DNA from: Rubripirellula sp.
GTDB taxonomy: Bacteria; Planctomycetota; Planctomycetia; Pirellulales; Pirellulaceae
DNA: 64,000 bases
NCBI GenBank assembly: GCA_012270065.1
Contig: JAAXJB010000084.1
Span: 132,081 to 196,080 of the forward strand
Direction of reading: 5' to 3'
Part shown: one piece after another, positions 1 to 64,000 of the stretch
Position numbering within the stretch: the first letter of the stretch is position 1
How the letters are laid out: each line of letters begins with the position of its first letter
Notes under the pieces: model-generated
What the model saw: the letters and a program-made list of their open reading frames with translations, nothing else
Database searches by the model: none
Told to the model about the DNA's origin: nothing
Program-made: the position numbers and the translations under genes

Positions 1-42
1 TCCGCAGAGCTTCCGCAGAAGTTTTGGTTGCAGCCTCGTTGC

Positions 43-70
43 TTACTTGGCGGACAGAGGGGAATATAGT
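43..70 (+). promoter_or_regulatory. possible sigma-70-type promoter of ligA
   Basis: A TATAGT hexamer at 65-70 resembles a -10 box. A weak TTACTT at 43-48 lies 16 bp upstream. The ligA start codon follows about 60 bp downstream. The -35 match is poor, so this is only a candidate. The rest of bases 1-132 shows no gene. Confidence 0.25.
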
Positions 71-132
71 GGGGCGGCAACTTTGAGAGTGAACTGCCGT
101 CAATCAAGCTCATAAATCATGTTGAAGGGTTC

Positions 133-2184
133 ATGGTGTCATCAGCAGCCAAGCGAGTCGAAGAATTACGTGGTGAGATTCGGAGGTTGGACCGTTTGTA
201 CTACGTTGAGGCGACCCCTGCTGTCTCTGATCTGGAATATGACCGGCTACTGTCTGAATTGCGGGATCTGGAGAAGCGTTTTCCGGATTTGCAGACGCCC
301 GATTCGCCTACCCGGAGAATTGGCGACGCGCCGGTTGAGCATCTCGTTCAAGTGCCTCACCGTGTACCCATGCTCTCCATCGACAATACCTACAGTCGTG
401 AGGAACTGAAAGCCTATTTCGATCGTACCGAAAAACTGCTTGATGGAGAAAAAATAGAGTGGGTGATGGAGTTCAAAATCGATGGTGTTGCGGCGTCCGT
501 ACGTTACGAGCAGGGACGCATGGTTCTGGCCTTGACCCGCGGTAACGGAGAGGTCGGCGATGACATTACCCACAACATCCGGACTGTGCGTGACCTTCCT
601 TTGCAAATGGTTGGTAATGAGAAACCAGATGTACTGGAAGTTCGCGGCGAGGTTTACATGACCAATGCGGATCTTGCCGATTTGAACCTGCGCCAGCTTG
701 ACGCAGGTGCAGAGCCATTCAAAAACACGAGAAACGTAACCGCGGGAACGATTCGCCTGCTTGATCCATCAGTTGCCGCTGAACGCAGTTTGCGTTTCTT
801 CTGCCATGGTGTGGGAGACATTGAGGGTCTCAAAGCGAATAACCACATGGATTTTCTGGGAGAAGTAGGAGCTCTTGGGATTCCACCAACACCCTCTGTC
901 AAGTTGCTGCCAAATGCGGACGCAGTGATGAAGGAAGTGGAGCTGCTGGAAGAAGGGATGCCCGATCTTCCCTTTGAAGTCGATGGAATCGTTTTCAAAG
1001 TCAACGATTTTGAACAGCGTGAGCGTCTTGGGATGAGAAGTAAAAGTCCCCGATGGTTGATTGCTTACAAGTTTGAGAAATACGAGGCAGTGACCACGTT
1101 GAATACGATCACTGTTCAGGTGGGGAAGACCGGAACGATCACCCCGGTCGCCAATTTGGTGCCGGTGGAAATTGCTGATACCACCGTGTCGAGAGCGTCG
1201 TTGCATAACGCCGACGAAATTGAGCGGCTGGATGTTCGCGAGGGTGACGTCGTGGTTGTAGAAAAAGCAGGCAAAATCATTCCAAAAGTTGTTCGCGTTG
1301 AAAAACATGAGCGAAAGAAAAAGTTGCCGAGATGGAATTTTCCCACGGAGTGTCCCGAGTGTGAGGCAGAACTGGAGCGGGATTCCGGAGGTGTATACAT
1401 CCGCTGCCCCAATCCCGGTTGCCCTGCCCAGTTGAAACAACGCCTGATTTATTTTGGCAGTCGTCCCGGCATGGATATTGACGGGTTAGGTGATGAACTC
1501 GTTGATGTTCTTCTGGCCGAGAGATTGGTGACTGGTTACGCAGATCTCTATCGCTTGACGGTTGAACAGATTGCCAACGTGAACTGGCTGCGAAAGCGAA
1601 AAGGAAAAGATGGTACCTTGATTGATGTGCAGGTTGGTCAAGCCAACGCAACGAAATTGATCGACGGTATCGAAGAAAGTCGGACACGTGGGCTTGCAAG
1701 AGTGCTGTCATCCATTTCGATTCGGCATGTGGGGCCGCGCGTTTCCAAACTCATCACTCAAAAGTATCCCAGCATTGAAACACTCATGAACGCCGAAGTA
1801 GAGGATCTGGCTGCGATCCATGAAATTGGAGATGCCATTGCCGAAAGTGTCCATCACTTCTGTAACAGTGAGTACGGGAAGCGGACCTTCGAAGACTTTT
1901 TGGCGGCAGGGGTCGACTTGCACGAAACGGTGGCCGAGTCTTCTGAAACGCAACCTCTTGAAGGGAAGTCCATCGTAGTCACCGGGACGCTGAAAAAATT
2001 CAAACGCGATGAAATCAAGTCATTGATTGAAAAGCTTGGGGGCAGAGCGTCCTCAAGTGTCAGTAAGAAAACAGATTTTCTGATCGCAGGCGAAAAAGCC
2101 GGGAGCAAGTTGGCCAAGGCACAGGATCTTGGCATTGACGTGATGACAGAAGAAGCCTTCCATGCCAAATATGTCATCAATTAG
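133..2184 (+). CDS. ligA: NAD-dependent DNA ligase LigA
   Basis: Seals nicks in duplex DNA during replication and repair, using NAD+ to adenylate its active-site lysine. The 683-residue length is normal for bacterial LigA. In order I see: the N-terminal NAD-binding helical domain Ia (about 1-65); the adenylation domain with the nucleophile motif EFKIDG (Lys115) and the downstream TRGNGEVGDDIT motif; the OB fold starting near VQVGKTG; a four-cysteine zinc finger (CPEC ... CPNPGC, about 415-440); helix-hairpin-helix repeats; and a C-terminal BRCT domain starting near PLEGKSIVVTGTL (about 607 onward). The chosen ATG follows a GAAGGG purine stretch. It is a single intact housekeeping gene, followed convergently by the small BON gene. 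Identification is secure. Confidence 0.97.
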   Translation: MVSSAAKRVEELRGEIRRLDRLYYVEATPAVSDLEYDRLLSELRDLEKRFPDLQTPDSPTRRIGDAPVEHLVQVPHRVPMLSIDNTYSREELKAYFDRTEKLLDGEKIEWVMEFKIDGVAASVRYEQGRMVLALTRGNGEVGDDITHNIRTVRDLPLQMVGNEKPDVLEVRGEVYMTNADLADLNLRQLDAGAEPFKNTRNVTAGTIRLLDPSVAAERSLRFFCHGVGDIEGLKANNHMDFLGEVGALGIPPTPSVKLLPNADAVMKEVELLEEGMPDLPFEVDGIVFKVNDFEQRERLGMRSKSPRWLIAYKFEKYEAVTTLNTITVQVGKTGTITPVANLVPVEIADTTVSRASLHNADEIERLDVREGDVVVVEKAGKIIPKVVRVEKHERKKKLPRWNFPTECPECEAELERDSGGVYIRCPNPGCPAQLKQRLIYFGSRPGMDIDGLGDELVDVLLAERLVTGYADLYRLTVEQIANVNWLRKRKGKDGTLIDVQVGQANATKLIDGIEESRTRGLARVLSSISIRHVGPRVSKLITQKYPSIETLMNAEVEDLAAIHEIGDAIAESVHHFCNSEYGKRTFEDFLAAGVDLHETVAESSETQPLEGKSIVVTGTLKKFKRDEIKSLIEKLGGRASSSVSKKTDFLIAGEKAGSKLAKAQDLGIDVMTEEAFHAKYVIN

Positions 2185-2253
2185 CTTTCTTGCCGTTTTG
2201 GTTACATGCCGTTGCGGGTAAACATCACCTGCAGATTAAAACCGAATCTGCTG

Positions 2254-2478
2254 TCAAGATTTGACTTGAATCTGATTGACCAGCCTCATTCCTCTGGCGA
2301 CGCCGCGAACGGTTTCCTGTGCCAGTTGTTTGTGGTAGTAGCTGCGGACCTTGCCTGACAGTTTCAGGTGATCGGCTTTGCCATCCACGCGAATGCGGCG
2401 CAAGTCTCTCACCGGACTGCGGGAAAGAACGCTGCTGGCGGTGTTGGTCACCTCGGTTCGCAGTTCAATGGTCAGCAT
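2254..2478 (-). CDS. small BON-domain protein
   Basis: A 74-residue protein consisting essentially of one BON-type alpha/beta domain. The pattern is a charged helix, then a short strand (RIRVDGKADHLKLSGKVRSY), then a helix (QLAQETVRGVARG) and a closing strand (RLVNQIQVKS), which matches the GxVxSxxxxxxAxxxAxxxxGVxxVxNxIxV pattern of BON proteins. BON domains are thought to bind membranes or phospholipids. Short single-domain versions are common in planctomycetes. There is no signal peptide, so it is probably cytoplasmic. The ATG at 2478 is preferred; a GTG at 2499 would add seven residues, and neither has a clear Shine-Dalgarno sequence. The gene converges on ligA and has no obvious operon partner. 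Confidence 0.7.
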   Translation of the reverse strand: MLTIELRTEVTNTASSVLSRSPVRDLRRIRVDGKADHLKLSGKVRSYYHKQLAQETVRGVARGMRLVNQIQVKS

Positions 2479-2499
2479 GGTGGTTTCGCGGTTTTTCAC

Positions 2500-2993
2500 A
2501 CAGGAAATCGGTCAGGTTGATATCGCCTCTTGCATGGGCGGTGACAGACTGGAACAGAAAGCTTCCGATTCAACTGCCCAACCTTGCAGGGACGCCTTGA
2601 AGTCTTTCACATTTCCAGGCCCCTTGCATGCCTGAATCAGGAATTAATCGGGGTTGCGATACATCAAGATCGCAGGTTGACCTGATGTCGCCGGTTAGGA
2701 GCACGACAAGCCGCTGGTGCTGCTGGTCAGGTTGATTCGCCGAAGACGTGTGCGAGCTGTGTGGAGCTGTAGGAAATATCGACTATGTGGATTGCAACGA
2801 ATATTGTCTCCCTACTTGCGGGAACGCATGGGAATCCAATGTGTGGGTCGGTCAAGCTATTTGACTCGCCTCCAGCGCAACCTATATCCCTCCTAGGAAG
2901 ATCCGCTGGATCTGATCAGACGGAGCATGCTGCCGTTTTGCTCCGCAGGGCAGCAACTGTTCAAACATTCATTCATCGGGAGTACGTGGCATT
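2500..2993. other. intergenic region with nested inverted repeats, no convincing gene
   Basis: This 494-bp gap holds no ORF with a credible start and domain. It contains several perfect short inverted repeats: TGCGAT/ATCGCA (2655-2660 with 2669-2674); ACCTGA/TCAGGT (2680-2685 with 2727-2732) enclosing AGCAC/GTGCT (2700-2704 with 2717-2721); AGATCC/GGATCT (2899-2904 with 2908-2913); and CGGAGC/GCTCCG (2921-2926 with 2940-2945). The last two lie 50-95 bp before the diguanylate cyclase start and could form hairpins in its leader. No U-run follows any of them. Confidence 0.4.
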
Positions 2994-4430
2994 ATGTGGT
3001 TTGACGTGGTAATCACGCTCAGCTGCGCGGGCTGTGGACTTGTCTGTGGTTGGATCATGTGTGCTGTGACGGGCCTTGATATTGACCACTACAGTGATGT
3101 CGTTGCAAAACGCGGCAAGGGCCGTGACACAGATCAGGTTACCGCGGAGCAGTTGAGTCAGGTTGCCAACCGTTTGCGTGATTTTGCGACCACCATGGTT
3201 GAAAATGTTGACGCACATCAGACGCGTGTTCAGGCGGTGAATGAGGAACTGCAGGAGGCTGGTGATGCATCTTCCGAGGTGGTTTTGGCTGCTGTAAGTC
3301 AGTTGATTCAGTCCAATGAATCCATGCAGAGCCAGTTGCAGGATGCCAAAGATCGTATTCAGCAACAAACCATGCAGCTTGAATCTGCTGAGCGACGTGC
3401 GGAAACAGATGCTTTGACCCAGGTTCCAAATCGACGTGCGTTCGATGCCTATGTAAAACGGCGTCATGCAGAGGGACCCGGTGGTGCCGGCACACTTGCA
3501 TTGCTGGATGTCGACTTGTTCAAGCAGTTCAATGATGTCTACGGTCATCGTGCCGGTGATGAGGTGTTGCGTGTTGTCGCAAATGTATTGCATTCCCACT
3601 TGCAGCCGTATGGACTGGTCGCGAGATTTGGGGGAGAAGAGTTCGCCATCATTCTGGACGAATGTCCCATTAGTGAGGCGGCTCAGAAAATTGAAAAAGC
3701 CCGTGTCGCAATTGGCCAACTTGTTATCGAATTTGAGGGGCAGCCATTGCGGGTCGCTGCTTCCGCCGGTGTCGCCACCCTGCTCGAAGATGAGACGGTC
3801 GAGAGTTGGTTGCAGCGCACCGATGATGCGCTCTACTACTCGAAAGAGCAGGGAAGAAACTGTGCCCATCGAATGCAAGGCAAGAAACCATCCTTGATCG
3901 AGTTGGCATCAGAAGAAACCGAATTCCCAAATCCTGACATGTTGTCATTCGGTGACGGAGATTCAGAGGATGGAACGGTTTTGAGGGCAATTGAAGGTAA
4001 CGGCGTGTTCGCGTCCCTTGCCAACCGTTCATCGCTTGAGAAGTCGTTCAATGATATCCGAAGTCGCACTCAGGAAGCTGTCTCGGTCCATCTGATGGTC
4101 GTGATGTGCGCCCCGGGTTTACGGAATTCATCCATACGGTCAATTCTGCAAGTCGTCCGGATGCCGCTACGGTCTGTTGACAGGATTGGTGCCATTGATG
4201 ATTCGACATTGCTGGTTTGCATGCCCAGTGCAGATGCTGAATTAGCTCGCCAGCGTGGAGAACAGATTTGCCATTCCATTGCGTCTTTGGGCATCAAAAC
4301 ACTGGATGATCAGGTTCCGCCAGTTCGGGTTGGGCTTGCAGAAGCCTCCCCTGGCGAAGATTTTAACCGGATCGTTTCACGTGCATTGCAAGAGGCAGTG
4401 GGTCAGAGCGATAACGCTGACTTGGCTTAA
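2994..4430 (+). CDS. membrane-anchored diguanylate cyclase with a second, degenerate GGDEF-like domain
   Basis: Predicted to make cyclic di-GMP from two GTP. One N-terminal membrane helix (about 3-27) is followed by a coiled-coil-rich linker (about 45-135). A canonical GGDEF domain (about 137-300) contains the D-x-L-T-x-x-x-N-R-R start, the metal/nucleotide motif LDVDLFKQFND and the active-site signature RFGGEEF (GGEEF at 213-217). The inhibitory I-site RxxD expected just upstream is replaced by QPYG, so product feedback inhibition should be absent. Residues about 345-475 resemble a second cyclase fold (RIGAIDDSTLLVCMP, then VRVGLAEA) without a GGDEF signature. That makes it a degenerate lobe that might bind a ligand or partner. 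It is monocistronic. The start ATG is about 14 bp after a GGGAG. Confidence 0.85.
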   Translation: MWFDVVITLSCAGCGLVCGWIMCAVTGLDIDHYSDVVAKRGKGRDTDQVTAEQLSQVANRLRDFATTMVENVDAHQTRVQAVNEELQEAGDASSEVVLAAVSQLIQSNESMQSQLQDAKDRIQQQTMQLESAERRAETDALTQVPNRRAFDAYVKRRHAEGPGGAGTLALLDVDLFKQFNDVYGHRAGDEVLRVVANVLHSHLQPYGLVARFGGEEFAIILDECPISEAAQKIEKARVAIGQLVIEFEGQPLRVAASAGVATLLEDETVESWLQRTDDALYYSKEQGRNCAHRMQGKKPSLIELASEETEFPNPDMLSFGDGDSEDGTVLRAIEGNGVFASLANRSSLEKSFNDIRSRTQEAVSVHLMVVMCAPGLRNSSIRSILQVVRMPLRSVDRIGAIDDSTLLVCMPSADAELARQRGEQICHSIASLGIKTLDDQVPPVRVGLAEASPGEDFNRIVSRALQEAVGQSDNADLA

Positions 4431-4532
4431 AGTCCAGTCTCAGGCAGATTGATAGAGTCAGTCATGCAGTGAGAACAGAGTTTCAGAATCGGATTCTTCG
4501 CCGTGAAACTTGGACACGCAAAAAAACAGGAT

Positions 4533-4580
4533 TTCGACCGTAAATCCATCTTGACCTTTATAAACGCGGTTTTCTATTCT
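4533..4580 (+). promoter_or_regulatory. promoter-like elements of the candidate small RNA
   Basis: Two overlapping readings are possible. TATAAA at 4559-4564 is a good -10 box with a weak TTCGAC at 4533-4538, and would start transcription near 4571, just before the 5' arm of the closing stem. Alternatively TTGACC at 4551-4556 is a -35 box with TATTCT at 4575-4580 as the -10 (18-bp spacer), giving a start near 4587. The first reading fits the RNA structure better. Confidence 0.45.
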
Positions 4581-4857
4581 CCCGGACATGTTGAGTGGTT
4601 GGAAACAACAGCCCAGCATTTGGTTTTCGGATTCAGAGCGGTCCTGCATTGGCAATCATCAGATTGCTGCGGACAGATTGCTGTTCGATCACACGGACGT
4701 GAACGCACAGCATTCGTGATGCTTCCGGAGAAACTGTTCGACGTGTTTTGGCAAGGATGCCGGATCTCATGTCGAACTCCAATCCACCGGCTCCCGGGAT
4801 TTCAAGCGCGTCGTCCTCCGCCCCCCTAGGACAACGTACTTTCCGGGAGCTTTTTTT
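4571..4857 (+). ncRNA. candidate structured small RNA, family not recognised
   Basis: A roughly 285-nt transcript is suggested by promoter-like boxes, extensive self-complementarity and a terminal U-run. The 5' end CTCCCGGA (4579-4586) is perfectly complementary to TCCGGGAG (4842-4849), closing the molecule immediately before seven T residues. Inside are a hairpin GTCC(T)GC...GC GGAC with CAATC/GATTG (4641-4674), and a hairpin CGACGTG/CATGTCG (4739-4745 with 4768-4774, one G-U pair) enclosing GGCA-AGGA-TGCC (4750-4761). GTCGTCCT/AGGACAAC also pairs near the 3' end. A second segment GCTCCCGG (4790-4797) competes for the same 3' arm. I looked for signatures of SRP RNA, tmRNA, RNase P RNA and 6S RNA and did not find them. 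It lies between a diguanylate cyclase gene and a two-component system, both pointing away from or toward it without overlap. Confidence 0.55.
4790..4857 (+). terminator. intrinsic terminator at the end of the candidate small RNA
   Basis: GCTCCCGG at 4790-4797 pairs perfectly with CCGGGAGC at 4843-4850, followed directly by TTTTTTT (4851-4857). The long loop holds its own hairpin, GTCGTCCT with AGGACAAC. The same 3' arm can also pair with the 5' end of the transcript at 4579-4586, so the terminator stem has two possible partners. Confidence 0.65.
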
Positions 4858-5011
4858 ATGCGCGATTGGTTTTCATGCGTAATGAGTGATGTGGATTCAA
4901 ATCGCATCCATTCGTCACGCCAGCGTCAAATGCATTTGATGAAGCACGAATGAATTTTGCGAAAGTGGAGTGATGCGTTTGGCCTGGCAACCATCGTCAA
5001 ACTGTGCGGTG

Positions 5012-5860
5012 TCAATTTGAATTGGTGTCAGTGGGCACGTCCGTTTCTGGATCGCTTGTGTCGCTGGGAGGCTCATTGGCCTGCAATCCCCCATCGGTCT
5101 GTGCATTTTCGCCGGCCGGTGAAGTTTTACCCTCGCTGACGGGATTTTGAATGAAGCGATATCCTGCGTCCCGGACAGTGAGAAGATGAACGGGGGTCGT
5201 TGTATCCGGTTCAATGATTTTCCGCAGCCTGGCGATGAATTGGTCCACAGCTCTTGTTTGAATGTTACCTGGCAGTTCCCAGACTTCGTTTAGCAGTTCG
5301 TTCCGACTGATGACGCGGTCTCTGTTCTCTGCAAAGTACTTGAGTAATTTCAGCTCCTTGGGTGTCATTCTGACCGCTTTGTTGGCGACAGTTGCTTCAT
5401 GCGTTTCGAAATTGACGCTCACGTTGCCGAAATCAAGCTCCACCAGAGTGTCCCTGGGTTTCACTGATTTTACAGGATTGGGTTTGCTTCTCCCCGCTTG
5501 AAGCAGGTTATTGACACGACTGAGCAGTTCGTCAAGCTCGAACGGTTTACTCATGTACTGGTTTGCGCCGACATCAAAGCCTCGTGTCCGGTCTTCCGCA
5601 AGGGTTCGTGCTGAAAGCATGAGAACGGGTGTGGTGACGCCAGCATCGCGTATGGTCTCGCACACGGTGTAACCACTCATGCCGGGCAACATGAGATCGA
5701 GTACGAGAAGATCAATCGAATCGCCATTCTGGTTGATCATCCGAAGGGCTGTAGGACCATCCTCCACCAGAGTTACGCGATAGTTCTCGGCTTCCAGGTT
5801 GTATTTGATACCTACCCCGAGGTGTTTTTCATCTTCGACGACGAGGATGTGTGGACGCAT
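5012..5860 (-). CDS. OmpR/PhoB-family response regulator
   Basis: Transcription factor of a two-component system, presumably phosphorylated by the kinase encoded just upstream. The N-terminal receiver domain starts with ILVVEDE (acidic pocket), carries the phospho-acceptor Asp in LLVLDLMLPGMSG, the Thr/Ser position in LMLSA and the Lys in SKPFELDEL. A C-terminal winged-helix DNA-binding domain follows (MTPKELKLLKYFAENRDRV to VRDAGYRFI). A roughly 35-residue acidic, disordered tail ends the protein. The start was set at the ATG at 5860 because ILVVEDE should lie at the extreme N terminus; the longer reading would add 29 unlikely residues. It is 37 bp after the kinase stop, so co-transcription is likely. 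The regulon is unknown. Confidence 0.92.
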   Translation of the reverse strand: MRPHILVVEDEKHLGVGIKYNLEAENYRVTLVEDGPTALRMINQNGDSIDLLVLDLMLPGMSGYTVCETIRDAGVTTPVLMLSARTLAEDRTRGFDVGANQYMSKPFELDELLSRVNNLLQAGRSKPNPVKSVKPRDTLVELDFGNVSVNFETHEATVANKAVRMTPKELKLLKYFAENRDRVISRNELLNEVWELPGNIQTRAVDQFIARLRKIIEPDTTTPVHLLTVRDAGYRFIQNPVSEGKTSPAGENAQTDGGLQANEPPSDTSDPETDVPTDTNSN

Positions 5861-5897
5861 GACTGCCTCATTCTCGAATTTGGTTCTACCAATGATT

Positions 5898-6833
5898 CTA
5901 GGTGCCGCAGGTCTCTGCGGGAATAACACCGCCCAAGGTAACTTCAAATTCGGTTCCCGTTCCCATTTCCCGGTCCTGCAGTCGGATGGACCCTCTCAGA
6001 CTCTTGACCACGTTGCGAACCAGGTGCAATCCAAGTCCTGTGCCGGGGGCACTGCGTTCCAGTTCATTTCCAAGACGGATGAAACGCCCGAATATCTTGC
6101 GTCTCTGGTTGGCGGGAATCCCCGGGCCATTATCGATGATCGAGACGATGACCTTTTCATCATCTGACACTCGAACATTGATTTGTACTTTGGGTGTAGA
6201 CCCGGCATATTTGACCGCGTTATCGATCAAGTTTCGAAACAGGATCTCAAGCTGGATCAATTGGCTTCGAAGGAGGACAGGAGTGGAATTGAGAGAGACA
6301 GTTTCTTCAGGCAAGCGATAACGAACGCAAATGGCCGAACCGCACTGCCGGAGCAATTCATCCAGTTGCACCACTTCATCGTTGGCGATCTCACCTCCGC
6401 GGTCGATTCGTGCTGCATCCAGAAGGTGGTTGATAAGCAGGTCAAGACGTTCTACATCTTCCAGCATGAACTGGTGGAAATCCTGCTGTTGCCGGACATC
6501 GACGCTGTGACGCGTCATGGTCTGCAGATAAAGTTTCAACGAAGCGATCGGGCTCTTCAGTTCATGAGTGACCGCGTCAATGAAGTTTGACTGACGTTGG
6601 TTGAGTTTGAATGCTTTGACCGTGAGTGTCAGATAGGCAATCACACCTGCCAGTACGCCAACCAGGAGGACAGTTCCAGTTGACAGAATGACCCAGAAAG
6701 CCACGGAGGATTCAAGGTTGCCGGTCGCTCCCAGCACGTTTCCCAGAATCCAGACACCGGCCAGGACCACGATCAGGACGATCATGACAACGCCGAGTGT
6801 GATCGGTGCTTTCAGGCTGCGGCGTTCTAGCAT
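5898..6833 (-). CDS. membrane sensor histidine kinase
   Basis: Sensor partner of the downstream response regulator. Two N-terminal membrane helices (about 12-34 and 47-72) are separated by only a short loop, so there is no sizeable periplasmic sensor domain; sensing may occur in the membrane or through a partner. The dimerisation/phosphoacceptor domain has the H-box THELKSPIASLK. The catalytic domain shows the N-box (RNLIDNAVKYAG), G1 (DNGPGIP) and G2 (GTGLGLHLV). The 311-residue length is short for a histidine kinase because PAS, HAMP and periplasmic modules are missing. The ATG at 6833 is used; a GTG at 6872 would add 13 residues. The 260 bp upstream, shared with a divergent gene, contain a GTATAC palindrome but no convincing promoter. 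Confidence 0.9.
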   Translation of the reverse strand: MLERRSLKAPITLGVVMIVLIVVLAGVWILGNVLGATGNLESSVAFWVILSTGTVLLVGVLAGVIAYLTLTVKAFKLNQRQSNFIDAVTHELKSPIASLKLYLQTMTRHSVDVRQQQDFHQFMLEDVERLDLLINHLLDAARIDRGGEIANDEVVQLDELLRQCGSAICVRYRLPEETVSLNSTPVLLRSQLIQLEILFRNLIDNAVKYAGSTPKVQINVRVSDDEKVIVSIIDNGPGIPANQRRKIFGRFIRLGNELERSAPGTGLGLHLVRNVVKSLRGSIRLQDREMGTGTEFEVTLGGVIPAETCGT

Positions 6834-7095
6834 CTGCGGATTAACCTTGAGAGAAAGGCAAAAGCGGAACACAGACGCATGGCGGCTCTGTTGGGGGAGC
6901 TTGTAGCTGGTCCGCTCGGTAAAAACAGCACCGTAACATATTGTATACGGGGGGGGCTCATCTGGTGGCTGTTCCGGCTGGCAGAGTATTTTCGATAAGT
7001 GTCTGGATTTGTGACTGCAGGGGCGTGACTGGGCATTGCCAACTGGTCATACTACCTTGGCCAGACGGCCTGAAGTTGGTGTCAAATGGAGAGTC

Positions 7096-7542
7096 ATGGT
7101 GAGCGCCGAAACCCGGTCGCAGCGTTTCTCAGAAAGAACGATTCGTCAAGTCAATCTCGATTGCAGAAGGGCGATGGTGCGTGGCAGGTTTTGCCCGGAT
7201 CGCAGTGAGGTCGTCCAGCAGCGGTGCGTCGTCGATCGGTCTGAAAACGAGGACGACTTTGGAAGCCAGTTGTGGTATTTCGATGGCTGGGGTGTCGACA
7301 ACTACGACCGGCGGCACGCCGTGTACGGAGTCGTGGAGTATTCCATTCAGTTCGGGCTGAATGAACTGATCGAAAATGCGGTCTTCGAATCCGATGAAGA
7401 GCGTGAACGCTTTCGGCAGGTCTACGATCAGGAAAAGTTGAAAGCAACTTGGCGTCACCCATTCCACGGATGGCTTGCTTTGGGAGTGGTTGTGATGGCA
7501 GTTATCAGTCTGGTCTATCTGGCAATAGTGACGCTGACGTGA
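7096..7542 (+). CDS. hypothetical protein with one C-terminal membrane helix
   Basis: A 148-residue protein I cannot assign to a family. The N-terminal about 115 residues are soluble, charged and rich in Arg, Asp and Glu, with conserved-looking aromatic stretches (LWYFDGWGVDNYDRR). A single hydrophobic helix (GWLALGVVVMAVISLVYLAIV) ends the protein, so it is probably tail-anchored with the soluble part in the cytoplasm. The ATG at 7096 follows GGAGAG at ideal spacing; an upstream start at 7036 lacks this. Its stop codon overlaps the GTG start of the ABC ATPase gene (GTGA). That coupling suggests it is an accessory subunit or regulator of the transporter. Confidence 0.6.
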   Translation: MVSAETRSQRFSERTIRQVNLDCRRAMVRGRFCPDRSEVVQQRCVVDRSENEDDFGSQLWYFDGWGVDNYDRRHAVYGVVEYSIQFGLNELIENAVFESDEERERFRQVYDQEKLKATWRHPFHGWLALGVVVMAVISLVYLAIVTLT

Positions 7543-8567
7543 ATTTATCTGAACCCTCTGATGAACCGATTGTTCATGTCGACAATGTTGCAAAGTGCTA
7601 CGGAAAGTGGTCGCTGCGTGGTAGCCGTAGAGTCCATGCCTTGAAAGGTATTTCGCTGCAGGCCGCGGCTGGCGAAGTTTTCGGACTGCTGGGGCCAAAC
7701 GGAGCTGGTAAGACCACCTTGATCAAGGTCCTGCTTGGGGTCATCAGCCCGACTTCTGGAAATGCAGCATTGTTCGGTCAAGCTGCAGGCAGCAAATTTG
7801 CCCGCAGTCGTATCGGTTACCTGCCGGAAACTTTGAGAGTTGACAGGCATCACACCGCTCGGTCTGCATTAAAGTTCTATGGCCGATTGAGCAACATGAG
7901 CGGTCAGCAGATTCAGAAACGCAGTGATGAACTGTTAGAACTTGTTGGTCTGCGAGATCGGGACCGCGAACCGCTGAAAAGATTCAGTAAAGGGATGAAC
8001 CAGCGACTGGGGCTGGCACAGGCTCTGGTTCATGACCCGGACTTGCTCGTTTTGGATGAGCCAACTGATGGGTTGGACCCGGTGGGGCGGAGCGAAGTTC
8101 GTCGCGTGATCGAGCGTTTGAGCGCGGAAGGTAAAACGATCTTTCTCAATAGCCACATACTGCAGGAAGTCGAGGTCGTTTGCACGCGGGTTGCCATTCT
8201 GTCCCAGGGTGAAATCCGCGGTTCAGGCACCATTGCAGATCTGGCCGGAAAGCAGGATGCGGATGTCATCATGCTTGATCTGCAGTTTGATGATGATCTC
8301 GCGGCCGATCATTTTCTGCGAGAAGCCTCAGCAGACCATCCGGCCCTCGATTTGGCTTTTGACGCCAAAGGTTCTCCCCGTGGAACGCATCGGCTGATTG
8401 GGAAAGTTGAGAGTCAGAGTTCCGTCGATCAAATCGTCGACCTGCTGCGTGCCAAAGGAATTTCAATCAAGAGTCTCGACATCAAACGCCCGAGTCTGGA
8501 AGATTCATTCATGAAGCTGGTTGGGGCAGTCGCTAGTCAGAGTGTGGAAGGAGGGACGGGCTCATGA
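7539..8567 (+). CDS. ABC transporter ATP-binding protein
   Basis: ATPase subunit that powers the membrane protein encoded next. Single nucleotide-binding domain: Walker A GPNGAGKTT (about 52-60), Q-loop region near YLPETLRVD, signature FSKGMNQR (about 148-155), Walker B LLVLDEPTDGLD (about 167-178) and the H-loop in ILNSHILQEVE-like sequence. The roughly 100-residue C-terminal extension is usual for ATPases paired with ABC-2 permeases (NatA, gliding or multidrug types). The GTG at 7539 overlapping the previous stop was chosen because an upstream start would give a long, non-homologous N terminus. It overlaps the permease gene by ATGA. The substrate is unknown. Confidence 0.92.
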   Translation: MNLSEPSDEPIVHVDNVAKCYGKWSLRGSRRVHALKGISLQAAAGEVFGLLGPNGAGKTTLIKVLLGVISPTSGNAALFGQAAGSKFARSRIGYLPETLRVDRHHTARSALKFYGRLSNMSGQQIQKRSDELLELVGLRDRDREPLKRFSKGMNQRLGLAQALVHDPDLLVLDEPTDGLDPVGRSEVRRVIERLSAEGKTIFLNSHILQEVEVVCTRVAILSQGEIRGSGTIADLAGKQDADVIMLDLQFDDDLAADHFLREASADHPALDLAFDAKGSPRGTHRLIGKVESQSSVDQIVDLLRAKGISIKSLDIKRPSLEDSFMKLVGAVASQSVEGGTGS

Positions 8568-10906
8568 GACCGTATCTGACGATCATCAGAGATTCCTTTC
8601 ATGCAGCTCTGGCCTCAAGAGTGCTATGGATTGCATTCATTGCTATTTGGCTTGTCGTTGCGGCTTTGGCGCCGATTGGCTATCGGGAAGACCTGACAAG
8701 TGATTTCCGCGGTGCACGTGATCTGGAGAATCGCAGCCGAATGCGGGCCTTGTTGGTGCAGGGAATGAGTGATCCCGATCTCGCTCAAACCGCCGTCGGA
8801 AGACTGGCTGCTGCGATGCCGGACAACATCGTCGAGGATCTGGAGCGGGTGAGTGCGGGAGACGCGTCCGAGCTGCGTACATCCGACTATGCCGATGCGT
8901 TGAACAAGTGTCTCGACGATGAAAGCTGGTACGACAGGGAGGCTTGGAGCTCGACATTGCGGCTTGCTGAGCTTCGTGAGCTTGATGAAATCGCTGATGA
9001 TGAACTGGACGCGTCGCAACGTCGCCGCCGTGCGCGGTTGAGGATAGAGGCTGCCATGCCAGGCGTGTTTGCCACACGCGCTGTGAAGTCTGTCAGCTTG
9101 ACTTATGCTGGATTCGAATTTCCTGCGGAACTCGCAGTCGATAAAACCCGGTTCGTAAGCATCATCAACCAGTTTGTTGTCCCTTTGATCATCGATTGGC
9201 TGCTTGGGTTCATCCTGATTTTTCTGGGTATCCTGGTGACGGCGTCAATGATACCGGACATGCTGCAGCCCGGTTCATTGCACCTGCTTCTCAGTAAACC
9301 AATATCAAGATCAATGCTGCTCGTCAGCAAGTTCGTCGGTGGCTGTGCGTTTGTTTTTCTATGTGTTGTGCAGCTTGTGGTCGGTCTGTATCTGGTGGCC
9401 GGGCTGAGGCTGGATATTTGGAACGCAAGATTGTTGCTGTGTATTCCCGTTTCAGTCTTCCTGTTCTCGGTTTTCTACAGTGTCTCGGTGCTTGCGGGGA
9501 TGCGTTGGCGGTCACCCATTCTTGCCATTGGCGTCACGACCATGTTTGGTGGGCTCTGTTTCATCGTTGGAATCATTGGTGGCGTTTTTGATGGTTTTGT
9601 AACTGGCCCGGCACGCATTCAATCCATTGCGGTCGCGGGAGATACAACCTTTGCAACCACGCGGGGTAGCGGTCTGCTCAGGTTTGATGAAGACAGCAAC
9701 CAGTGGGTGGATGTATTCGAGAGTAACGCGTTCAGTATGGACAGGACCATACAGCCCGTCGTAATCAACGATGATACTGTTGTGACAGCGCGAACAAGGG
9801 CTGGGCGGATGAACCCGTTCGGTTCTGGCGCCGCAGATCTGCTCGTGCTCAGCGAAGACAACGGTTGGGAGCCTGAGCCGAGTTTGCGGCTACCACCAGC
9901 GACTACACGGCTTTATCCCGCTTCTGGTACCTTGCTCACCTTGAGCGTGACTGATCTGAATGAAACGGCAACCTCGAGTGTGCTGGATGCAGCGGGGCAA
10001 CCGACTGAAGAAGAGCCTGAGGAAGGTGATTCCCAGGCGTCCCAGTCCGGTGAAGGAGGCTTGTTCGCAAGATTGAGCAGCATGCTGGGTGTGGCACCGT
10101 CCGGATTCAAGTCGGTCCTCCCGCGCGGAGCAGTGATTTCAGCTCCACGATCTGTTGTTGTCAGTGATTCGGGAAAAGAAGTGTTCATCATGAGTGGAGG
10201 ACGGTTGCTGCGACTTTCAAAGGCGGCAGATGATCAGACTTGGGTGCAAGAGGCCGAGTATGAACTCGAAGGTGATCCATCACTCAAAGGCGTGATCGCT
10301 GTTGATGGAGCTGTCCTGCTGCTGTCGCGATCCAAGCAGCCAATCCTTGTTATTGACAGTCGTACTTTGGAGCCGATTTCTCAGGTGCCTCTTGCCGAAA
10401 ATCTGTTGACCACGTCGGTCCAAGGTATCGGTGAAGGTCGATTTCTGCTGTTGTCGAGTGATGGACGTTGCAGACTCGTTCGTCCAGAGAATCAGGAAGC
10501 GACTTCTTATGTTATCGAGGGAACGGTTGGGCCCGGTGATGTCGAAGCGATTACATTCAGCGCCGAGGAAAACCTGATCAGAATTGCTCACCACACAGAC
10601 TCAATCGATCTTCTCAGTGCTGCTGATTTTTCCAGTCAGGGTTACCTTCGCCCTTCACTTGGGGTGTGGAGACGTGTCGACAAGTATCTGATCAGTCCCC
10701 TGCGGTTTGTTATTCCGCAAACTGGCGAACTTGGGCAGAGCATTGGCTCCATCGTCAGCGGTGAAACTGCGCTCGTTCTCAGCACCCCAACGGGTGAGGA
10801 GCAGGTTGAACGCTACAACATCTTCCGGCCGGTGGTCAGTTGTTCTCTTTTTATTGGTTTTATGTTGCTGATCAACTGCCTGTATTTTGGCACCAGAGAT
10901 TACTAG
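8564..10906 (+). CDS. ABC-2-type permease with a large extracytoplasmic beta-propeller-like insertion
   Basis: Membrane subunit of the transporter. One helix near the N terminus (about 20-42) is followed by a soluble segment (about 45-200). A cluster of helices follows (about 205-350: PLIIDWLLGFILIFLGILV, FVGGCAFVFLCVVQLVVGLY, IPVSVFLFSVFYSVSVLAG, GLCFIVGIIGGVF). Then comes a soluble stretch of about 390 residues (350-745) and a final helix (about 748-770) near the C terminus. The insertion has repeated short strand patterns (VAGDTTFATTRGSGLLRFD; GAVISAPRSVVVSDSGKEV) reminiscent of WD40/propeller blades, plus an acidic low-complexity linker. At 780 residues it is far longer than ordinary ABC-2 permeases. 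It is translated by ATGA coupling to the ATPase. Substrate and the insertion's role are unknown. Confidence 0.8.
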   Translation: MRPYLTIIRDSFHAALASRVLWIAFIAIWLVVAALAPIGYREDLTSDFRGARDLENRSRMRALLVQGMSDPDLAQTAVGRLAAAMPDNIVEDLERVSAGDASELRTSDYADALNKCLDDESWYDREAWSSTLRLAELRELDEIADDELDASQRRRRARLRIEAAMPGVFATRAVKSVSLTYAGFEFPAELAVDKTRFVSIINQFVVPLIIDWLLGFILIFLGILVTASMIPDMLQPGSLHLLLSKPISRSMLLVSKFVGGCAFVFLCVVQLVVGLYLVAGLRLDIWNARLLLCIPVSVFLFSVFYSVSVLAGMRWRSPILAIGVTTMFGGLCFIVGIIGGVFDGFVTGPARIQSIAVAGDTTFATTRGSGLLRFDEDSNQWVDVFESNAFSMDRTIQPVVINDDTVVTARTRAGRMNPFGSGAADLLVLSEDNGWEPEPSLRLPPATTRLYPASGTLLTLSVTDLNETATSSVLDAAGQPTEEEPEEGDSQASQSGEGGLFARLSSMLGVAPSGFKSVLPRGAVISAPRSVVVSDSGKEVFIMSGGRLLRLSKAADDQTWVQEAEYELEGDPSLKGVIAVDGAVLLLSRSKQPILVIDSRTLEPISQVPLAENLLTTSVQGIGEGRFLLLSSDGRCRLVRPENQEATSYVIEGTVGPGDVEAITFSAEENLIRIAHHTDSIDLLSAADFSSQGYLRPSLGVWRRVDKYLISPLRFVIPQTGELGQSIGSIVSGETALVLSTPTGEEQVERYNIFRPVVSCSLFIGFMLLINCLYFGTRDY

Positions 10907-10938
10907 CTTGACGAAGAATTTTGCCCTGACGGTTCTCG

Positions 10939-10953
10939 CCCCGTAAGACGGGG
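10939..10953. other. hairpin between convergent genes
   Basis: CCCCGT (10939-10944) pairs with ACGGGG (10948-10953) across a 3-nt loop, in the gap between the convergent permease and propeller genes. No T-run follows on either strand, so it is at best an atypical terminator. Confidence 0.25.
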
Positions 10954-11076
10954 TGCTGTAAGAGACTTTGCAGAGCGACCTTCAGTTTCAAGCCTTGCGT
11001 CGCGTGTTTTCGCGGTACGTGTGATGATGTCATCGCGGTTGGCAAGGTACGCGCAGTAGTGAGCAACAGATGGCTA

Positions 11077-12375
11077 TCACTGGCCAAAGCGGTAGAGCTT
11101 GTGACGACTTCTGATCAGGAGTGAATCCTGATAGGGAACCGGGCTCGCAACAGTGAATGGCTCATCATCTTCGATTGAATTCTCTGCAATGAGTTCAGGC
11201 TCGCTGCTGTCCAGCGGGCCGATGACAAACGTCGTACCGTTCTCCTGTGTGACGTAGAGATGATTGCCGGCAAGTAGTGGCGAACTGCTGTATCCCATCC
11301 GGGATTTTGGCAACTCCACCGTCCATACAGATTTACCATTCAGAAGGTTGATGCAGGTGATGGTGCCTTTGGATGCTTTTCCATCGGAAACGACATAGGC
11401 ACGGCCCTGATGTGCAGCGGGTGTCGGGACATCACTGCCGAGGTCGTCGCGGAACCACAGGATGGCATCTTGGCCTTTACCATTGGCAAGAGCTTCGATG
11501 TCGACCGCCGTCAGTGTATCGCCTCGGGCGTAAGGGCAGAGAATGACGTTTCCGTCTGCAACCGGAGACGAGATGGAACGCCAGTACTGCTCTTGACCAG
11601 GATTGAACCCACCAAGTTTACCGAGCAATTTGCCATCGCTCGCCCGGTTGATGGTCAAATGATCGGCCCCCATCACCGCGATAGCCTCTTGGCCCTTGAC
11701 GGAAACCACCACCGGTGTTGAGTAGCTTTGTGCGGCTTCCTCTGGCGCCGGCAAGGTTCGATCGAATTTCCAGAGTTCTTTTCCAGTTCCTTTGTCGAAA
11801 GCTACCACGTAACTGGGGCCACTCTGCATCACGGCGACCACAACCGCTGACTCAGTCAGGACAGGCGATGAACCCAAGTCCCACCACAGCGTATCTGCAC
11901 CAAACAGACTTTGCAGATTTTTGGTCCACTGGACTTTGCCCTTGGAATCAACAGCGACCAGATCACCACTTCGGAAGTAGGCAAAGATCGTGTCACCGTC
12001 GACAACTGGCGATGGATTGCTCCCACTGCCTTTGCGGTGTTTGTTGCCCCGGTCTTTGCCCAGAGAAACTTCCCACTTCTTCTGGCCGCTCTTCATGTCA
12101 AAGGCCAATAGCTGATTTTGTCCTTCAACCCCGGTAGTGACATAGGCAGTGCCCTTCGAAATGACCGGTGTACTGCCTCCCAGACCGGGTAGCTCTGCTT
12201 GCCACAGAATCCCCTTGTCCTGCGACCAGTTCAATGGAAGTTTTCCTTCCATCGCAACTCCATTTTGGCGTTCGCCGCGCCATTGCGGCCATGAATCTAC
12301 GGCGGACGTGGTATCGGTTGTCAACAACAGAAGGAAGACTGCGGGGATCACTATTCGCAATGTTCGACGCTGCAT
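11077..12375 (-). CDS. secreted PQQ-type beta-propeller repeat protein
   Basis: A 432-residue exported protein with a signal peptide (basic MQRRTLR, then a Leu/Val-rich core, cleavage near TSA). The mature part begins with WPQWRG, the usual opening of planctomycete PQQ-like propeller proteins. It continues through about seven blades with repeats such as TAYVTTG...LLAFDMKSGQKKWEV, DLVAVDSKGKVQWTK, YVVAFDKGTGKELWKF and TITCINLLNGKSVWTVELP. Such proteins form WD40/PQQ propellers and either bind a cofactor or act as scaffolds (BamB-like). Catalytic PQQ-dehydrogenase residues are not evident, so a structural or binding role is more likely. The start at 12375 places the signal peptide correctly. 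It is monocistronic and convergent with the permease gene. Confidence 0.85.
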   Translation of the reverse strand: MQRRTLRIVIPAVFLLLLTTDTTSAVDSWPQWRGERQNGVAMEGKLPLNWSQDKGILWQAELPGLGGSTPVISKGTAYVTTGVEGQNQLLAFDMKSGQKKWEVSLGKDRGNKHRKGSGSNPSPVVDGDTIFAYFRSGDLVAVDSKGKVQWTKNLQSLFGADTLWWDLGSSPVLTESAVVVAVMQSGPSYVVAFDKGTGKELWKFDRTLPAPEEAAQSYSTPVVVSVKGQEAIAVMGADHLTINRASDGKLLGKLGGFNPGQEQYWRSISSPVADGNVILCPYARGDTLTAVDIEALANGKGQDAILWFRDDLGSDVPTPAAHQGRAYVVSDGKASKGTITCINLLNGKSVWTVELPKSRMGYSSSPLLAGNHLYVTQENGTTFVIGPLDSSEPELIAENSIEDDEPFTVASPVPYQDSLLIRSRHKLYRFGQ

Positions 12376-12705
12376 GGTGGGGAATCTGCTCGGAGAAATG
12401 GGATTACAGGGCAATCGTACCCAGTCATGATTTTATTGACGTTACTGGATACTGTGGTGAAGTAGACAGGTGCGAGATGCTAAAATCTTAACGTCTGGCG
12501 AAGGTGATTTGGGACAGGTGTTTGATGAATTGCCATTGTGCGGATATGACCCAAACCTGAATTTTCTGCAGTTTGTCGTTGAGCGACGTGAGATCATGAA
12601 ATTGGCGTATCAACCGCATGGCAATGCCAACGCCCTCATGCCGTACTGCACCAGGTTCTTGATGGTACCAGTTTTCAGGATTGCCCTCTTTGCAGGAGTT
12701 GTAGA
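12376..12705. other. divergent intergenic region, nothing convincing seen
   Basis: About 330 bp between the divergently transcribed propeller and TPR-like genes. It must carry promoters for both, and a TTGACG occurs near 12438, but I see no well-spaced -10 partner. There is no credible ORF or RNA gene. An AGGAG at 12693-12697 is the likely ribosome-binding site of the TPR-like gene. Confidence 0.3.
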
Positions 12706-15531
12706 TTGACCGCTGTCATGAATCGCATCGTGATCCGCTTCTTGATGTTGAGCGTGGTTGTTTTTTGTTCCATGCACGCTGCGTTCGCCCAGAAAAATGA
12801 GATGGGATACGAAGAAGTGGCCGTTCCACCAGAAATGGAAGAACAGCCTTCATTGGAGCTTGAGAAGGTCGAAGAGTATTTTTCATCGCCAGTATTTGCA
12901 GATCGTCAACGTGCGATGCAATTCATTTGGGGAAACCCACAACGATCATCGGTTGCAGTGCAAAGGGCTGCTCTGAGTCCGGATCCCGAGGTTGCCGGAC
13001 GTGCCAAATGGATTCTGGAAGGCTGGCAGAGAGGAAATCTATATGCCTCAGGGCACTGGGGTGGAAATCCGGACAGCGTAGGTTCCAAACTGGGTGAATT
13101 GCTGGCTGAGGCGCGTTTCGATGCATTGATGTTTGTGCTGGAAGTCACCACCGATGAACAACGATTGATCCAGGTGCGGAAAGAAATGGAAGCCTTGATT
13201 CTGTCCAGGTTTTCCATTTATGTCCAAGCCGCTCTACAGCACAAGAAGTTGCTTGATTTTGCGAACCTGATCGGTGTCATTGCGGAAACCCGGGAAATGG
13301 CTCTGTGTCGTTTGCAGTTGTTGCAATTAGTGGATGCCGATGTAGAGACGCATGGATTGCTTCCTCAATCATCCAAAAGCTGGACTCCGCAACTGCGAAA
13401 TGAAACAGAAGTTTTACTGCTGTATCAGTGTGGGCGTGCAAACGAGGCGATTGAGCGAGCACGGCAGTTGGAAAACAGAAATCCTCTGCAAGTCTGTCAA
13501 ATTCTCGACTCGCGTTGGAAGGAAATGTCTCTCGATGCTCTCTCGATCGTGGAGGATGTTGAAGCTGGTAGCAAGGATGCTGTGAGGGCGTGGTCTCGGG
13601 TGTTGACCGCGGCAGAGCGAGACGGAAATGATGAACTGAGGGACCGCGCAATTGATCATTTGACAAGAGTTGTCCGGGACGAAGAGGAAGATGTAAGCAG
13701 CATTCGTTGGAAGTCTCTGGCGATGCATGGACAGCTTGCTGCCGCTTTCCAGATACTCGACCCGTTGAAACCGCATCTTTCGGCCGAAGTTGCGCTGGCG
13801 TCTTCGCAACCCGGTCACGCATTTGGTGTTCTTGGATATCCACTCGAATCCGTCGACTCCCAATACTCGATGTGGGTTCAGCAGGTACTCAAGGCAATCA
13901 TGGATTCACGCAATTTGAATCGACCCATGGCAGCGACGGCGGCTACGCAGTTTGACCGCTTGGTGCAATTGGTTTGCAGTCTCGATGCAATAGGTCATGA
14001 CCAGGTTGCCTTTGATATCGCAAAACTGCTCTGTCATGGCCAGGTTCCTGGCCGTACCGGCGACTTGCGATCGTACCTGATGTTCCGTATCTCGTCGTCG
14101 AGTCGAAGAGACTGGTCAGAGGAGTTGCTGTTTGGTGGGGGTAAACCGAGATGGGGATCTACCGAACGGTCACGACTCGCCGATTCGTTGAGCGAGTGTG
14201 ATGCTGCGACGCTTGGCCTGCTTTATGATGCTGTGAAGTACCTGCGTCCAACAGCGACGCTGCGAGAGCAGATTTCGTGGGTTTGCCAAATTGCGCGCGT
14301 CCAAAAAACGTCAGACCTTGAGGCTGCTGAGGTTCTTGCTGAAACACTCAGAAATATTCTGGCGAGGTTTGATCGGCTGCCAGCCAACGCACGAGCAAGC
14401 TATCCGTTCAGTACGAATCTTCACGCCTTGATGTTGTTGCACGGCCAATATGAACTTGCTTCGGCCTATGTTCGCCGTTTCGTGAACGAAGGCGACGTGG
14501 AAGCCATGTTGTGTCTGGCCGAAGAAGAATTGGCGATGGGCAGCATGAGCGAGGCCATGAATTTGTTTTCACGCATCGAGCAGTTGTCGATGGCGGTTCC
14601 TGCAAAAGGAGCCAGTCGCCGTCTGGAAAAGCGGTTGCTGGAAGAGGATTTTCTCGCAGTCAAAACGCTCGTTGGACGGTGGATCATTGCAAAGCGTGTG
14701 GGAGACACGGATTTGGAGTTGGATTTGCGAGGGAAGTTGGAAGCGGTCGCTTGCACGCCTCTGTTACGGTTTCGTCTGCAGTTCGCGGATTATCTGAGGG
14801 ATAAGGGCGAGAACTCTTTCGCAATCCGGATTTATCAGGCTTTGCTTCCGATTGCCGCACTTTCTGTGGACGGACAGGGGAATGCTTATTCGGCTGTTAC
14901 GCTTTACGACGTAGCCAGAAAGTGGGTTGCATTGATTCATGAAGAGAAACCAGCGCATGCCGCACGTCTCTTTGATGTGGCGGTGTTGGCGATGATTGAT
15001 TCCAGTGGCTACCGTGCCAGTGCTTACGTGACGCTTCCTCTGTTGATTCAGGAATGGACGCTTGATGCTGCGATTCGCGGGAATGATCGCGACCAGGTCA
15101 CGCAGTGCCTCAACCGAATACTTGAATTGGATCCACTGGACATCAGTTTTGCGGAAGAGCGACTGCCACAAATGCGTGAGGCAGGCATGGTGCAGCTTGC
15201 CGATTCAACCTTGGACAGCATCATGGATGCTGGGATGGAATACGCACGGCGTTTTTCGCTTGATGCGATGACTTGCAACAATGTGGCTTGGGTTGCTGCG
15301 AAGAACGAACGGCGCCTGCAAGATGCTTTGAAGCTGGCAACGTTCGCTGTACGTGCAGAACCGGAAAGTACGACCTACCGGGACACTCTTGCTGAAGTTC
15401 TTTTCTTGCTCGGGCGTACTGAAGAAGCGCTGCAGATTGAAAAGGCCTGTTTGCTTGATGATCCCGGACAGTGGCACCTGCACGAGCAGATCGAGAAGTA
15501 CACAGAAGCTTTGCAATCAGGAAAACCTTGA
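12706..15531 (+). CDS. large secreted TPR-like hypothetical protein
   Basis: A 941-residue protein with a signal peptide (core FLMLSVVVFCSMHAAFA, cleavage after AFA). The rest is almost wholly alpha-helical and shows degenerate tetratricopeptide-like repeats. The C-terminal repeats are clearest: CNNVAWVAAKNERRLQDAL, then FAVRAEPESTTYRDTLAEV and LFLLGRTEEALQIEKACLL. TPR arrays usually mediate protein-protein contacts, so this is probably a periplasmic scaffold. No enzymatic motif is visible. A TTG start at 12706 lies 8 nt after an AGGAG; an in-frame ATG at 12718 is an alternative but sits 20 nt from it. It is monocistronic and converges on the glycine-zipper gene. The specific function is unknown. 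Confidence 0.75.
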   Translation: MTAVMNRIVIRFLMLSVVVFCSMHAAFAQKNEMGYEEVAVPPEMEEQPSLELEKVEEYFSSPVFADRQRAMQFIWGNPQRSSVAVQRAALSPDPEVAGRAKWILEGWQRGNLYASGHWGGNPDSVGSKLGELLAEARFDALMFVLEVTTDEQRLIQVRKEMEALILSRFSIYVQAALQHKKLLDFANLIGVIAETREMALCRLQLLQLVDADVETHGLLPQSSKSWTPQLRNETEVLLLYQCGRANEAIERARQLENRNPLQVCQILDSRWKEMSLDALSIVEDVEAGSKDAVRAWSRVLTAAERDGNDELRDRAIDHLTRVVRDEEEDVSSIRWKSLAMHGQLAAAFQILDPLKPHLSAEVALASSQPGHAFGVLGYPLESVDSQYSMWVQQVLKAIMDSRNLNRPMAATAATQFDRLVQLVCSLDAIGHDQVAFDIAKLLCHGQVPGRTGDLRSYLMFRISSSSRRDWSEELLFGGGKPRWGSTERSRLADSLSECDAATLGLLYDAVKYLRPTATLREQISWVCQIARVQKTSDLEAAEVLAETLRNILARFDRLPANARASYPFSTNLHALMLLHGQYELASAYVRRFVNEGDVEAMLCLAEEELAMGSMSEAMNLFSRIEQLSMAVPAKGASRRLEKRLLEEDFLAVKTLVGRWIIAKRVGDTDLELDLRGKLEAVACTPLLRFRLQFADYLRDKGENSFAIRIYQALLPIAALSVDGQGNAYSAVTLYDVARKWVALIHEEKPAHAARLFDVAVLAMIDSSGYRASAYVTLPLLIQEWTLDAAIRGNDRDQVTQCLNRILELDPLDISFAEERLPQMREAGMVQLADSTLDSIMDAGMEYARRFSLDAMTCNNVAWVAAKNERRLQDALKLATFAVRAEPESTTYRDTLAEVLFLLGRTEEALQIEKACLLDDPGQWHLHEQIEKYTEALQSGKP

Positions 15532-15597
15532 AGCATGCCTGGTCAGTTCATCGCACCGTTGGTGTTGTTGAGCGATTTCTGAAAACCACGGCTCGAG

Positions 15598-16305
15598 CTA
15601 GAAACGAATATGAATTCCGCTTTGATACCCATGGTAATGATGGTGGATTCGCTCCGTTGGGTAGTAGTATCGCGGTGGAGGACAACCGGGAATCAGGTGG
15701 TAGCTGTTGATGGGAGTCATGGTTGGCACTTGAATCTGTGAGCGATCCTGGAGAGCTTGCGGTGGCAAACTTCTTCTGTTCGCTGGATTTAACGCGATCT
15801 GAGCGTGCTGCATGCTGGTGATGACCTGGTCGCTTACCCCTTGCCGATGTAAAGCGATGATCTCCGGAACTTGCAATTGGCGTTGCACACCACGCTGTTG
15901 AATCTGGTTGATGATCACCTGATCAGAGAGTCCACTGTTTTTCATTGCCACAACGTCTTCACAGGAAACAGCAGATTTCCGGTATTGCGACCATCGATTT
16001 TGGTTTTGCTGGTAGAAGTTCTGCATTTCATAAGCCTGCTTTTGATCTTCTGCGTTTCCAAGAAGCCCGCCAGCAAATGCACCAATGATTCCTCCAATCG
16101 CTGCGCCTGCGCCTGCTTCCCCGTTGTGATCGCCGATCGCAGCCCCAGCCACTGCACCTGCAAGACCACCAACCGTCGCGCCACGCTTGGTATTGCCTTG
16201 TGCATCAGCGGAACCGGCAAGAGAGAACATCATCAAGTTTGTGGCCAGCAAAAGTGGACCCAGTAAGCATGGTGTGGAAAAAAACGGTGTGCGGTTGCTC
16301 TTCAT
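15598..16305 (-). CDS. secreted glycine-zipper protein
   Basis: A 235-residue exported protein. A signal peptide (hydrophobic LGPLLLATNLMMFSLAG, cleavage near ADA) precedes a glycine-zipper segment (about 40-85: ATVGGLAGAVAGAAIGDHNG and AGAGAAIGGIIGAFAGGLLG), as in outer-membrane or pore-associated Gly-zipper families. The middle contains two similar short helical units (VVAMKNSGLSDQVIINQIQ and IIALHRQGVSDQVITSMQ), a repeat of the kind seen in planctomycete glycine-zipper proteins. The C terminus is Pro/Tyr/His-rich (PPPRYYYP, HHHYHGYQ). The ATG at 16305 follows a strong GGAGG. It is probably an envelope or outer-membrane protein. It lies downstream of nrdR on the same strand but is separated by about 180 bp and probably has its own promoter. 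Confidence 0.75.
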   Translation of the reverse strand: MKSNRTPFFSTPCLLGPLLLATNLMMFSLAGSADAQGNTKRGATVGGLAGAVAGAAIGDHNGEAGAGAAIGGIIGAFAGGLLGNAEDQKQAYEMQNFYQQNQNRWSQYRKSAVSCEDVVAMKNSGLSDQVIINQIQQRGVQRQLQVPEIIALHRQGVSDQVITSMQHAQIALNPANRRSLPPQALQDRSQIQVPTMTPINSYHLIPGCPPPRYYYPTERIHHHYHGYQSGIHIRF

Positions 16306-16408
16306 TCGTCGTATCCTCCCCAGATTGCAGTGCAGCGTTCTTCGGAAAACCATGGAAACGGAACATCGGTAGTTGTTCTGTTAAGAAGAAACGGGGGGCG
16401 GAGGCAAT

Positions 16409-16446
16409 CCCAAAAGGCAGCCACTCGCCCAAAAGGCAGCCACTCG
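16409..16446. repeat. two tandem copies of a 19-bp repeat
   Basis: CCCAAAAGGCAGCCACTCG occurs at 16409-16427 and again at 16428-16446 without interruption, in the gap between the nrdR stop and the glycine-zipper gene. Confidence 0.9.
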
Positions 16447-16488
16447 AGCCGGGGCAGTTCGAGAGGAGTGGCAGAGAAAGCCAGGCTC

Positions 16489-16962
16489 TCAGCGACTTGT
16501 CGGAGTGATTTTCGGTCCCATGATGGCTGAGATCGCCCGAACGAAGTCTTGAGCGTCATCAAAATCACGATAGACGCTTGCAAAACGGATGTAGGCAACT
16601 TCGTCCAATTTCGCCAAATGACGCATGACGATGTCGCCAACCTGAGCAGAGGTCACTTCCGACTCGAAATTCGTGTAAATGTCGGTTTCGATATTCTGAA
16701 CCACGCGTTCAATGATCTCGCTCTTGATGGGGCGTTTGGAGCAAGCTCGTTCGATCCCGCGGCGGATCTTTTCCCGGTCAAGTGGTTGTCGGGTTTCATC
16801 GGTTTTGACAACACGGACGCTGAGACTTTCAATCTTTTCCGCCGTCGCGAATCGCCTCTGACAGGAATTGCAAAGCCTTTTCCGGCGAACCATGTAGCCA
16901 CCTTCGGCCGCCCGCGTGTCCAGCACACGGTCATTATCGACGTGACAATAGGGACAACGCAT
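16489..16962 (-). CDS. nrdR: NrdR, repressor of ribonucleotide reductase genes
   Basis: Zinc- and nucleotide-binding repressor that senses ATP/dATP and shuts down ribonucleotide reductase operons. The 157-residue protein opens with the diagnostic MRCPYC, forming a zinc ribbon with CNSCQRRF. An ATP-cone domain follows (VRVVKTDETRQPLDREKI to VRAISAIM), including the conserved YIRFASVYRDFDD. The start at 16962 is dictated by the invariant N terminus; a longer reading upstream is spurious. No nrd structural gene is in the window, so the regulator is away from its likely targets. It is divergent from the PH-domain gene. Confidence 0.95.
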   Translation of the reverse strand: MRCPYCHVDNDRVLDTRAAEGGYMVRRKRLCNSCQRRFATAEKIESLSVRVVKTDETRQPLDREKIRRGIERACSKRPIKSEIIERVVQNIETDIYTNFESEVTSAQVGDIVMRHLAKLDEVAYIRFASVYRDFDDAQDFVRAISAIMGPKITPTSR

Positions 16963-17000
16963 GCAGCACCTGTGAAATGACGAACAACTCCGTAGTCTGT

Positions 17001-17030
17001 ATAGTATCGGAGGCGTATTGGAACCTGCAA
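17001..17030 (-). promoter_or_regulatory. possible promoter of nrdR
   Basis: On the minus strand TTGCAG (17030-17025) and TACTAT (17006-17001) are separated by 18 bp, about 40 bp before the nrdR start codon. The spacing is plausible and the matches are moderate. Confidence 0.35.
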
Positions 17031-17230
17031 CCGTTCCACCTGTTCCCTGACGTTCACAGAGTCGATTTACCGCGTTGCCCGAAATCAAGTCGCATGAAAA
17101 GACGACCTCTGACGCAGTAAATCACAGACCCATTGAAAGGAATCGCATTTTGAGCAACCAGCGTGAGTGTGGGGAAAAGGGGGAGAGTTCGGCGCTGAAA
17201 GTCCGGGAAAACGAGGATGGAGAAAAAAAT

Positions 17231-17782
17231 ATGGCGCCGCTCACCACGCGCAGCAGCCAATTAGCCACCACGGAGCAGATTCCGGGTTCTCAAGAAGCGT
17301 GCGATGGTTCACAACATGGAGAATCTGTCTGGAAGGGCGGGTATAGCATTCAGGCCATGGTTGGTACGTGGCTCACGCTTGCGATTATTTCCGTTTTCCT
17401 GCTGTTTCTTTCCCTTTTGGGCGTTTTTCCGTCAACGACAACTCTGGGCGTTCTGGTATTCGTCATGTGGGGCGTGGCGGTCCTCGTTTTCGGATGGAGA
17501 AGCCTGGGAACAAAATACGAATTGACCACCCGGTATTTCACAAGCCAAACGGGTGTTTTGGCACGCAAAACCAGTCGAATTGCAGTGGCTGAAATCGCTG
17601 AACTCAGCTTTGTTCAAGGGCCGGTACAGAGGCTTCTCGGAGTTGGTAGAATGAGATTGGGCAGCAATGACCAGTCAGGCCCGCAAGTACATGCCAGCGG
17701 CATCGCTCGGGTAAAAACCGTTGCGGGAATGATTGATGATGTCAGACGCAATACGCAGCAGCAAGGCAACAAAGAAACGTGA
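17231..17782 (+). CDS. membrane protein with bacterial PH (DUF304/bPH2) domain
   Basis: A 183-residue protein. A polar N terminus is followed by two membrane helices (about 45-67, LTLAIISVFLLFLSLLGVF, and 73-92, LGVLVFVMWGVAVLVFGW). A bacterial pleckstrin-homology-like domain follows (YELTTRYFTSQTGVLARKTSRIAV ... VQRLLGVGRMRLGSND), with the family's typical 'T..R....G...R....I.......Q...QR.LGVG.......'. These YdbT/YdbS-like proteins are membrane associated and of unclear function. The ATG at 17231 was chosen because a GGAG lies at suitable distance; an upstream ATG at 17075 would add a non-homologous leader reaching into the nrdR promoter region. The GYF_2 gene follows after 40 bp and may be co-transcribed. 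Confidence 0.75.
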   Translation: MAPLTTRSSQLATTEQIPGSQEACDGSQHGESVWKGGYSIQAMVGTWLTLAIISVFLLFLSLLGVFPSTTTLGVLVFVMWGVAVLVFGWRSLGTKYELTTRYFTSQTGVLARKTSRIAVAEIAELSFVQGPVQRLLGVGRMRLGSNDQSGPQVHASGIARVKTVAGMIDDVRRNTQQQGNKET

Positions 17783-17822
17783 GTGTCTGGCCGGCTTTGT
17801 TCAATAGCGGAGGAATGAAAAG

Positions 17823-18224
17823 GTGACCAAGTGGTTTGTCCAGCAAGACGAGAGTCAGGAAGACATTGGGCCGCTAAAACCGAGCGAGTTACTTGAGATG
17901 GTGCGGAGCGGCAAGGTCACATCGGATTCGATGCTGCGCAAAGATGATTCAAATTGGTTCGTTGCAGGTGATGTGGGCGGCCTCTTCGAAGCCGCAATGC
18001 GACCAACCATACGTTATTATTGCCCCCAGTGTGAGGTCGAAGTCACCGAACCGCCCGTGACATGCCACGAATGTGGTCGGGAGATCCATCGCGCCCTTAC
18101 AAAGATCACCGAGAACACCATTGTCAGTCAGGCCGACCAGAACGTGCTTGGAGGCGCCGGCAGTTCCGTCAAGAATTGGTTGAAAAAGAAAAAGCTTGCC
18201 AAGGATCGCGACAAGGGCTCCTGA
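17823..18224 (+). CDS. GYF_2-domain protein with a zinc ribbon
   Basis: A 133-residue protein. The N-terminal GYF_2 (DUF4339-like) domain shows the pattern WFVQQ...GPLKPSELLEMVRSGKV, then LRKDDSNWFVAGDVGGLF. These domains are thought to bind proline-rich peptides and are abundant in planctomycetes. A four-cysteine ribbon follows (CPQC ... CHEC, about 68-87), then a helical, Lys-rich C terminus (WLKKKKLAKDRD). There is no membrane segment. The GTG start at 17823 has a GGAGGA about 8 bp upstream; the intervening ATG is immediately followed by a stop in its frame. Probably an adaptor or sensor protein; targets unknown. Confidence 0.75.
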   Translation: MTKWFVQQDESQEDIGPLKPSELLEMVRSGKVTSDSMLRKDDSNWFVAGDVGGLFEAAMRPTIRYYCPQCEVEVTEPPVTCHECGREIHRALTKITENTIVSQADQNVLGGAGSSVKNWLKKKKLAKDRDKGS

Positions 18225-18295
18225 CAAGTAAGACCAGTTGTCACGTTTGCACAGCAAGCCGTAGCCAGCCACGCCTGTAATCGGTGTCCTGTTCA

Positions 18296-18351
18296 ATCAG
18301 TACACATTTCAATCGGTACACATTTTGATCGGTACACATTTTGATCGGTAC
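18296..18351. repeat. 16-bp tandem repeat array
   Basis: Three 16-bp units of the form ATCGGTACACATTTTG (18296-18311 with three differences, 18312-18327, 18328-18343) are followed by a half unit to 18351. The array lies in the 310-bp gap between the convergent GYF_2 and BBP7-like genes. Apart from this array the gap shows no gene. Confidence 0.9.
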
Positions 18352-18534
18352 TCAGGCCGAATCGACCCGCTGCAGACTGGCGAATTCTGATACACATCCG
18401 AGAATTCAAGATGCCAGCCTGTACACAGAACGGTTTCAGCCTGTTCCCAGCGGATCATTCTTGACGTGCTGTCTCCTGTGAATACTGCCACAAATCATGG
18501 TGCGATGATTTGGCAGTCATCCGCCGCCGATTCC

Positions 18535-19782
18535 CTAGTAGCGGTACTCGGCACCAACCGTACCACCGGCCACGAAGAATTCACTTCCTGTACGGACATT
18601 CGTAATGGCACCGATTGTGTTCTTGAATTGATCCGTCGCAGTACCGACACCGCCGAGCCACCAGAGTTCACCTCCAGCACGTATGCTGAGCCGGTCCGTG
18701 AGTTGCACACGCACGCCGCCTGCCACTTCAATCATGCCAGCGAATCTGACTGCGTCTTCATCTGCCAGCAGTGCAGTGGAGATGTCGTTGCGGTAATCGA
18801 AATCCAAGTCGGCGAAGTTTGCGAATATGCCGGCTCTGGCTCGAAAGTCCGTGTAACCGCGATGACAGATCGGGTACAGCAGATCAACTCCAACTTGAGG
18901 GCCGAGCAGGCGGTTTTTCACCTCGCTTCGCAGCGAACCAAGAGTGCTACCAGAAATCGCGCCAACAGTTGCGTTTTCACCGAGATAAGTGAACAGTTCC
19001 TGGTAATCGATATATCGCACTCCCACAAGGCAACGAGCAACGTCGTAGCCGACCATGGTCTTGTTGGCTTCGATCGACCAGTACTGAGCCTCAAGCCGCT
19101 GACTTTGCTCGATGGAGTTGGTGAATGCCAGAATATCCGTTGCATCAAATGGAGCAACGGGATTCAAAAACGTTTCAATACCGCCGGACGGATTGCTTGC
19201 TGCACCTGACTGTGTCCATTCGGCTACGCCTGTGAACGTCAACTCGCAGCCATTGATGCAATCTGGGACTCGCCCGATTGTCACCCGCGGAATGGCTTCA
19301 AAGTCGTAACCATCCATCAGGAAGTTGGGGCTGGCGGTGTAATTGCCACTCTGCCGTTCCATGAAAAGTGTTTCAACTGTGGCATAACAGTAAGGTTCAC
19401 ATGGGGCACAGAAATTTCCGTTTGGAAAAGACGTTCCGCGGCAGTTGCCGCGGCACGAGCGGGTTTGGCACGTTTGGCATCCAACCTGAACGACATCGCC
19501 ACTTTCGGTTGCCGTCGCTGCGGTTGAAAGAGGAAGATCACTGGCATTCACAACCTGATAGCTCTCTGTCCCCAGCGTGATGACGCCGCTGCCGGTGCTC
19601 TCCGTTGGGCCAGAAGCGACCTCTGCGGAAGCGACTCCCAGGAGTGCTGTCTGGCCATAAGCGGTGCCAGATAATGCAGTCATCACAAGCATCACGGTGC
19701 AGCGAGCCAAAATGTATGCGACGCCATTGCCGTGTTCACCGGTGGCAACTTCTTTGCCAAACAGATTTCGACGGATCCTCAT
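18535..19782 (-). CDS. BBP7-like outer-membrane beta-barrel protein
   Basis: A 415-residue secreted protein resembling the planctomycete BBP7 family. After a signal peptide (TVMLVMTALSGTAYG) there is a polar linker and a cysteine-rich segment (CQTCQTRSCRGNC ... CAPCEPYC). The diagnostic YATVETLFMER then opens a long region of alternating polar/hydrophobic strands typical of an outer-membrane barrel (VGVRYIDYQELF, GPQVGVDLLYP, YTDFRARAGIFANFADLDFDY, AAGELWWLGG-like). The protein ends in GAEYRY with a terminal aromatic residue, as many Omp barrels do. The start at 19782 places the signal peptide sensibly. It lies 87 bp downstream of the long pilus-N/BON protein gene on the same strand, so the two may form an envelope pair. 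Confidence 0.75.
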   Translation of the reverse strand: MRIRRNLFGKEVATGEHGNGVAYILARCTVMLVMTALSGTAYGQTALLGVASAEVASGPTESTGSGVITLGTESYQVVNASDLPLSTAATATESGDVVQVGCQTCQTRSCRGNCRGTSFPNGNFCAPCEPYCYATVETLFMERQSGNYTASPNFLMDGYDFEAIPRVTIGRVPDCINGCELTFTGVAEWTQSGAASNPSGGIETFLNPVAPFDATDILAFTNSIEQSQRLEAQYWSIEANKTMVGYDVARCLVGVRYIDYQELFTYLGENATVGAISGSTLGSLRSEVKNRLLGPQVGVDLLYPICHRGYTDFRARAGIFANFADLDFDYRNDISTALLADEDAVRFAGMIEVAGGVRVQLTDRLSIRAGGELWWLGGVGTATDQFKNTIGAITNVRTGSEFFVAGGTVGAEYRY

Positions 19783-19869
19783 GATCAAACCTCTTAAATC
19801 GATACGGCTGTGAGCCGTTGCGTAGGAAACCAAAACGGTTTCCCACGTGGAGACGGAAATGGACTGTGC

Positions 19870-22638
19870 TTATTTTACGGTCAGCTGATCTCGAACCGGG
19901 ATCAGGCAGGACTTGCGTACCATGCGAATGATTCTCTCGGCTGAATCCTGCGAATCGCAGTTTCCAGTAACCCAAAGTTCACCACGCGTGATCTGGATTT
20001 TGACATCGCAGCTTGGGAACACCTTCTGGATGGATTGGTTCAAAAGCTCAGTTGTGCTCTCAATTGAGTTGCCTTCGGTCGGAACGACTTCGTTGACGTG
20101 TATCTCAAACGCTCGCATGAGTACTTCGTCTGCGTTGCCATCCTTCTGGGCCCAGACGACCAGTTGAGTCGTCCCGATGCCAGTCCCGATCAGCTTGAGT
20201 TGATTCGGTCCAGATGCGAACGCCTGGCAGACACCCTTGTCCCCAACACGAACACCCCGTACCGATCCGCCCAGAGTCAGTGATCGCACTTGAGCCTGGT
20301 TCATATGGAGTGGTGTCAGTTTGACATTGGGGCCGAGTTTCAGACCTCTATCCTTCAATTCACTTGCCGTGTCGAGACGCATTGCCTGGTGCAAATCAAT
20401 CTTGGGTGGTTGTGGCTTCCTGTTCCCAAGAACCATTTTGGGTACAGCCTGCACGCGTGTTGACTCGTGCGAATCAACATTTGTCTGTCGCTTGACCGAT
20501 CCTGGAATTGTTTGCACTGCGACGGGCGGGCGGTAGCGTTTCTGCAGGAGTGTTGCAGTAGCGGATGTACCAGGCTGGCCTTGAGGCTTGACCGACACTG
20601 CTTTTGGATCACGGGCCGCAACCTGAGGAGCCTTCGTTGTCTGGGTTGCAACGGATTCCGTCTTGGCTGTCTTTTCTGTGTTCGCTGTCTTTGCAGAGTT
20701 CGATTTGGCTATCGCCCCATCGCCTTTCTTGCTGGCCTTTGAATTTGGTAGATCAATCGGATCGACAACACCGCTCGCGACTGGACTTGAGGGTGATCGG
20801 TCTGCTGCCGTCTGATCCGTATCAAGCCCAACCATGACTTTTGGTCGATCCTTGGTGATTTTGTATTTCTCTACTCTGACCACGTGGGTCGCTTCGCTCG
20901 GATTGACGATTTCGGGCGAGATATCCGGTTTTGAAATCGCCGTTCTTTTCTGATTGCTGAAGGGATTCACCAGCTCTTCCTTTGCCACTGAATCGGACTT
21001 CTCCGCATGTGGGTTGGTTCTGGCATTTTCCTTCAATGAAGGGCGTTCAACTTTGATGACCGACCGGCTCGGTTTTTGCTCCGAATCACTTTTCGCAACG
21101 GTGTCAGGAATTTTGACGGGTGATGGCAACGCGGAGTCTGCGTCGTCTGGTGCACTCTTCTGAGAAGGTTTCGTGTCAGCGGGGCTTTTGGCCAGGATCG
21201 AAACCGGGCCTTTCACATTCTTTCCGTTGTCTGCCAGTTTCGGTTTTCCGTTTTCGAGCTTGTCAGGGCTCGGAGGCTTGACGGCTTTGACGGTTGAGGT
21301 TTCGGATCTCGCTGGGAATTTCCTGACATCCGCGACCGAGATTTTTTCGTGATGGGTATCAGACGAGGAATCCTTGGCCGAGTCGTCCTTTGCTGCGGTG
21401 CGGGTTGGTACTGCGAGGATTGATTTGCCACTGGGCCTGAGCAGCTTTGCTGTTGCCGGCAGTTTCGGCATCTTCAATGGTTCTTCAACTTCCTTCGGTT
21501 CCGAGACCGGTGTGGGCAGCCCCAAATCATTACCAAGCCCAGTCTGATCAGCGAGAATTGGCTCAGGGAACGCGGGGTTCGTACTCTTGGGTTGTGGCTT
21601 CGGAGCAGTGACAACACTGCCGTCGGGCTTGACGGTTACCGGAACTGGTAGTGAAGGTTCGTTCTGGTCTGGATCTTGTGGCGAAAGATGTGACAAGTGG
21701 TGGGCAATGCTCTCTGGCCGTTCTTCTTTCGTCGGCGAAGTTTCGGAATCGTCCGAGAGCGAAAAGAAAATCGGTGTTGCTTTCTTCTCTTGCGGTTTCG
21801 ACGGTTCGCTCGGGGAGACTTTTGACAACATCGATGCGATGGAGTCTCCACTGGCAGGCCGCTTGCTCGTCTGCTGTTTCTTTGTGGGTTTGTTCACAGT
21901 AGCAGCGGTTTCCGCTGGTTCTACAGCCGCTGGCTGCGGTGAGACCTTCTCAGAATCGCCAGTTCCGGTGTGGGAAGGCTTTGACGCACCCGGAGCTGCC
22001 TTTGTGGCTTTGGCAGATTTCTCTGCTAAGCTTCCGGCGTTCGAAGATGGGCTGGCTGTTTTATCTGGCGAGGCAACTGCCACGATGGATTTTGATGACG
22101 GGTTGGCTGCAAGAACGGAACTCACGGGAAGTGGACTTGCTTGGGGCTTCGCAAGTGCCTGCTTGCCGGAGACCTGAGTAACGGGGGCCGCAGGGGCCAG
22201 CGAAGCGTCCACCAGTTCGTTGTTCTGTCGATGGGTGGATTGGATCAGAGGATTGACTTGCACCGTCGCATCGTGGGCGGGGCCAATGATCATGATTGGA
22301 CGCCGTCCACCGTCTGCTGCTTGTTGGTCCGAACCAACAGGATTCAGACCGATTGCAGCTCCGATGGGACGAAGCGCTGCCGTATTTTGCTGCAGACCCG
22401 CACCTGTGGTGAGGTGTACTTTTGATTGTGAAGGCTTGCTCTCCGGCTCACAGAACGGATTGGATCGGACAGCCGGAGTCGTGGTGGCATTGGTGAGCGG
22501 TAAGGGTGGAAGCGTCCCCAGGGGATTTTCCTGCGGTCCCTCTGCAAAGCAAGGCGAACCCGCCAATATAAGCATTGCCAGCAATTGTCGCCGAACACGT
22601 TTGCCACGCTTGATCTGAGCTATTTGGTGTTCACGCAT
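19870..22638 (-). CDS. long disordered envelope protein with C-terminal pilus/secretin N-type and BON-like domains
   Basis: A 922-residue exported protein. A signal peptide (QLLAMLILAGSPCFA) is followed by about 700 residues of low-complexity sequence rich in Pro, Ser, Ala, Lys and Thr. The C-terminal third is folded. Residues about 756-848 match the N-terminal domain of CpaC/secretin-type pilus proteins (LTLGGSVRGVRVGDKGVCQ ... LKLIGTGIGTTQLVVWA). About 860-922 resemble a BON/secretin N1 domain (CDVKIQITRGELWVTGNCDS, then LIPVRDQLTV). No secretin channel domain follows, so it is not itself a channel. The disordered stretch could span the periplasm or peptidoglycan. The start at 22638 precedes the signal peptide. 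The BBP7-like barrel gene follows. Confidence 0.7.
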   Translation of the reverse strand: MREHQIAQIKRGKRVRRQLLAMLILAGSPCFAEGPQENPLGTLPPLPLTNATTTPAVRSNPFCEPESKPSQSKVHLTTGAGLQQNTAALRPIGAAIGLNPVGSDQQAADGGRRPIMIIGPAHDATVQVNPLIQSTHRQNNELVDASLAPAAPVTQVSGKQALAKPQASPLPVSSVLAANPSSKSIVAVASPDKTASPSSNAGSLAEKSAKATKAAPGASKPSHTGTGDSEKVSPQPAAVEPAETAATVNKPTKKQQTSKRPASGDSIASMLSKVSPSEPSKPQEKKATPIFFSLSDDSETSPTKEERPESIAHHLSHLSPQDPDQNEPSLPVPVTVKPDGSVVTAPKPQPKSTNPAFPEPILADQTGLGNDLGLPTPVSEPKEVEEPLKMPKLPATAKLLRPSGKSILAVPTRTAAKDDSAKDSSSDTHHEKISVADVRKFPARSETSTVKAVKPPSPDKLENGKPKLADNGKNVKGPVSILAKSPADTKPSQKSAPDDADSALPSPVKIPDTVAKSDSEQKPSRSVIKVERPSLKENARTNPHAEKSDSVAKEELVNPFSNQKRTAISKPDISPEIVNPSEATHVVRVEKYKITKDRPKVMVGLDTDQTAADRSPSSPVASGVVDPIDLPNSKASKKGDGAIAKSNSAKTANTEKTAKTESVATQTTKAPQVAARDPKAVSVKPQGQPGTSATATLLQKRYRPPVAVQTIPGSVKRQTNVDSHESTRVQAVPKMVLGNRKPQPPKIDLHQAMRLDTASELKDRGLKLGPNVKLTPLHMNQAQVRSLTLGGSVRGVRVGDKGVCQAFASGPNQLKLIGTGIGTTQLVVWAQKDGNADEVLMRAFEIHVNEVVPTEGNSIESTTELLNQSIQKVFPSCDVKIQITRGELWVTGNCDSQDSAERIIRMVRKSCLIPVRDQLTVK

Positions 22639-22813
22639 ACCGCAATCCTTGCGTCCGGACGAAAACAGTTGCTGCGCCATGGTGGCGCAAAGCTTTCAGC
22701 TGCAGCTGTTGGGAGCTGTCATTCTGTAAAGGAGATATCGGGTTCCGATTGGCGGGACATTAACGATTCTCGCGTTTCCTCCACGTGTAACGGTGGGGAG
22801 GAACCTGCTTCGC

Positions 22814-23650
22814 CTAGGTGGCAGATCTCTGCCGGGCTGCCTCGAATGAAAGGATTGCTGCTGAGGCTGAGATGTTGAGGCTGTCGGCTTTCCCGGACAT
22901 CGGAATACAGATTCCGTCGATGACAGCCTCCGGACGGGGCAGCCAACGTTGTTTTAAACCAATCGCTTCGCTGCCCAAAATGATCGCTGTGGGACCCTTC
23001 AGATCACATTCCCAGAGGGTTTGCGAGGACTCAACGCGAGCTGCATAGATTCTGATGCCCCGTGAAACCAGATAATCTCGCAACTCTGGTTCGGTGCCCT
23101 CAAAGGATGGAATTTGAAAAACGGTTCCCAAACTACTGCGAATCGAGTTTGGATTGTACTGGTCGACGCATTGGCATAGGAGGATTGCATCCACCCCAGC
23201 AGCATCGGCTGAACGGAATACTGCCCCCACATTTCCCGGCTTTTCGATGCAATCCAGTATTAAAATCAGCGAGTTTTCTGATAAATCAAAAGATTTTAGG
23301 GATGCCATCGGCCGGACGAATTCTGCTACGACGCCTCGCGAAGACTGGCCGTAACTGATTTTTTCCATCAGGGCATCGGCTACCCAGTTGAGTTTCTTGT
23401 GGGCTTTGGCGTGCCTCATCACGAGATCAACGGAGGGTTGAAATTCATCGTTTTTTCCGAGAATAACCGACTCTGGGACGTAGACCCCGCACAGTTCCAG
23501 TCCCGCGAGAATTGCTTGGGATGTTTCACGCCATCCGTCGACCAGGACACGGTTCGCCTTTCTGCGAGAACGATTGTCCCGCATCCGGATCAAGTGACGC
23601 AGAGTCGGATTTGCGGAACTTCGGAAGATGACGGGCTTAGACTCGCTCAT
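22814..23650 (-). CDS. SpoU/TrmH-family RNA 2'-O-methyltransferase
   Basis: SPOUT-class methyltransferase that uses SAM to methylate the ribose of an rRNA or tRNA nucleotide. The 278 residues comprise an N-terminal substrate-binding domain (about 1-115, L30e-like, with NPTLRHLIRMRDNRSRRK) and the knotted catalytic domain. The three SpoU motifs are present: motif 1 (EKPGNVGAVFRSADAAG), motif 2 (IILGSEAIGL) and motif 3 (CIPMSGKADSLNISASAA). The exact target nucleotide cannot be told from sequence. It is a single gene, divergent from the GNAT-like gene. A bulged hairpin near 22774-22803 lies just after its stop but lacks a U-run. Confidence 0.9.
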   Translation of the reverse strand: MSESKPVIFRSSANPTLRHLIRMRDNRSRRKANRVLVDGWRETSQAILAGLELCGVYVPESVILGKNDEFQPSVDLVMRHAKAHKKLNWVADALMEKISYGQSSRGVVAEFVRPMASLKSFDLSENSLILILDCIEKPGNVGAVFRSADAAGVDAILLCQCVDQYNPNSIRSSLGTVFQIPSFEGTEPELRDYLVSRGIRIYAARVESSQTLWECDLKGPTAIILGSEAIGLKQRWLPRPEAVIDGICIPMSGKADSLNISASAAILSFEAARQRSAT

Positions 23651-23759
23651 CCATTCTCTCTATGATTCTGACTCAGAACAGGGTTGGGCGGGCCAAGGCT
23701 GGCATGGCTCGCACGGAGACACTAATCGGATACTCAACTGTCAGCAAAACGAATTCATC

Positions 23760-24896
23760 ATGAATGAAACGCCTCAATGTGAGCCGGTCCGGAATCGGCG
23801 GGATGAAAAAGCGTTCCTGAACTTGGAGCGTGAGTTATATCTTGACGATGACTGCTGGGTCCCGCCCCTGTGGGGAGTGAGGCGTGAAATGGTGGGTTTC
23901 AAGCCGCACCCATTTTACGACCAGGCTGACCGCCAGGCATTTCTGGTGCGTCGCGGTAACCGAGTTGTCGGGCGCCTGCTCGCAATTGTCAATCATGAGC
24001 ATAACCGTCGTTACAAGGAGAAAAGAGGTTTCTTCGGTTTTTATGAGTGTCAGGATGACATTGACGCCAGTAACGAGCTTTTTTCAACGGCGGCGCAGTG
24101 GCTTCGAGATCGGGGGATGACGGACGTCCGAGGGCCGGTCAATCCAAGCCTGAATTATGAGTGTGGGCTGCTTGTGGAGGGGTTTGATACTCCGCCAACT
24201 TTCATGATTCCCCACAATCATCCTTATTACGGACGTCTGATTGAGGGTTTTGGCTTCACTCAAGTACAGGATCTGTACAGCTACGATGCCCACATTGACA
24301 TCCTCAACGACTTGGACCCGAAGTTGATGTTCGTCGTTGATGAGGCGACTCGCCGCTTCAAAGTCAATTGCAGGCCGATTGATCGAGCCAATTTTACTTC
24401 TGATGTCAGGGCTTTTCTGGAAATCTACAACCTGTCCTTGCAACAGACTTGGGGTTATGTCCCCATGAGTGAGGCAGAAATCGACCATCAGGGAAAAGGC
24501 CTGAAACATCTCATTGTGCCTGAATTGACTAGTATCGCAGAAATCGAGGGCAAGCCGGTCGGAGCCGGATTTGGTCTGCTGGATTTCAATCAGATCATCA
24601 AAAAAATTGACGGGAAGCTGTTTCCATTCGGATGGCTTCGGCTCAAAACGCAGAAACGGTCGATAGATCGCGTGCGGATGATCAGCACCAACGTATTGCC
24701 GGAATATCAGAAATGGGGGCTTGGCCTGGTTACGCTTTCCCGTGTCTTGCCAGATGCAATTGCTTTTGGCATCCAGATCGGTGAGTTTTCCTGGGTGCTG
24801 GAAAGTAACCAGTTGTCTCGTGGCACGATTGAACGAGGTGGCGCGACCAGAACCAAGGTGCACCGCATTTATGATCGGTCGCTTCGTGAGGATTAG
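23760..24896 (+). CDS. GNAT-like N-acyltransferase family protein
   Basis: A 378-residue cytoplasmic protein with the look of a double-GNAT acyltransferase family. The N-terminal half contains FLVRRGNRVVGRLLAIVNHEHNRRY and FGFYECQDD, resembling the beta4-loop-helix region of GNAT folds. Further on, GPVNPSLNYECGLLVEGFDTPP and the C-terminal VLPEYQKWGLGLVTLSRVLP ... EFSWVLESNQLSRGTIERGG match acyl-CoA-binding and closing motifs. The substrate is unknown. The ATG at 23760 has no clear Shine-Dalgarno sequence, but the homologous part begins soon after; an upstream start would overlap the methyltransferase gene. It precedes the ketoacyl-synthase homologue by about 120 bp on the same strand, and a functional link in lipid or polyketide modification is possible. 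Confidence 0.6.
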   Translation: MNETPQCEPVRNRRDEKAFLNLERELYLDDDCWVPPLWGVRREMVGFKPHPFYDQADRQAFLVRRGNRVVGRLLAIVNHEHNRRYKEKRGFFGFYECQDDIDASNELFSTAAQWLRDRGMTDVRGPVNPSLNYECGLLVEGFDTPPTFMIPHNHPYYGRLIEGFGFTQVQDLYSYDAHIDILNDLDPKLMFVVDEATRRFKVNCRPIDRANFTSDVRAFLEIYNLSLQQTWGYVPMSEAEIDHQGKGLKHLIVPELTSIAEIEGKPVGAGFGLLDFNQIIKKIDGKLFPFGWLRLKTQKRSIDRVRMISTNVLPEYQKWGLGLVTLSRVLPDAIAFGIQIGEFSWVLESNQLSRGTIERGGATRTKVHRIYDRSLRED

Positions 24897-25015
24897 TAGG
24901 TCTTTCACGTCACTATCGTCATGATTTCCGTTGGATCGGCTATCCAATCTTGCTTCTTCGAACCATACTTTGGGGGACCGTTCTCTCTCCTTCACTTCCT
25001 CACTCTCTCCGAACA

Positions 25016-26356
25016 ATGCCCCAAAGCAACGTCGTTATCACCGGATTGGGAGTGGTGTCGTCCATAGGCATCGGTGCTGCAGCTTTTTTTGACGGCTTGC
25101 GTGAGAAACGTTCCGGTATCACCTCTCTGGCCAACCGGACTGATGGTTGTGCCGTGCCTTCCGCTTCGCAGTCTTTGACTGGGCACTGGATCGGTGGGCC
25201 GATCATTGATTTTGAGCCCAAGCGGTATGTCCGACCGCGAAAGGCACTGAAGGTCATGTGTCGCGAGATCCAAACTGCCTTTGCGGCATCCCATCTCGCA
25301 ATCGAACAGTCAGGGCTGATTGACATGTTGCCGTTGAGTGACTCAGGGGCACTTCGGTCCGAAGACGTTGGAACTGTTTTTGGCAGCGAAATGTTTTATG
25401 GATCTCCATTGGAAATGGAGGATGCGATCAGGTCGAGCATGACTCAGGATGGCGAATTTGACGCTTCGCTGTTTGGCCAGGCGGCCATGAAAAAAGTGAC
25501 GCCACTCTGGATGCTCAAGCATTTACCCAACATGCCAGCGTGCCATGTGGGTATATCGATCAACGCCCATGGTCCAAACAACACTCTTGTTCTGGGAGAT
25601 GTCTCTGCCATGGCGGCAGTGATTGAGTCCATTTCCTGCCTCGAAAGAGGCACTGCGAAAATGATGATTGCGGGTGCAAGTGGTACTCGCATCAATTCAA
25701 CCCGCATGAACTACCGGGCAGATCTGCCGTTAGCCTCGGTTGCAGACCCCATTGAATTCAGTTCGCGACCTCATGATCCTGAATCGCAGGGAGTCGTCGG
25801 CGGTGAGGCAGCAGGGGCTCTCGTTCTGGAACTGGATGAAGATGCTGGAAAACGTGAAGCGACAATTCTGGCGCGAGTTGTTTCCTACGCTTCCTGCTTC
25901 ATTCCTTCCGGTGGAATGCGGATGTCACAACGCACATCTGAATCCAAGTCTGAAAGCAGAGGTTCAGCCGAAGCCATGAAGCGTGCAATGACAGCTGCGC
26001 TTGCCGATGCGGGCATTGAGCCCCAACAGTTGGGCCTCGTTGTTGCTCATGGTATGGGGGACCCAATCATTGATTTGGCAGAGCGTGAAGCTCTGTCGGA
26101 TATCGTTCCCGAAGTACCCGTTCTGGCCACCATCGCCGCCTTGGGGCACTGCGGAGCAGCAAGTGGGATGGTGGATCTGGTCGCGGGCTCCCTCGCGCTC
26201 ATCAACCACCAGGTACCACCAACCATTCAAAGCAAGTCTGCAAAGACGACCGTCAGATTTCGGGATGAGCCCAGCGCGATGTCGATGGACCATGTCCTCT
26301 GTCTGTCGCATACTTCCGAGGGGAATGCAGTTGCGATCGTGCTCGCTTCACCCTGA
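25016..26356 (+). CDS. beta-ketoacyl-synthase homologue lacking the catalytic cysteine
   Basis: A 446-residue thiolase-fold protein of the FabF/KAS type, starting with VVITGLGVVSSIG. It shows GTVFGSEMF, the GPN loop (186-188), ERGTAKMMIAGASGTRI and the C-terminal halves of the active site: AHGMGDPIIDLAEREAL and ALGHCGAASGMVDLVAGSLAL. Counting from GPN, the nucleophilic Cys of the usual TACxxG motif is occupied by Asp195 (LGDVSAM). Both active-site histidines (AHG, GHCG) remain; the Lys usually before the second His motif is absent. It should therefore not condense acyl groups in the normal way. It may act like a chain-length factor/KS-beta partner or a decarboxylase. The ATG at 25016 places VVITGLG at the N terminus. 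It may be co-transcribed with the GNAT-like gene. Confidence 0.8.
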   Translation: MPQSNVVITGLGVVSSIGIGAAAFFDGLREKRSGITSLANRTDGCAVPSASQSLTGHWIGGPIIDFEPKRYVRPRKALKVMCREIQTAFAASHLAIEQSGLIDMLPLSDSGALRSEDVGTVFGSEMFYGSPLEMEDAIRSSMTQDGEFDASLFGQAAMKKVTPLWMLKHLPNMPACHVGISINAHGPNNTLVLGDVSAMAAVIESISCLERGTAKMMIAGASGTRINSTRMNYRADLPLASVADPIEFSSRPHDPESQGVVGGEAAGALVLELDEDAGKREATILARVVSYASCFIPSGGMRMSQRTSESKSESRGSAEAMKRAMTAALADAGIEPQQLGLVVAHGMGDPIIDLAEREALSDIVPEVPVLATIAALGHCGAASGMVDLVAGSLALINHQVPPTIQSKSAKTTVRFRDEPSAMSMDHVLCLSHTSEGNAVAIVLASP

Positions 26357-26475
26357 GTCTCGTCTTGACTTGATTCCTGGCAACGGCTGTTGAAATCAGC
26401 GTTCAATCTGTTTTCAGTCTTGTGAGTGACGTTGTGGCTGATGGCTTGCAGTTACACCGGCTATTCAGCTTGATT

Positions 26476-26515
26476 TTGCCACGATGGCAAGCAAATGAAG
26501 GGTTTTTTGCTTTTT
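26476..26515 (+). terminator. possible weak terminator after the ketoacyl-synthase homologue
   Basis: A perfect TTGCCA/TGGCAA hairpin (26476-26481 with 26485-26490) is followed by AAGCAAA pairing with TTTGCTT, then a T-rich tract ending at 26515. The second stem is AT-rich and weak. It lies about 120 bp after the stop codon. Confidence 0.35.
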
Positions 26516-26537
26516 CCGGTAACCTTTCCAATACAGT

Positions 26538-26553
26538 TGGTAATTCATTACCA
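26538..26553. promoter_or_regulatory. inverted repeat just upstream of an ECF sigma gene
   Basis: TGGTAATTCATTACCA is a perfect 7-bp inverted repeat with a 2-bp centre, ending 19 bp before the sigma factor start codon. A GGTAACC palindrome lies at 26518-26524. It is a candidate operator or part of an autoregulated promoter. Confidence 0.35.
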
Positions 26554-26572
26554 GAGGCGGATTCCACGAGCG

Positions 26573-27100
26573 ATGGCGGGCATGAGTGATCAAGAGCAAA
26601 CCGAAGTTTTTGTCCAACTGTTGGCAGAGTCCCAAGGGCGGCTGTTCGGCTACGTTTACTCAATGCTCGGTGACCACGCGCGTGCCATGGACGTAGTCCA
26701 GGAAACAAATCTTGTTCTTTGGAGGAAAAAGGCGGAATTCCGGGCGGGGGCTGCATTCATGCCTTGGGCAGTCGCGATTGCAAGATTTCAGGTTCTCGCC
26801 CATGTGCGCGACCAAAGCCGTGAACGTTGTCTGTTGGACTCCGAGTTGGTCGCGGCATTGTCTGAAGAGACGGAAAAGCAGGTGGACAAACTGGACTCCA
26901 TGCGGGTTGCCTTGCGGCAGTGTCTGGACAATTTGCCAACGGAAAAACTCGAGATGATCCAGCTTCGCTACTATCGCTCCATGTCGATTGCAGAAATCGC
27001 ACAAGTTGTGGGAAGCCAATCTACTGCTGTCAAAGTTGCCTTGCTCCGATTGCGTCGCTCGCTTGCGGAATGTATGCACCACAGAATGCTGGAGAGTTGA
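26573..27100 (+). CDS. ECF-type RNA polymerase sigma factor (planctomycete PSCyt-associated type)
   Basis: Group 4 sigma factor of about 175 residues. Region 2 has YVYSMLGDHARAMDVVQETNLVLWRK and FMPWAVAIARFQVLAHVRDQ. Region 4 has LPTEKLEMIQLRYYRSMSIAEIA followed by the helix-turn-helix VVGSQSTAVKVALLRLRRSL. Sigma factors of this kind are often encoded beside FecR-LamG proteins and DUF1549/DUF1553 cytochromes in planctomycetes. Exactly that arrangement follows here: the FecR-LamG gene, then DUF1549/DUF1553 and DUF1501 on the same strand. The start is either the ATG at 26573 or at 26582; I used the first. An inverted repeat at 26538-26553 may control it. It probably controls its own cluster. 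Confidence 0.85.
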   Translation: MAGMSDQEQTEVFVQLLAESQGRLFGYVYSMLGDHARAMDVVQETNLVLWRKKAEFRAGAAFMPWAVAIARFQVLAHVRDQSRERCLLDSELVAALSEETEKQVDKLDSMRVALRQCLDNLPTEKLEMIQLRYYRSMSIAEIAQVVGSQSTAVKVALLRLRRSLAECMHHRMLES

Positions 27101-27102
27101 AG

Positions 27103-28839
27103 TTGGAGTCCCCGGAAATCGACGAATTTGAGCAGCTGGTTTTTGACTGGGAGGATGGTCAACTCGATGATGTCGGTATCAACAGGTTAAGGCAGTTGCT
27201 GCGCCAGAGTTCGGATCTCAGGCAACGCTATGTCCAAAGGCAGGTCTTCGCTGCCCTTGTGCAGATGGACAGGGATGCGGGGCTCACGACGAGCAGTGAT
27301 GAAAAGGTAGGCTGCGACAGTGTTTTGCCTGTGGCACTTGCAAACGACTCGATTTTGGAACAGGAGAAACCTGACCTGAGACCTGGAAAGTCACCGACCC
27401 TGGTAAGACAGGATTCTCGCGGGCTTGGCCAGCGATTGAAACGACATCAGGGTATTTTGCTGGTCGCCGCCGCCTCGATCATGCTTTGCTTCGTGCTTGG
27501 ACGCTGGCTGGTGGTAGAGTCCCGCTTGAAACAGGCGGGTAGTAATCAATCAGCAGAAGCAAACGAACGTTCCGGGAAACAGGAGGCAACCTCTGCTGGG
27601 GTCGCGCTGGTGACCCGTTTGGTGGACGTTACCTGGCACGAATCAGCAAAGAATTTCATGGTCGGTGATGCTGTTCCAGCGGGGATGGTAAGTCTTGACA
27701 GTGGTGTCGCCCAAATCGAATTTTTCTGTGGCGCAACGGTGATCCTGGAAGGGCCTGCACAGCTGTGGCTTGAATCTTCCAGTATGGCCCGATTGCAATC
27801 GGGGAGATTGCGTGCCCAGGTTCCGCCTGCAGCACGGGGTTTTCAAATTCAGGTTGATGAACTGAAAGTCGTTGATCTGGGAACCGAGTTTGGGATTGCA
27901 GTGAATCAAGGTCAGGCTGAAGTTCATGTGTTTGATGGTGAGGTGGAGTTGCATCAGACCAATGGAGAACAGCGATCTCTGATGGCTGGAACGGCCGTCA
28001 AGCGTGCGGAAGATGGGGCCCTCAAAGTCGCTGATCTGAATTCGAATGACTTTTTGGGCCTTGAACGGCTGAATGAGCGTGTTCGTAGCCAGAAACAAAG
28101 TCGTTACGAAAGTTGGCTGGCGCATTCGGGAGAGTTGCGGAAAGATCCACGGGTGATTGTCTATTATTCGATGGAATCGGATCGCGCATGGACGCGAAAA
28201 CTCACAAGTTCGGCGGTACCCGTGAATCGTGACCTTGATGCTGCGGTCGTCGGTGCCAAACGCGTTGTCGGTCGTTGGCCCCAGAAGAGCGCGATCGAGT
28301 TCAAAAGGCCTGGTGATCGCGTTCGTTTGGATATTCCCGGGCAGTACGGATCGCTGACCTTTGCCTGCTGGGTGAAAATTGACAGTCTTGATCGCTGGTA
28401 CAATTCCCTTTTCCTGACAGACAGTTATCAGCGGGGTGAGCCACATTGGCAGATTCTGGACACCGGCCAGTTGTTTTTTTCCGTGCGACAGGGTTTAGAA
28501 CGTGGTAAGGCACATCACAAAGTGCTTTCGCCTCAATTCTGGAACCCTTCGATGAGTGGGCGTTGGTTGCACATTGCCACCACCTATGATGTTGAGGCAA
28601 AAACAACGACTCATTTCCTGAATGGAGAAGCATTGTGTGAAGAACGGATTCCTGATGACCTTTTGGTAAAACAGACGCGGTTTGGAAAAGCCACCATCGG
28701 CAATTGGTCGTCGCCGACCCGGCCCGAGGCTGACTTTGCAATTCGAAATCTCAATGGGAGCATGGATGAGTTTGTCCTGTTCCATGGGGCACTGACGCAT
28801 CGTGAAGTGAAAGAGCTTTATGAACAGGGAAGACCATGA
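27103..28839 (+). CDS. FecR-domain and LamG-domain membrane protein, putative anti-sigma regulator
   Basis: A 578-residue protein with an N-terminal cytoplasmic helical segment (about 1-60, EFEQLVFDWEDGQLDDVGINRL) resembling the sigma-interacting part of planctomycete FecR proteins. One membrane helix follows (about 117-136, ILLVAAASIMLCFVLG). The outer part has a FecR domain (about 170-305; GATVILEGPAQLWLES, VDLGTEFGIAV, VHVFDGEVELHQ) and a LamG/concanavalin-like domain (about 396-577; GDRVRLDIPGQYGSLTFACW to MDEFVLFHGALTHREVKELY). It likely holds the upstream sigma factor in check until an extracytoplasmic signal, perhaps a glycan, is bound. The TTG at 27103 lies 8 nt after GGAG; another TTG at 27097 overlaps the sigma stop. 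Confidence 0.8.
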   Translation: MESPEIDEFEQLVFDWEDGQLDDVGINRLRQLLRQSSDLRQRYVQRQVFAALVQMDRDAGLTTSSDEKVGCDSVLPVALANDSILEQEKPDLRPGKSPTLVRQDSRGLGQRLKRHQGILLVAAASIMLCFVLGRWLVVESRLKQAGSNQSAEANERSGKQEATSAGVALVTRLVDVTWHESAKNFMVGDAVPAGMVSLDSGVAQIEFFCGATVILEGPAQLWLESSSMARLQSGRLRAQVPPAARGFQIQVDELKVVDLGTEFGIAVNQGQAEVHVFDGEVELHQTNGEQRSLMAGTAVKRAEDGALKVADLNSNDFLGLERLNERVRSQKQSRYESWLAHSGELRKDPRVIVYYSMESDRAWTRKLTSSAVPVNRDLDAAVVGAKRVVGRWPQKSAIEFKRPGDRVRLDIPGQYGSLTFACWVKIDSLDRWYNSLFLTDSYQRGEPHWQILDTGQLFFSVRQGLERGKAHHKVLSPQFWNPSMSGRWLHIATTYDVEAKTTTHFLNGEALCEERIPDDLLVKQTRFGKATIGNWSSPTRPEADFAIRNLNGSMDEFVLFHGALTHREVKELYEQGRP

Positions 28840-28906
28840 ATTCCGGCATTGCTGGTAAGCTGTACCATTGAAACAACCCTCTTGGATCTCAAACAAATTT
28901 GTCCGC

Positions 28907-31708
28907 ATGATTTTGAAACGCACATCAAAATTGCTTGTCGCGTTGTCGACATTTCTATCATCGTTTGCTGCTAGCCTTGTGATGGCTCAGGATCAGGCTG
29001 GTGATGCTGTGAAAGTTGAAGCAATAGCGAGCCAGGAAAAACATTTCACTCTCAAGGTGTTGCCGGTCCTGAAATCGAAGTGCTTCGGATGTCATGGTGC
29101 TGACACCGATGACCTCAAAGGTGAATTTGACGTGCGATCGCGGGAATCGCTTCTGCTGGGGGGCGAATCAGGGGAGCCGGGGCTGGTTATCGGAGATCCT
29201 GATGCCAGCCCATTGGTTCAGGCGGTCAAGTGGGAGGGGCTGGAGATGCCCCCCAAAGAGAATGACCGGTTGAATGCTGCTCAGGTGGATGCCCTTGAAC
29301 GTTGGGTGGAAGCGGGGGCACCGTGGCCTGATTCAAAGCGGCAGCAGCAAATACTCGCAGCAGAGCGTCTTGTGCCTGAGAACGAAGACGGTGTGTTGAT
29401 GAAAACCAGTGGAGGCTTGTCGGACCAATGGACCTACCGTCGTTATCAGAAAAGCGACGTATGGGCCTTCCAGCCGTTGAGTAAGAAGTTCCGTTTCAAT
29501 GCGATTGATGATTTTGTCAACGCGCGTTTGGCTGAAACCAGCCTGTCTCCTGCACCACAGGCAACACCTCGTGAATTGATCAGACGCGTGACGTTTGACC
29601 TGACAGGGTTACCACCGACAACAGATCAGATTCGACAATTCATGAAGGACTGGGAAACAGATCCTGAGATGGCATGGAGCATGCTGGTTGACCGGCTTCT
29701 GGAGAGCCCGCGTTACGGTGAACGCTGGGCGCAGCATTGGCTCGATGTGGTGAGATACGCAGACACAGCCGGTTTCTCCAATGATTACGAGCGATCCAAC
29801 GCGTGGCGTTATCGTGATTATGTGATTCGTGCCTTCAACGATGATAAGCCATTCGATCAGTTCGTTATCGAGCAGATCGCCGGTGATGAGTTTCGGCCTG
29901 CAGACCCTGAGGCCATGATCGCGACAGGATTCCTGAGAATGGGACCGTGGGGCACCGCCATGATTCCACAGGATGAGGCACGGCAGCTTTACCGGGATGA
30001 TCTCGTTCACAGCATTGGCCAGACATTCCTTTCCATCCCAATGCGTTGTTGCAAGTGCCACGACCACAAGTTTGATCCGATTCCTACCAGGGATTACTAC
30101 CGCTTGTATGCTGCGGTATCAGCGACGCAACCTGCTGAAATGCCTGCAGAGTTTTTACCGGAAGAAAATAAAGCAGGATTTGAAGCCGGAAAGAAGTTGG
30201 TTGAGACGCTTTATGAATTCGCAGATGGAAAGCGACAGGCGTTGGTTGATAAACGTGAAGCAGCTGCGAAAGCCTGGTACGCGGAACATGATCTGCCGTA
30301 CAAGAATGTCAATGCTCGTCGGAAAGACCCGGAAGACCAGAAGCCACCACGCCACGTCGGATTGACTGAAGTCGAGAAGGGACGACTCAAGGTGCGGGAG
30401 CAGGACGTGTGGATTTGGGAGCGTCGGCGGGAACGGTATCAGCCATTCGTTCAGAGTGTATTCAATGGCCCCGATCAGAATCAGAATGGAAGGAAATTGC
30501 GGAAACCTGCGAAAATGAATTCCAAATGGAAGCCCGTTTCCAATATTTTCATCGGTGGGGATCATCAAGCAGTGGGCGAACCCGTGCTCCCGGGGGTTCT
30601 CAGCGCTTGTGGTGTTGCTGCTGCCGATGGAAGCGGGCAGGATCCCTTTGCGATAGCAGATGGGATTCAAGGACGCCGGTTGGCTCTCGCAAAATGGATC
30701 GCGAATCCAGATAACCCGCTCTCTACAAGATCATTCGTGAATCGGATATGGCAGCATCATTTTGGACGCGGAATTGTCGGAACGGCGAACAATTTTGGTG
30801 CCAAGGGTGATCACCCAACTCATCCTGAGTTGCTCGATTGGCTTTCAAGGCAGTTTCTTGCCCATGGTGGGCGGTCAAAACCGTTGCACCGTTTGATATT
30901 GATGTCCGACGTGTACCGTCGCTCGACAGCACATCCCAATCCGCAACTCCTGGACAAGATTGACCCGACCGGAAAGTGGTTGGCAAGTTTTCGCCCCAGA
31001 CGCCTGACGGCCGAGGAATTGCGGGATACGCTGCTCATGGTGACGGGTGAGTTGAATCCGGAAATGGGCGGAGTACCGGTCATGCCTGAGATCAACCTTG
31101 AGGTAGCTCTTGAACCACGCATGATCCAGTTCTCGATTGCGCCTGCTTATCAGCCGTCCAGAACTCCGGAAGAACGAAACCGCCGCTCGATTTACTCCTA
31201 CCGTGTTCGTGGGCAGGCAGACCCTTTCATGGAAGTCATGAATTTGCCCAATCCCAACGAGTCCTGTGAGGTTCGTGATGTTGCTGCCGTTTCTCCGCAG
31301 GCATTCACGCTCATGAATAGCGATGTGATGACAGATCGATCGATCGCATTTGCACAGAGGTTGATGGGGCAGCAGACAGATACACGGCAGCAGGTCAAGA
31401 CCGCATTTCAGCTTGCGTACGGGCGACAGCCAGATCCAGAGGAATTACAGTCCCTGACTCGTTATGTGCAAGAGATGGTGCTGTATCACAAGCAGCACAA
31501 GCCGGAAGCCGACGTTTACCCTACCAAAGTCACCCGTTCTCTGGTTGAAGAATTTACCGGTGAAACGTTCGAGTTTGAAGAGATGCTGCCCGTGTTTGAA
31601 AACTATGTGCCGGATGCAAAGTCATCTGGTGTTTCAGCAGAGACGCGAGCTCTGGCGGATCTTGGCATGTTGTTGTTCAACTCCAATGAGTTTGTTTACC
31701 TTTATTGA
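28907..31708 (+). CDS. planctomycete cytochrome c-type protein, DUF1549/DUF1553 (PSCyt1-PSCyt2-PSD1)
   Basis: A 933-residue exported protein with signal peptide (LLVALSTFLSSFAASLVMAQ). A PSCyt1 heme-type domain carries CFGCH (about 59-63). PSCyt2/DUF1549 is seen from NAIDDFVNARLAE through RRVTFDLTGLPPT and SPRYGERWAQHWLDVVRYADT, including a second CxxCH in CCKCHDHKFDPIPTRDYYRLY (about 381-390). PSD1/DUF1553 shows TRSFVNRIWQHHFGRGIV, KPLHRLILMSDVYRRST and the terminal LADLGMLLFNSNEFVYLY. The family is confined largely to planctomycetes and relatives and has been linked by context to sulfated-polysaccharide use, but its reaction is unknown. The ATG at 28907 was chosen over a TTG at 28868. The DUF1501 partner follows 38 bp later. 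Confidence 0.9.
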   Translation: MILKRTSKLLVALSTFLSSFAASLVMAQDQAGDAVKVEAIASQEKHFTLKVLPVLKSKCFGCHGADTDDLKGEFDVRSRESLLLGGESGEPGLVIGDPDASPLVQAVKWEGLEMPPKENDRLNAAQVDALERWVEAGAPWPDSKRQQQILAAERLVPENEDGVLMKTSGGLSDQWTYRRYQKSDVWAFQPLSKKFRFNAIDDFVNARLAETSLSPAPQATPRELIRRVTFDLTGLPPTTDQIRQFMKDWETDPEMAWSMLVDRLLESPRYGERWAQHWLDVVRYADTAGFSNDYERSNAWRYRDYVIRAFNDDKPFDQFVIEQIAGDEFRPADPEAMIATGFLRMGPWGTAMIPQDEARQLYRDDLVHSIGQTFLSIPMRCCKCHDHKFDPIPTRDYYRLYAAVSATQPAEMPAEFLPEENKAGFEAGKKLVETLYEFADGKRQALVDKREAAAKAWYAEHDLPYKNVNARRKDPEDQKPPRHVGLTEVEKGRLKVREQDVWIWERRRERYQPFVQSVFNGPDQNQNGRKLRKPAKMNSKWKPVSNIFIGGDHQAVGEPVLPGVLSACGVAAADGSGQDPFAIADGIQGRRLALAKWIANPDNPLSTRSFVNRIWQHHFGRGIVGTANNFGAKGDHPTHPELLDWLSRQFLAHGGRSKPLHRLILMSDVYRRSTAHPNPQLLDKIDPTGKWLASFRPRRLTAEELRDTLLMVTGELNPEMGGVPVMPEINLEVALEPRMIQFSIAPAYQPSRTPEERNRRSIYSYRVRGQADPFMEVMNLPNPNESCEVRDVAAVSPQAFTLMNSDVMTDRSIAFAQRLMGQQTDTRQQVKTAFQLAYGRQPDPEELQSLTRYVQEMVLYHKQHKPEADVYPTKVTRSLVEEFTGETFEFEEMLPVFENYVPDAKSSGVSAETRALADLGMLLFNSNEFVYLY

Positions 31709-31746
31709 ACCTTCTGGTTTCTTCCGCGATTTTGAACAAGTGTTTC

Positions 31747-33144
31747 ATGGATAATTCCAACAGACGCGAATTTCTGTACGGCTTGGGTGCCTCACTCGGG
31801 GCGGTGGCATTGACTGATCTTTTGGCTCAGGATGGACGAGCTGATGATTCTGCTGGGCCGCTTGCCGCAAAGCCACCGATGCATCCGGCTCGTGCCAAAG
31901 CTGTGATCATGCTGTTCATGGAGGGCGGACCCAGCCATATCGATACTTTCGATCCGAAGCCTGAACTGACAAAATTGAATGTGACCGAATCCAAGCGAAC
32001 TGCAGGACTTGCAACGGGCAAGCGGTTCTATGTTGGAAGTCCTTTTGAGAGTCGCAAAGTTGGCGACTCCGGAATCGACATGTGTGACCAGTTCGTTCAC
32101 ATGGCAAACAAGGAAGTTGCCGATGAATTGTGCGTTTATCGTGGTTGCCAGGCAGAGTCTTTGAATCATCCAGAGGCTCTGTTGCACATGAATACTGGCA
32201 GCCGTCTGGGTCAGGATCCGTCTGTCGGTTCGTGGGTTGGATATGGATTAGGGAGTGAAAACCAGAATTTGCCGGGCTTTGTCGTGATGACTGAGTTGGC
32301 ACTGCCACAAGCCGGTTCAACGAATTGGTCCAATGGTTTCCTTCCGGCGTATTTCCAGGGAACAAGGTTGAGGAGCAAAGGCAGTCCCATTCTCGATCTC
32401 AAGCCACCTGCATTCCGGACGCGGGAACACCAGCGACGAGCCTTGGATGAATTGGCAAAGATCAATGCTGCCCATCGTGAACGTCACCCGCAGCATGATG
32501 TGCTTGCTGCCAGAATGGAAAGCTATGAACTGGCCTACCGAATGCAGACGGCTGTTCCGGATATCGTCAACCTGAATACCGAGACACAGCAGACAAGAAC
32601 CATGTACGGCCTCGACAATCCAGTTACCGAAGCGTTCGGGCGACAGTGCTTGATGGCCAGAAAACTCGTAGAAAAAGGCGTGCGGTTCGTGCAGATTTTT
32701 TCAGGTGGTTGGGACAGCCATGATTATCTGCAGCGGGGACATTCGTCCCGGATCGCCAGCGTCGACAAGCCCATTGCGGCACTGATCATGGATCTGAAGC
32801 GGCGCGGGCTGTTGGAAGATACACTCGTCGTCTGGACGGGCGAATTCGGACGCACTCCCGATAATAACTATCGTGGTGGTGTCACGTCTCTCGGGCGCGG
32901 TCACAACGCTGATGCAATGAACATGTGGCTGGCTGGTGGCGGCACGAGAAAAGGAACTGTTGTGGGAGCCACTGATGAAATTGGCGCCGAAGCAGTCGAG
33001 TGTGTGCATCCCATTCGCGATTTGCATGTGACTCTGTTGCACCTGATGGGACTCAATGACAGCAAGTTGACCTACTTCCATGGTGGACGCTACAAACAGC
33101 TGTCACAGTTCGGCGGTGAAGTGATCCATGAGTTGATTGCCTGA
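31747..33144 (+). CDS. DUF1501 protein with Tat-type signal
   Basis: A 465-residue alkaline-phosphatase-superfamily-like protein. NRREFLYGLGASLG at the N terminus is a Tat-type leader, so it is exported folded, perhaps with a metal. Family signatures are HPARAKAVIMLFMEGGPSHIDTFDPKP, SLNHPEALLHMNTGSRLGQDPSVGSWVGYGLG, the FSGGWDSHDY motif, LVVWTGEFGRTPDNN and GRGHNADAMNMWLAGGG. The Asp/His residues in these motifs probably bind metal by analogy with sulfatases and phosphatases. It is nearly always paired with DUF1549/DUF1553, as here. The start at 31747 places the leader at the N terminus. It completes module A; the next gene is on the opposite strand. Confidence 0.9.
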   Translation: MDNSNRREFLYGLGASLGAVALTDLLAQDGRADDSAGPLAAKPPMHPARAKAVIMLFMEGGPSHIDTFDPKPELTKLNVTESKRTAGLATGKRFYVGSPFESRKVGDSGIDMCDQFVHMANKEVADELCVYRGCQAESLNHPEALLHMNTGSRLGQDPSVGSWVGYGLGSENQNLPGFVVMTELALPQAGSTNWSNGFLPAYFQGTRLRSKGSPILDLKPPAFRTREHQRRALDELAKINAAHRERHPQHDVLAARMESYELAYRMQTAVPDIVNLNTETQQTRTMYGLDNPVTEAFGRQCLMARKLVEKGVRFVQIFSGGWDSHDYLQRGHSSRIASVDKPIAALIMDLKRRGLLEDTLVVWTGEFGRTPDNNYRGGVTSLGRGHNADAMNMWLAGGGTRKGTVVGATDEIGAEAVECVHPIRDLHVTLLHLMGLNDSKLTYFHGGRYKQLSQFGGEVIHELIA

Positions 33145-33251
33145 TTCTCTGTTGGTCAGGTTCCGCACAGGATGAATGAAGATAGCCAGCCAAGGCCGTG
33201 TGATGAATTCACGTCAATCACTGGTAAGGCAATGGTTGCACTCCTGCGTTT

Positions 33252-34247
33252 TCAGTCGATTGTCAGAATGATCTTGCCATTCAGGTTGTTCTGACCGTGA
33301 AGCGTAGCTGATTCCTGCTGGCGATGGGCTTCGGCGATTTCATTGAGTGGCAAGGTCATTGCGATATTGGGTTTCAGCTTTCCTGCCGAAAGCCAGCGGA
33401 CGATTTCTTCGGCCGCCGTTCTTATTTCCAAGGCGGTTGCTTTGAACATGACAAAACCGTGTAGCGAGCATTCCTTGACATAAAATGGCCCAACCGGAAA
33501 CACGGGGCGTGCATCCCGACCGGCCATGAGAACCATGCGTCCACGTGGTTTCAGTAGTTCCACTGCCTCGTCAAAATCAGGTTCGCGTCTGGTCTCCCAG
33601 AATACATCGACCCCCTTTGATGTCGCATCCAGAACTGCTGTTTGGATGCAATCCTGCCGATAGTTGATGGCAACATCGGCGCCGAGTGCGAGTAACTGCT
33701 GGCATTTTGCTTCGCTTCCTGCTGTTGCGAGTACGCTTGCACCCTGCGCCTTCGCCATTTGCACGACCATCGAACCGACGCCTCCAGTGCCACCGATGCA
33801 AAGTACTGTCTCACCGGCTTGCAACCGTGCTTCACGGAAAAGTCCGAGATGGGCAGTGACACCCACCAAGGCGCAAGCGGCAGCCGCTTCGAAACTGATT
33901 TGTTCGGGAAGGAGGTAGCACCAGTCTTCGTCCACGCAGATAAGTTCGGCAGACGTACCCTGTCGTCCCTGCAGGCCCTGATTTGTGCACCAGACGCGAT
34001 CTCCAGCTTTGAAGTTCTCGACTTCTTCTCCTACCGATTCGATGATTCCAGCCGCATCGCATCCGGGGATGTAGCGATTCGGGAGATCTGCTGCTACCGC
34101 TCCACTGCGGATATAGGTGTCGATTGGATTCACCGAAACTGCTCGGACCCGAATGCGAACTTGTTTGCGAGCCGGTTTATCCTCGCTGAGTTCACCGATT
34201 TTGATGACGTCAGGATCTCCGGTTTGTTCAATGAAGGCTGCTTTCAT
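33252..34247 (-). CDS. NADPH:quinone oxidoreductase / zinc-free MDR-family reductase
   Basis: Medium-chain dehydrogenase/reductase of 331 residues, similar to quinone reductases and zeta-crystallin. The N-terminal GroES-like domain (VRAVSVNPIDTYIRSG, YIPGCDAAGIIESVG, FKAGDRVW) lacks the catalytic zinc ligands, and no structural-zinc Cys cluster is visible. The nucleotide-binding Rossmann motif is GGTGGVGSMVVQMAKAQGA. The C-terminal part includes LKPNIAMTLPLNEIAEAHRQQES. It likely reduces quinones or enones with NADPH in the cytoplasm. It is a lone gene between modules A and B, with a 123-bp gap to the anti-sigma-like gene upstream on the same strand. Confidence 0.87.
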   Translation of the reverse strand: MKAAFIEQTGDPDVIKIGELSEDKPARKQVRIRVRAVSVNPIDTYIRSGAVAADLPNRYIPGCDAAGIIESVGEEVENFKAGDRVWCTNQGLQGRQGTSAELICVDEDWCYLLPEQISFEAAAACALVGVTAHLGLFREARLQAGETVLCIGGTGGVGSMVVQMAKAQGASVLATAGSEAKCQQLLALGADVAINYRQDCIQTAVLDATSKGVDVFWETRREPDFDEAVELLKPRGRMVLMAGRDARPVFPVGPFYVKECSLHGFVMFKATALEIRTAAEEIVRWLSAGKLKPNIAMTLPLNEIAEAHRQQESATLHGQNNLNGKIILTID

Positions 34248-34371
34248 GGCATGAGTATCTCTTTGCTGTTCCCTGCGGGTTGGGGGTTAAGGCGTGAACC
34301 TGTTCTTCTTTGCAATCGAATGCATGTTCGTGAAAGGGCCTGCAAGTGTTTTCTTGCGGCAGTCTTGCAGA

Positions 34372-35835
34372 TCAGCGGGGAATTCGGCTTGGCTTTGACA
34401 TTTCACGCAGAAAGTCTTCTGGGGGCAATAGGTCAATTCGGTCTCTGCGAGCGGGTGGCAAATCCTGATAGCGTTCCTCAAGACTCAAGTTGTCTTCAAA
34501 ACGCTGCATGTACTTGCGTTTCAACGCTTCTTCACACCAGATGCGAAGTGTGACCGTCTCGGTAAGCCGGTTGCCCATGGAAATTACATCCAGCATTTCG
34601 AGTGCGTGATCAGGCAAAGGAAGTTTGATTGTTTGCAGTTCCTTGGCAGTTGGTGGGGCCGGGCGTTCAAGTCTTGAAAAGAAACGCGTGGAAGGAAGTC
34701 GGCGTTTCGTATCGCTTCCTTCTGGTGGCCTTGGATTTTCAGGCTGGTTTGAATCGGTCAATGTATTTGGTTTCTGTCGTGAAGCGCCAAATACCATGGT
34801 AGCGAGGGTTGCCTGTTTCGCATCTTCGGCCGTCCGGAATACATTGGTGAGTGAGCGAAGATCTTCATAGAAGGCTTTGGTTACCGCGTCACCCCTGTCA
34901 AGCCGTTCCTGAAGAATCACACCCAGTGAAAAAAAGATCCATTCGGTAGTTTCATCATCCAGTCGCATGCTGGAGCGTTTCGAGATGGAGAATGTCGTGA
35001 GTTCGATTGCCTCTTTGACCGCCGCACGCCGTTCTGCGGCGTCGTTTGATTCAATCCGGTCGCGTAACTCAGTGGGAAGAGTCTGTCGCCAGATTGCATA
35101 AGCCTGCATGGTTTTCAATAACAGTTGCGAATCGGGTTGTGCGTCAACACTCTCTGCCGTCCGTCGGATCCTCGTTTGATCATTCTCGCTCAGTCGGTTG
35201 AACTGTTCCCATCGCGAGCTGAGCTGATCCATTTGCGCCAGTGTCATGTCCTTGAGTGCGGTCTCCCACTGGTTTGCGGAAGCTCGAGCAATTTCATCAG
35301 CAGCGTTGTCGATGCTGATGTCTCCTATTTCCTTGGAGGCTGCAATCATTTGTGCCCAGGTGCGATTCGCCGAGAGTTCACGCATCAATTGCAGGTCACT
35401 GCCGTAGTTCAGGGCATTCAGATTGCCCGCAAGGACCAGATCGTCAAGCTCATCCTGATAGGCATTTTTCCTGATCGTATTTTCGATGAAGTAGGCCATC
35501 GTGCCGATGATCATGCACAACATCAGTAGCCCGGCAGGAATTGCCCAGCGTCTGGATTTTGTTTCGTTGACGGGCTGCTCTTTCAGAATATCGGCAACAA
35601 CGAGTTCAAGGGTGGACTCAACCAGCTTCATGCTTGGTGATGATCCCGGTAGATCTTCCAGTAAGTCCCAGCCAGTCTGCAGTTGCTGAAGTCGCAGTCT
35701 CAGTTTTTCATTGTCCAGTAAACGCTCTTCCAGATCGGACTGTTCCTGCCGTCCAAGTTCGCCGTCAAGATAGGCAACCAGCAGTTCATCATCTGGATCG
35801 AGTGGAGCATTGTCGGAGATTGTTGATACACTCAT
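34372..35835 (-). CDS. membrane anti-sigma-like protein
   Basis: A 487-residue protein beginning with a short acidic helical region (DDELLVAYLDGELGRQEQSDLEERL), the pattern of anti-sigma N termini, but without the zinc-binding HxxxCxxC of ZAS proteins. A membrane helix (about 97-117, AIPAGLLMLCMIIGTMAYF) separates it from a roughly 370-residue mainly helical extracytoplasmic part with no domain I recognise. The start codon overlaps the stop of the ECF sigma gene (TGATG), so the two are translationally coupled, which is the best evidence for an anti-sigma role. C-terminal segments such as DLPPARRDRIDLLPPEDF are Pro/Arg-rich. The signal sensed is unknown. Confidence 0.75.
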   Translation of the reverse strand: MSVSTISDNAPLDPDDELLVAYLDGELGRQEQSDLEERLLDNEKLRLRLQQLQTGWDLLEDLPGSSPSMKLVESTLELVVADILKEQPVNETKSRRWAIPAGLLMLCMIIGTMAYFIENTIRKNAYQDELDDLVLAGNLNALNYGSDLQLMRELSANRTWAQMIAASKEIGDISIDNAADEIARASANQWETALKDMTLAQMDQLSSRWEQFNRLSENDQTRIRRTAESVDAQPDSQLLLKTMQAYAIWRQTLPTELRDRIESNDAAERRAAVKEAIELTTFSISKRSSMRLDDETTEWIFFSLGVILQERLDRGDAVTKAFYEDLRSLTNVFRTAEDAKQATLATMVFGASRQKPNTLTDSNQPENPRPPEGSDTKRRLPSTRFFSRLERPAPPTAKELQTIKLPLPDHALEMLDVISMGNRLTETVTLRIWCEEALKRKYMQRFEDNLSLEERYQDLPPARRDRIDLLPPEDFLREMSKPSRIPR

Positions 35836-36521
35836 CAATGATCCTCCCGTGCACGTTCAAAATCATCCATTTCAATTTCACTGTTGATCAATCCAGTATC
35901 GATGTATGGCTGGAGCAGTTCTTTCAAATTGACTCGCGCACGACTGAGTAACGACTTGACAGCTTTGGTTGTCAAATTCATGGTTTCCGCAATTTCCAGA
36001 TAGCTCATGTTTTCAAAACGTGAGAGCATGAGCGCCATGCGTTGTCTTTCACTGAGTGAAGATACCGCTGCACGGACAACATTGGCCCGTTCATCACCTT
36101 CGACCATACGTGATGGCATCATGCCACTTGATTCAAGAGCGGTAGCCGCCAGCAATTGAGGGCCGCTAGGGGAATCATCTCCCCGTGGTGCGTCAACTTC
36201 GCTCACTTCTTTGCGGCGTCCCAGAGATCGGGCTGCATTGCGGGCGACATTCCCGGCGATGGTAAACAGCCAGGTTGAAAATTTGGCCCCGGGTTCATAG
36301 GTCTTTCTGGCGCGGAAAACTCGCATGAATGTTTCCTGGGCAAGATCCTCCGCCATGTCATGACGTGGACCGATCGTGTGCATCAATCGCACGAGTCTGC
36401 CCTCGTAACGCTGCATCAGTTCTGCAAACGCACTTGCGTCATCATCGCGGACGCGCAGCATCAAGCGTACGTCCGGATCGGACTGCTGGTATCGCAATGC
36501 GGTTGATTCACTGACAGCCAA
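35835..36521 (-). CDS. ECF-type RNA polymerase sigma factor
   Basis: A 228-residue group 4 sigma factor. Region 2 is strong (FAELMQRYEGRLVRLMHTI, DMAEDLAQETFMRVFRARKTY, FSTWLFTIAGNVARNAARS). A linker of about 45 residues is longer than usual. Region 4 follows (LSERQRMALMLSRFENMSYLEIAETMNLTTKAVKSLLSRARVNL). It is translationally coupled to the downstream membrane anti-sigma-like gene. The start is a TTG at 36521 with no clear Shine-Dalgarno sequence, but the N-terminal residues look authentic and no better start lies before region 2. It is 121 bp downstream of the DUF1501 gene of module B on the same strand, so module B may end with its own regulator pair. Confidence 0.88.
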   Translation of the reverse strand: MAVSESTALRYQQSDPDVRLMLRVRDDDASAFAELMQRYEGRLVRLMHTIGPRHDMAEDLAQETFMRVFRARKTYEPGAKFSTWLFTIAGNVARNAARSLGRRKEVSEVDAPRGDDSPSGPQLLAATALESSGMMPSRMVEGDERANVVRAAVSSLSERQRMALMLSRFENMSYLEIAETMNLTTKAVKSLLSRARVNLKELLQPYIDTGLINSEIEMDDFERAREDH

Positions 36522-36642
36522 GCGAACGTTTTCTGGTCAAAAGCGGTGCCTGAAGATTACATTCATTAGTCTACTCTTTAAAAACCAACTGCGTGACCAT
36601 AGGTTCCGCTGAGATTTGGGGGGCGGAGCAAATGTCATGAAA

Positions 36643-38112
36643 TCAACCGAGGATTTCGTGAATGACGTGACCAAAGTCCTCTTCAAGCCTCTGGTGCCCT
36701 TCCGCGTGGAGTCGATGGGAGTGGAGCCCAAGTTGGTGCAAAAGGGTGGCGTGGACATCTGTCACATAATGCGGTGATTCCACGGCGTGGAATCCGATTT
36801 CATCTGTCTGCCCGTGTGTTATCCCCCCTCGAATTCCACCTCCAGCCATCCATACGCTGAACCCGTGTGGATGGTGGTCGCGGCCATTGGAGCCCTGTGA
36901 GCCCGGGGTTCTGCCGAATTCGGTTGCGAATACGACGAGCGTCTCATCCAGCATCCCCCGCTGTTTCAGGTCCTGAAGCAATCCCGCGATCGGACGGTCG
37001 ACTTGCATCGCAAGTTCCGAGTGCTTGGCTTTCAGGTTTGAGTGTTGGTCCCATGCCCCCGCAGCACCGTCGCCATGCATGATCTGGATGAAACGGACGC
37101 CTCTTTCTGCGAAACGCCGCGCTGCCAACAACTGTTCACCAAACGTCCGTGTCTCTTTCTGGTCCAGACCGTAAAGGCGTTGTGTTGATGCTGTTTCCTG
37201 ATCAAAACGAATGATATCTGGGACTGCTGCTTGCATGCGAAAAGCGAGTTCATAGGACTTGATGCGTGCGTCAAGCGCTTTGTCACGCGGGTAATCCTTG
37301 CTGGCGAGTTTGTTCAGTCTGTTGACCAGTCCGAATCCAAGTGCCTGTTCGGCGGTGCTGATGTCACCTTCGGGACGCGCGAATTCCAGAGGATTTTTCG
37401 GGTCGACCTTCAGTTTGACTGCATCGTAGGCAGGCCCCAGATAATGTCCATCACTGCGGTCAAAATAGCGTGGCCCCATGCTGATGAATTGAGGCAGATT
37501 GTCATTCAGTGAGCCAAGTCCGTAATTGACCCATGCACCGATTGTCGGCACTCTTGGATCCAGCATATGGCGCCCCGAATGAAACTGGACCTGCGCTCCG
37601 TGGTTGTCATCAGTTGTCCACATTGAACGTATTACGGCGATATCGTCGATCCGGGATCCGATGTGCGGGAACCAGTTGCTGACAGCGATTCCGCTTTTGC
37701 CATGCCGAGTGAAACCAACTTGCAGCGGATAGATCTTGTTGCGTTGCTGACCATTGGCATCATTGATCACGACAACCCGGACCTTGTTCAGCTTTTCCGG
37801 CGATTGGACATCAGCGAAGGGGGTTTCTGAGATGCTCTTTCCCGCAAATCTGTTCAGAGCTGGTTTGGGATCGAAACTTTCCATGTGGCTAACACCACCA
37901 CGCATGAACAGCCAGATCACGTTCTTTGCCCGTGGGGCAAAGTGAGGCTGGCCTCTCGAACTCGTTGGCTTGTTGTTTCCTGTCGCGGAAGATTCCTCGG
38001 CGAGCATTGCATGCAATGCTATGCCACCCAAGCCGGTAGCAGAACGGAGAAACGCTCTTCGTTCTTGGCTGATTGCAGATTTCTGTTGGGAAGCCTTGTT
38101 GGATGGGTGCAT
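36643..38112 (-). CDS. DUF1501 protein with Tat-type signal (module B)
   Basis: A 489-residue homologue of the module A DUF1501 protein. The leader [15 protein letters not shown] is Tat-like. It shares the family motifs [74 protein letters not shown] and FSVWMAGGG. The Asp/His-rich segment [10 protein letters not shown] is a probable metal site by analogy with the alkaline-phosphatase superfamily. It differs enough from the module A protein that it is not a recent duplicate. It lies 48 bp after the DUF1549/DUF1553 gene, so the two should be one transcript. Confidence 0.9.
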
Positions 38113-38160
38113 TTGTGGTCAGGAGTTGTGGAATTTCCGGATGTGATGAGGCGGTAACGG

Positions 38161-41100
38161 TTAGCGTATGGTGATGAAGTCATTGTGATTCAGAATTGCC
38201 TGGACAAATCGTGTTCTGATCTGTTGGGGATTCGCAACCTCCTTGAGTAGCTGCATCTGCTCAAAGTACTCCTGACACTCCTTTTTTTCCTGTTGCGAAG
38301 GTTGACGTGCAAGGATCAGATTGAAAGTTGCATCTATGAAGTCACCTGTTTCCGGCGACTCGAGGGAATGGGCAAGTCGTTCTGCGATTCGATCCGACAT
38401 CTCGATTGCAAGGCGGCTGTTGGAAAGAGCCAATGCTTGTTGGGGCACAATGCTCTCTGATCGACGATAGCACTGCAGAATGTCTGCGTTGTCAAACATC
38501 TCAAGAAAGCTGCTTTTCTGGTCACGTGAGTGTCGGAAATAGATGCTGCGACGTCTTGCTTCTGGCAGCGGCGCGATGGGAGGTCCACCCATGCGTTGGT
38601 CAAGCTCACCTGCCAGCAGCAGCAGACTGTCTCGCACGACCTGTGATTCCATTCGGCGCGAGTTCATTCTCCATAAGAGATCATTGTTGGGGTCCTGGGA
38701 AACCGTTGCGGGTTTTGCTTTCGCCGCCGAAGCGCTCAGGGCGTACGTGTCTGAGGACACAATCAGTCGGTGCAGGTGACGGAAGCTCCATCCTGAGTTT
38801 ATCAATTCGACTGCCAGCAGATCCAACAGGTCGCGGTGGAGGGGTTCCGGAGCACGTAAGCCGAAATCAAAGGTCGAATCAACCAGTGGATGTCCAAAGT
38901 GTCTCAGCCAGACGTGGTTCACAGCAACCCGGGCTGTCAATGGATTTTGATCCGATGTAATCCATTTGGCGAGTGCGTATCGGCGTCCCGTGCTGGTTGG
39001 TGAGTAGCTGGCGGGATAGTTTTCTTCTTTGTCTGCCGGAGATTCAAGAGCTTTGAACGCCGCTTTGATTGGTGTGAATCTGGTGGGGTTTTTCCTGGCA
39101 TGAAGAAGTTCTGTTTTGGTCTTTTCGATTTTCTGATTGATGTTGGCGAGCTGCTTGGGGTCGGAAGCTTTTTTAGCTGCTTCATGCTCCAGGGATGCAA
39201 GTTTCCATTCAACTTGCCGTTCTCCAGCGAGGCAAGCCAGTTCTTCCACTGCCGCTGTCTCATCTGATTGGGCCTTTTCCGCGAGCACGGATTCGAGCAT
39301 GGCAGAAAACATTTTCTCTTCAGCAACGGCGGCTCTGTGTTCTGTTTCAGCGATTCTGATCGCCTGCTCGGCTTCATCGACGGTTTCCACATTCTTGTTG
39401 CTGGATTTTTTGAGAACAGTTTTCGCATCCAGATTTTCAATGTGAATTGAATCAAAGTCGACAGTTGCGTCAAAACCAGACAGGCTGATGTAGCCATCGC
39501 GTCGATTCGGGTATTGATAGGCAACCATGAATTGGCCATCGAGCCAGACGTTCACCAGTGATCCACGTACAGCAAAACGAAGTTCATGGCTTTTGCCAAT
39601 GTTGACTTGAAAAGGCTTGCGGCCTTCTGTGGGGTAAATGGATTCTCCGTTGCGGGTGTACGCGACTTGGACCTTTGGTGCAGGGGCATGAGCACTGGTG
39701 TAGACGTAATTCGAGTAATCCGAATCGTCATTTTGATCAAAACGGATTGTGACTGATTTATAGGTTGTGCCTCCCGTTGTTGTATATTTGCATCGCAAAT
39801 CGAAATCACGGGGGGGCAAAACAAGCAGGCGTGCCGACTGTTGCTCGCGTGTAGCTTTTGTCTGGCTCAGTTTGCCTTGTTGATGTTTCCAGCCATCTCC
39901 GGTGAGTGCCCACTTCCTGGGGTCAAGTGTCGAGAAGTCATCGTCGAACAGAAAGTGTTCGGGTTCCTGTGTTGCTTGATTTGCTGCGTCTGCTTTCAGG
40001 CGTTTGTATTCCTCTCTGGCTTTGATTTGCTGAAGCCTCGATGATTCGACTCGCGATTTTGCATTGGCCAGGCGGGTTTCAAGCACATGAGCACGTGTGC
40101 CTGGTGAATATGCCGTCCGTGGCAAGCTGATTGATTTGATTCGGTGCTCGAAGCTGGACAGCATTGATGGCACTCCCGGTGCAATGGGATTGCTTTTGTC
40201 CGGTGATTTTGGGTCGCCTCGAACATGCAGGTAGGTACTTGCGTGAATGTCATCATCGAACACACGGGGTAAACCACCTTTCTCAAAATCACTTTCTCCG
40301 GGCACAGGGTCCAGTCTGACCTGATGAGGTTCAAAAATTGCCCTCAGGCGATAGTAATCAAGCTGCGTGATTGGATCGTACTTGTGGTCATGGCATTTTG
40401 CGCAGTTCACGGTGAGGCCCAGAAACGCCTTGCTGGTGTGTTCGATGGTGCTGTCCAGCCACGTGGTGCGATTGAATAGATAGTAGTTTCGGGCAAGAAA
40501 TCCTGTTCCAGTGATGGACTCAACGTTGTCAGGGGCGGCTTCGTCACCAGCCAGCATTTCGACGATCATGCGGTCATAACCCTTGTCGTCGTTGAGGGAT
40601 TTGATGATCCAGTCTCGCCAGTGCCAAAGGTGTTTCTGGCTATTGCGTAACTGCTTCCCCAAGCCATACCAGTCGCTGTAGCGCCAAACGTCCATCCAAT
40701 GCCTCGCCCAACGTTCACCATGCTGAGGACTGGTGAGAAGTTCATCAACGATCTGGGGCACGGGGCGTTTGTCATTCAATTGCTTCTGCGTTGGTGGTAG
40801 CCCGATCAGGTCAAGATACAGACGTCGGATCAGAGTTTTTCTGGGCGCCGGTGGAACGGTATCCAATCCTGCTTGGGAGCGTTTGCGGGAAAGCAATTCA
40901 TCGATCGGATTATTTCGCGTTGCAAGCTCTTTATCTGTCCGCTGTTGTGCAGGCTGTGCTTCTGAAAGTACAAGCTTCTGGAATGCCCAGTGGTCGGCCG
41001 GCTTTGGTGGCACAGTCTCTGCGGGTGTTTTGCAGCCCTCAAGAATCCATGTTTCAATCAGTTTGACCTGATCTGGCTTCAGGGGAGAGCCTTCGCCAGC

Positions 41101-41421
41101 CGGCGGCATGCGTTCACCATTGTGACCATGGACCCTTCGCAGCAACATGCTTTCAGCAGGGTGCCCGGGACTTACTACCGGCCCGCTGTCTCCACCAGCG
41201 AGCATCAAATCAACAGTCTCGAGACGGAGTCCGGATTCCTGTCGGAGGCTCCCATGGCAGGAGTAACATTTTTCACTGAGGATGGGCTTGATCTGAGTCA
41301 TGTAGTCGACGGATGATCGATCCGGGACCAATTCAGCTGGCGAATCCGAATAGGCAGTGGTGACCACGAGCCAACAGAATGTGGCGGCGAGCGAGTGCGG
41401 CAGAAGATTGATGCGGTACAC
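38161..41421 (-). CDS. DUF1549/DUF1553 planctomycete cytochrome protein with an embedded concanavalin-like domain
   Basis: A 1086-residue exported protein. A signal peptide (LAATFCWLVVTTAYS) is followed by PSCyt1 with heme-type CYSCH (about 52-56) and RMPPAGEGSPL. DUF1549 has LIRRLYLDLIGLPPT, GERWARHWMDVWRYSD and a second CAKCHDHKYDPI near 340. Between DUF1549 and DUF1553 (about 495-665) lies an inserted beta-rich segment (FDDDFSTLDPRKWALTGDGW, SVTIRFDQNDDSDYSNYV, FDATVDFDSIHIENL) resembling LamG/DUF1080-type carbohydrate-binding folds. A coiled-coil stretch (about 665-800) then leads to DUF1553 (AVNHVWLRHFGHPLVDS, SFRHLHRLIVSSDTYALS, SRRMESQVVRD, ILNHNDFITIR). GTG start. The insertion makes it longer than the module A paralogue and suggests a polysaccharide substrate. 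Confidence 0.88.
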   Translation of the reverse strand: MYRINLLPHSLAATFCWLVVTTAYSDSPAELVPDRSSVDYMTQIKPILSEKCYSCHGSLRQESGLRLETVDLMLAGGDSGPVVSPGHPAESMLLRRVHGHNGERMPPAGEGSPLKPDQVKLIETWILEGCKTPAETVPPKPADHWAFQKLVLSEAQPAQQRTDKELATRNNPIDELLSRKRSQAGLDTVPPAPRKTLIRRLYLDLIGLPPTQKQLNDKRPVPQIVDELLTSPQHGERWARHWMDVWRYSDWYGLGKQLRNSQKHLWHWRDWIIKSLNDDKGYDRMIVEMLAGDEAAPDNVESITGTGFLARNYYLFNRTTWLDSTIEHTSKAFLGLTVNCAKCHDHKYDPITQLDYYRLRAIFEPHQVRLDPVPGESDFEKGGLPRVFDDDIHASTYLHVRGDPKSPDKSNPIAPGVPSMLSSFEHRIKSISLPRTAYSPGTRAHVLETRLANAKSRVESSRLQQIKAREEYKRLKADAANQATQEPEHFLFDDDFSTLDPRKWALTGDGWKHQQGKLSQTKATREQQSARLLVLPPRDFDLRCKYTTTGGTTYKSVTIRFDQNDDSDYSNYVYTSAHAPAPKVQVAYTRNGESIYPTEGRKPFQVNIGKSHELRFAVRGSLVNVWLDGQFMVAYQYPNRRDGYISLSGFDATVDFDSIHIENLDAKTVLKKSSNKNVETVDEAEQAIRIAETEHRAAVAEEKMFSAMLESVLAEKAQSDETAAVEELACLAGERQVEWKLASLEHEAAKKASDPKQLANINQKIEKTKTELLHARKNPTRFTPIKAAFKALESPADKEENYPASYSPTSTGRRYALAKWITSDQNPLTARVAVNHVWLRHFGHPLVDSTFDFGLRAPEPLHRDLLDLLAVELINSGWSFRHLHRLIVSSDTYALSASAAKAKPATVSQDPNNDLLWRMNSRRMESQVVRDSLLLLAGELDQRMGGPPIAPLPEARRRSIYFRHSRDQKSSFLEMFDNADILQCYRRSESIVPQQALALSNSRLAIEMSDRIAERLAHSLESPETGDFIDATFNLILARQPSQQEKKECQEYFEQMQLLKEVANPQQIRTRFVQAILNHNDFITIR

Positions 41422-41565
41422 TTTGGCGATTCTCTGGAGGGAGAGGACCTCATCATCATAACTTCCGGACGACTATCATGCCGCTGCGGTTGCGGCGATC
41501 CTGCCAGCTTTACCAGAAGCTGTTGGCCGTGCGTGTCGGGCAGTCTGCCAGCAACCATTTCTCGT

Positions 41566-41636
41566 CGGTTTCTGCAGATTCGGTTTCTGCAGATTCGGTT
41601 TCTGCAGATTCGGTTTCTGCAGATTCGGTTTCTGCA
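41566..41636. repeat. 15-bp tandem repeat array, 4.7 copies
   Basis: CGGTTTCTGCAGATT is repeated at 41566-41580, 41581-41595, 41596-41610 and 41611-41625, followed by a partial copy to 41636, with no mismatches. It lies in the 374-bp gap between the module B cytochrome gene start and the cupin gene. The rest of the gap holds a second array at 41744 and nothing else I can name. Confidence 0.95.
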
Positions 41637-41743
41637 CCAGCGTGATCGTTATTTGCGTGAAAAACGGGGCTTTGAATCCGCCATGAGGCTTGATTCCCAT
41701 GTGCAGTTTGTTCAAACCAGCCGCTTAGAGGTTCATGGTGCCA

Positions 41744-41798
41744 CTCAGTTAACCTTGCTGCTCAGTTAACCTTGCTGCTCAGTTAACCTTGCTGCTCA
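41744..41798. repeat. 17-bp tandem repeat array, three copies
   Basis: CTCAGTTAACCTTGCTG is repeated exactly at 41744-41760, 41761-41777 and 41778-41794. The start of a fourth copy overlaps the stop codon of the cupin gene. Each unit contains the GTTAAC palindrome. Confidence 0.95.
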
Positions 41799-42149
41799 AG
41801 CGGTCGGGGTGTTGTCACGCATCAGTTGGGCGTAGTCTTCGCGAATGGGGCTAAAAGCATCAAGCACGATGGCAGGTGCATCGAGGGCGGTCGCCCGATG
41901 GGGGATATTGGCTGGAATGAAAAACATCGATCCGGGTGACAGGGTTCGAGTTTCGTCTCCAATCGTGAGTTGAATTCTGCCCTCAAGCACTATGCCGCCC
42001 TGTTCGTGGGGGTGATCATGAAGTGGGATCTCGGCATTTGCGTCCATCTCAAGGTAAGAGAGCATCAGGTTCTCTCCGTGGGGTGTTCTCAGGCGGCAGC
42101 CTGGGCACACTTCGGTTGCGGTCATGGATTTGATGTCGATGAAGGGCAT
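41796..42149 (-). CDS. cupin-domain protein
   Basis: A 117-residue single-domain cupin. Motif 1 is PLHDHPHEQGGIVLEGRIQLTIGD (His and Glu metal ligands) and motif 2 is PGSMFFIPANIPHRATAL. Small cupins of this type bind a divalent metal and act as dioxygenases, isomerases or binding proteins; no specific substrate can be read from the sequence. The ATG at 42149 has a strong AGGAGG ribosome-binding site 5 bp upstream. Two Cys lie near the N terminus (EVCPGCRL). It is a lone gene next to the tandem-repeat region and divergent from the DUF1592 gene. Confidence 0.85.
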   Translation of the reverse strand: MPFIDIKSMTATEVCPGCRLRTPHGENLMLSYLEMDANAEIPLHDHPHEQGGIVLEGRIQLTIGDETRTLSPGSMFFIPANIPHRATALDAPAIVLDAFSPIREDYAQLMRDNTPTA

Positions 42150-42430
42150 GTTTCCTCCTGTGCGGGAATTGACGGTGATTGGTCAGCACTTGATGGCTGG
42201 GGAACTTGAGGAATCATTTTCATGATTCTGTGCAATTCCGATTTGGGTTCATGTGGTGTTGATGCTTCTGGGCTGATGTCCCGCAGGGCACACCGCACTG
42301 CGTTTCGTTAGAATAACAGGCAGAGTGTCCCATCGTCTTGCGATTGCGTCCAGTTTCGGCATCTCCGTGAGTTTGTGATTGATATTCAGTAAAGCTGGCG
42401 GGAACGTAATCTTGTCGGCTGCGATTTGGA

Positions 42431-45091
42431 ATGGTCAGAGTTGTGCAAATGATGCTTTCGAACCGTGTTGTCTGTTTTGTTTTCGTCGTGATTGTCTGGG
42501 GCCATCATGGCGTGATGCGTTTGCATGCGCAAGGCGATGACTTGCATCGGATCACGGATTTCTCAGAGGGTCTGCAGGTCTTGTATGACTTCGATGATAT
42601 CCGCGCCAATCAGATTCTTGACCGTTCGGGGAAGTTGCCTCCAATGGACCTGCAGATTGAGGATATGACACAGGTGCAGTCGCAGGATGGAGTGCTTTCC
42701 ATTCGTGGTTCCACTGTCATTGCCAGTCAACGTCCAGCCAAAAGAGTTGTGAACGCTGTTCAGAAGTCGGGGGCAATTACGGTGGAAGTATGGTTGCGAT
42801 CTCATTCTTCAAAGCAGGATGGACCTGCTCGAATTGTGACTTTGTCAAAGGATGCCCGTGAGCGGAATTTTACTATTGGTCAGGAAGGTGACAGTATTCA
42901 GGTTCGGTTGCGAACGTCAAAGACCTCACATAACGGGATTCCAGCACTACAGTCACGAAGTCGTAGTATCAACGAGGCTCTGACCCATGTTGTCTACGCA
43001 CGGGGTCGAAGCGGAAATGCGAAGATTTTCATCAATGGTCGACTTGATCGGCAGCAGTTGGTTGCAGGTGAACTTGAGAATTGGGATGAGCAGTATCGTC
43101 TCGCGTTGGGGAATGAAGTGTCCGGTGGCAGGCCTTGGCTGGGAGATCTTCACCGGGTCGCTGTTTACAGCCGTGAGTGGACTTTGGGCGATGTGCAGGC
43201 CCGCTTCGCCCGGGGAATTGATGATGATGGTGCTTTTTCGAAGTCAGTTGCAAGTAAAAAGCGTGCAGACTTCTTCGAAACAGAAGTTGCGCCGCTGCTG
43301 TCGACGCATTGTCTGGAGTGTCATGACTCTGCAACCCACAAAGGCGGTCTTGATTTATCGCGGCGGGCAGCAGCTTTCAAAGGCGGGGACTCGGGGAAGG
43401 TGCTGTTTGCAGGAAACGCCGCACAGAGTCCTTTATGGCGCTCCGTCGATTCCGATCAGATGCCGCATGACCGCCCCTTTTTGAGTGATTCACAGAAGCA
43501 GGTTTTGAAACAGTGGATCGATGATGGTGCCACGTGGAGTGTTGAGTTTGTCGATCCTGCCATCTATCGCCATCAACGGAAAGCGGGTAATTGGGTGCGG
43601 CGTTTGACCCTTGCCGAATATGTAGCCACGGTGAATGCGATCTTCGGAATCAACGTGGCACACGAGGCAGAGAAGCTACTGCCCGAGGATAAACGGGCTG
43701 ATGGTTTTCGAAACACAGCTTACAACCTGACTGTTGATCTGAAGCATGTTCAGGCTTATGCCCAGATGGCTGGGATGGTTGTCGACCGGGTCGATGTGGC
43801 ATCATTTGCAAAGCGTTTCGGTAAGAGCAGGAAATTGACAGACAAGAACATGCGTCCGTTGATCGCCGAAATCGGAAAGCGTGTTTTACGTTCGCCACTG
43901 ACCGAACAGGAAATGGCGTTGTACCGTGGGATTTCGACTACGGTTGCCAGCGCGGGTGGGGACTTCGACGAGGCTGTTGGCATGATCCTTGAATCAATGC
44001 TGCAATCACCAAAATTTCTTTACCGTATTGAAAACCAGCGGGGTGATGGTTCGCGGTGGCCTGTAAGTGATTATGAACTTGCTGCGCGTCTGAGTTATCT
44101 CATTTGCGGTACGCCGCCGGATGAAGAACTGTTGAAAGCAGCCGAGCAAGGTGTGTTGGGTGATCCGGATCAGATGCGCAGGCAGGTCAAACGTTTGCTT
44201 CAGAGTGAGGATGCGAAGAATCAATCCAGGCAATTCATCGTGCAATGGCTGAATCTGGATCGACTTGCCAGTATGCGTCCTGACAATCAGCGTTTTCCTG
44301 CATGGACAGATGCACTTGCTGCAGATATGCGTCAGGAAACAATTGATGTTTTCATGGATCTCGTCTGGAAGCAGAACAAACCCTTGTCCTCGTTGTTAAA
44401 TGCCCAGTTCACATACCTCACACCGGAACTTGCTGAACACTATGGGATTCCGCCACGTGGTCCCGGTCGGCAGAGGTATGACGTAGCAGATATCCCTTCT
44501 CGCGGTGGTTTGCTCACGCATGCGAGTGTCTTGACGATTGGTGGTGATGACGCGTCAATGGTGGCTCGGGGTTTATTCGTATTGAGCGACTTGCTTTACA
44601 GTGAGGTTGGGGACCCACCCCCTGGACTTGATGTCACGCCCGTGCCAACCAGTCCGGGAAAATCACATCGAACCATCGCGACCACACGCGTGCAAAGCGA
44701 GGCGTGCGGTGGATGTCATGCCCGCTTTGAACCACTGGCCTTTGGTTTGGAACGCTATGATGGGATCGGCGCATTTCACGTGCAGGATGAGTTTGGTAAC
44801 GAACTTCGACAGGATGGGGAAATCCTGTTTCCCGGCGATGCCAAGCCGGTTGCCTATCAAACTTCGGCGGAAATGATGAATTTGCTTGCCAATAGCGACC
44901 GGGTCAAAGAGTGCCTGACACGCAAAGTCAGTCAATTCCTGCTGGGACGTCCACTCGACATGAACGACGCGGCCAGTTTGCGCAGGATCCATGCAGATTC
45001 GCAGGAATCAGGTGGTACCTACCAGAGTCTGGTCATGGCGATCGTTCTCAGTGATCTCGTTCGTACCGCCCCAACCGAACCTGAACCATGA
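42431..45091 (+). CDS. planctomycete DUF1592/DUF1588/DUF1585 cytochrome-type protein with N-terminal LamG domain
   Basis: An 886-residue exported protein. After the signal peptide (VVCFVFVVIVWGHHGVM) a LamG/concanavalin-like domain (about 40-270) ends at LGDLHRVAVYSREWTLGDV. A heme-type domain carries CLECH (about 294-298) and MPHDRPFLSDSQKQVLKQW. Then come DUF1587 (RRLTLAEYVATVNAIFGI), DUF1595, DUF1592 (SPKFLYRIENQRGD, YELAARLSYLICGTPPDEEL, QFIVQWLNLDRL), DUF1588 (HASVLTIGGDDASMVARG, then CGGCHARFEPLAFGLERYD near 758) and DUF1585 (FLLGRPLDMNDAASLRRI). The enzymatic role is unknown; the LamG domain suggests carbohydrate contact. The DUF1552 partner follows, then a sulfatase. Confidence 0.9.
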   Translation: MVRVVQMMLSNRVVCFVFVVIVWGHHGVMRLHAQGDDLHRITDFSEGLQVLYDFDDIRANQILDRSGKLPPMDLQIEDMTQVQSQDGVLSIRGSTVIASQRPAKRVVNAVQKSGAITVEVWLRSHSSKQDGPARIVTLSKDARERNFTIGQEGDSIQVRLRTSKTSHNGIPALQSRSRSINEALTHVVYARGRSGNAKIFINGRLDRQQLVAGELENWDEQYRLALGNEVSGGRPWLGDLHRVAVYSREWTLGDVQARFARGIDDDGAFSKSVASKKRADFFETEVAPLLSTHCLECHDSATHKGGLDLSRRAAAFKGGDSGKVLFAGNAAQSPLWRSVDSDQMPHDRPFLSDSQKQVLKQWIDDGATWSVEFVDPAIYRHQRKAGNWVRRLTLAEYVATVNAIFGINVAHEAEKLLPEDKRADGFRNTAYNLTVDLKHVQAYAQMAGMVVDRVDVASFAKRFGKSRKLTDKNMRPLIAEIGKRVLRSPLTEQEMALYRGISTTVASAGGDFDEAVGMILESMLQSPKFLYRIENQRGDGSRWPVSDYELAARLSYLICGTPPDEELLKAAEQGVLGDPDQMRRQVKRLLQSEDAKNQSRQFIVQWLNLDRLASMRPDNQRFPAWTDALAADMRQETIDVFMDLVWKQNKPLSSLLNAQFTYLTPELAEHYGIPPRGPGRQRYDVADIPSRGGLLTHASVLTIGGDDASMVARGLFVLSDLLYSEVGDPPPGLDVTPVPTSPGKSHRTIATTRVQSEACGGCHARFEPLAFGLERYDGIGAFHVQDEFGNELRQDGEILFPGDAKPVAYQTSAEMMNLLANSDRVKECLTRKVSQFLLGRPLDMNDAASLRRIHADSQESGGTYQSLVMAIVLSDLVRTAPTEPEP

Positions 45092-45209
45092 GTTCTTTCA
45101 TTCTCTGAGGTTCCATGATTGGGTCAGACTGCCATGTCGATACAATGCTTGAGCGGCAGGAGCACTGCCAGGAATGGATTTCGATTTTGTTCCCACTTCG
45201 TATGATCCC

Positions 45210-46625
45210 ATGAAAAATTTTCAAATGCATCGTCGAACCATGCTCCGTGGAGCAGGCGGTATTGTGATTGGCCTGCCGTTTTTGGAAGAAATGGTATCAC
45301 CTGCCCTCGCGAAGGATCCGCAGGTACCGAATCGGGCGTTCAATGTGTTTTTTGGTTTGGGAATCCCCGCTCCGCTTCAGCAGGAGGGGTTTTCAGGAGT
45401 TCTCGAACCACTGAAACCACTCAGTGACAAGCTTCTGATCATGCGTAATGTCGATCAGGTACGGTGTGACGAAGCCGGCATCAATGCACATTTCGATGGA
45501 GCTAGTGGAGCATTCACCGCAACACCACCCGATGGTGAGGCCAAGGCGGGAGGAGCTTCCATTGATCAGGTCATTCGCAAGAGTTGTCATCCCAATGGAA
45601 TGCCTCCCGGAATGGTGCCGACACTGATCGGCGGAACTTTTTTCAGGCGCAGTCGTGTCAGTCGCTACGTTCACAGTTACAACGCCAATGGAACGGTTGC
45701 TGCAACAATTCAGGAGCGTCCTCGCGATCTTTTCAGCCGTGTGTTTGGAGTGATCGAACTGGGTGAAAGTTCAACTGATGCGAGAAAACAGCGATTGCGA
45801 CGCAGCGTGCTTGATTCAGTCGTCGAGCAGTATCGATACTATGCAGGTAGCAGGTCCCCGTTGGGAAGCGTCTCAAGGGAACGCGTTTCTGAACACCTGG
45901 AACGTATACGCGAGTATGAGCAACGGGCGTTTGAAATGAATCAAATTGATGCCAACTCGCCTCCAAGACCACCACGATCAAAGATTGAACATGGTGGAAT
46001 TGCCGATCCCGGAGGTGAGGGGATCGATATGAAACTCGCTGATCTTGTGCACGAGTGGAGGTTGATGGCAGACCTGTTCGCGCTTGCCATCGAATTGGAT
46101 CGTGCCAGATTCGGCGCCATTACTTTTCTGGCTGCAGGGGAGAGGTTGCGAATCACGGGAAATTATCGCTATCAGGACAGAGAAGTTTATTCATTCGACG
46201 ACGCCAGACAACTGAACAAAGGCGGGTCGGGTGGTTGTAGCCATGAGTGGTGGCATCGGTTCAATCCCGAAAAATCAAACGTGCAATTGCGTGCTCACGC
46301 TCACATGAAGATGCAAGAAGTTGCATATTTTCTGAAGCGATTGGATCTTGTGCGTGAGGTGAACGGCAAGTCAATTCTCGAGAATTCGTGCATCACAGTC
46401 TCGACTGAATCAGGTGATGGCAGACACTCGGATGTGAAGCGTGAGTTGTCCGGCGTCTTTCATGCAATTTCTGGTGCCAATGGCCGTTTCAAAACAGGTG
46501 GAATCATGGATGTTGGTCGGGAGGGTATCGATGTCTACAACACGATGCTCGAGGCTTACCAGACAAAGGAGCGGCTTGGGCCTGATGATCGGGAGTACGA
46601 GAGGGTAGATGGCATACTTGCCTGA
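45210..46625 (+). CDS. DUF1552 protein with Tat-type signal
   Basis: A 471-residue exported protein that usually accompanies DUF1592 proteins. The N terminus MHRRTMLRGAGGIVIGLPFLEEM is Tat-like (twin Arg followed by MLRG). Family signatures are FNVFFGLGIPAPLQQ, LLIMRNVDQVRCDEAG, FDGASGAFTATPP, ASIDQVIRK and SCITVSTESGDGRHSDVKREL. The His/Asp positions in these motifs hint at metal binding, by similarity to the DUF1501 family, but this is inference. The start at 45210 puts the leader within six residues of the N terminus; an upstream start at 45174 adds 12 residues. It follows the DUF1592 gene by about 120 bp. Confidence 0.9.
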   Translation: MKNFQMHRRTMLRGAGGIVIGLPFLEEMVSPALAKDPQVPNRAFNVFFGLGIPAPLQQEGFSGVLEPLKPLSDKLLIMRNVDQVRCDEAGINAHFDGASGAFTATPPDGEAKAGGASIDQVIRKSCHPNGMPPGMVPTLIGGTFFRRSRVSRYVHSYNANGTVAATIQERPRDLFSRVFGVIELGESSTDARKQRLRRSVLDSVVEQYRYYAGSRSPLGSVSRERVSEHLERIREYEQRAFEMNQIDANSPPRPPRSKIEHGGIADPGGEGIDMKLADLVHEWRLMADLFALAIELDRARFGAITFLAAGERLRITGNYRYQDREVYSFDDARQLNKGGSGGCSHEWWHRFNPEKSNVQLRAHAHMKMQEVAYFLKRLDLVREVNGKSILENSCITVSTESGDGRHSDVKRELSGVFHAISGANGRFKTGGIMDVGREGIDVYNTMLEAYQTKERLGPDDREYERVDGILA

Positions 46626-46883
46626 GTTAACGATCGATTTTTTCCGGTTGTTTCTGCCGACTGAGTCATCTGTTTTGCCAACACTTTGGCTCGCAGCCAG
46701 CCAGATCGTTGATGAGCAATGAAGGCATTGCCCGACATGTGACTCTGCCCGTGTGTCCTGATTTAGCGCAGGTTGGTGAATTGCATCACCGTCATGCGGA
46801 CCCTGTTCAAAGTTGCTTGTCCGGATTTTTCCTGTACCGTTGTATTTTTCATTCACCCAAAAGGCCTTTCTTGAAGCGGAACC

Positions 46884-48452
46884 ATGCAAATCTTTTTTCA
46901 AAACGTACGTTTCTGTCTTCCCATGCTGCTGATTCTCGGGCTGGGGATATCCGGGAATCTTGTGGCCGTTTCGGCAGACGAACGGTTGAATGTCGTTTTT
47001 GTGCTCTGTGATGATCATCGGTTTGATTGCTTTGGTGCCGCGGGGCACCCGTTTTTGGAGACACCCCACATTGATGCGTTAGCAGTCGAGGGGGCGATGC
47101 TGACGCACGCATATGTGACAACTTCACTTTGTTCGCCAAGTCGAGCCTCGATCCTGACAGGACAATATGCACACAATCATCGCGTGGTCGATAATTATCA
47201 TCCCGTTGATCCAGATCTTGTTTTCTTTCCTCAGAAGATGCAGGAAGCCGGCTATGAAACAGCGTTCATCGGAAAATGGCACATGGGTGGTGACATTGAT
47301 GATCGTCAACGTGGATTCGATCATTGGGTTGCGTTCAAAGGTCAGGGAACGTACTGGCCAGATGGCCATGGAACCACAAGAGAAGTTCCCCAGACAACCT
47401 ACGATGGCTTCAATGTCAACGGTAAACGAGTTCCACAGAAAGGTTACATCACAGATGAGTTGACGGACTTTGCCATTGATTGGCTGAGTGGTCGCAAATC
47501 ACCGAAGCCATTTTTCATGTATGTCAGTCACAAGGCTGTTCACGCAGATTTCGTTCCTGCTGACCGCCATCGAGGTCGATACGATGATGCCAAGTTACCG
47601 ATTCGGACGCCGACCATCGATGAAATGGAAAAAGGAAACCTTCCGATGTGGGTTCGCAATCAGAGAAACAGCCGGCATGGATCCGACTTTGGATACAACA
47701 TCGAAAACTTTTCACCTGAAATTTACTATCGGCGATATTGTGAATCTCTGCTTGCCGTCGACGACAGTGTTGGGAGGCTTGTTGAATATCTGAATGAAAA
47801 AGAACTGCTGGACAACACACTTTTCATTTACATGGGAGACAACGGTTTTCAGTTTGGGGATCACGGACTGATTGACAAGCGTACCGCCTATGAAGCGAGC
47901 GCAAAAATTCCGTTGCTGATGATGGCGAAGGGAAAGATTCCGGCAGGTTCGCGTTTCAGCGGTCTTGTTGGAAACATTGACATTGCGCCCACGATTCTTG
48001 ATGCAACTTCATCGCCAGCGATCGCGAACATCGATGGGCAGAGCATTTGGACAGCTCTGTGTGACGGCGATCCCACGCAGTTGAAACGGCCGGATCTTTT
48101 GTACGAGTACTACTGGGAACGCAATTATCCCCACACACCTACTTTGCATGCCATCATTGGAGGCCGGTGGAAGTACATTCGCTGTCACGGACTCTGGGAC
48201 AGGGACGAACTGTACGATTTGGAAAAGGACCCCGGCGAGATGCAGAATTTGATTGATCGTCCCGAGCATGAAGAGCGGATTGAGGCATTGAACAAACGTC
48301 TTTGGGAACTCTTGTTCGATAGCAATGGACACGAAATACCGCTCTTGGAAGATCGAGGTCCACGCTTTCCATGGAGACATCCAGCTGAAGCCGGGCAGGC
48401 TGAATTTCCACGCGAGTATTTTCGCCGCAATGAGCATGGCAAATCGGAATAG
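46884..48452 (+). CDS. secreted sulfatase (formylglycine type)
   Basis: Hydrolyses sulfate esters, probably on sulfated polysaccharides, in the periplasm or outside the cell. It has a signal peptide (PMLLILGLGISGNLVAVSA). Metal-binding Asp43-Asp44 lie in FVLCDDHR. The formylglycine motif CSPSRASILTG places the modified Cys at 83. Further metal/active-site residues are in IGKWHMGG, FFMYVSHKAVHADF and YMGDNGFQFGDHG. C-terminal FDLEKDPGEMQNLI-like sequence is typical of the family (YDLEKDPGEMQNL). At 522 residues it is of normal length. No maturase gene is in the window, so Cys activation must come from elsewhere. It follows the DUF1592/DUF1552 pair on the same strand after 258 bp. Confidence 0.93.
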   Translation: MQIFFQNVRFCLPMLLILGLGISGNLVAVSADERLNVVFVLCDDHRFDCFGAAGHPFLETPHIDALAVEGAMLTHAYVTTSLCSPSRASILTGQYAHNHRVVDNYHPVDPDLVFFPQKMQEAGYETAFIGKWHMGGDIDDRQRGFDHWVAFKGQGTYWPDGHGTTREVPQTTYDGFNVNGKRVPQKGYITDELTDFAIDWLSGRKSPKPFFMYVSHKAVHADFVPADRHRGRYDDAKLPIRTPTIDEMEKGNLPMWVRNQRNSRHGSDFGYNIENFSPEIYYRRYCESLLAVDDSVGRLVEYLNEKELLDNTLFIYMGDNGFQFGDHGLIDKRTAYEASAKIPLLMMAKGKIPAGSRFSGLVGNIDIAPTILDATSSPAIANIDGQSIWTALCDGDPTQLKRPDLLYEYYWERNYPHTPTLHAIIGGRWKYIRCHGLWDRDELYDLEKDPGEMQNLIDRPEHEERIEALNKRLWELLFDSNGHEIPLLEDRGPRFPWRHPAEAGQAEFPREYFRRNEHGKSE

Positions 48453-48534
48453 CAACTGTTCAGGACAGCTTGACTCGCCGAACGCTCCAGGCAACTGAAG
48501 TTACATGAACGAACCGGGGAATCGAATCCCGCAT

Positions 48535-49158
48535 TCAGGCAACCAGTCCTTGGGCCGACTGTCCTCGCGTTGCTGTTTCACACTCGTTGATCCATTTCTT
48601 CAAACGCCGTGTGCTTGGGATCCGCCGACCTCGTAACTGCTGGCGACCTTGCGTACTTTCCGCAAAACGTTCCAAGTCGCGATGGAGACGGACAGGTGAT
48701 TCCATTGCAAGACCCCGGACGCTCCGACGATGAATGCTGATCAGCAGCATGGCATCTCGTGGCATCATGCCTGGAACGGACGACGACAAGCGAATTGCGC
48801 GACGGTACTGTTTGAGTACTCTCAGCGCCTTTCTGGGGGCGCCGAAGTTTGCGGCAAGGTGGGTCAGGTCGGCGCGGACAAGATCACCGGTTGTTGAAAT
48901 TCCCATGCTTTGAAGACGTTGGCATCGTCGTGAACTGCAAATTTTTGCGTGTGCAAGTTGCATGGACAGCAGGCGTTCACGATGGTGAGGCAGGCAACGC
49001 GAATTCGGTAATGGCACCGGCATCGGTGCTGATCGTGATTTCTGTTGTGCTGTTTGCTCGACTTTTGCATGCAGGACCACCTGGTCCGTTTTGGGACTGC
49101 TTTGTGCGGATTTTTTGCGTCCGATGGAAAATAATCGGAGAAGAAGGTGATTCAGCAT
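48535..49158 (-). CDS. DUF4332-like helix-hairpin-helix protein
   Basis: A 207-residue basic protein. The N-terminal about 85 residues are low complexity and positively charged. The C-terminal part shows CQRLQSMGISTTGDLVRADLTHLAANFG, a helix-hairpin-helix-like unit seen in DUF4332-type proteins, followed by LRVLKQYRRAIRLSSSVPGMMPRDAMLL and a helical end (GRRIPSTRRLKKWINEC). Such domains are predicted to bind nucleic acid or proteins; the function is unknown. The ATG at 49158 was chosen; a longer reading to 49200 adds 14 residues. It lies about 250 bp downstream of the YhaN-like gene on the same strand. Confidence 0.6.
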   Translation of the reverse strand: MLNHLLLRLFSIGRKKSAQSSPKTDQVVLHAKVEQTAQQKSRSAPMPVPLPNSRCLPHHRERLLSMQLAHAKICSSRRCQRLQSMGISTTGDLVRADLTHLAANFGAPRKALRVLKQYRRAIRLSSSVPGMMPRDAMLLISIHRRSVRGLAMESPVRLHRDLERFAESTQGRQQLRGRRIPSTRRLKKWINECETATRGQSAQGLVA

Positions 49159-49409
49159 GGCATTTCCTGCAGAGTGGAATTGAGAAGAGGCACTCGACAA
49201 GTTGATGTGTCAATCAATGGCGAAACGTGAAAAGTGTGGGCTGATGGGCTAGTAACCGCATTTGCAAATGGTCTGGTTTTCTTAGGGAATCCATTTCTGG
49301 ACTGGGTGTGGCATGTTCGATCGGGCAGTGATGATGTCAGGGGTTTTTCGAACAGCGGTTGCTTTAGTTGCTGTTCCGGGAACGAAGGGCATCGGTCAGT
49401 GAGGGTGTC

Positions 49410-52400
49410 TTATTCGTGGGGTTCGTTGCCTGCTGTGTTGCTCCACCATGATCCACCTCGGTTCCAGATTTCCTCTGGTACATCATCGGGTGATGCAAGC
49501 AGCTCGTCTGCACGCCAGTCTTCACCGGTGATTGACGCCAATGCATCTTCGACATTTCCAAGTCTTTCTACAGATGAGTGTTCGTCGTCTTCAGGTTCAA
49601 ACCATGCCCAATCAAGCGTTGGGTTTGCTTCCGTCGCCAGGTCAGGGGAACTGACTTGGATCTCGGCGGCCGGAGTGCTTTCGCGTTTCGGCATTGGCTG
49701 CTTGACGTAAATGACATTTGGTTTGGATTCAGGCTCTGGGTATTCAGCCACTGGGTATTCAGCCACTGGGCTTGGTGTAGTTTCTTCCTCGGACTGCTCC
49801 GGATCTTCCACGACAGGCTGTTCGATATCAGGTTCCTCTTCTTGCTCCTGCGCAGAATTCAGTTCTTCCAGTTCCTCTTCATCTTCGTACTCTGTTTCAA
49901 ATTCCGCTTCCAGAACAGTTGCTCTTCCGGGCTTGCCCTGCGGGGGCATCAAGCGTACCTGAGCGTCAATGTTGTGGAAGATATCTACGATGTGCTTGTG
50001 ACAGGTGAACATCATGACCTGGTGTCCAAGTTCAGCAAACGTCTGCAATGTTCTCGCAGCACAGATGGCACGTTCACGGTCAAAATTCACGAGCACATCA
50101 TCGAGTACCAGCGGAAGCATGACGCCACGTCGAGCATAGGCTGCTGCCAATGACAGCCTGAGTGCAATGAACACTGCTTCACGCGTGCCGCGGCTGAGTA
50201 CTTCCAGCGGAATGGACTTTTCGTCTGATCCCTCAATTTTCAGCTGGTTTGTCCCCAGGGGTGTCCAGATCCGTGTGTATTTACCATCTGTCAATTGATT
50301 CAGAAAAGTCGAAGCTTCTCGCAATGTTTCGGGTTGGCGTTCACGTTCGAAGGTATGGCAGACATCCTCCAGAAGGCAGCTTGCCATGGCAAGAGTCTGC
50401 CACCGGCGTGCAACAGCCTCAATTTGACGCTCGATGCAACCCAGTTCCAGCTGTGCAACGCTCAGACGCGAGTCCTCTCCAAGTTGTTTCATTTCCTGGG
50501 AAATCTGGCCCTGCTGGGTGCGAAGTTGGGCAACTCTTGTTTCAGTCTCACTGATGCTGGTAGTCAGACCTTCCCATCTTCGGTCCAGATCTGTTGCTGA
50601 GGCATCGGTAATGACCGACTCCACATCTTCATATTCAATGTGCGCGCCAATCATCGACTTGATTTGCTTGTCAACGTCTTCGTACTGCCGGTTCAATTCT
50701 GTAACTTGCGCCTTGCGGTCAACCATTTCGTAGAATTGCTCGGGAGTTGCTACTCCACATTTGGCCCAAAGCGTCCTGCGCTGCTGTTCCCCGCGTTCGA
50801 TTGCGCGTTGGTGTCCGTGTTGTTGCCGCTTGAGTTGCAGGTCCTCGTCCTTCAATTCGCGGCGTCGTTTGATCCAGTGATGTTGCCGTGACAGTTCACT
50901 CTGCAGGTGATTCAGTTTTTCCAGAGGACTGCTGTGGGTGATGGGCTTTGGTTGTTCATCGGACTGGAAATCCTCGTCGCCCTCATCAGCGTTTGAATGC
51001 TGCTCTTCCGCGGTGACTTCGCAGTAGAGTGCTTCGATGCGTTTGGCGATTGCTTTCTGCTCTCGGCGGCGTTGTTCTTTTTCGCTGAGAAGTTCGTCGA
51101 GTCTTCGACGACTGTTTTGCATTGCTTCGTAACCATCGCTGAGGTTGCGCACACTCGAAGGCGACATCGAATCGCTGAGACCAAGCTGATTCAATGTTGC
51201 AGACCAGGCACGTTTTGCGTCCCGGAGTTCATCACCGGCCTGTTTGGCCCGCTCCTGGGCAGCGTTGTGCGACTGTATCGCTGATTCATGGTGGTGGTAG
51301 GTTGGCAGCGCAGTTTCAAGTTCAGCGATCAGATTCTGCGTGTCACGGATGCGCAGTTCAAGCGAATCATGGTTGGTTGGCAAGGTTGAATCGATGTCGT
51401 TTCGTTCGGATTCAACTTCTCTGATCTGGCGTCGCAACGTATCGATCTGCCGTTCACATTCTTCGCGGTCGCGTGATGTTGTCCGTTGTCCATTTTCCCT
51501 GCCAAAGTAATAGGTCAGCAGGCTCATGAAACCGACGAGGATGCAGGCCATGCCCCAGGTCGGGTCTGGGCTGTTCACAAGCCACGTAAAACCGAAAACA
51601 TTGGCAATTCCATAAATAAGCCCCAGGCCACCTACAATGAACGGAACGCCAAGCAACACCAACCGGTCGACCGGCAATGCTTCGGCCGTTGTCAGGTCGA
51701 CAGTTTCTTTTTCGAGGTCGCGGTAATGACGTTTGAGCTTATCGAGATGTTCTCCGAGTTGTACCCGGTGTCGAAGCGTAGCAAGAACTTCGTTGTTTTG
51801 CCGGATTGCCTGTTGCAAGTTGGATGCGTTTGCACGTTCCAGTGTTTCGCGGAGCGATTCAGACAGCTTGTCAGATTTTTCTTTGTAGTTGGCAGCATCG
51901 GCACGAGCTTGTCGGAGCAGAAATGTCTGTTGCTTGACCCGTTTGGCGGGTCCTGCCAAAGCCCCCAGCGCCTGCCGGGAAAGATCTGGAAGTTGGGAAA
52001 GATCGCCCGAGAGTAGGTGTTCGCGGTCGGTCTCATCCATGCCCAGTCGTTCGGCGTCTGTTTCCAACTGAGTCCGGGCACGCTCGATTTGCCGGTCAAT
52101 GCGTTCCAACTGCTCTTCGATGGCCTCAATCCATGTTGCCTGTTCTGCGGCAGCCTCGATGCGACCCTGAAGGTCGAGTAACTGTCGGCTTACCGGCAAT
52201 TGCTCGGCCTTGTCCCGGATTTCACGTCGCTTGTTCTTGACATCTTCCAGACGACCACGACGCTCTTCCATCATCGCGTCGATTTGGACAAGCTGTGATG
52301 GTGCTTCATCAGGCAGAGTAGCATCGTCTTCCAGTTCTTCGATGGACTCAGCGAGCAGGTCGCGTTCCTGCCATTTTTCATGAATTCCTGTGGCGATCTC

Positions 52401-53141
52401 GACGCAACGAGCCTCACGCTCCCATCCCGAAATACGTTCGGCAAGCTGCTCGATTTCCTGTTCCTGGGATCGTCGCTGCGATGCCAGTTCGCTCCAGCGT
52501 CGACCACCTCTCGTCAACTGTTGAACTTCGTCGCGGAGTCGTTCACGTTTTTTGATCAGACCGTGCAGTTTCGTTGTTTCGGAATCATCTGCTGGGATTT
52601 GATCTCCAATCAGTTGCTCGCGGTTGTCGCGCAAGGAACGCATCACATCGACCAGTGATACACGGTCCAGTCCGCTGGACAGCTTGTAGAGTTCATCAGC
52701 GGCCGCTGTGTCGTCCAGCGTGCTGAGTTCTTGCAGTTCCCGCATGCCAATCGCGAACACATTGGTGAAAATGGATTCATCGATTTGGCCCAACAGGCTG
52801 CTGAGTCGATGTTGTCCCTGACTGAGGCCATCCTGTCCGGTGACTGAGAGCTGACCGGTGGAATCGACGTCCGTCAGTTGGCTGCGACGTCTGATTTCGT
52901 AGCCGCCTCCAGGGCCGGTGACGCGGATCGCTCCGCCAGGTGTACCACCATGCACGGGAGGCAGATATTTTTCACGACGCTCGTCGGTGAAACCGTATAG
53001 CATGGCGCGCACGAACTGCATCAGGGTCGTTTTGCCAGCTTCGTTCGGGCCGTAAAAGAGCGTCATCCCCTCCGGTAGCGAATCTACCGAGAGTCCAGTC
53101 CAGACCCCGAAACCGTCTATTTGAATGTCTTTTACTTTCAT
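49410..53141 (-). CDS. YhaN/SbcC-like AAA ATPase with internal membrane helices and a long acidic tail
   Basis: A 1243-residue SMC/Rad50-type ATPase. Walker A GPNEAGKTT (about 30-38) is near the N terminus. The ABC-type signature (LSRGTREAVFIALRLSLA, about 982-999) and Walker B (LPLVLDDVLVNFD, about 1008-1020) are near 1000. Long coiled coils lie between, interrupted at about 494-547 by two hydrophobic segments (LGVPFIVGGLGLIYGIANV and WGMACILVGFMSLLTYYFG) typical of the YhaN subfamily. After the ATPase a tail of about 175 residues is very acidic and Pro-rich, with a short repeat (PVAEYPVAEYPEPE) and a Trp-rich end. The start overlaps the YhaO-like stop (ATGA). The pair should act as a DNA-end or repair complex, but the nuclease partner looks altered. 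Confidence 0.87.
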   Translation of the reverse strand: MKVKDIQIDGFGVWTGLSVDSLPEGMTLFYGPNEAGKTTLMQFVRAMLYGFTDERREKYLPPVHGGTPGGAIRVTGPGGGYEIRRRSQLTDVDSTGQLSVTGQDGLSQGQHRLSSLLGQIDESIFTNVFAIGMRELQELSTLDDTAAADELYKLSSGLDRVSLVDVMRSLRDNREQLIGDQIPADDSETTKLHGLIKKRERLRDEVQQLTRGGRRWSELASQRRSQEQEIEQLAERISGWEREARCVEIATGIHEKWQERDLLAESIEELEDDATLPDEAPSQLVQIDAMMEERRGRLEDVKNKRREIRDKAEQLPVSRQLLDLQGRIEAAAEQATWIEAIEEQLERIDRQIERARTQLETDAERLGMDETDREHLLSGDLSQLPDLSRQALGALAGPAKRVKQQTFLLRQARADAANYKEKSDKLSESLRETLERANASNLQQAIRQNNEVLATLRHRVQLGEHLDKLKRHYRDLEKETVDLTTAEALPVDRLVLLGVPFIVGGLGLIYGIANVFGFTWLVNSPDPTWGMACILVGFMSLLTYYFGRENGQRTTSRDREECERQIDTLRRQIREVESERNDIDSTLPTNHDSLELRIRDTQNLIAELETALPTYHHHESAIQSHNAAQERAKQAGDELRDAKRAWSATLNQLGLSDSMSPSSVRNLSDGYEAMQNSRRRLDELLSEKEQRRREQKAIAKRIEALYCEVTAEEQHSNADEGDEDFQSDEQPKPITHSSPLEKLNHLQSELSRQHHWIKRRRELKDEDLQLKRQQHGHQRAIERGEQQRRTLWAKCGVATPEQFYEMVDRKAQVTELNRQYEDVDKQIKSMIGAHIEYEDVESVITDASATDLDRRWEGLTTSISETETRVAQLRTQQGQISQEMKQLGEDSRLSVAQLELGCIERQIEAVARRWQTLAMASCLLEDVCHTFERERQPETLREASTFLNQLTDGKYTRIWTPLGTNQLKIEGSDEKSIPLEVLSRGTREAVFIALRLSLAAAYARRGVMLPLVLDDVLVNFDRERAICAARTLQTFAELGHQVMMFTCHKHIVDIFHNIDAQVRLMPPQGKPGRATVLEAEFETEYEDEEELEELNSAQEQEEEPDIEQPVVEDPEQSEEETTPSPVAEYPVAEYPEPESKPNVIYVKQPMPKRESTPAAEIQVSSPDLATEANPTLDWAWFEPEDDEHSSVERLGNVEDALASITGEDWRADELLASPDDVPEEIWNRGGSWWSNTAGNEPHE
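49741..49770. repeat. 15-bp tandem duplication inside the YhaN-like gene
   Basis: TATTCAGCCACTGGG occurs twice in succession (49741-49755, 49756-49770) in the part coding for the acidic tail, and keeps the frame, giving a PVAEY repeat. Confidence 0.9.
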
Positions 53142-54382
53142 GATTTCTGCACCAGATTAGGCTTTTCGCCACGCAGCATTTCGACGCCCAGAAGAGTCGC
53201 CTGATTCAGCACTTCCGTGCGATCCGAGGCGGCGACTTCGGCCAGCAACGTTGTGGTTGTACTGTTGAGTCCCGAGTGTTCTTCAGTGGTGGGAAGGAGA
53301 TTCAGATCACGCCCGTCAAGTTTCCCGTGCTTGTCAGAAGCACGAAGAAAGTCGCCAAGAATCGTGTCTTCCCCGTTCCATGAGTCAGGGTATTGCTTCG
53401 GCGGACGTATCCTCAGGTTTGTCGTCCAAGCTGCTGGACTTCCATGGCCGTACTCACGACGAACCCACTGAAGTAGCTCCTCGACATCACCAACCGAGGC
53501 GAGCGTTTCTCCCGACGCAATGGAAATGTCCCATTCGATCAGCAGGTGACGCCCGCCGTTCTCATGCTGCAAGCGTCCAATCCGTTCCCCCAGCAGATTT
53601 CGGATGTCACCCACAGCAGCGATTGCATTGGCATCCAGCTTGACGTTGCAGTATCGAAACACGTCTGACTCGATACGATGAATTCGGGTCGTCCGGTCAC
53701 CATCGACATCAATTGATACGTAGCCATGCGCACCGCATTCTGACAGTGACCTGCCCTGCGGTGTTCCGCTGTAGATCGACGCTGCTTCTGCTCCACCCTC
53801 AATTTCAAGGTGGTTGTGTTCACCTCCCAGAGCCCAGTAATCAAAGCGTCCCTCTGCAAGTGCGTCTGCATCAGATGAACCATAGCCAACCGCAACGGTG
53901 TAATCGTTCGTGGCCTCAACACGGTAGCTGGGAACATGCAACACCTGCTGGCCGTCACTGCTTCGACCAACTACGGTGCAGATGGTTCTTCCACCCCGCT
54001 GTACCGGAATCACTCCTGTTTCATGTTTGGAAAACAGAGTCACATTCGGTGGCAGTGGTACCGATTCTGGCCACTTCTCCGGGGCATCGGATAATCCTGC
54101 ACACCAGAAGACAGGGGTCTCTTTCGTGTTCAACTGTTCGAAGTAATCCAACAGCATCGACATGCCATGGGGGCCGGCCGCCTGCGGGTTCAGAAGGTCA
54201 CCTGAAAGAACCAGAAAATCGATGTTGTCTGCTAACGCGGCTTCAAACACCGCTCGAGCCGCTTGACGTGGTGCCTCTGCCATGAGCTCATGAAGATGAG
54301 GTGGCAAAGAATCCAAATCGCCCAGCGGAGTTTCCAGATGAAAGTCGCTTGCGTGTATGAATCGGAATGACTCGCCTGGCAT
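53138..54382 (-). CDS. YhaO/SbcD/Mre11-like metallophosphoesterase with a degenerate active site
   Basis: A 414-residue protein of the Mre11/SbcD nuclease family. It starts with FIHASDFHL, giving Asp13 and His15 of motif I. Motif II is intact (LVLSGDLLN, Asp62). The motif that should read GNHD is GLSD (96-99), the next metal-binding His lies in GYG (166-168) and is missing, and GHxH is GGEH (186-189), retaining only His189. By comparison with archaeal Mre11, one full metal site (the ligands of the D-N-H-H set) and the catalytic His are lost while the other site is kept. Nuclease activity is therefore doubtful. The ATG at 54382 has a GGAGG ribosome-binding site. It is translationally coupled to the YhaN-like ATPase gene. 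Confidence 0.82.
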   Translation of the reverse strand: MPGESFRFIHASDFHLETPLGDLDSLPPHLHELMAEAPRQAARAVFEAALADNIDFLVLSGDLLNPQAAGPHGMSMLLDYFEQLNTKETPVFWCAGLSDAPEKWPESVPLPPNVTLFSKHETGVIPVQRGGRTICTVVGRSSDGQQVLHVPSYRVEATNDYTVAVGYGSSDADALAEGRFDYWALGGEHNHLEIEGGAEAASIYSGTPQGRSLSECGAHGYVSIDVDGDRTTRIHRIESDVFRYCNVKLDANAIAAVGDIRNLLGERIGRLQHENGGRHLLIEWDISIASGETLASVGDVEELLQWVRREYGHGSPAAWTTNLRIRPPKQYPDSWNGEDTILGDFLRASDKHGKLDGRDLNLLPTTEEHSGLNSTTTTLLAEVAASDRTEVLNQATLLGVEMLRGEKPNLVQKS

Positions 54383-54594
54383 TGGTTCCCTCCCTGCGGT
54401 CCTCTTGCCGAATACCTGTCTCCGTCCAAGTCTTTCATGACTTGTCACTTATGATCGATGTTCTGATCAATCAAAACCGAACGCTGTCACTTCATGTGAA
54501 TCAGCTTTCAATTCAGTCGCTGCTCGACTGCCTATCCACGCGAGTTTAATGAAAGTTGGGATTTCAGGCCAAGTCATATTTTCCCGACCAGACG

Positions 54595-54768
54595 TCAGCG
54601 CGGACGCGCAACCAAATCTATGCTAGCAAACAGCAGAGCGGCGATGGCACAAGTCAGGAAGCACTCCCAACGCGATCGAGACTCGGTGAACGATCGACGC
54701 TGAACCTCCAGCACTGAATCTTCGACTTTGCTCGTCGGGTGTATTGGTTTGTGTCGTTTTTTATCCAA
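54595..54768 (-). CDS. possible 57-residue small membrane protein or remnant
   Basis: A short ORF starting at a TTG (54768) that overlaps the stop of a 27-codon ORF. It encodes a basic N terminus (MDKKRHKP), a polar middle and a hydrophobic C-terminal helix (CFLTCAIAALLFASIDLVA) ending in RPR. The WECFLTCAIAALLFASIDL pattern resembles the membrane C termini of large planctomycete VWA or amidotransferase-like proteins, so it may be a decayed gene end rather than a functional small protein. It lies downstream of the symporter gene on the same strand. No Shine-Dalgarno sequence is visible; translation would rely on coupling. Confidence 0.3.
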   Translation of the reverse strand: MDKKRHKPIHPTSKVEDSVLEVQRRSFTESRSRWECFLTCAIAALLFASIDLVARPR

Positions 54769-54844
54769 ACGTCAGCTCGACCTGCGGTTTTAGCGGCGGC
54801 AGTTTTTCCACAGCATCGGTCTGTAGCTTGGTTGTGTCAGACAT
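54761..54844 (-). CDS. possible 27-residue small ORF
   Basis: ATG at 54844, 49 bp after the symporter stop, coding for MSDTTKLQTDAVEKLPPLKP and seven more residues. It ends by overlapping the next small ORF. There is no recognised family and no clear ribosome-binding site; a CCGGCTGCCGG inverted repeat precedes it. Listed because it is adjacent to and potentially coupled with the 57-residue ORF. Confidence 0.2.
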   Translation of the reverse strand: MSDTTKLQTDAVEKLPPLKPQVELTFG

Positions 54845-54893
54845 TTTCCGGCAGCCGGGATCTGGGAATCGATAAAAGCTAGCATCGCTGCTT

Positions 54894-56846
54894 TCAAGAT
54901 GCGCTGGCCTGACTGGTCGAGTCTTTGTTCTGGTTCTGGTAATACAGAGACACCACAATCAGTGTGATGAAGGCAAGCGGAATCGTAATGATTCCCGGTT
55001 GACTGAATGGAGCGATGGCATCATTCGGGTCAAGCCCATAGACCGATTTGTAGGTATCTGCCGACAGCAGAATCCAACCCAGCGAACTGACCATGCCCAC
55101 AAGCACACTTGCGATGATTCCCTCCTTGGTGGTCTTTTTCCAGAACAAGAGCATGATCAATGCGGGAAGGTTGGCGCTGGCGGCAACACTGAATGCCCAG
55201 CCTACCAGGTAGCCCACATTCAGTTCTTTGAACAGAATGCCAAGAATGATTGCGATGCCACCGACAACGATGGCTGCCGATTTCGCGACTTTGACTTGTG
55301 CTTCTCCGGACAGTTTCATTCCCATGACGCCAATCAGCAGGTCATGTGCAACTGCGCCGCTGCTGGCGAGGATCAAGCCGCTGACGGTACCCAACACTGT
55401 TGTGAATGCGATCGCCGAGATCACTGCGAACAGCCAAGGGCGAATGCTGTTGGCCAGCAGCGGTGCCGCCATGTTGGTGTCCGTGAGATCGAGTGCACCG
55501 CTCGTCATGGCGCCCAGGCCCAAATAGAGAGTCAGAACGTAGAAGAACCCAATCGTCGCAATCCCCACAATGGTGCTTTTGCGAGCAGCTGACCCATCTT
55601 TGACTGTGTAATATCGAATCAGAATGTGTGGCAATGACGCTGTGCCACAGAACAACGCAAGCATCAGCGACAGGAAGTTGAGTTTGTCACCAAAGCTCTC
55701 GCCACGGATTCCGGCAAATTTCGGATGTTCGCCGGGGCGTAGAACGCGTTTGCCATCCGTTGGTTTCTGGTAGTAGACTGTTGTTTTGGGGCCTTGGTCG
55801 TGGATGATCGTCTTGCTTGACCAAAGAATCACCTCACTGTCACCGATTGTGGTGAAGAAGGAGATGGGGCCGAGAGGACCTGTGGATGTTTCTCCATCTG
55901 GCAGTTTGGAAAGATGGCCCACTGGTTTCAGTTCACGTTGTCCTTCGCCGCGACCATTGGGGGCACCATCAATCAGCTTGGTGGTTCCGGACCCGGTGAC
56001 TGCTTGTGCCTGCCGGAGCACTTTCTTGTGTGGCACGGGACTGTCATCGATATGGAATACATCGTAACCCGCGTTGCCGTTCAGGGGGACCAAGCGAATG
56101 AACTCCTGTTTCTCACCATTCGCGCCCTGCCAGCCATCGGTGGCCGGAATCACCTCCCGACCCGGAATCCGGTTTTCAGCCAATTCCTGTTCGGTTACTT
56201 CGATTGTTTCAAAACTGCTCGTGTCAGTGGTCAAACCCTGTTGCAGCAACATCGCAACCAGCACTGCACTGAAGATGACGAGAAGTGAGCCTTTGAGAAA
56301 CTGGACCCATGTGGTTGAGACCATTCCGGCAAACACAACAATCAGAATCACAACGACTCCGACCATCACCACTCCGACCCAGTGATCAAGACCCAGCAGC
56401 GGCTGAATCAATGAGCCGGCACCCACCATCTGTGGAATCAGATAAAACACGCTCACCACCAGTGTGCTGATTCCCGCAGCGCCCTTGATTCCCCGTGAAT
56501 TGAATTTTGCATCCAACGCATCAGCGAAGGTGAACTTGCCCAGACGTTTCATCGGTTCTGCGATCACAAACAAGGCAACAATCCAGCCCGCAAGAAAACC
56601 GATGGAATAGAGAAAACCGTCATACCCATACGCAGCGATCATCCCGCAAATTCCGAGAAACGAAGCTGCTGACAGGTAATCGCCTGCAAAGGCAACTCCG
56701 TTGACGGCCCATGGAATCTGACCATGTGCAGCGAAATATCCTTCGGACGACTTGGCTTTCCGGCCCAAGTAGAAACTCAGGCCAACCGTGCCAAACACGA
56801 AGCCCAGGAAAATGAAAATTGCGAGTGGCGCGGGATCATAGATCAT
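54894..56846 (-). CDS. actP: ActP-type acetate/monocarboxylate:cation symporter with a large loop insertion
   Basis: Sodium:solute symporter family member (LeuT-like fold) that imports acetate or related short carboxylates. Helices are evident throughout, starting with LAIFIFLGFVFGTVGLSFYLGRK. Family motifs are FAGDYLSAASFLGICGMIA, LGKFTFADALDAKF, LIPQMVGAGSLIQPLLG and FCGTASLPHILIRYYTV. Between about 203 and 385 there is a soluble, polar stretch of about 180 residues absent from the compact E. coli-type protein, giving a total of 650. The upstream DUF485 gene overlaps by ATGA, the standard yjcH-actP arrangement. It probably supports use of acetate from polymer breakdown. Confidence 0.88.
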   Translation of the reverse strand: MIYDPAPLAIFIFLGFVFGTVGLSFYLGRKAKSSEGYFAAHGQIPWAVNGVAFAGDYLSAASFLGICGMIAAYGYDGFLYSIGFLAGWIVALFVIAEPMKRLGKFTFADALDAKFNSRGIKGAAGISTLVVSVFYLIPQMVGAGSLIQPLLGLDHWVGVVMVGVVVILIVVFAGMVSTTWVQFLKGSLLVIFSAVLVAMLLQQGLTTDTSSFETIEVTEQELAENRIPGREVIPATDGWQGANGEKQEFIRLVPLNGNAGYDVFHIDDSPVPHKKVLRQAQAVTGSGTTKLIDGAPNGRGEGQRELKPVGHLSKLPDGETSTGPLGPISFFTTIGDSEVILWSSKTIIHDQGPKTTVYYQKPTDGKRVLRPGEHPKFAGIRGESFGDKLNFLSLMLALFCGTASLPHILIRYYTVKDGSAARKSTIVGIATIGFFYVLTLYLGLGAMTSGALDLTDTNMAAPLLANSIRPWLFAVISAIAFTTVLGTVSGLILASSGAVAHDLLIGVMGMKLSGEAQVKVAKSAAIVVGGIAIILGILFKELNVGYLVGWAFSVAASANLPALIMLLFWKKTTKEGIIASVLVGMVSSLGWILLSADTYKSVYGLDPNDAIAPFSQPGIITIPLAFITLIVVSLYYQNQNKDSTSQASAS

Positions 56847-57136
56847 TGAGCGTCTCCCTGGGTTGTTGCAGTTGTACTGTTGCTGGCATCTTCCACCGGT
56901 TCAGGTCGACAAAGCATGCCGTAGACCAGAGCCAGAACGAGGGCAACTGCGATCAGACCAAAGCCATACACAATGGCTAGATTCAGCCCCTGCAAAACCA
57001 CTGTCTCCATCTGGTCTGCGGCAAAAGCATTGATCAGCACGAATCCGGCGTACAACAGGAGATAGACCAGAAACAGGAATAAGCCCAGTCTGGCATTGAA
57101 TCGGCGTTGTGGGGAAGGAGAATCTGAGGTGTTCAT
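56843..57136 (-). CDS. DUF485 membrane protein (YjcH-like)
   Basis: A 97-residue protein with two membrane helices (LFLFLVYLLLYAGFVLI and LAIVYGFGLIAVALVLALVYG) joined by the DUF485 signature loop (NAFAADQMETVVLQGLNL). A polar N terminus and a Thr/Ala-rich C-terminal tail flank them. DUF485 proteins are encoded immediately before ActP-type symporters and are assumed to help their assembly or function. The ATG at 57136 is the only good start. Its stop codon overlaps the symporter start (ATGA). Confidence 0.9.
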   Translation of the reverse strand: MNTSDSPSPQRRFNARLGLFLFLVYLLLYAGFVLINAFAADQMETVVLQGLNLAIVYGFGLIAVALVLALVYGMLCRPEPVEDASNSTTATTQGDAQ

Positions 57137-57668
57137 GGACAGACGGCAACCTGGTTTGAAGACAGATCAATTTCCGAATCGCACTCAATCCGGAAAACAG
57201 CAGTTGATTGGTGATTCGCGATCAAGTTTATAAACAACTCAACATGCTGCCGCGAGTGTTCAACAGGTTGCTAACTGGCATTTTGCAAAATCAGTAATTC
57301 GGATCATGCCCTTGAATGAATCTGTGAAATGTCCCGAACTTGTGGCTGTTGATCCCGGAGACGGTATTTTGAACTGCAAAAGACCCTAATCCAAGCTACC
57401 CTTTCGGTCTGATAGCTGACACGAAGCGTGCAGACAGGCATAATGGGAATCCCTCCCGAATCGCGCAGTTCAAACCATGCAGGCTGTATTCGCAGATCGT
57501 ATTACCGGTGCATGAGAGTTGCTGTGGTTTGCAACCCACCGTTCGACACATTGATTTGATTCCAACTTTGACCGGCTGTGACAGGGTCCTGCGAGCCTGA
57601 AGGTGCCTTGAGGCCACTCGTCAGCGAATCGGAATCCATTGTTTTTTCATTGAGGAAAAGAGGTAAAA
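57137..57668. other. divergent intergenic region without a recognised gene
   Basis: 532 bp between the divergent DUF485 and glycosyltransferase genes. It contains the AT-rich palindrome GTTTATAAAC (57226-57235), a possible -10 region for the DUF485 operon, and a TTTTGCAAAA palindrome. A GTTCAAACC resembling a tRNA T-loop at 57468-57476 has no matching stem. No ORF with a domain and no convincing RNA gene was found. AGAGG at 57659-57663 is the ribosome-binding site of the next gene. Confidence 0.4.
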
Positions 57669-58688
57669 GTGGAACCGCGAAACCGACATGTCTCATTCAT
57701 CATTCCCACACTCAATGAATACGAGTCGATCGAGGAATTGCATGGTCGAATTCTGGATGTTTGCGAGCAGAACGGAATCCATGCCCAGATCGTGTTTGTT
57801 GATGACGGCTCAACCGACAGCACGTGGGAAATCATGCAGCAACTGGTCCGAGGTCATGAAGGCACTGAGGCCATCCGATTCCGTCGAAATTTTGGGAAAG
57901 CTGCGGCACTTGCAGCTGGTGCTGAAGCTTGCAGAGGTGAGATCGTTATCACCATGGATGCGGATCTGCAGGATGATCCACAGGAAATACCACGGTTCCT
58001 CGAAAAACTGGATGACGGATTTGATGTTGTCAGTGGTTGGAAACAGGTGCGACACGATCCATTGCATAAAGTTCTGCCGAGTCGCGTGTTCAATTGGCTG
58101 GTAAGCAGATTGACCGGTGTCAAGTTGCATGATCACAACTGTGGCTTCAAAGCTTACCGCAGGGAAATTTTCGATGAAGTCGAGCTGTATGGTGAAAGGC
58201 ACCGGTTCATTCCTGTGCTAGCTGCAGCCCGCGGCTGGAAGCCAAGTGAAATTGTCGTTGAGCATCATGCACGCCGGTTCGGTCATTCAAAGTACGGTTT
58301 CTCAAGGATGATCAAGGGTTTTCTTGATTTGATGACGATTTACCTGCTGACCGGATTCTCAAGTCGTCCCCTGCATCTGATCGGTGTTGGAGGAATGTTG
58401 TTTTTTGCTGCAGGGGGAGTCGGGATAGTATCGCTTTCGGGATGGTGGGTGATCTCTCGAGCGGTTGAGAGTTTTGATCCGATTCATCTGCATGAAAAAG
58501 CAATCTTCTACTATTGCATCCTCGCACTTCTTCTCGGTGCCCAGTTTCTGCTCGCTGGTCTGCTCGCGGAACTCGTCGTTGCTCGGACCCATGGCCCTCG
58601 CGATACGTTCAGCGTTGCCGAGCATCTTTCCAGCACATCCGAAGGGGTGGCAAGCAAGGCCGCTGCTGAACCCCGGGAGCAAGGCTGA
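57669..58688 (+). CDS. polyprenyl-phosphate glycosyltransferase (GT2, GtrB/DPM1-like)
   Basis: Transfers a sugar from a nucleotide sugar to a polyprenyl phosphate at the inner face of the cytoplasmic membrane. The GT-A domain starts with VSFIIPTLNEYESIEEL and has FVDDGSTDSTW, the DxD-type DADLQDDPQEIP, LHDHNCGFKAYRREIF and the acceptor/catalytic region GERHRFIPVLAA. Two C-terminal helices follow (LHLIGVGGMLFFAAGGVGIV and FYYCILALLLGAQFLLAGLL). The 339-residue length is normal for bactoprenol glucosyltransferases. The GTG start has AGAGG at good spacing. The stop overlaps the next ATG (TGATG), coupling it to the GT-C-like protein, which may use the lipid-linked sugar. Confidence 0.9.
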   Translation: MEPRNRHVSFIIPTLNEYESIEELHGRILDVCEQNGIHAQIVFVDDGSTDSTWEIMQQLVRGHEGTEAIRFRRNFGKAAALAAGAEACRGEIVITMDADLQDDPQEIPRFLEKLDDGFDVVSGWKQVRHDPLHKVLPSRVFNWLVSRLTGVKLHDHNCGFKAYRREIFDEVELYGERHRFIPVLAAARGWKPSEIVVEHHARRFGHSKYGFSRMIKGFLDLMTIYLLTGFSSRPLHLIGVGGMLFFAAGGVGIVSLSGWWVISRAVESFDPIHLHEKAIFYYCILALLLGAQFLLAGLLAELVVARTHGPRDTFSVAEHLSSTSEGVASKAAAEPREQG

Positions 58689-60355
58689 TGAGTGATCCGA
58701 ATGCAGTCGAGACACGATCGCGACGGTCCGCTTATGTGATCTTTGCTTTGATTGGTCTGGCGTTGACTGCCGGACGTATCTCGGTTGTCACTGGACGTGA
58801 TGGAAAGACGGCATTCCTGAGTGCAAATGATCGCAGTCGTTGGTGCACCGTTGCATCCCTGGTCGAGCACGGAACATACGCGATCGATTCGCAGATCGAA
58901 ATTGTGGATCCCATCCGTCGCCATATTCATCCATGGCAGACGATCGACAAAGTGCGTCATTTGGGCCCTGATGACAAGCAACACTACTACAGCAGTAAAC
59001 CACCGTTGTTCCCGACCATGGTCGCGGGTATCTACAAGTGTGTGCATTTTGCGACGGGCATGACACTGACAGATCAACCGATCTATCTCGCCAGAATCAT
59101 GCTTTGTTTGGTTAATCTGCCTCTTTTGGCGATCTTCTACTTTGCCACCATGGCTTGCATTGAAAAGATCGGCAAGGACGACTGGTCCAAACGCATGGGG
59201 GCGTTGGCTTGCTGCTTCGGCACCATGCTGCTGCCTTTTGCCATTTCCTTGAACAATCACCTGCCTGCTGCTTCGGCCACGGCTGTGGTGGCGTGGGTCT
59301 ATCTGCGGACGTTCAAAAGTGATGACAAGGACAGTACCACCAGTTCGATTTTCAGCAGATTTCAATCCAAGTCCCTTGATGGAAAGGCCGTTGGCGCTGC
59401 AACTGCGGTTCTCTACTGGTGTGCTGGTATCTGTGCCGCGTTTGCGGCAGCAAATGAACTGCCGGCACTTTCGATGCTGGTGTTCTGGTTGATTCTCTTC
59501 ATCTGGGCGAGGCCAGCCTCTGCCGTGCCGTTCATCGGTGGCGTCGCGATCGTTGCTTTGGGGTTTTTTGGGACCAATTGGCTCGCGCACGAGAGTTTGC
59601 GTCCGCCATATGCCCATCGTGGAAATGGAGCAACCATCGCAGAACTCAGCGAGGCGGTCAGAGATCTGCAGGCACCAGATCAGAGTCTCAAGACAGAGGT
59701 GCTGAATCTTCTTGGTGACAGAGGGTTGATCGAACCCGGCCAGGAAGTGGATATCGATGCTTCGGATGAAGCTTCGCGTTGGGTTGTACGTCATGGAGAA
59801 CGCCAGTATGCGCTGTTGCATTCAGGCATTGGCTGGTCAATCGCAGAGTGGGATGACTGGTACGAGTACCCCAATACCTATTGGAAAGATGGTACCCGGC
59901 GCGGGGTCGATCGGGGTGAGGCATCGAAAGTGACTTATTTGGCCCAAATGACTGTTGGGCATCACGGCCTATTCTCTTTGACGCCGCTGTGGTTGTTAGT
60001 GCCGGTTGGGCTGGTGATTGGCGTCATCCGCGGTTCAGGCGAGTCTCGCCGTCTCGTGATCGCTATCGCGGTGGCTTCCAGTGTCTGTTTTCTGTTCTAC
60101 CTCAATCGACCCCTGATCGACCGGAATTATGGTGGGGTGAGTGTCTGTTTCCGGTGGTTATTGTGGTTTGCACCTCTGTGGTTGCTGGTCGCCACCCCGG
60201 TCATGGGTTGGCTGGAGACCACGCGTCTACGTCGTGGCACGTTGTATGCAATGCTTGCATTGAGTGTTTTTTCAATGTCAGCATCCTTGGAAAGTCCGTG
60301 GCAATCACCATGGATCTATCGGTTTTGGCAGTTTTTGGGCTGGCTGGACTCTTGA
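58688..60355 (+). CDS. multi-pass membrane protein, likely GT-C glycosyltransferase (PMT/ArnT-like)
   Basis: A 555-residue integral membrane protein. After a first helix (AYVIFALIGLALTAG) an extracytoplasmic loop carries acidic residues and NDRSRWCTVASLVEHGTYAID, followed by YSSKPPLFPTMVAGIY. The 'KPPL' block and the early acidic loop are characteristic of PMT-type GT-C enzymes that use lipid-linked sugars. About ten further helices follow (IMLCLVNLPLLAIFYFA, LSMLVFWLILFIWA, IGGVAIVALGFFGTNWL, SVCFLFYLNRP and others), with a soluble loop at about 310-415. Assignment to GT-C is by topology and context, not by a full motif set. It is coupled to the GT2 gene, its probable sugar-lipid supplier. 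Confidence 0.65.
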   Translation: MSDPNAVETRSRRSAYVIFALIGLALTAGRISVVTGRDGKTAFLSANDRSRWCTVASLVEHGTYAIDSQIEIVDPIRRHIHPWQTIDKVRHLGPDDKQHYYSSKPPLFPTMVAGIYKCVHFATGMTLTDQPIYLARIMLCLVNLPLLAIFYFATMACIEKIGKDDWSKRMGALACCFGTMLLPFAISLNNHLPAASATAVVAWVYLRTFKSDDKDSTTSSIFSRFQSKSLDGKAVGAATAVLYWCAGICAAFAAANELPALSMLVFWLILFIWARPASAVPFIGGVAIVALGFFGTNWLAHESLRPPYAHRGNGATIAELSEAVRDLQAPDQSLKTEVLNLLGDRGLIEPGQEVDIDASDEASRWVVRHGERQYALLHSGIGWSIAEWDDWYEYPNTYWKDGTRRGVDRGEASKVTYLAQMTVGHHGLFSLTPLWLLVPVGLVIGVIRGSGESRRLVIAIAVASSVCFLFYLNRPLIDRNYGGVSVCFRWLLWFAPLWLLVATPVMGWLETTRLRRGTLYAMLALSVFSMSASLESPWQSPWIYRFWQFLGWLDS

Positions 60356-60425
60356 AAACGGGGCTATCATCCTGACAGCGAGGTGATGGAACGCTCGCAG
60401 TAGTTGATGACTCCAAGGTTCGGGT

Positions 60426-63400
60426 TTGAATGGCACCAAGGATGCGCCGATAACCGCCAGACCGAGACTTGTCTCGCGTCTTTTCAGTGCTGCGCTGGTC
60501 AGTGTGGGGGTTGTTTTTGTCGTTTATGCGCTGACGCCACAGACAGTGGGTGAGACCGCGAGGCGGCATGTGCTGAACGTTTTTCAAGAGCGTTATCCCG
60601 ACCACATCGTTTCACTCCGACGAGGTTACTTCGACCAGAATGTCGGTTTTGTTTTTGAGGACCTGCGGATCATTGATCCGTCTCGGGTTGTCCATGGTGC
60701 TGAAGACAGTGAGTTACTGCGCATCGAGCGTTTGACTGTTGAGGCAGATTTGGATGCCGATCAGATGGTCGCTGGAGGACTGCCTCTGAAGACGCACCGT
60801 ATTCTTCTGGACGGCGTACACGCCAGCACACGGTTACTGGAAGATGGGACTCCTACTCTCGCTGAACTGTTGCCAATGCCAAACTTTGGCTCGGTGACGC
60901 CGAGGATGGAAATGCGGCATTTGCGACTTCAGTTGGTGGATGATCATTCAAGGAATCGCCCGATGCTCGCCTCGTTTCCTGAGGCGCTGATTGTTCGCAA
61001 GCCAAACACGGATGGTGGCACGGATGACACAATTACGCTCCGCGGTGCGACCGATTTTGCTAATTCACTGGTTGTTCAGGTCAATCAGACAAGTCAGGGC
61101 GTTGATGTTCGTGGTGTCGTCAAGGGTGCATATCTGAGTCGAGATTTATTCGACCGGTTACCACCCCAGTGGAGGAAAAAAGTTGTTGAGTTGCGGGATT
61201 TGCAGTGCATTTGTGATACAGATTTCGCAGTCCATCGATCTCCCGATGGCGAACTGGATTTCAAACTCAAAACCACCATTCACGAGGGGCGGTTTTCGCA
61301 TCCCGCGATTCCGCAGCCCATTTCACAATTGAGAGGCATTGTGAGTTGTGATCCCGGTGGTGTTTTCATTCAGGCCTCCCAGTTCATGTTTGGCGATTCC
61401 CTGGTGAGAACCAGTGGCAGGGTGCATGGACACAGATGGCCTTGCAACGCTGATCTCCAGATCCACGCCGGAAACATCATGCTTGATGAGCGTCTGGCTG
61501 CGGCACTGCCCGCGAAAATGCAAGCGAACTGGCACAAGTTCTTGCCCTGCGGCAGAGTCGATATTGAGGGGAATCTGCAGCATCAGGACTTGCAGTGGAA
61601 ACTCAATGGTCACGTCACCTGCAAAGGCGTTGATGTGCAATATGATCGTTTCCCGTATCCCGTTGAGAGCCTGTTCGGAAAGATTGAAATTCGTGATGGA
61701 ATTGCATCCACTGATAGATTGGGCGGAACGATTGGGTCCAGCCAGATGCAATGTGCTTTTAAAATCCCCATCAAACCCGGCATCACACAGGAAAAGTCTT
61801 TCGCGATCACCACGGATGGGTCCATCCCCATTGATGCAACTTTACTGAAGTCGATGTCGCCTCGTGATGGCCCGATGTCGAAGCTGGAATCCTTCACCCG
61901 ATCACTCAAGCCTCGCGGCAGACTGCACCTGGTGACCGCCTTGTTGACAACAGATGTCAATGGGCGTTCATCACGAAAAATGGACTTCCGTGTCAGCGAT
62001 GGCTACGTGAGATATGAAAAATTTCGCTACCCGTTGTACAAGGTCAATGGGAAAGTGCAGGTGGAAGATGATCTTGTACGGCTGAGTGGTTTGCGGGGTG
62101 TGAGCGCCAACGGGCAGGATGTGGTATGCACGGGATCTTATCGACTGGCCGGAAAACCAAGGAACAGATCGACGGATGAACTAACGCCTGATGGGCAGCT
62201 CGCAAATTCAAATCCAAATCCAAATCCAAAACCATCTCATTTGAAGCTGCAGTTTGATGCAAAAAATGTATTGATGGATGACTCGCTCCGTAATTCCCTA
62301 CCAGAAGATGCGAAGCGGATCTGGGACTCGATTTCCCCTACAGGAATTCTGGATGGTCTGACTGTGAAACTCGAGCAGGTCGGTGCGGGTGGCAAGCTGG
62401 AAATGGAGTTGGCAGCCAGGCAAGTTGAATCCGATCTGGTTACCAGTCGCACGCTGAGTCTGCGACCCAGCTATCTTCCCTATCGTATGGACGTTACGGC
62501 TGGCTCCGTTTTCTATGATGGATCGAAGGTTGAGTTGATTTCCCTGAAAGGACGGCATGATGCATCCATGCTGTCTGCTAATGGAATCTGCCGGCAGAAT
62601 TCTCAGGGACGCTGGGAGTTGATGCTGAACGTGCATGCCGGCAGCCGACTATTGCCAGATGCCGAATTGATCGCTGCGATGCCGGCGCAAATGCGAGAAG
62701 CGATGAAGGCTCTGCAGTTGCGTGGTCCCATCGGTGTTTCAGGAGCTACTCGCATCGTGCTTCCCGATGCGCTGCATGCGGATCCGGAATTGGACTGGGA
62801 CATTGCATTGCAATTGGAAGGGAATCGTATCGCTGAAGTCGGTCCGGTGCACTCCATGCGAGGCAGTGTACGCGTGGTTGGCAGGCAGGATGGACGTGGC
62901 ATCTTTGCCAACGGAAATATTCAAATTGATTCGTTGCACGTCTATGACCTGCAGCTCACCAATATTGAAGGACCCTTTTCCATTGCCAATGCGATGCTCT
63001 ATCTGGGGAAGCCTCCACGCGGAGCGACATCACCCAATCTGGTAGGACTCGCGGATCCGCGGGTTATCGCCAGGCCTGAAAACCGTCTGCACGGAAATCT
63101 GTTTGGCGGCAGTCTGGTCATGGATGGAAATGTGCAATTGTCGACCGGTGATTTCGATGTTGTCTTGGGCATCGAGAATGCAAGTCTTCCTGATATTCTG
63201 GCGGACTTCGGACAGAATGGAAAAGACATGTCTGGCAGCTTTCGTGGTCGTACCAGGTTACTTGGGAAACTTGGCAACATGAGCATGTTGCGCGGTAAGG
63301 GATGGTCTTTGGTCAGGGATGCCACACTCTACAAGCTGCCGCTGATGGATCAGGTGATGGAATTGCTGAGAATCAAGAAACCTGATGAACAGGACTACTC

Positions 63401-63770
63401 GGCACTCACGGATGCTGACGTCCAGTTTGAACTCTTCGGTGAAACAATCACGTTCGACCGGATTGATGTGTCAGGCGACCTGATTGCATTGAAAGGTTAC
63501 GGAAAACTCGACAATCGCCAGGAACTTGACGTAAGCTTTCAAACACAGGTGAATCCCCGAAATACTTTGATGGGACTCCTGACGCTGGGTGAGCAGTACA
63601 CGTTGTGGACGATTGATGTTCGCGGTCCCTTGCATTCGCTGACCTACCAGCGGCGGGCGTTGGAGGGTGTAGAAGAAACGCTTGAAATGATTTTTCCGGC
63701 GATTTCCGATAACCCCGAAGAAATTGCCACGGAGCCTAAAACAGGGTTGGGGAGATTGCTGTCGTTTTAG
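60426..63770 (+). CDS. AsmA-like envelope protein (large, single N-terminal membrane helix)
   Basis: A 1114-residue protein with a membrane helix near the N terminus (LFSAALVSVGVVFVVYAL). The remainder is a long beta-rich periplasmic body of the AsmA/TamB/DUF3971 type. Repeats of short strands dominate (FVFEDLRIIDPSRVV, IRIERLTVEADLDADQMV-like, ELRDLQCICDTDFAV). The C terminus has the AsmA-like block VQFELFGETITFDRIDVSGD, then IALKGYGKLDNRQELDVSF and YTLWTIDVRGPL. Such proteins form grooves that carry lipids between membranes or anchor envelope components. A SNPNPNPKP microrepeat sits near residue 600. TTG start at 60426, with AAGG-type sequence upstream. It is the last gene of the glycan operon. 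Confidence 0.8.
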   Translation: MNGTKDAPITARPRLVSRLFSAALVSVGVVFVVYALTPQTVGETARRHVLNVFQERYPDHIVSLRRGYFDQNVGFVFEDLRIIDPSRVVHGAEDSELLRIERLTVEADLDADQMVAGGLPLKTHRILLDGVHASTRLLEDGTPTLAELLPMPNFGSVTPRMEMRHLRLQLVDDHSRNRPMLASFPEALIVRKPNTDGGTDDTITLRGATDFANSLVVQVNQTSQGVDVRGVVKGAYLSRDLFDRLPPQWRKKVVELRDLQCICDTDFAVHRSPDGELDFKLKTTIHEGRFSHPAIPQPISQLRGIVSCDPGGVFIQASQFMFGDSLVRTSGRVHGHRWPCNADLQIHAGNIMLDERLAAALPAKMQANWHKFLPCGRVDIEGNLQHQDLQWKLNGHVTCKGVDVQYDRFPYPVESLFGKIEIRDGIASTDRLGGTIGSSQMQCAFKIPIKPGITQEKSFAITTDGSIPIDATLLKSMSPRDGPMSKLESFTRSLKPRGRLHLVTALLTTDVNGRSSRKMDFRVSDGYVRYEKFRYPLYKVNGKVQVEDDLVRLSGLRGVSANGQDVVCTGSYRLAGKPRNRSTDELTPDGQLANSNPNPNPKPSHLKLQFDAKNVLMDDSLRNSLPEDAKRIWDSISPTGILDGLTVKLEQVGAGGKLEMELAARQVESDLVTSRTLSLRPSYLPYRMDVTAGSVFYDGSKVELISLKGRHDASMLSANGICRQNSQGRWELMLNVHAGSRLLPDAELIAAMPAQMREAMKALQLRGPIGVSGATRIVLPDALHADPELDWDIALQLEGNRIAEVGPVHSMRGSVRVVGRQDGRGIFANGNIQIDSLHVYDLQLTNIEGPFSIANAMLYLGKPPRGATSPNLVGLADPRVIARPENRLHGNLFGGSLVMDGNVQLSTGDFDVVLGIENASLPDILADFGQNGKDMSGSFRGRTRLLGKLGNMSMLRGKGWSLVRDATLYKLPLMDQVMELLRIKKPDEQDYSALTDADVQFELFGETITFDRIDVSGDLIALKGYGKLDNRQELDVSFQTQVNPRNTLMGLLTLGEQYTLWTIDVRGPLHSLTYQRRALEGVEETLEMIFPAISDNPEEIATEPKTGLGRLLSF

Positions 63771-63810
63771 AACTTTGACCTGAGCTTTCGAATAAGAAGA
63801 GGGTTAGTCA

Positions 63811-64000
63811 ATGAATATCAACCCAAGTGCCGCTGCATCAGTCGCTGGAACCAGTCGAGCTGCTGCTCGAGGAGGCGAAGCTGACTCACAGGCAATCGAG
63901 TCAACTCGACAGCAGGCAAAGTCAGAGAGCCCAGGCGGCAAAGCTGCTGATTCCAATGCGATTGACGCAGGTGATCAAACTGGCGACCGCCACGGAAACG
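63811..64000 (+). CDS. partial gene at the window edge, unidentified
   Basis: ATG at 63811 after AGAGGG. The first 63 codons read MNINPSAAASVAGTSRAAA and continue as an Ala/Ser/Gln/Gly-rich, highly polar stretch without a signal peptide or recognisable domain. The gene runs off the right edge, so function cannot be judged. The frame is open throughout the visible part. Confidence 0.5.
   Translation, partial: MNINPSAAASVAGTSRAAARGGEADSQAIESTRQQAKSESPGGKAADSNAIDAGDQTGDRHGN

Follow-up and report, generated by a model that had tools for sequence, protein, structure and literature searches.

The CsrA dimer has two RNA-binding sites. Among the small RNAs connected with it, McaS of E. coli is a base-pairing sRNA with few GGA sites that antagonises CsrA and uses Hfq, and SR1 also encodes a peptide. 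To our knowledge, no family of CsrA-antagonist sRNAs is known outside Gammaproteobacteria. The consensus of the CsrA site obtained by SELEX is RUACARGGAUGU, with the GGA mostly in six-base loops and on stems of at most four contiguous pairs (PMC7652899). CsrB-family RNAs are widespread in Gammaproteobacteria, and FliW was proposed as the control of CsrA in planctomycetes (PMC4682653). According to a passage of a 2020 review, it was still to be determined whether FliW and sRNAs jointly modulate CsrA in any species (PMC7652899). In Bacillus subtilis, CsrA promotes the pairing of SR1 (PMC9029176). Searches of the open-licence literature listed no paper on a CsrA-binding or CsrB-like RNA of Planctomycetes, as judged by titles and abstract beginnings.

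The locus described here lies in a stretch of 64,000 nucleotides of Rubripirellula sp. DNA (contig JAAXJB010000084.1, positions 132,081 to 196,080), hereafter called the window. The RNA predicted from it shares with CsrB/CsrC and RsmX/Y/Z of Gammaproteobacteria the stand-alone arrangement, the intrinsic terminator and the GGA in CsrA-type hairpin loops, and csrA is present in the same genome, as for CsrB and RsmZ. It differs from these RNAs by a C6 loop in its terminator, by its phylum and by having no match in Rfam. CsrB carries 22 GGA, whereas the planctomycete RNA has one to three strict sites at most and does not share the many sites of CsrB.

Upstream of the locus lies a GGDEF gene (2994-4430, + strand), and downstream a convergent response regulator gene coding for an OmpR-type DNA-binding domain (ORF 5012-5947, - strand) is followed by a histidine kinase gene. 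Farther upstream, the window contains an ORF of 683 aa (133-2184) which we take, judging from its sequence, to be an NAD-dependent DNA ligase. A consensus scan of the locus detected the promoter-like sequence TTGACC-N18-TATTCT. Both TTGACC and a CTAT in the -10 region are invariant in 17 aligned homologues. A promoter of the same form is present in 63 of 72 order-level sequences, with a spacing of 17 in 44 and of 18 in 19 of them, compared to a mean of 0.98 and a maximum of 4 in mononucleotide shuffles of the 72 sequences. It is also found in 8 of 10 sequences of a second family, f21. Since the promoter is conserved across the homologues, we placed the start of the RNA near 4587. From there, a sigma-70-type promoter would produce a free-standing RNA that ends at the intrinsic terminator (Table 1), close in length to the approximately 285 nt given in an earlier note made from the sequence of the window. 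The promoter-like element, the internal hairpins and the seven Ts listed in that note are all present. The fold is more stable than all of 200 shuffles, both for 4571-4857 (z = -4.57) and from the inferred start, for 4587-4857 (z = -5.21). A scan for short-loop terminators called none at the locus, because the terminator hairpin encloses a long inner hairpin. A protein-coding reading of ORF 4503-4829 (108 aa) was rejected, because in 11 of 16 homologues the length of the matching stretch is off by a number not divisible by 3, and because stops occur in the corresponding first frame of all 16. At the level of sequence, these results strongly support the prediction of a genuine small RNA gene that stands alone and has a promoter and a terminator of its own.

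Table 1 Predicted features of the small RNA locus, in positions of the window.
Feature	Position	Strand	Basis
-35 box TTGACC	4551-4556	+	consensus scan; invariant in 17/17 aligned homologues
-10 box TATTCT	4575-4580	+	consensus scan; TATYCT or TATCTT in aligned relatives
Inferred small RNA, about 271 nt	4587-4857	+	start from -10 box, end at U-tract; fold z, homologues
Stem P2, GUCC-UGCA...UGC-GGAC	4641-4674	+	RNAalifold; two helices (98.3% and 92.5% paired), two-sided change in 4 pairs
First GGA hairpin UCAC-ACGGAC-GUGA, hexaloop 4693-4698	4689-4702	+	97.1% paired, two-sided change in 3/4 pairs
Outer stem GUUCGAC/GUCGAAC enclosing second GGA hairpin	4736-4777	+	85.7% paired, two-sided change in 3 pairs
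Second GGA hairpin GGC-AAGGAU-GCC, hexaloop 4753-4758	4750-4761	+	96.1% paired, two-sided change in 2/3 pairs
3' domain with terminator stem (4790-4799/4841-4850) and inner hairpin (4813-4817/4828-4832)	4790-4850	+	alignment, pair counts, covariance model
C-rich loop CCGCCCCCCU	4818-4827	+	YYGCCCCCCU in nearly all relatives (alignment)
U-tract (T7), intrinsic terminator	4851-4857	+	sequence, alignment

Unguided folding of 17 sequences by RNAalifold recovered stem P2, the first GGA hairpin, the outer stem with the second GGA hairpin inside, and the terminator domain. For the 25 pairs outside the terminator, 93.4% of the cells were paired, compared to 27-45% in slid versions, and 12 pairs showed two-sided change, compared to 4.5 in shuffles, none of 500 of which reached 12. 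Over 30 sequences, 22 of which are distinct, the respective values for the 19 pairs in the 3' domain were 95.0% against at most 54.8% in slid versions, and 8 pairs with two-sided change against 2.7 (0/500 shuffles reached this number); in both tests, the structures derive in part from the tested sequences, so that the slid control leans toward them, and the shuffles ignore relatedness. Covariation, which the earlier note had asked for as a check, was found in both internal stems named there: stem P2 (4641-4674) holds 4 of the 12 pairs, and the outer stem (4736-4777), delimited in the note as 4739-4774, holds 3.

The 3' end itself turned out to be different from what had been proposed. The earlier note described a perfect 8-bp helix closing the molecule (4579-4586 with 4842-4849), and a second segment (4790-4797) competing for the same 3' arm, so that the RNA could switch between two conformations. 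Both complementarities are perfect, that of 4790-4797 being with 4843-4850. In the closing helix, none of the 8 pairs shows two-sided change; two of them fail to form in 11 and 12, respectively, of the 17 homologues. The 75.7% of its cells that are paired in these homologues are explained in part by a CTCC that follows from the conserved promoter. In addition, its 5' arm has two bases in common with the conserved -10 hexamer and precedes the inferred start at about 4587; because of this overlap, the arm most likely lies outside the transcript. Segment 4790-4797, paired with 4843-4850, forms the conserved terminator stem, in which 98.6% of cells are paired. With the closing helix unsupported, the switch falls too. 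The proposal of a standalone, undescribed structured RNA with promoter and terminator is strongly supported at the level of sequence, by its conservation, its covariation and the lack of an Rfam match, but without the closing helix and the switch.

In line with the proposal of an RNA family, a DNA search gave matches in 40 of 60 genomes (own included). In 11 same-genus relatives, these had 71-80% identity over about 290-370 bases; the remaining matches covered mainly the last 45-115 bases, and conservation is higher in the 3' domain than in the GGA part. The order is represented by 396 genomes, of which 345 (own genome included; 281 of 303 of good quality) were matched by a covariance model of the 3' domain, mostly once per genome; among the 51 without a match is one genome of the same genus (G006). 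We retrieved 60 of the 345 matches, from the higher-scoring ones listed. In a sample of the phylum, the same model matched 29 of 244 genomes, consisting of 5 of the own order, 20 of family f21 in the same class (example: CAAUCGCCCCCGGAAAUGGCUUGAGUCCUCCGCCCCCCUGGGACUCG) and 4 of other families; the last four are near the threshold, have no C6 loop in the scan and are probably chance matches. A pattern scan for the C6 hairpin in named genomes detected at least 119 stretches, and among the matches listed nearly all are from Planctomycetota or unnamed bacteria. One Kuenenia and one Zixiibacteriota contig title also appear among the matches listed (L226, L254), which may result from assembly contamination or from transfer.

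Rfam 15, named in the earlier note as one of several checks, was searched with the window and with 18 homologue loci, and neither gave a match at gathering. The best permissive match at the locus was CcsR1 (RF02791), an sRNA with the CCUCCUCCC motif; at 21 bits versus a cut-off of 65.3, membership was rejected. The two RNAs are alike in having a C-rich loop motif, but differ in the loop and in the architecture. The models of CsrB, CsrC, RsmY and RsmZ were not listed up to E 10 for 4400-5050. Membership in 6S RNA (RF00013) was likewise rejected, as the window has no match and the model exceeded its cut-off in none of 20 genomes. That the RNA is nevertheless 6S RNA, or another known family missed by the Rfam models in this phylum, would agree with its usually single copy, its own promoter and its near-universal presence in the order, and with the fact that 6S RNA was otherwise not located in these 20 genomes. 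One of them has a 6S match near the threshold (L199, G037:C6:86620-86838; 45.3 versus 46.4 bits), the other 19 giving none at E 0.001, and the 6S RNA of planctomycetes may be poorly modelled. This match lies on another contig than the match of the 3'-domain model in the same genome. Together with the empty Rfam result for the window and the 18 loci, this makes a known family extremely unlikely.

The RNA of the window contains two GGA hexaloops about 60 nt apart. The earlier note mentions neither these ANGGA hairpins nor the C6 loop, nor the probable connection with CsrA. We looked for such hairpins in the approximately 420 nt preceding the 3' domain in 82 of 105 sequences, 72 from the own order and 10 from f21. 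Omitted were 18 of 20 sequences of the same genus (Rubripirellula group), for redundancy, and 5 of 15 of the second family; the second-family loci L078, L081-L084 and L090 were left out of the hairpin analysis. Hairpins with an ANGGAN hexaloop on at least 3 Watson-Crick pairs occurred 77 times, in 56 of the 82 sequences, compared to a mean of 3.1 and a maximum of 8 in shuffles; the same-genus pair kept in this set (L001, L012) has hairpins, and five hairpin-less loci are among the omitted ones. Of 256 hexaloop classes, ANGGAN ranks first, the runner-up having 16 hairpins. We also took, without regard to stems, the final ANGGA in the 140 nt that precede the 3' domain; 73 of the 82 sequences have one. 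Around it, the closing pair is formed in 68 of 73 (C-G in 65), the second in 67 and the third in 49, the latter with six pair types. Shifting the register by one reduces the closing pair to 5 of 73, and farther out 19-42 of 73 are paired. Compensatory changes around this loop are seen, for example, in the stems gauac/guauc, aaaagc/gcuuuu, gacac/guguc and ccgccgac/guuggcgg, and GC-ANGGAN-GC occurs in 5 of 10 f21 sequences. The frequency of A(N)GGA per 420 nt is only 3.89, compared to 2.74 in shuffles. Pentaloops of the form AGGAN (11 observed; shuffles mean 2.9, max 9) are not among the top classes, and we thus did not use them as main evidence.

Both GGA hairpins of the window RNA, UCAC-ACGGAC-GUGA and GGC-AAGGAU-GCC, fit the form of the CsrA SELEX site. 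The predicted partner protein is present throughout: csrA was found in 60 of 60 genomes, in 2-14 copies and with 5 copies in the genome of the window, two canonical copies of which align over the core with chains of RNA-binding CsrA/RsmE proteins of solved structure, including the 2jpp series. The genomes of L151-L196 have several CsrA paralogues; in some of these, the core is divergent and the C-terminus is extended by a long stretch. FliW was found in 14 of 19 genomes, the one of the window included. Across this genome, GCANGGANGC occurs 361 times versus 183 times for the reversed pattern, and the motif is thus not special to the RNA. Its presence elsewhere would also suit a structured RNA whose GGA loops bind a protein other than CsrA or pair with a C-rich RNA. 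Since the loop sequence, the loop size and the short stem all match the CsrA site, and csrA is present in every genome searched, we regard this alternative as improbable.

We favour, with a probability of about 0.6, the reading that the RNA is a CsrA-binding sRNA acting as a low-capacity antagonist of CsrA, with a second, C-rich function. The ANGGA hexaloops would be exposed on their short stems, and their signature suggests that CsrA most likely binds them. As the CsrA dimer offers two sites, about one dimer would be held per RNA molecule. The likeliest effect would be that CsrA is drawn off mRNAs, as by CsrB-family RNAs and McaS of Gammaproteobacteria. Transcription is predicted from the conserved sequence, CsrA binding from the hairpin signature, and net antagonism is likewise a prediction. 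The reading as a simple sponge is weakened by the number of sites, which is usually 0-2 strict ones per RNA, and by five RNAs of the same genus with none. The higher conservation of the 3' domain relative to the GGA part and the many copies of GCANGGANGC elsewhere in the genome also speak against the favoured reading. In the 82 regions, 0, 1, 2 and 3 strict hexaloop and pentaloop AGGA hairpins were counted in 23, 34, 21 and 4 cases, respectively; inspection showed that some regions counted as zero do have a hairpin, but one that contains a mismatch or a G-U pair.

In the full set of 20 same-genus RNAs, 13 carry a hairpin with 4 or more pairs, two (L011, L013) fall below this limit with a 3-pair hairpin recognised by eye, and five (L014, L016, L017, L019, L020) have no strict GGA hairpin. 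The latter five are short, with 171-204 nt to the first Ts, and have kept the promoter, the 3' domain and csrA. GGA binding can thus not be the sole function of the RNA. Absence of csrA provides no test of these RNAs, because the gene is present in 60 of 60 genomes. By eye, on 16 of 16 csrA matches of the five GGA-less genomes and 30 of 34 of the other five genomes, an atypical class of CsrA was absent from the former and present in the latter. No GGDEF gene was seen upstream at the five GGA-less loci, nor at L004, L011, L013 and L021, and FliW is missing in 3 of 4 GGA-less genomes searched. As the five genomes possibly form one clade, the association of hairpin loss with CsrA class, GGDEF gene and FliW is weak. 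We rejected the absence of FliW alone as the cause, since two genomes without FliW (G020, G048) have kept the GGA hairpin.

Sequences of the order and of the second family alike have a near-invariant C6 loop, YYGCCCCCCU, in the terminator hairpin. It is retained where the GGA hairpins are absent, which argues that it is functional. It is probably a second functional element of the RNA, serving as a base-pairing or a protein site. The genome contains 24 copies of its perfect complement, AGGGGGGCRR, including the antisense of the RNA itself, and 17 copies of the reversed pattern. One of the complements is placed like a Shine-Dalgarno sequence before an ATG ORF of 321 aa, whose product looks like an ABC-type permease. 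The gene is present in 20 of 22 genomes of the genus. Among 20 start regions, the G-run was found in the own genome only, and we rejected the gene as a conserved target of the loop on account of the 19 others.

The same loop could form the core of a base-pairing sRNA in cells without Hfq, with CsrA acting at the GGA hairpins as a chaperone or stabiliser, in the manner of SR1, rather than being sequestered. Hfq was found in none of 19 genomes by a search that was positive in E. coli and B. subtilis. One or two GGA sites fit a chaperone as well as a sponge, and the conservation of the loop, also in RNAs without GGA hairpins, agrees with such a role, for which the help of CsrA in SR1 pairing is a precedent (PMC9029176). 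We nevertheless consider it rather unlikely, as complements of the loop are hardly enriched and the single Shine-Dalgarno-like site is not conserved. The likeness to SR1 lies in CsrA as a possible chaperone of an RNA unlike a CsrB-type sponge; it ends with the peptide encoded by SR1, as the reading frame of the planctomycete RNA is not conserved. McaS is alike in combining few GGA sites with another functional element, but differs in its use of Hfq, and no sequence relation to it was found.

If the reading as a CsrA antagonist with a C-rich second function is right, a group without detectable Hfq would have in this RNA a candidate regulator that is broadly conserved. More tentatively, and at somewhat less than even odds, the family, which spans one order at least and extends to part of another lineage in the class, would join a CsrA-binding ANGGA domain to an invariant C6 terminator loop, and would be the first family of CsrA-antagonist sRNAs outside Gammaproteobacteria; CsrA would then be controlled by RNA as well as FliW, and would perhaps act as an sRNA chaperone. 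Since csrA, fliW and the RNA are all present in the genome of the window, the question of joint control by FliW and sRNA can be tested there directly. The near-invariant C6 loop offers a second handle on the function of the RNA.

Two further observations concern the surroundings of the RNA. A gene for a GGDEF diguanylate cyclase lies upstream on the same strand at 28 of 186 loci scanned, in several genera, a count for which the flanks were unequal in length and some genomes were counted twice; it is speculation that such a neighbour would suit a motile-sessile switch. Directly after the T-run, ATGCGC (4858-4863) is invariant in 17 aligned homologues and, as TGCGC, common across the order, although it is expected to lie beyond the end of the transcript.
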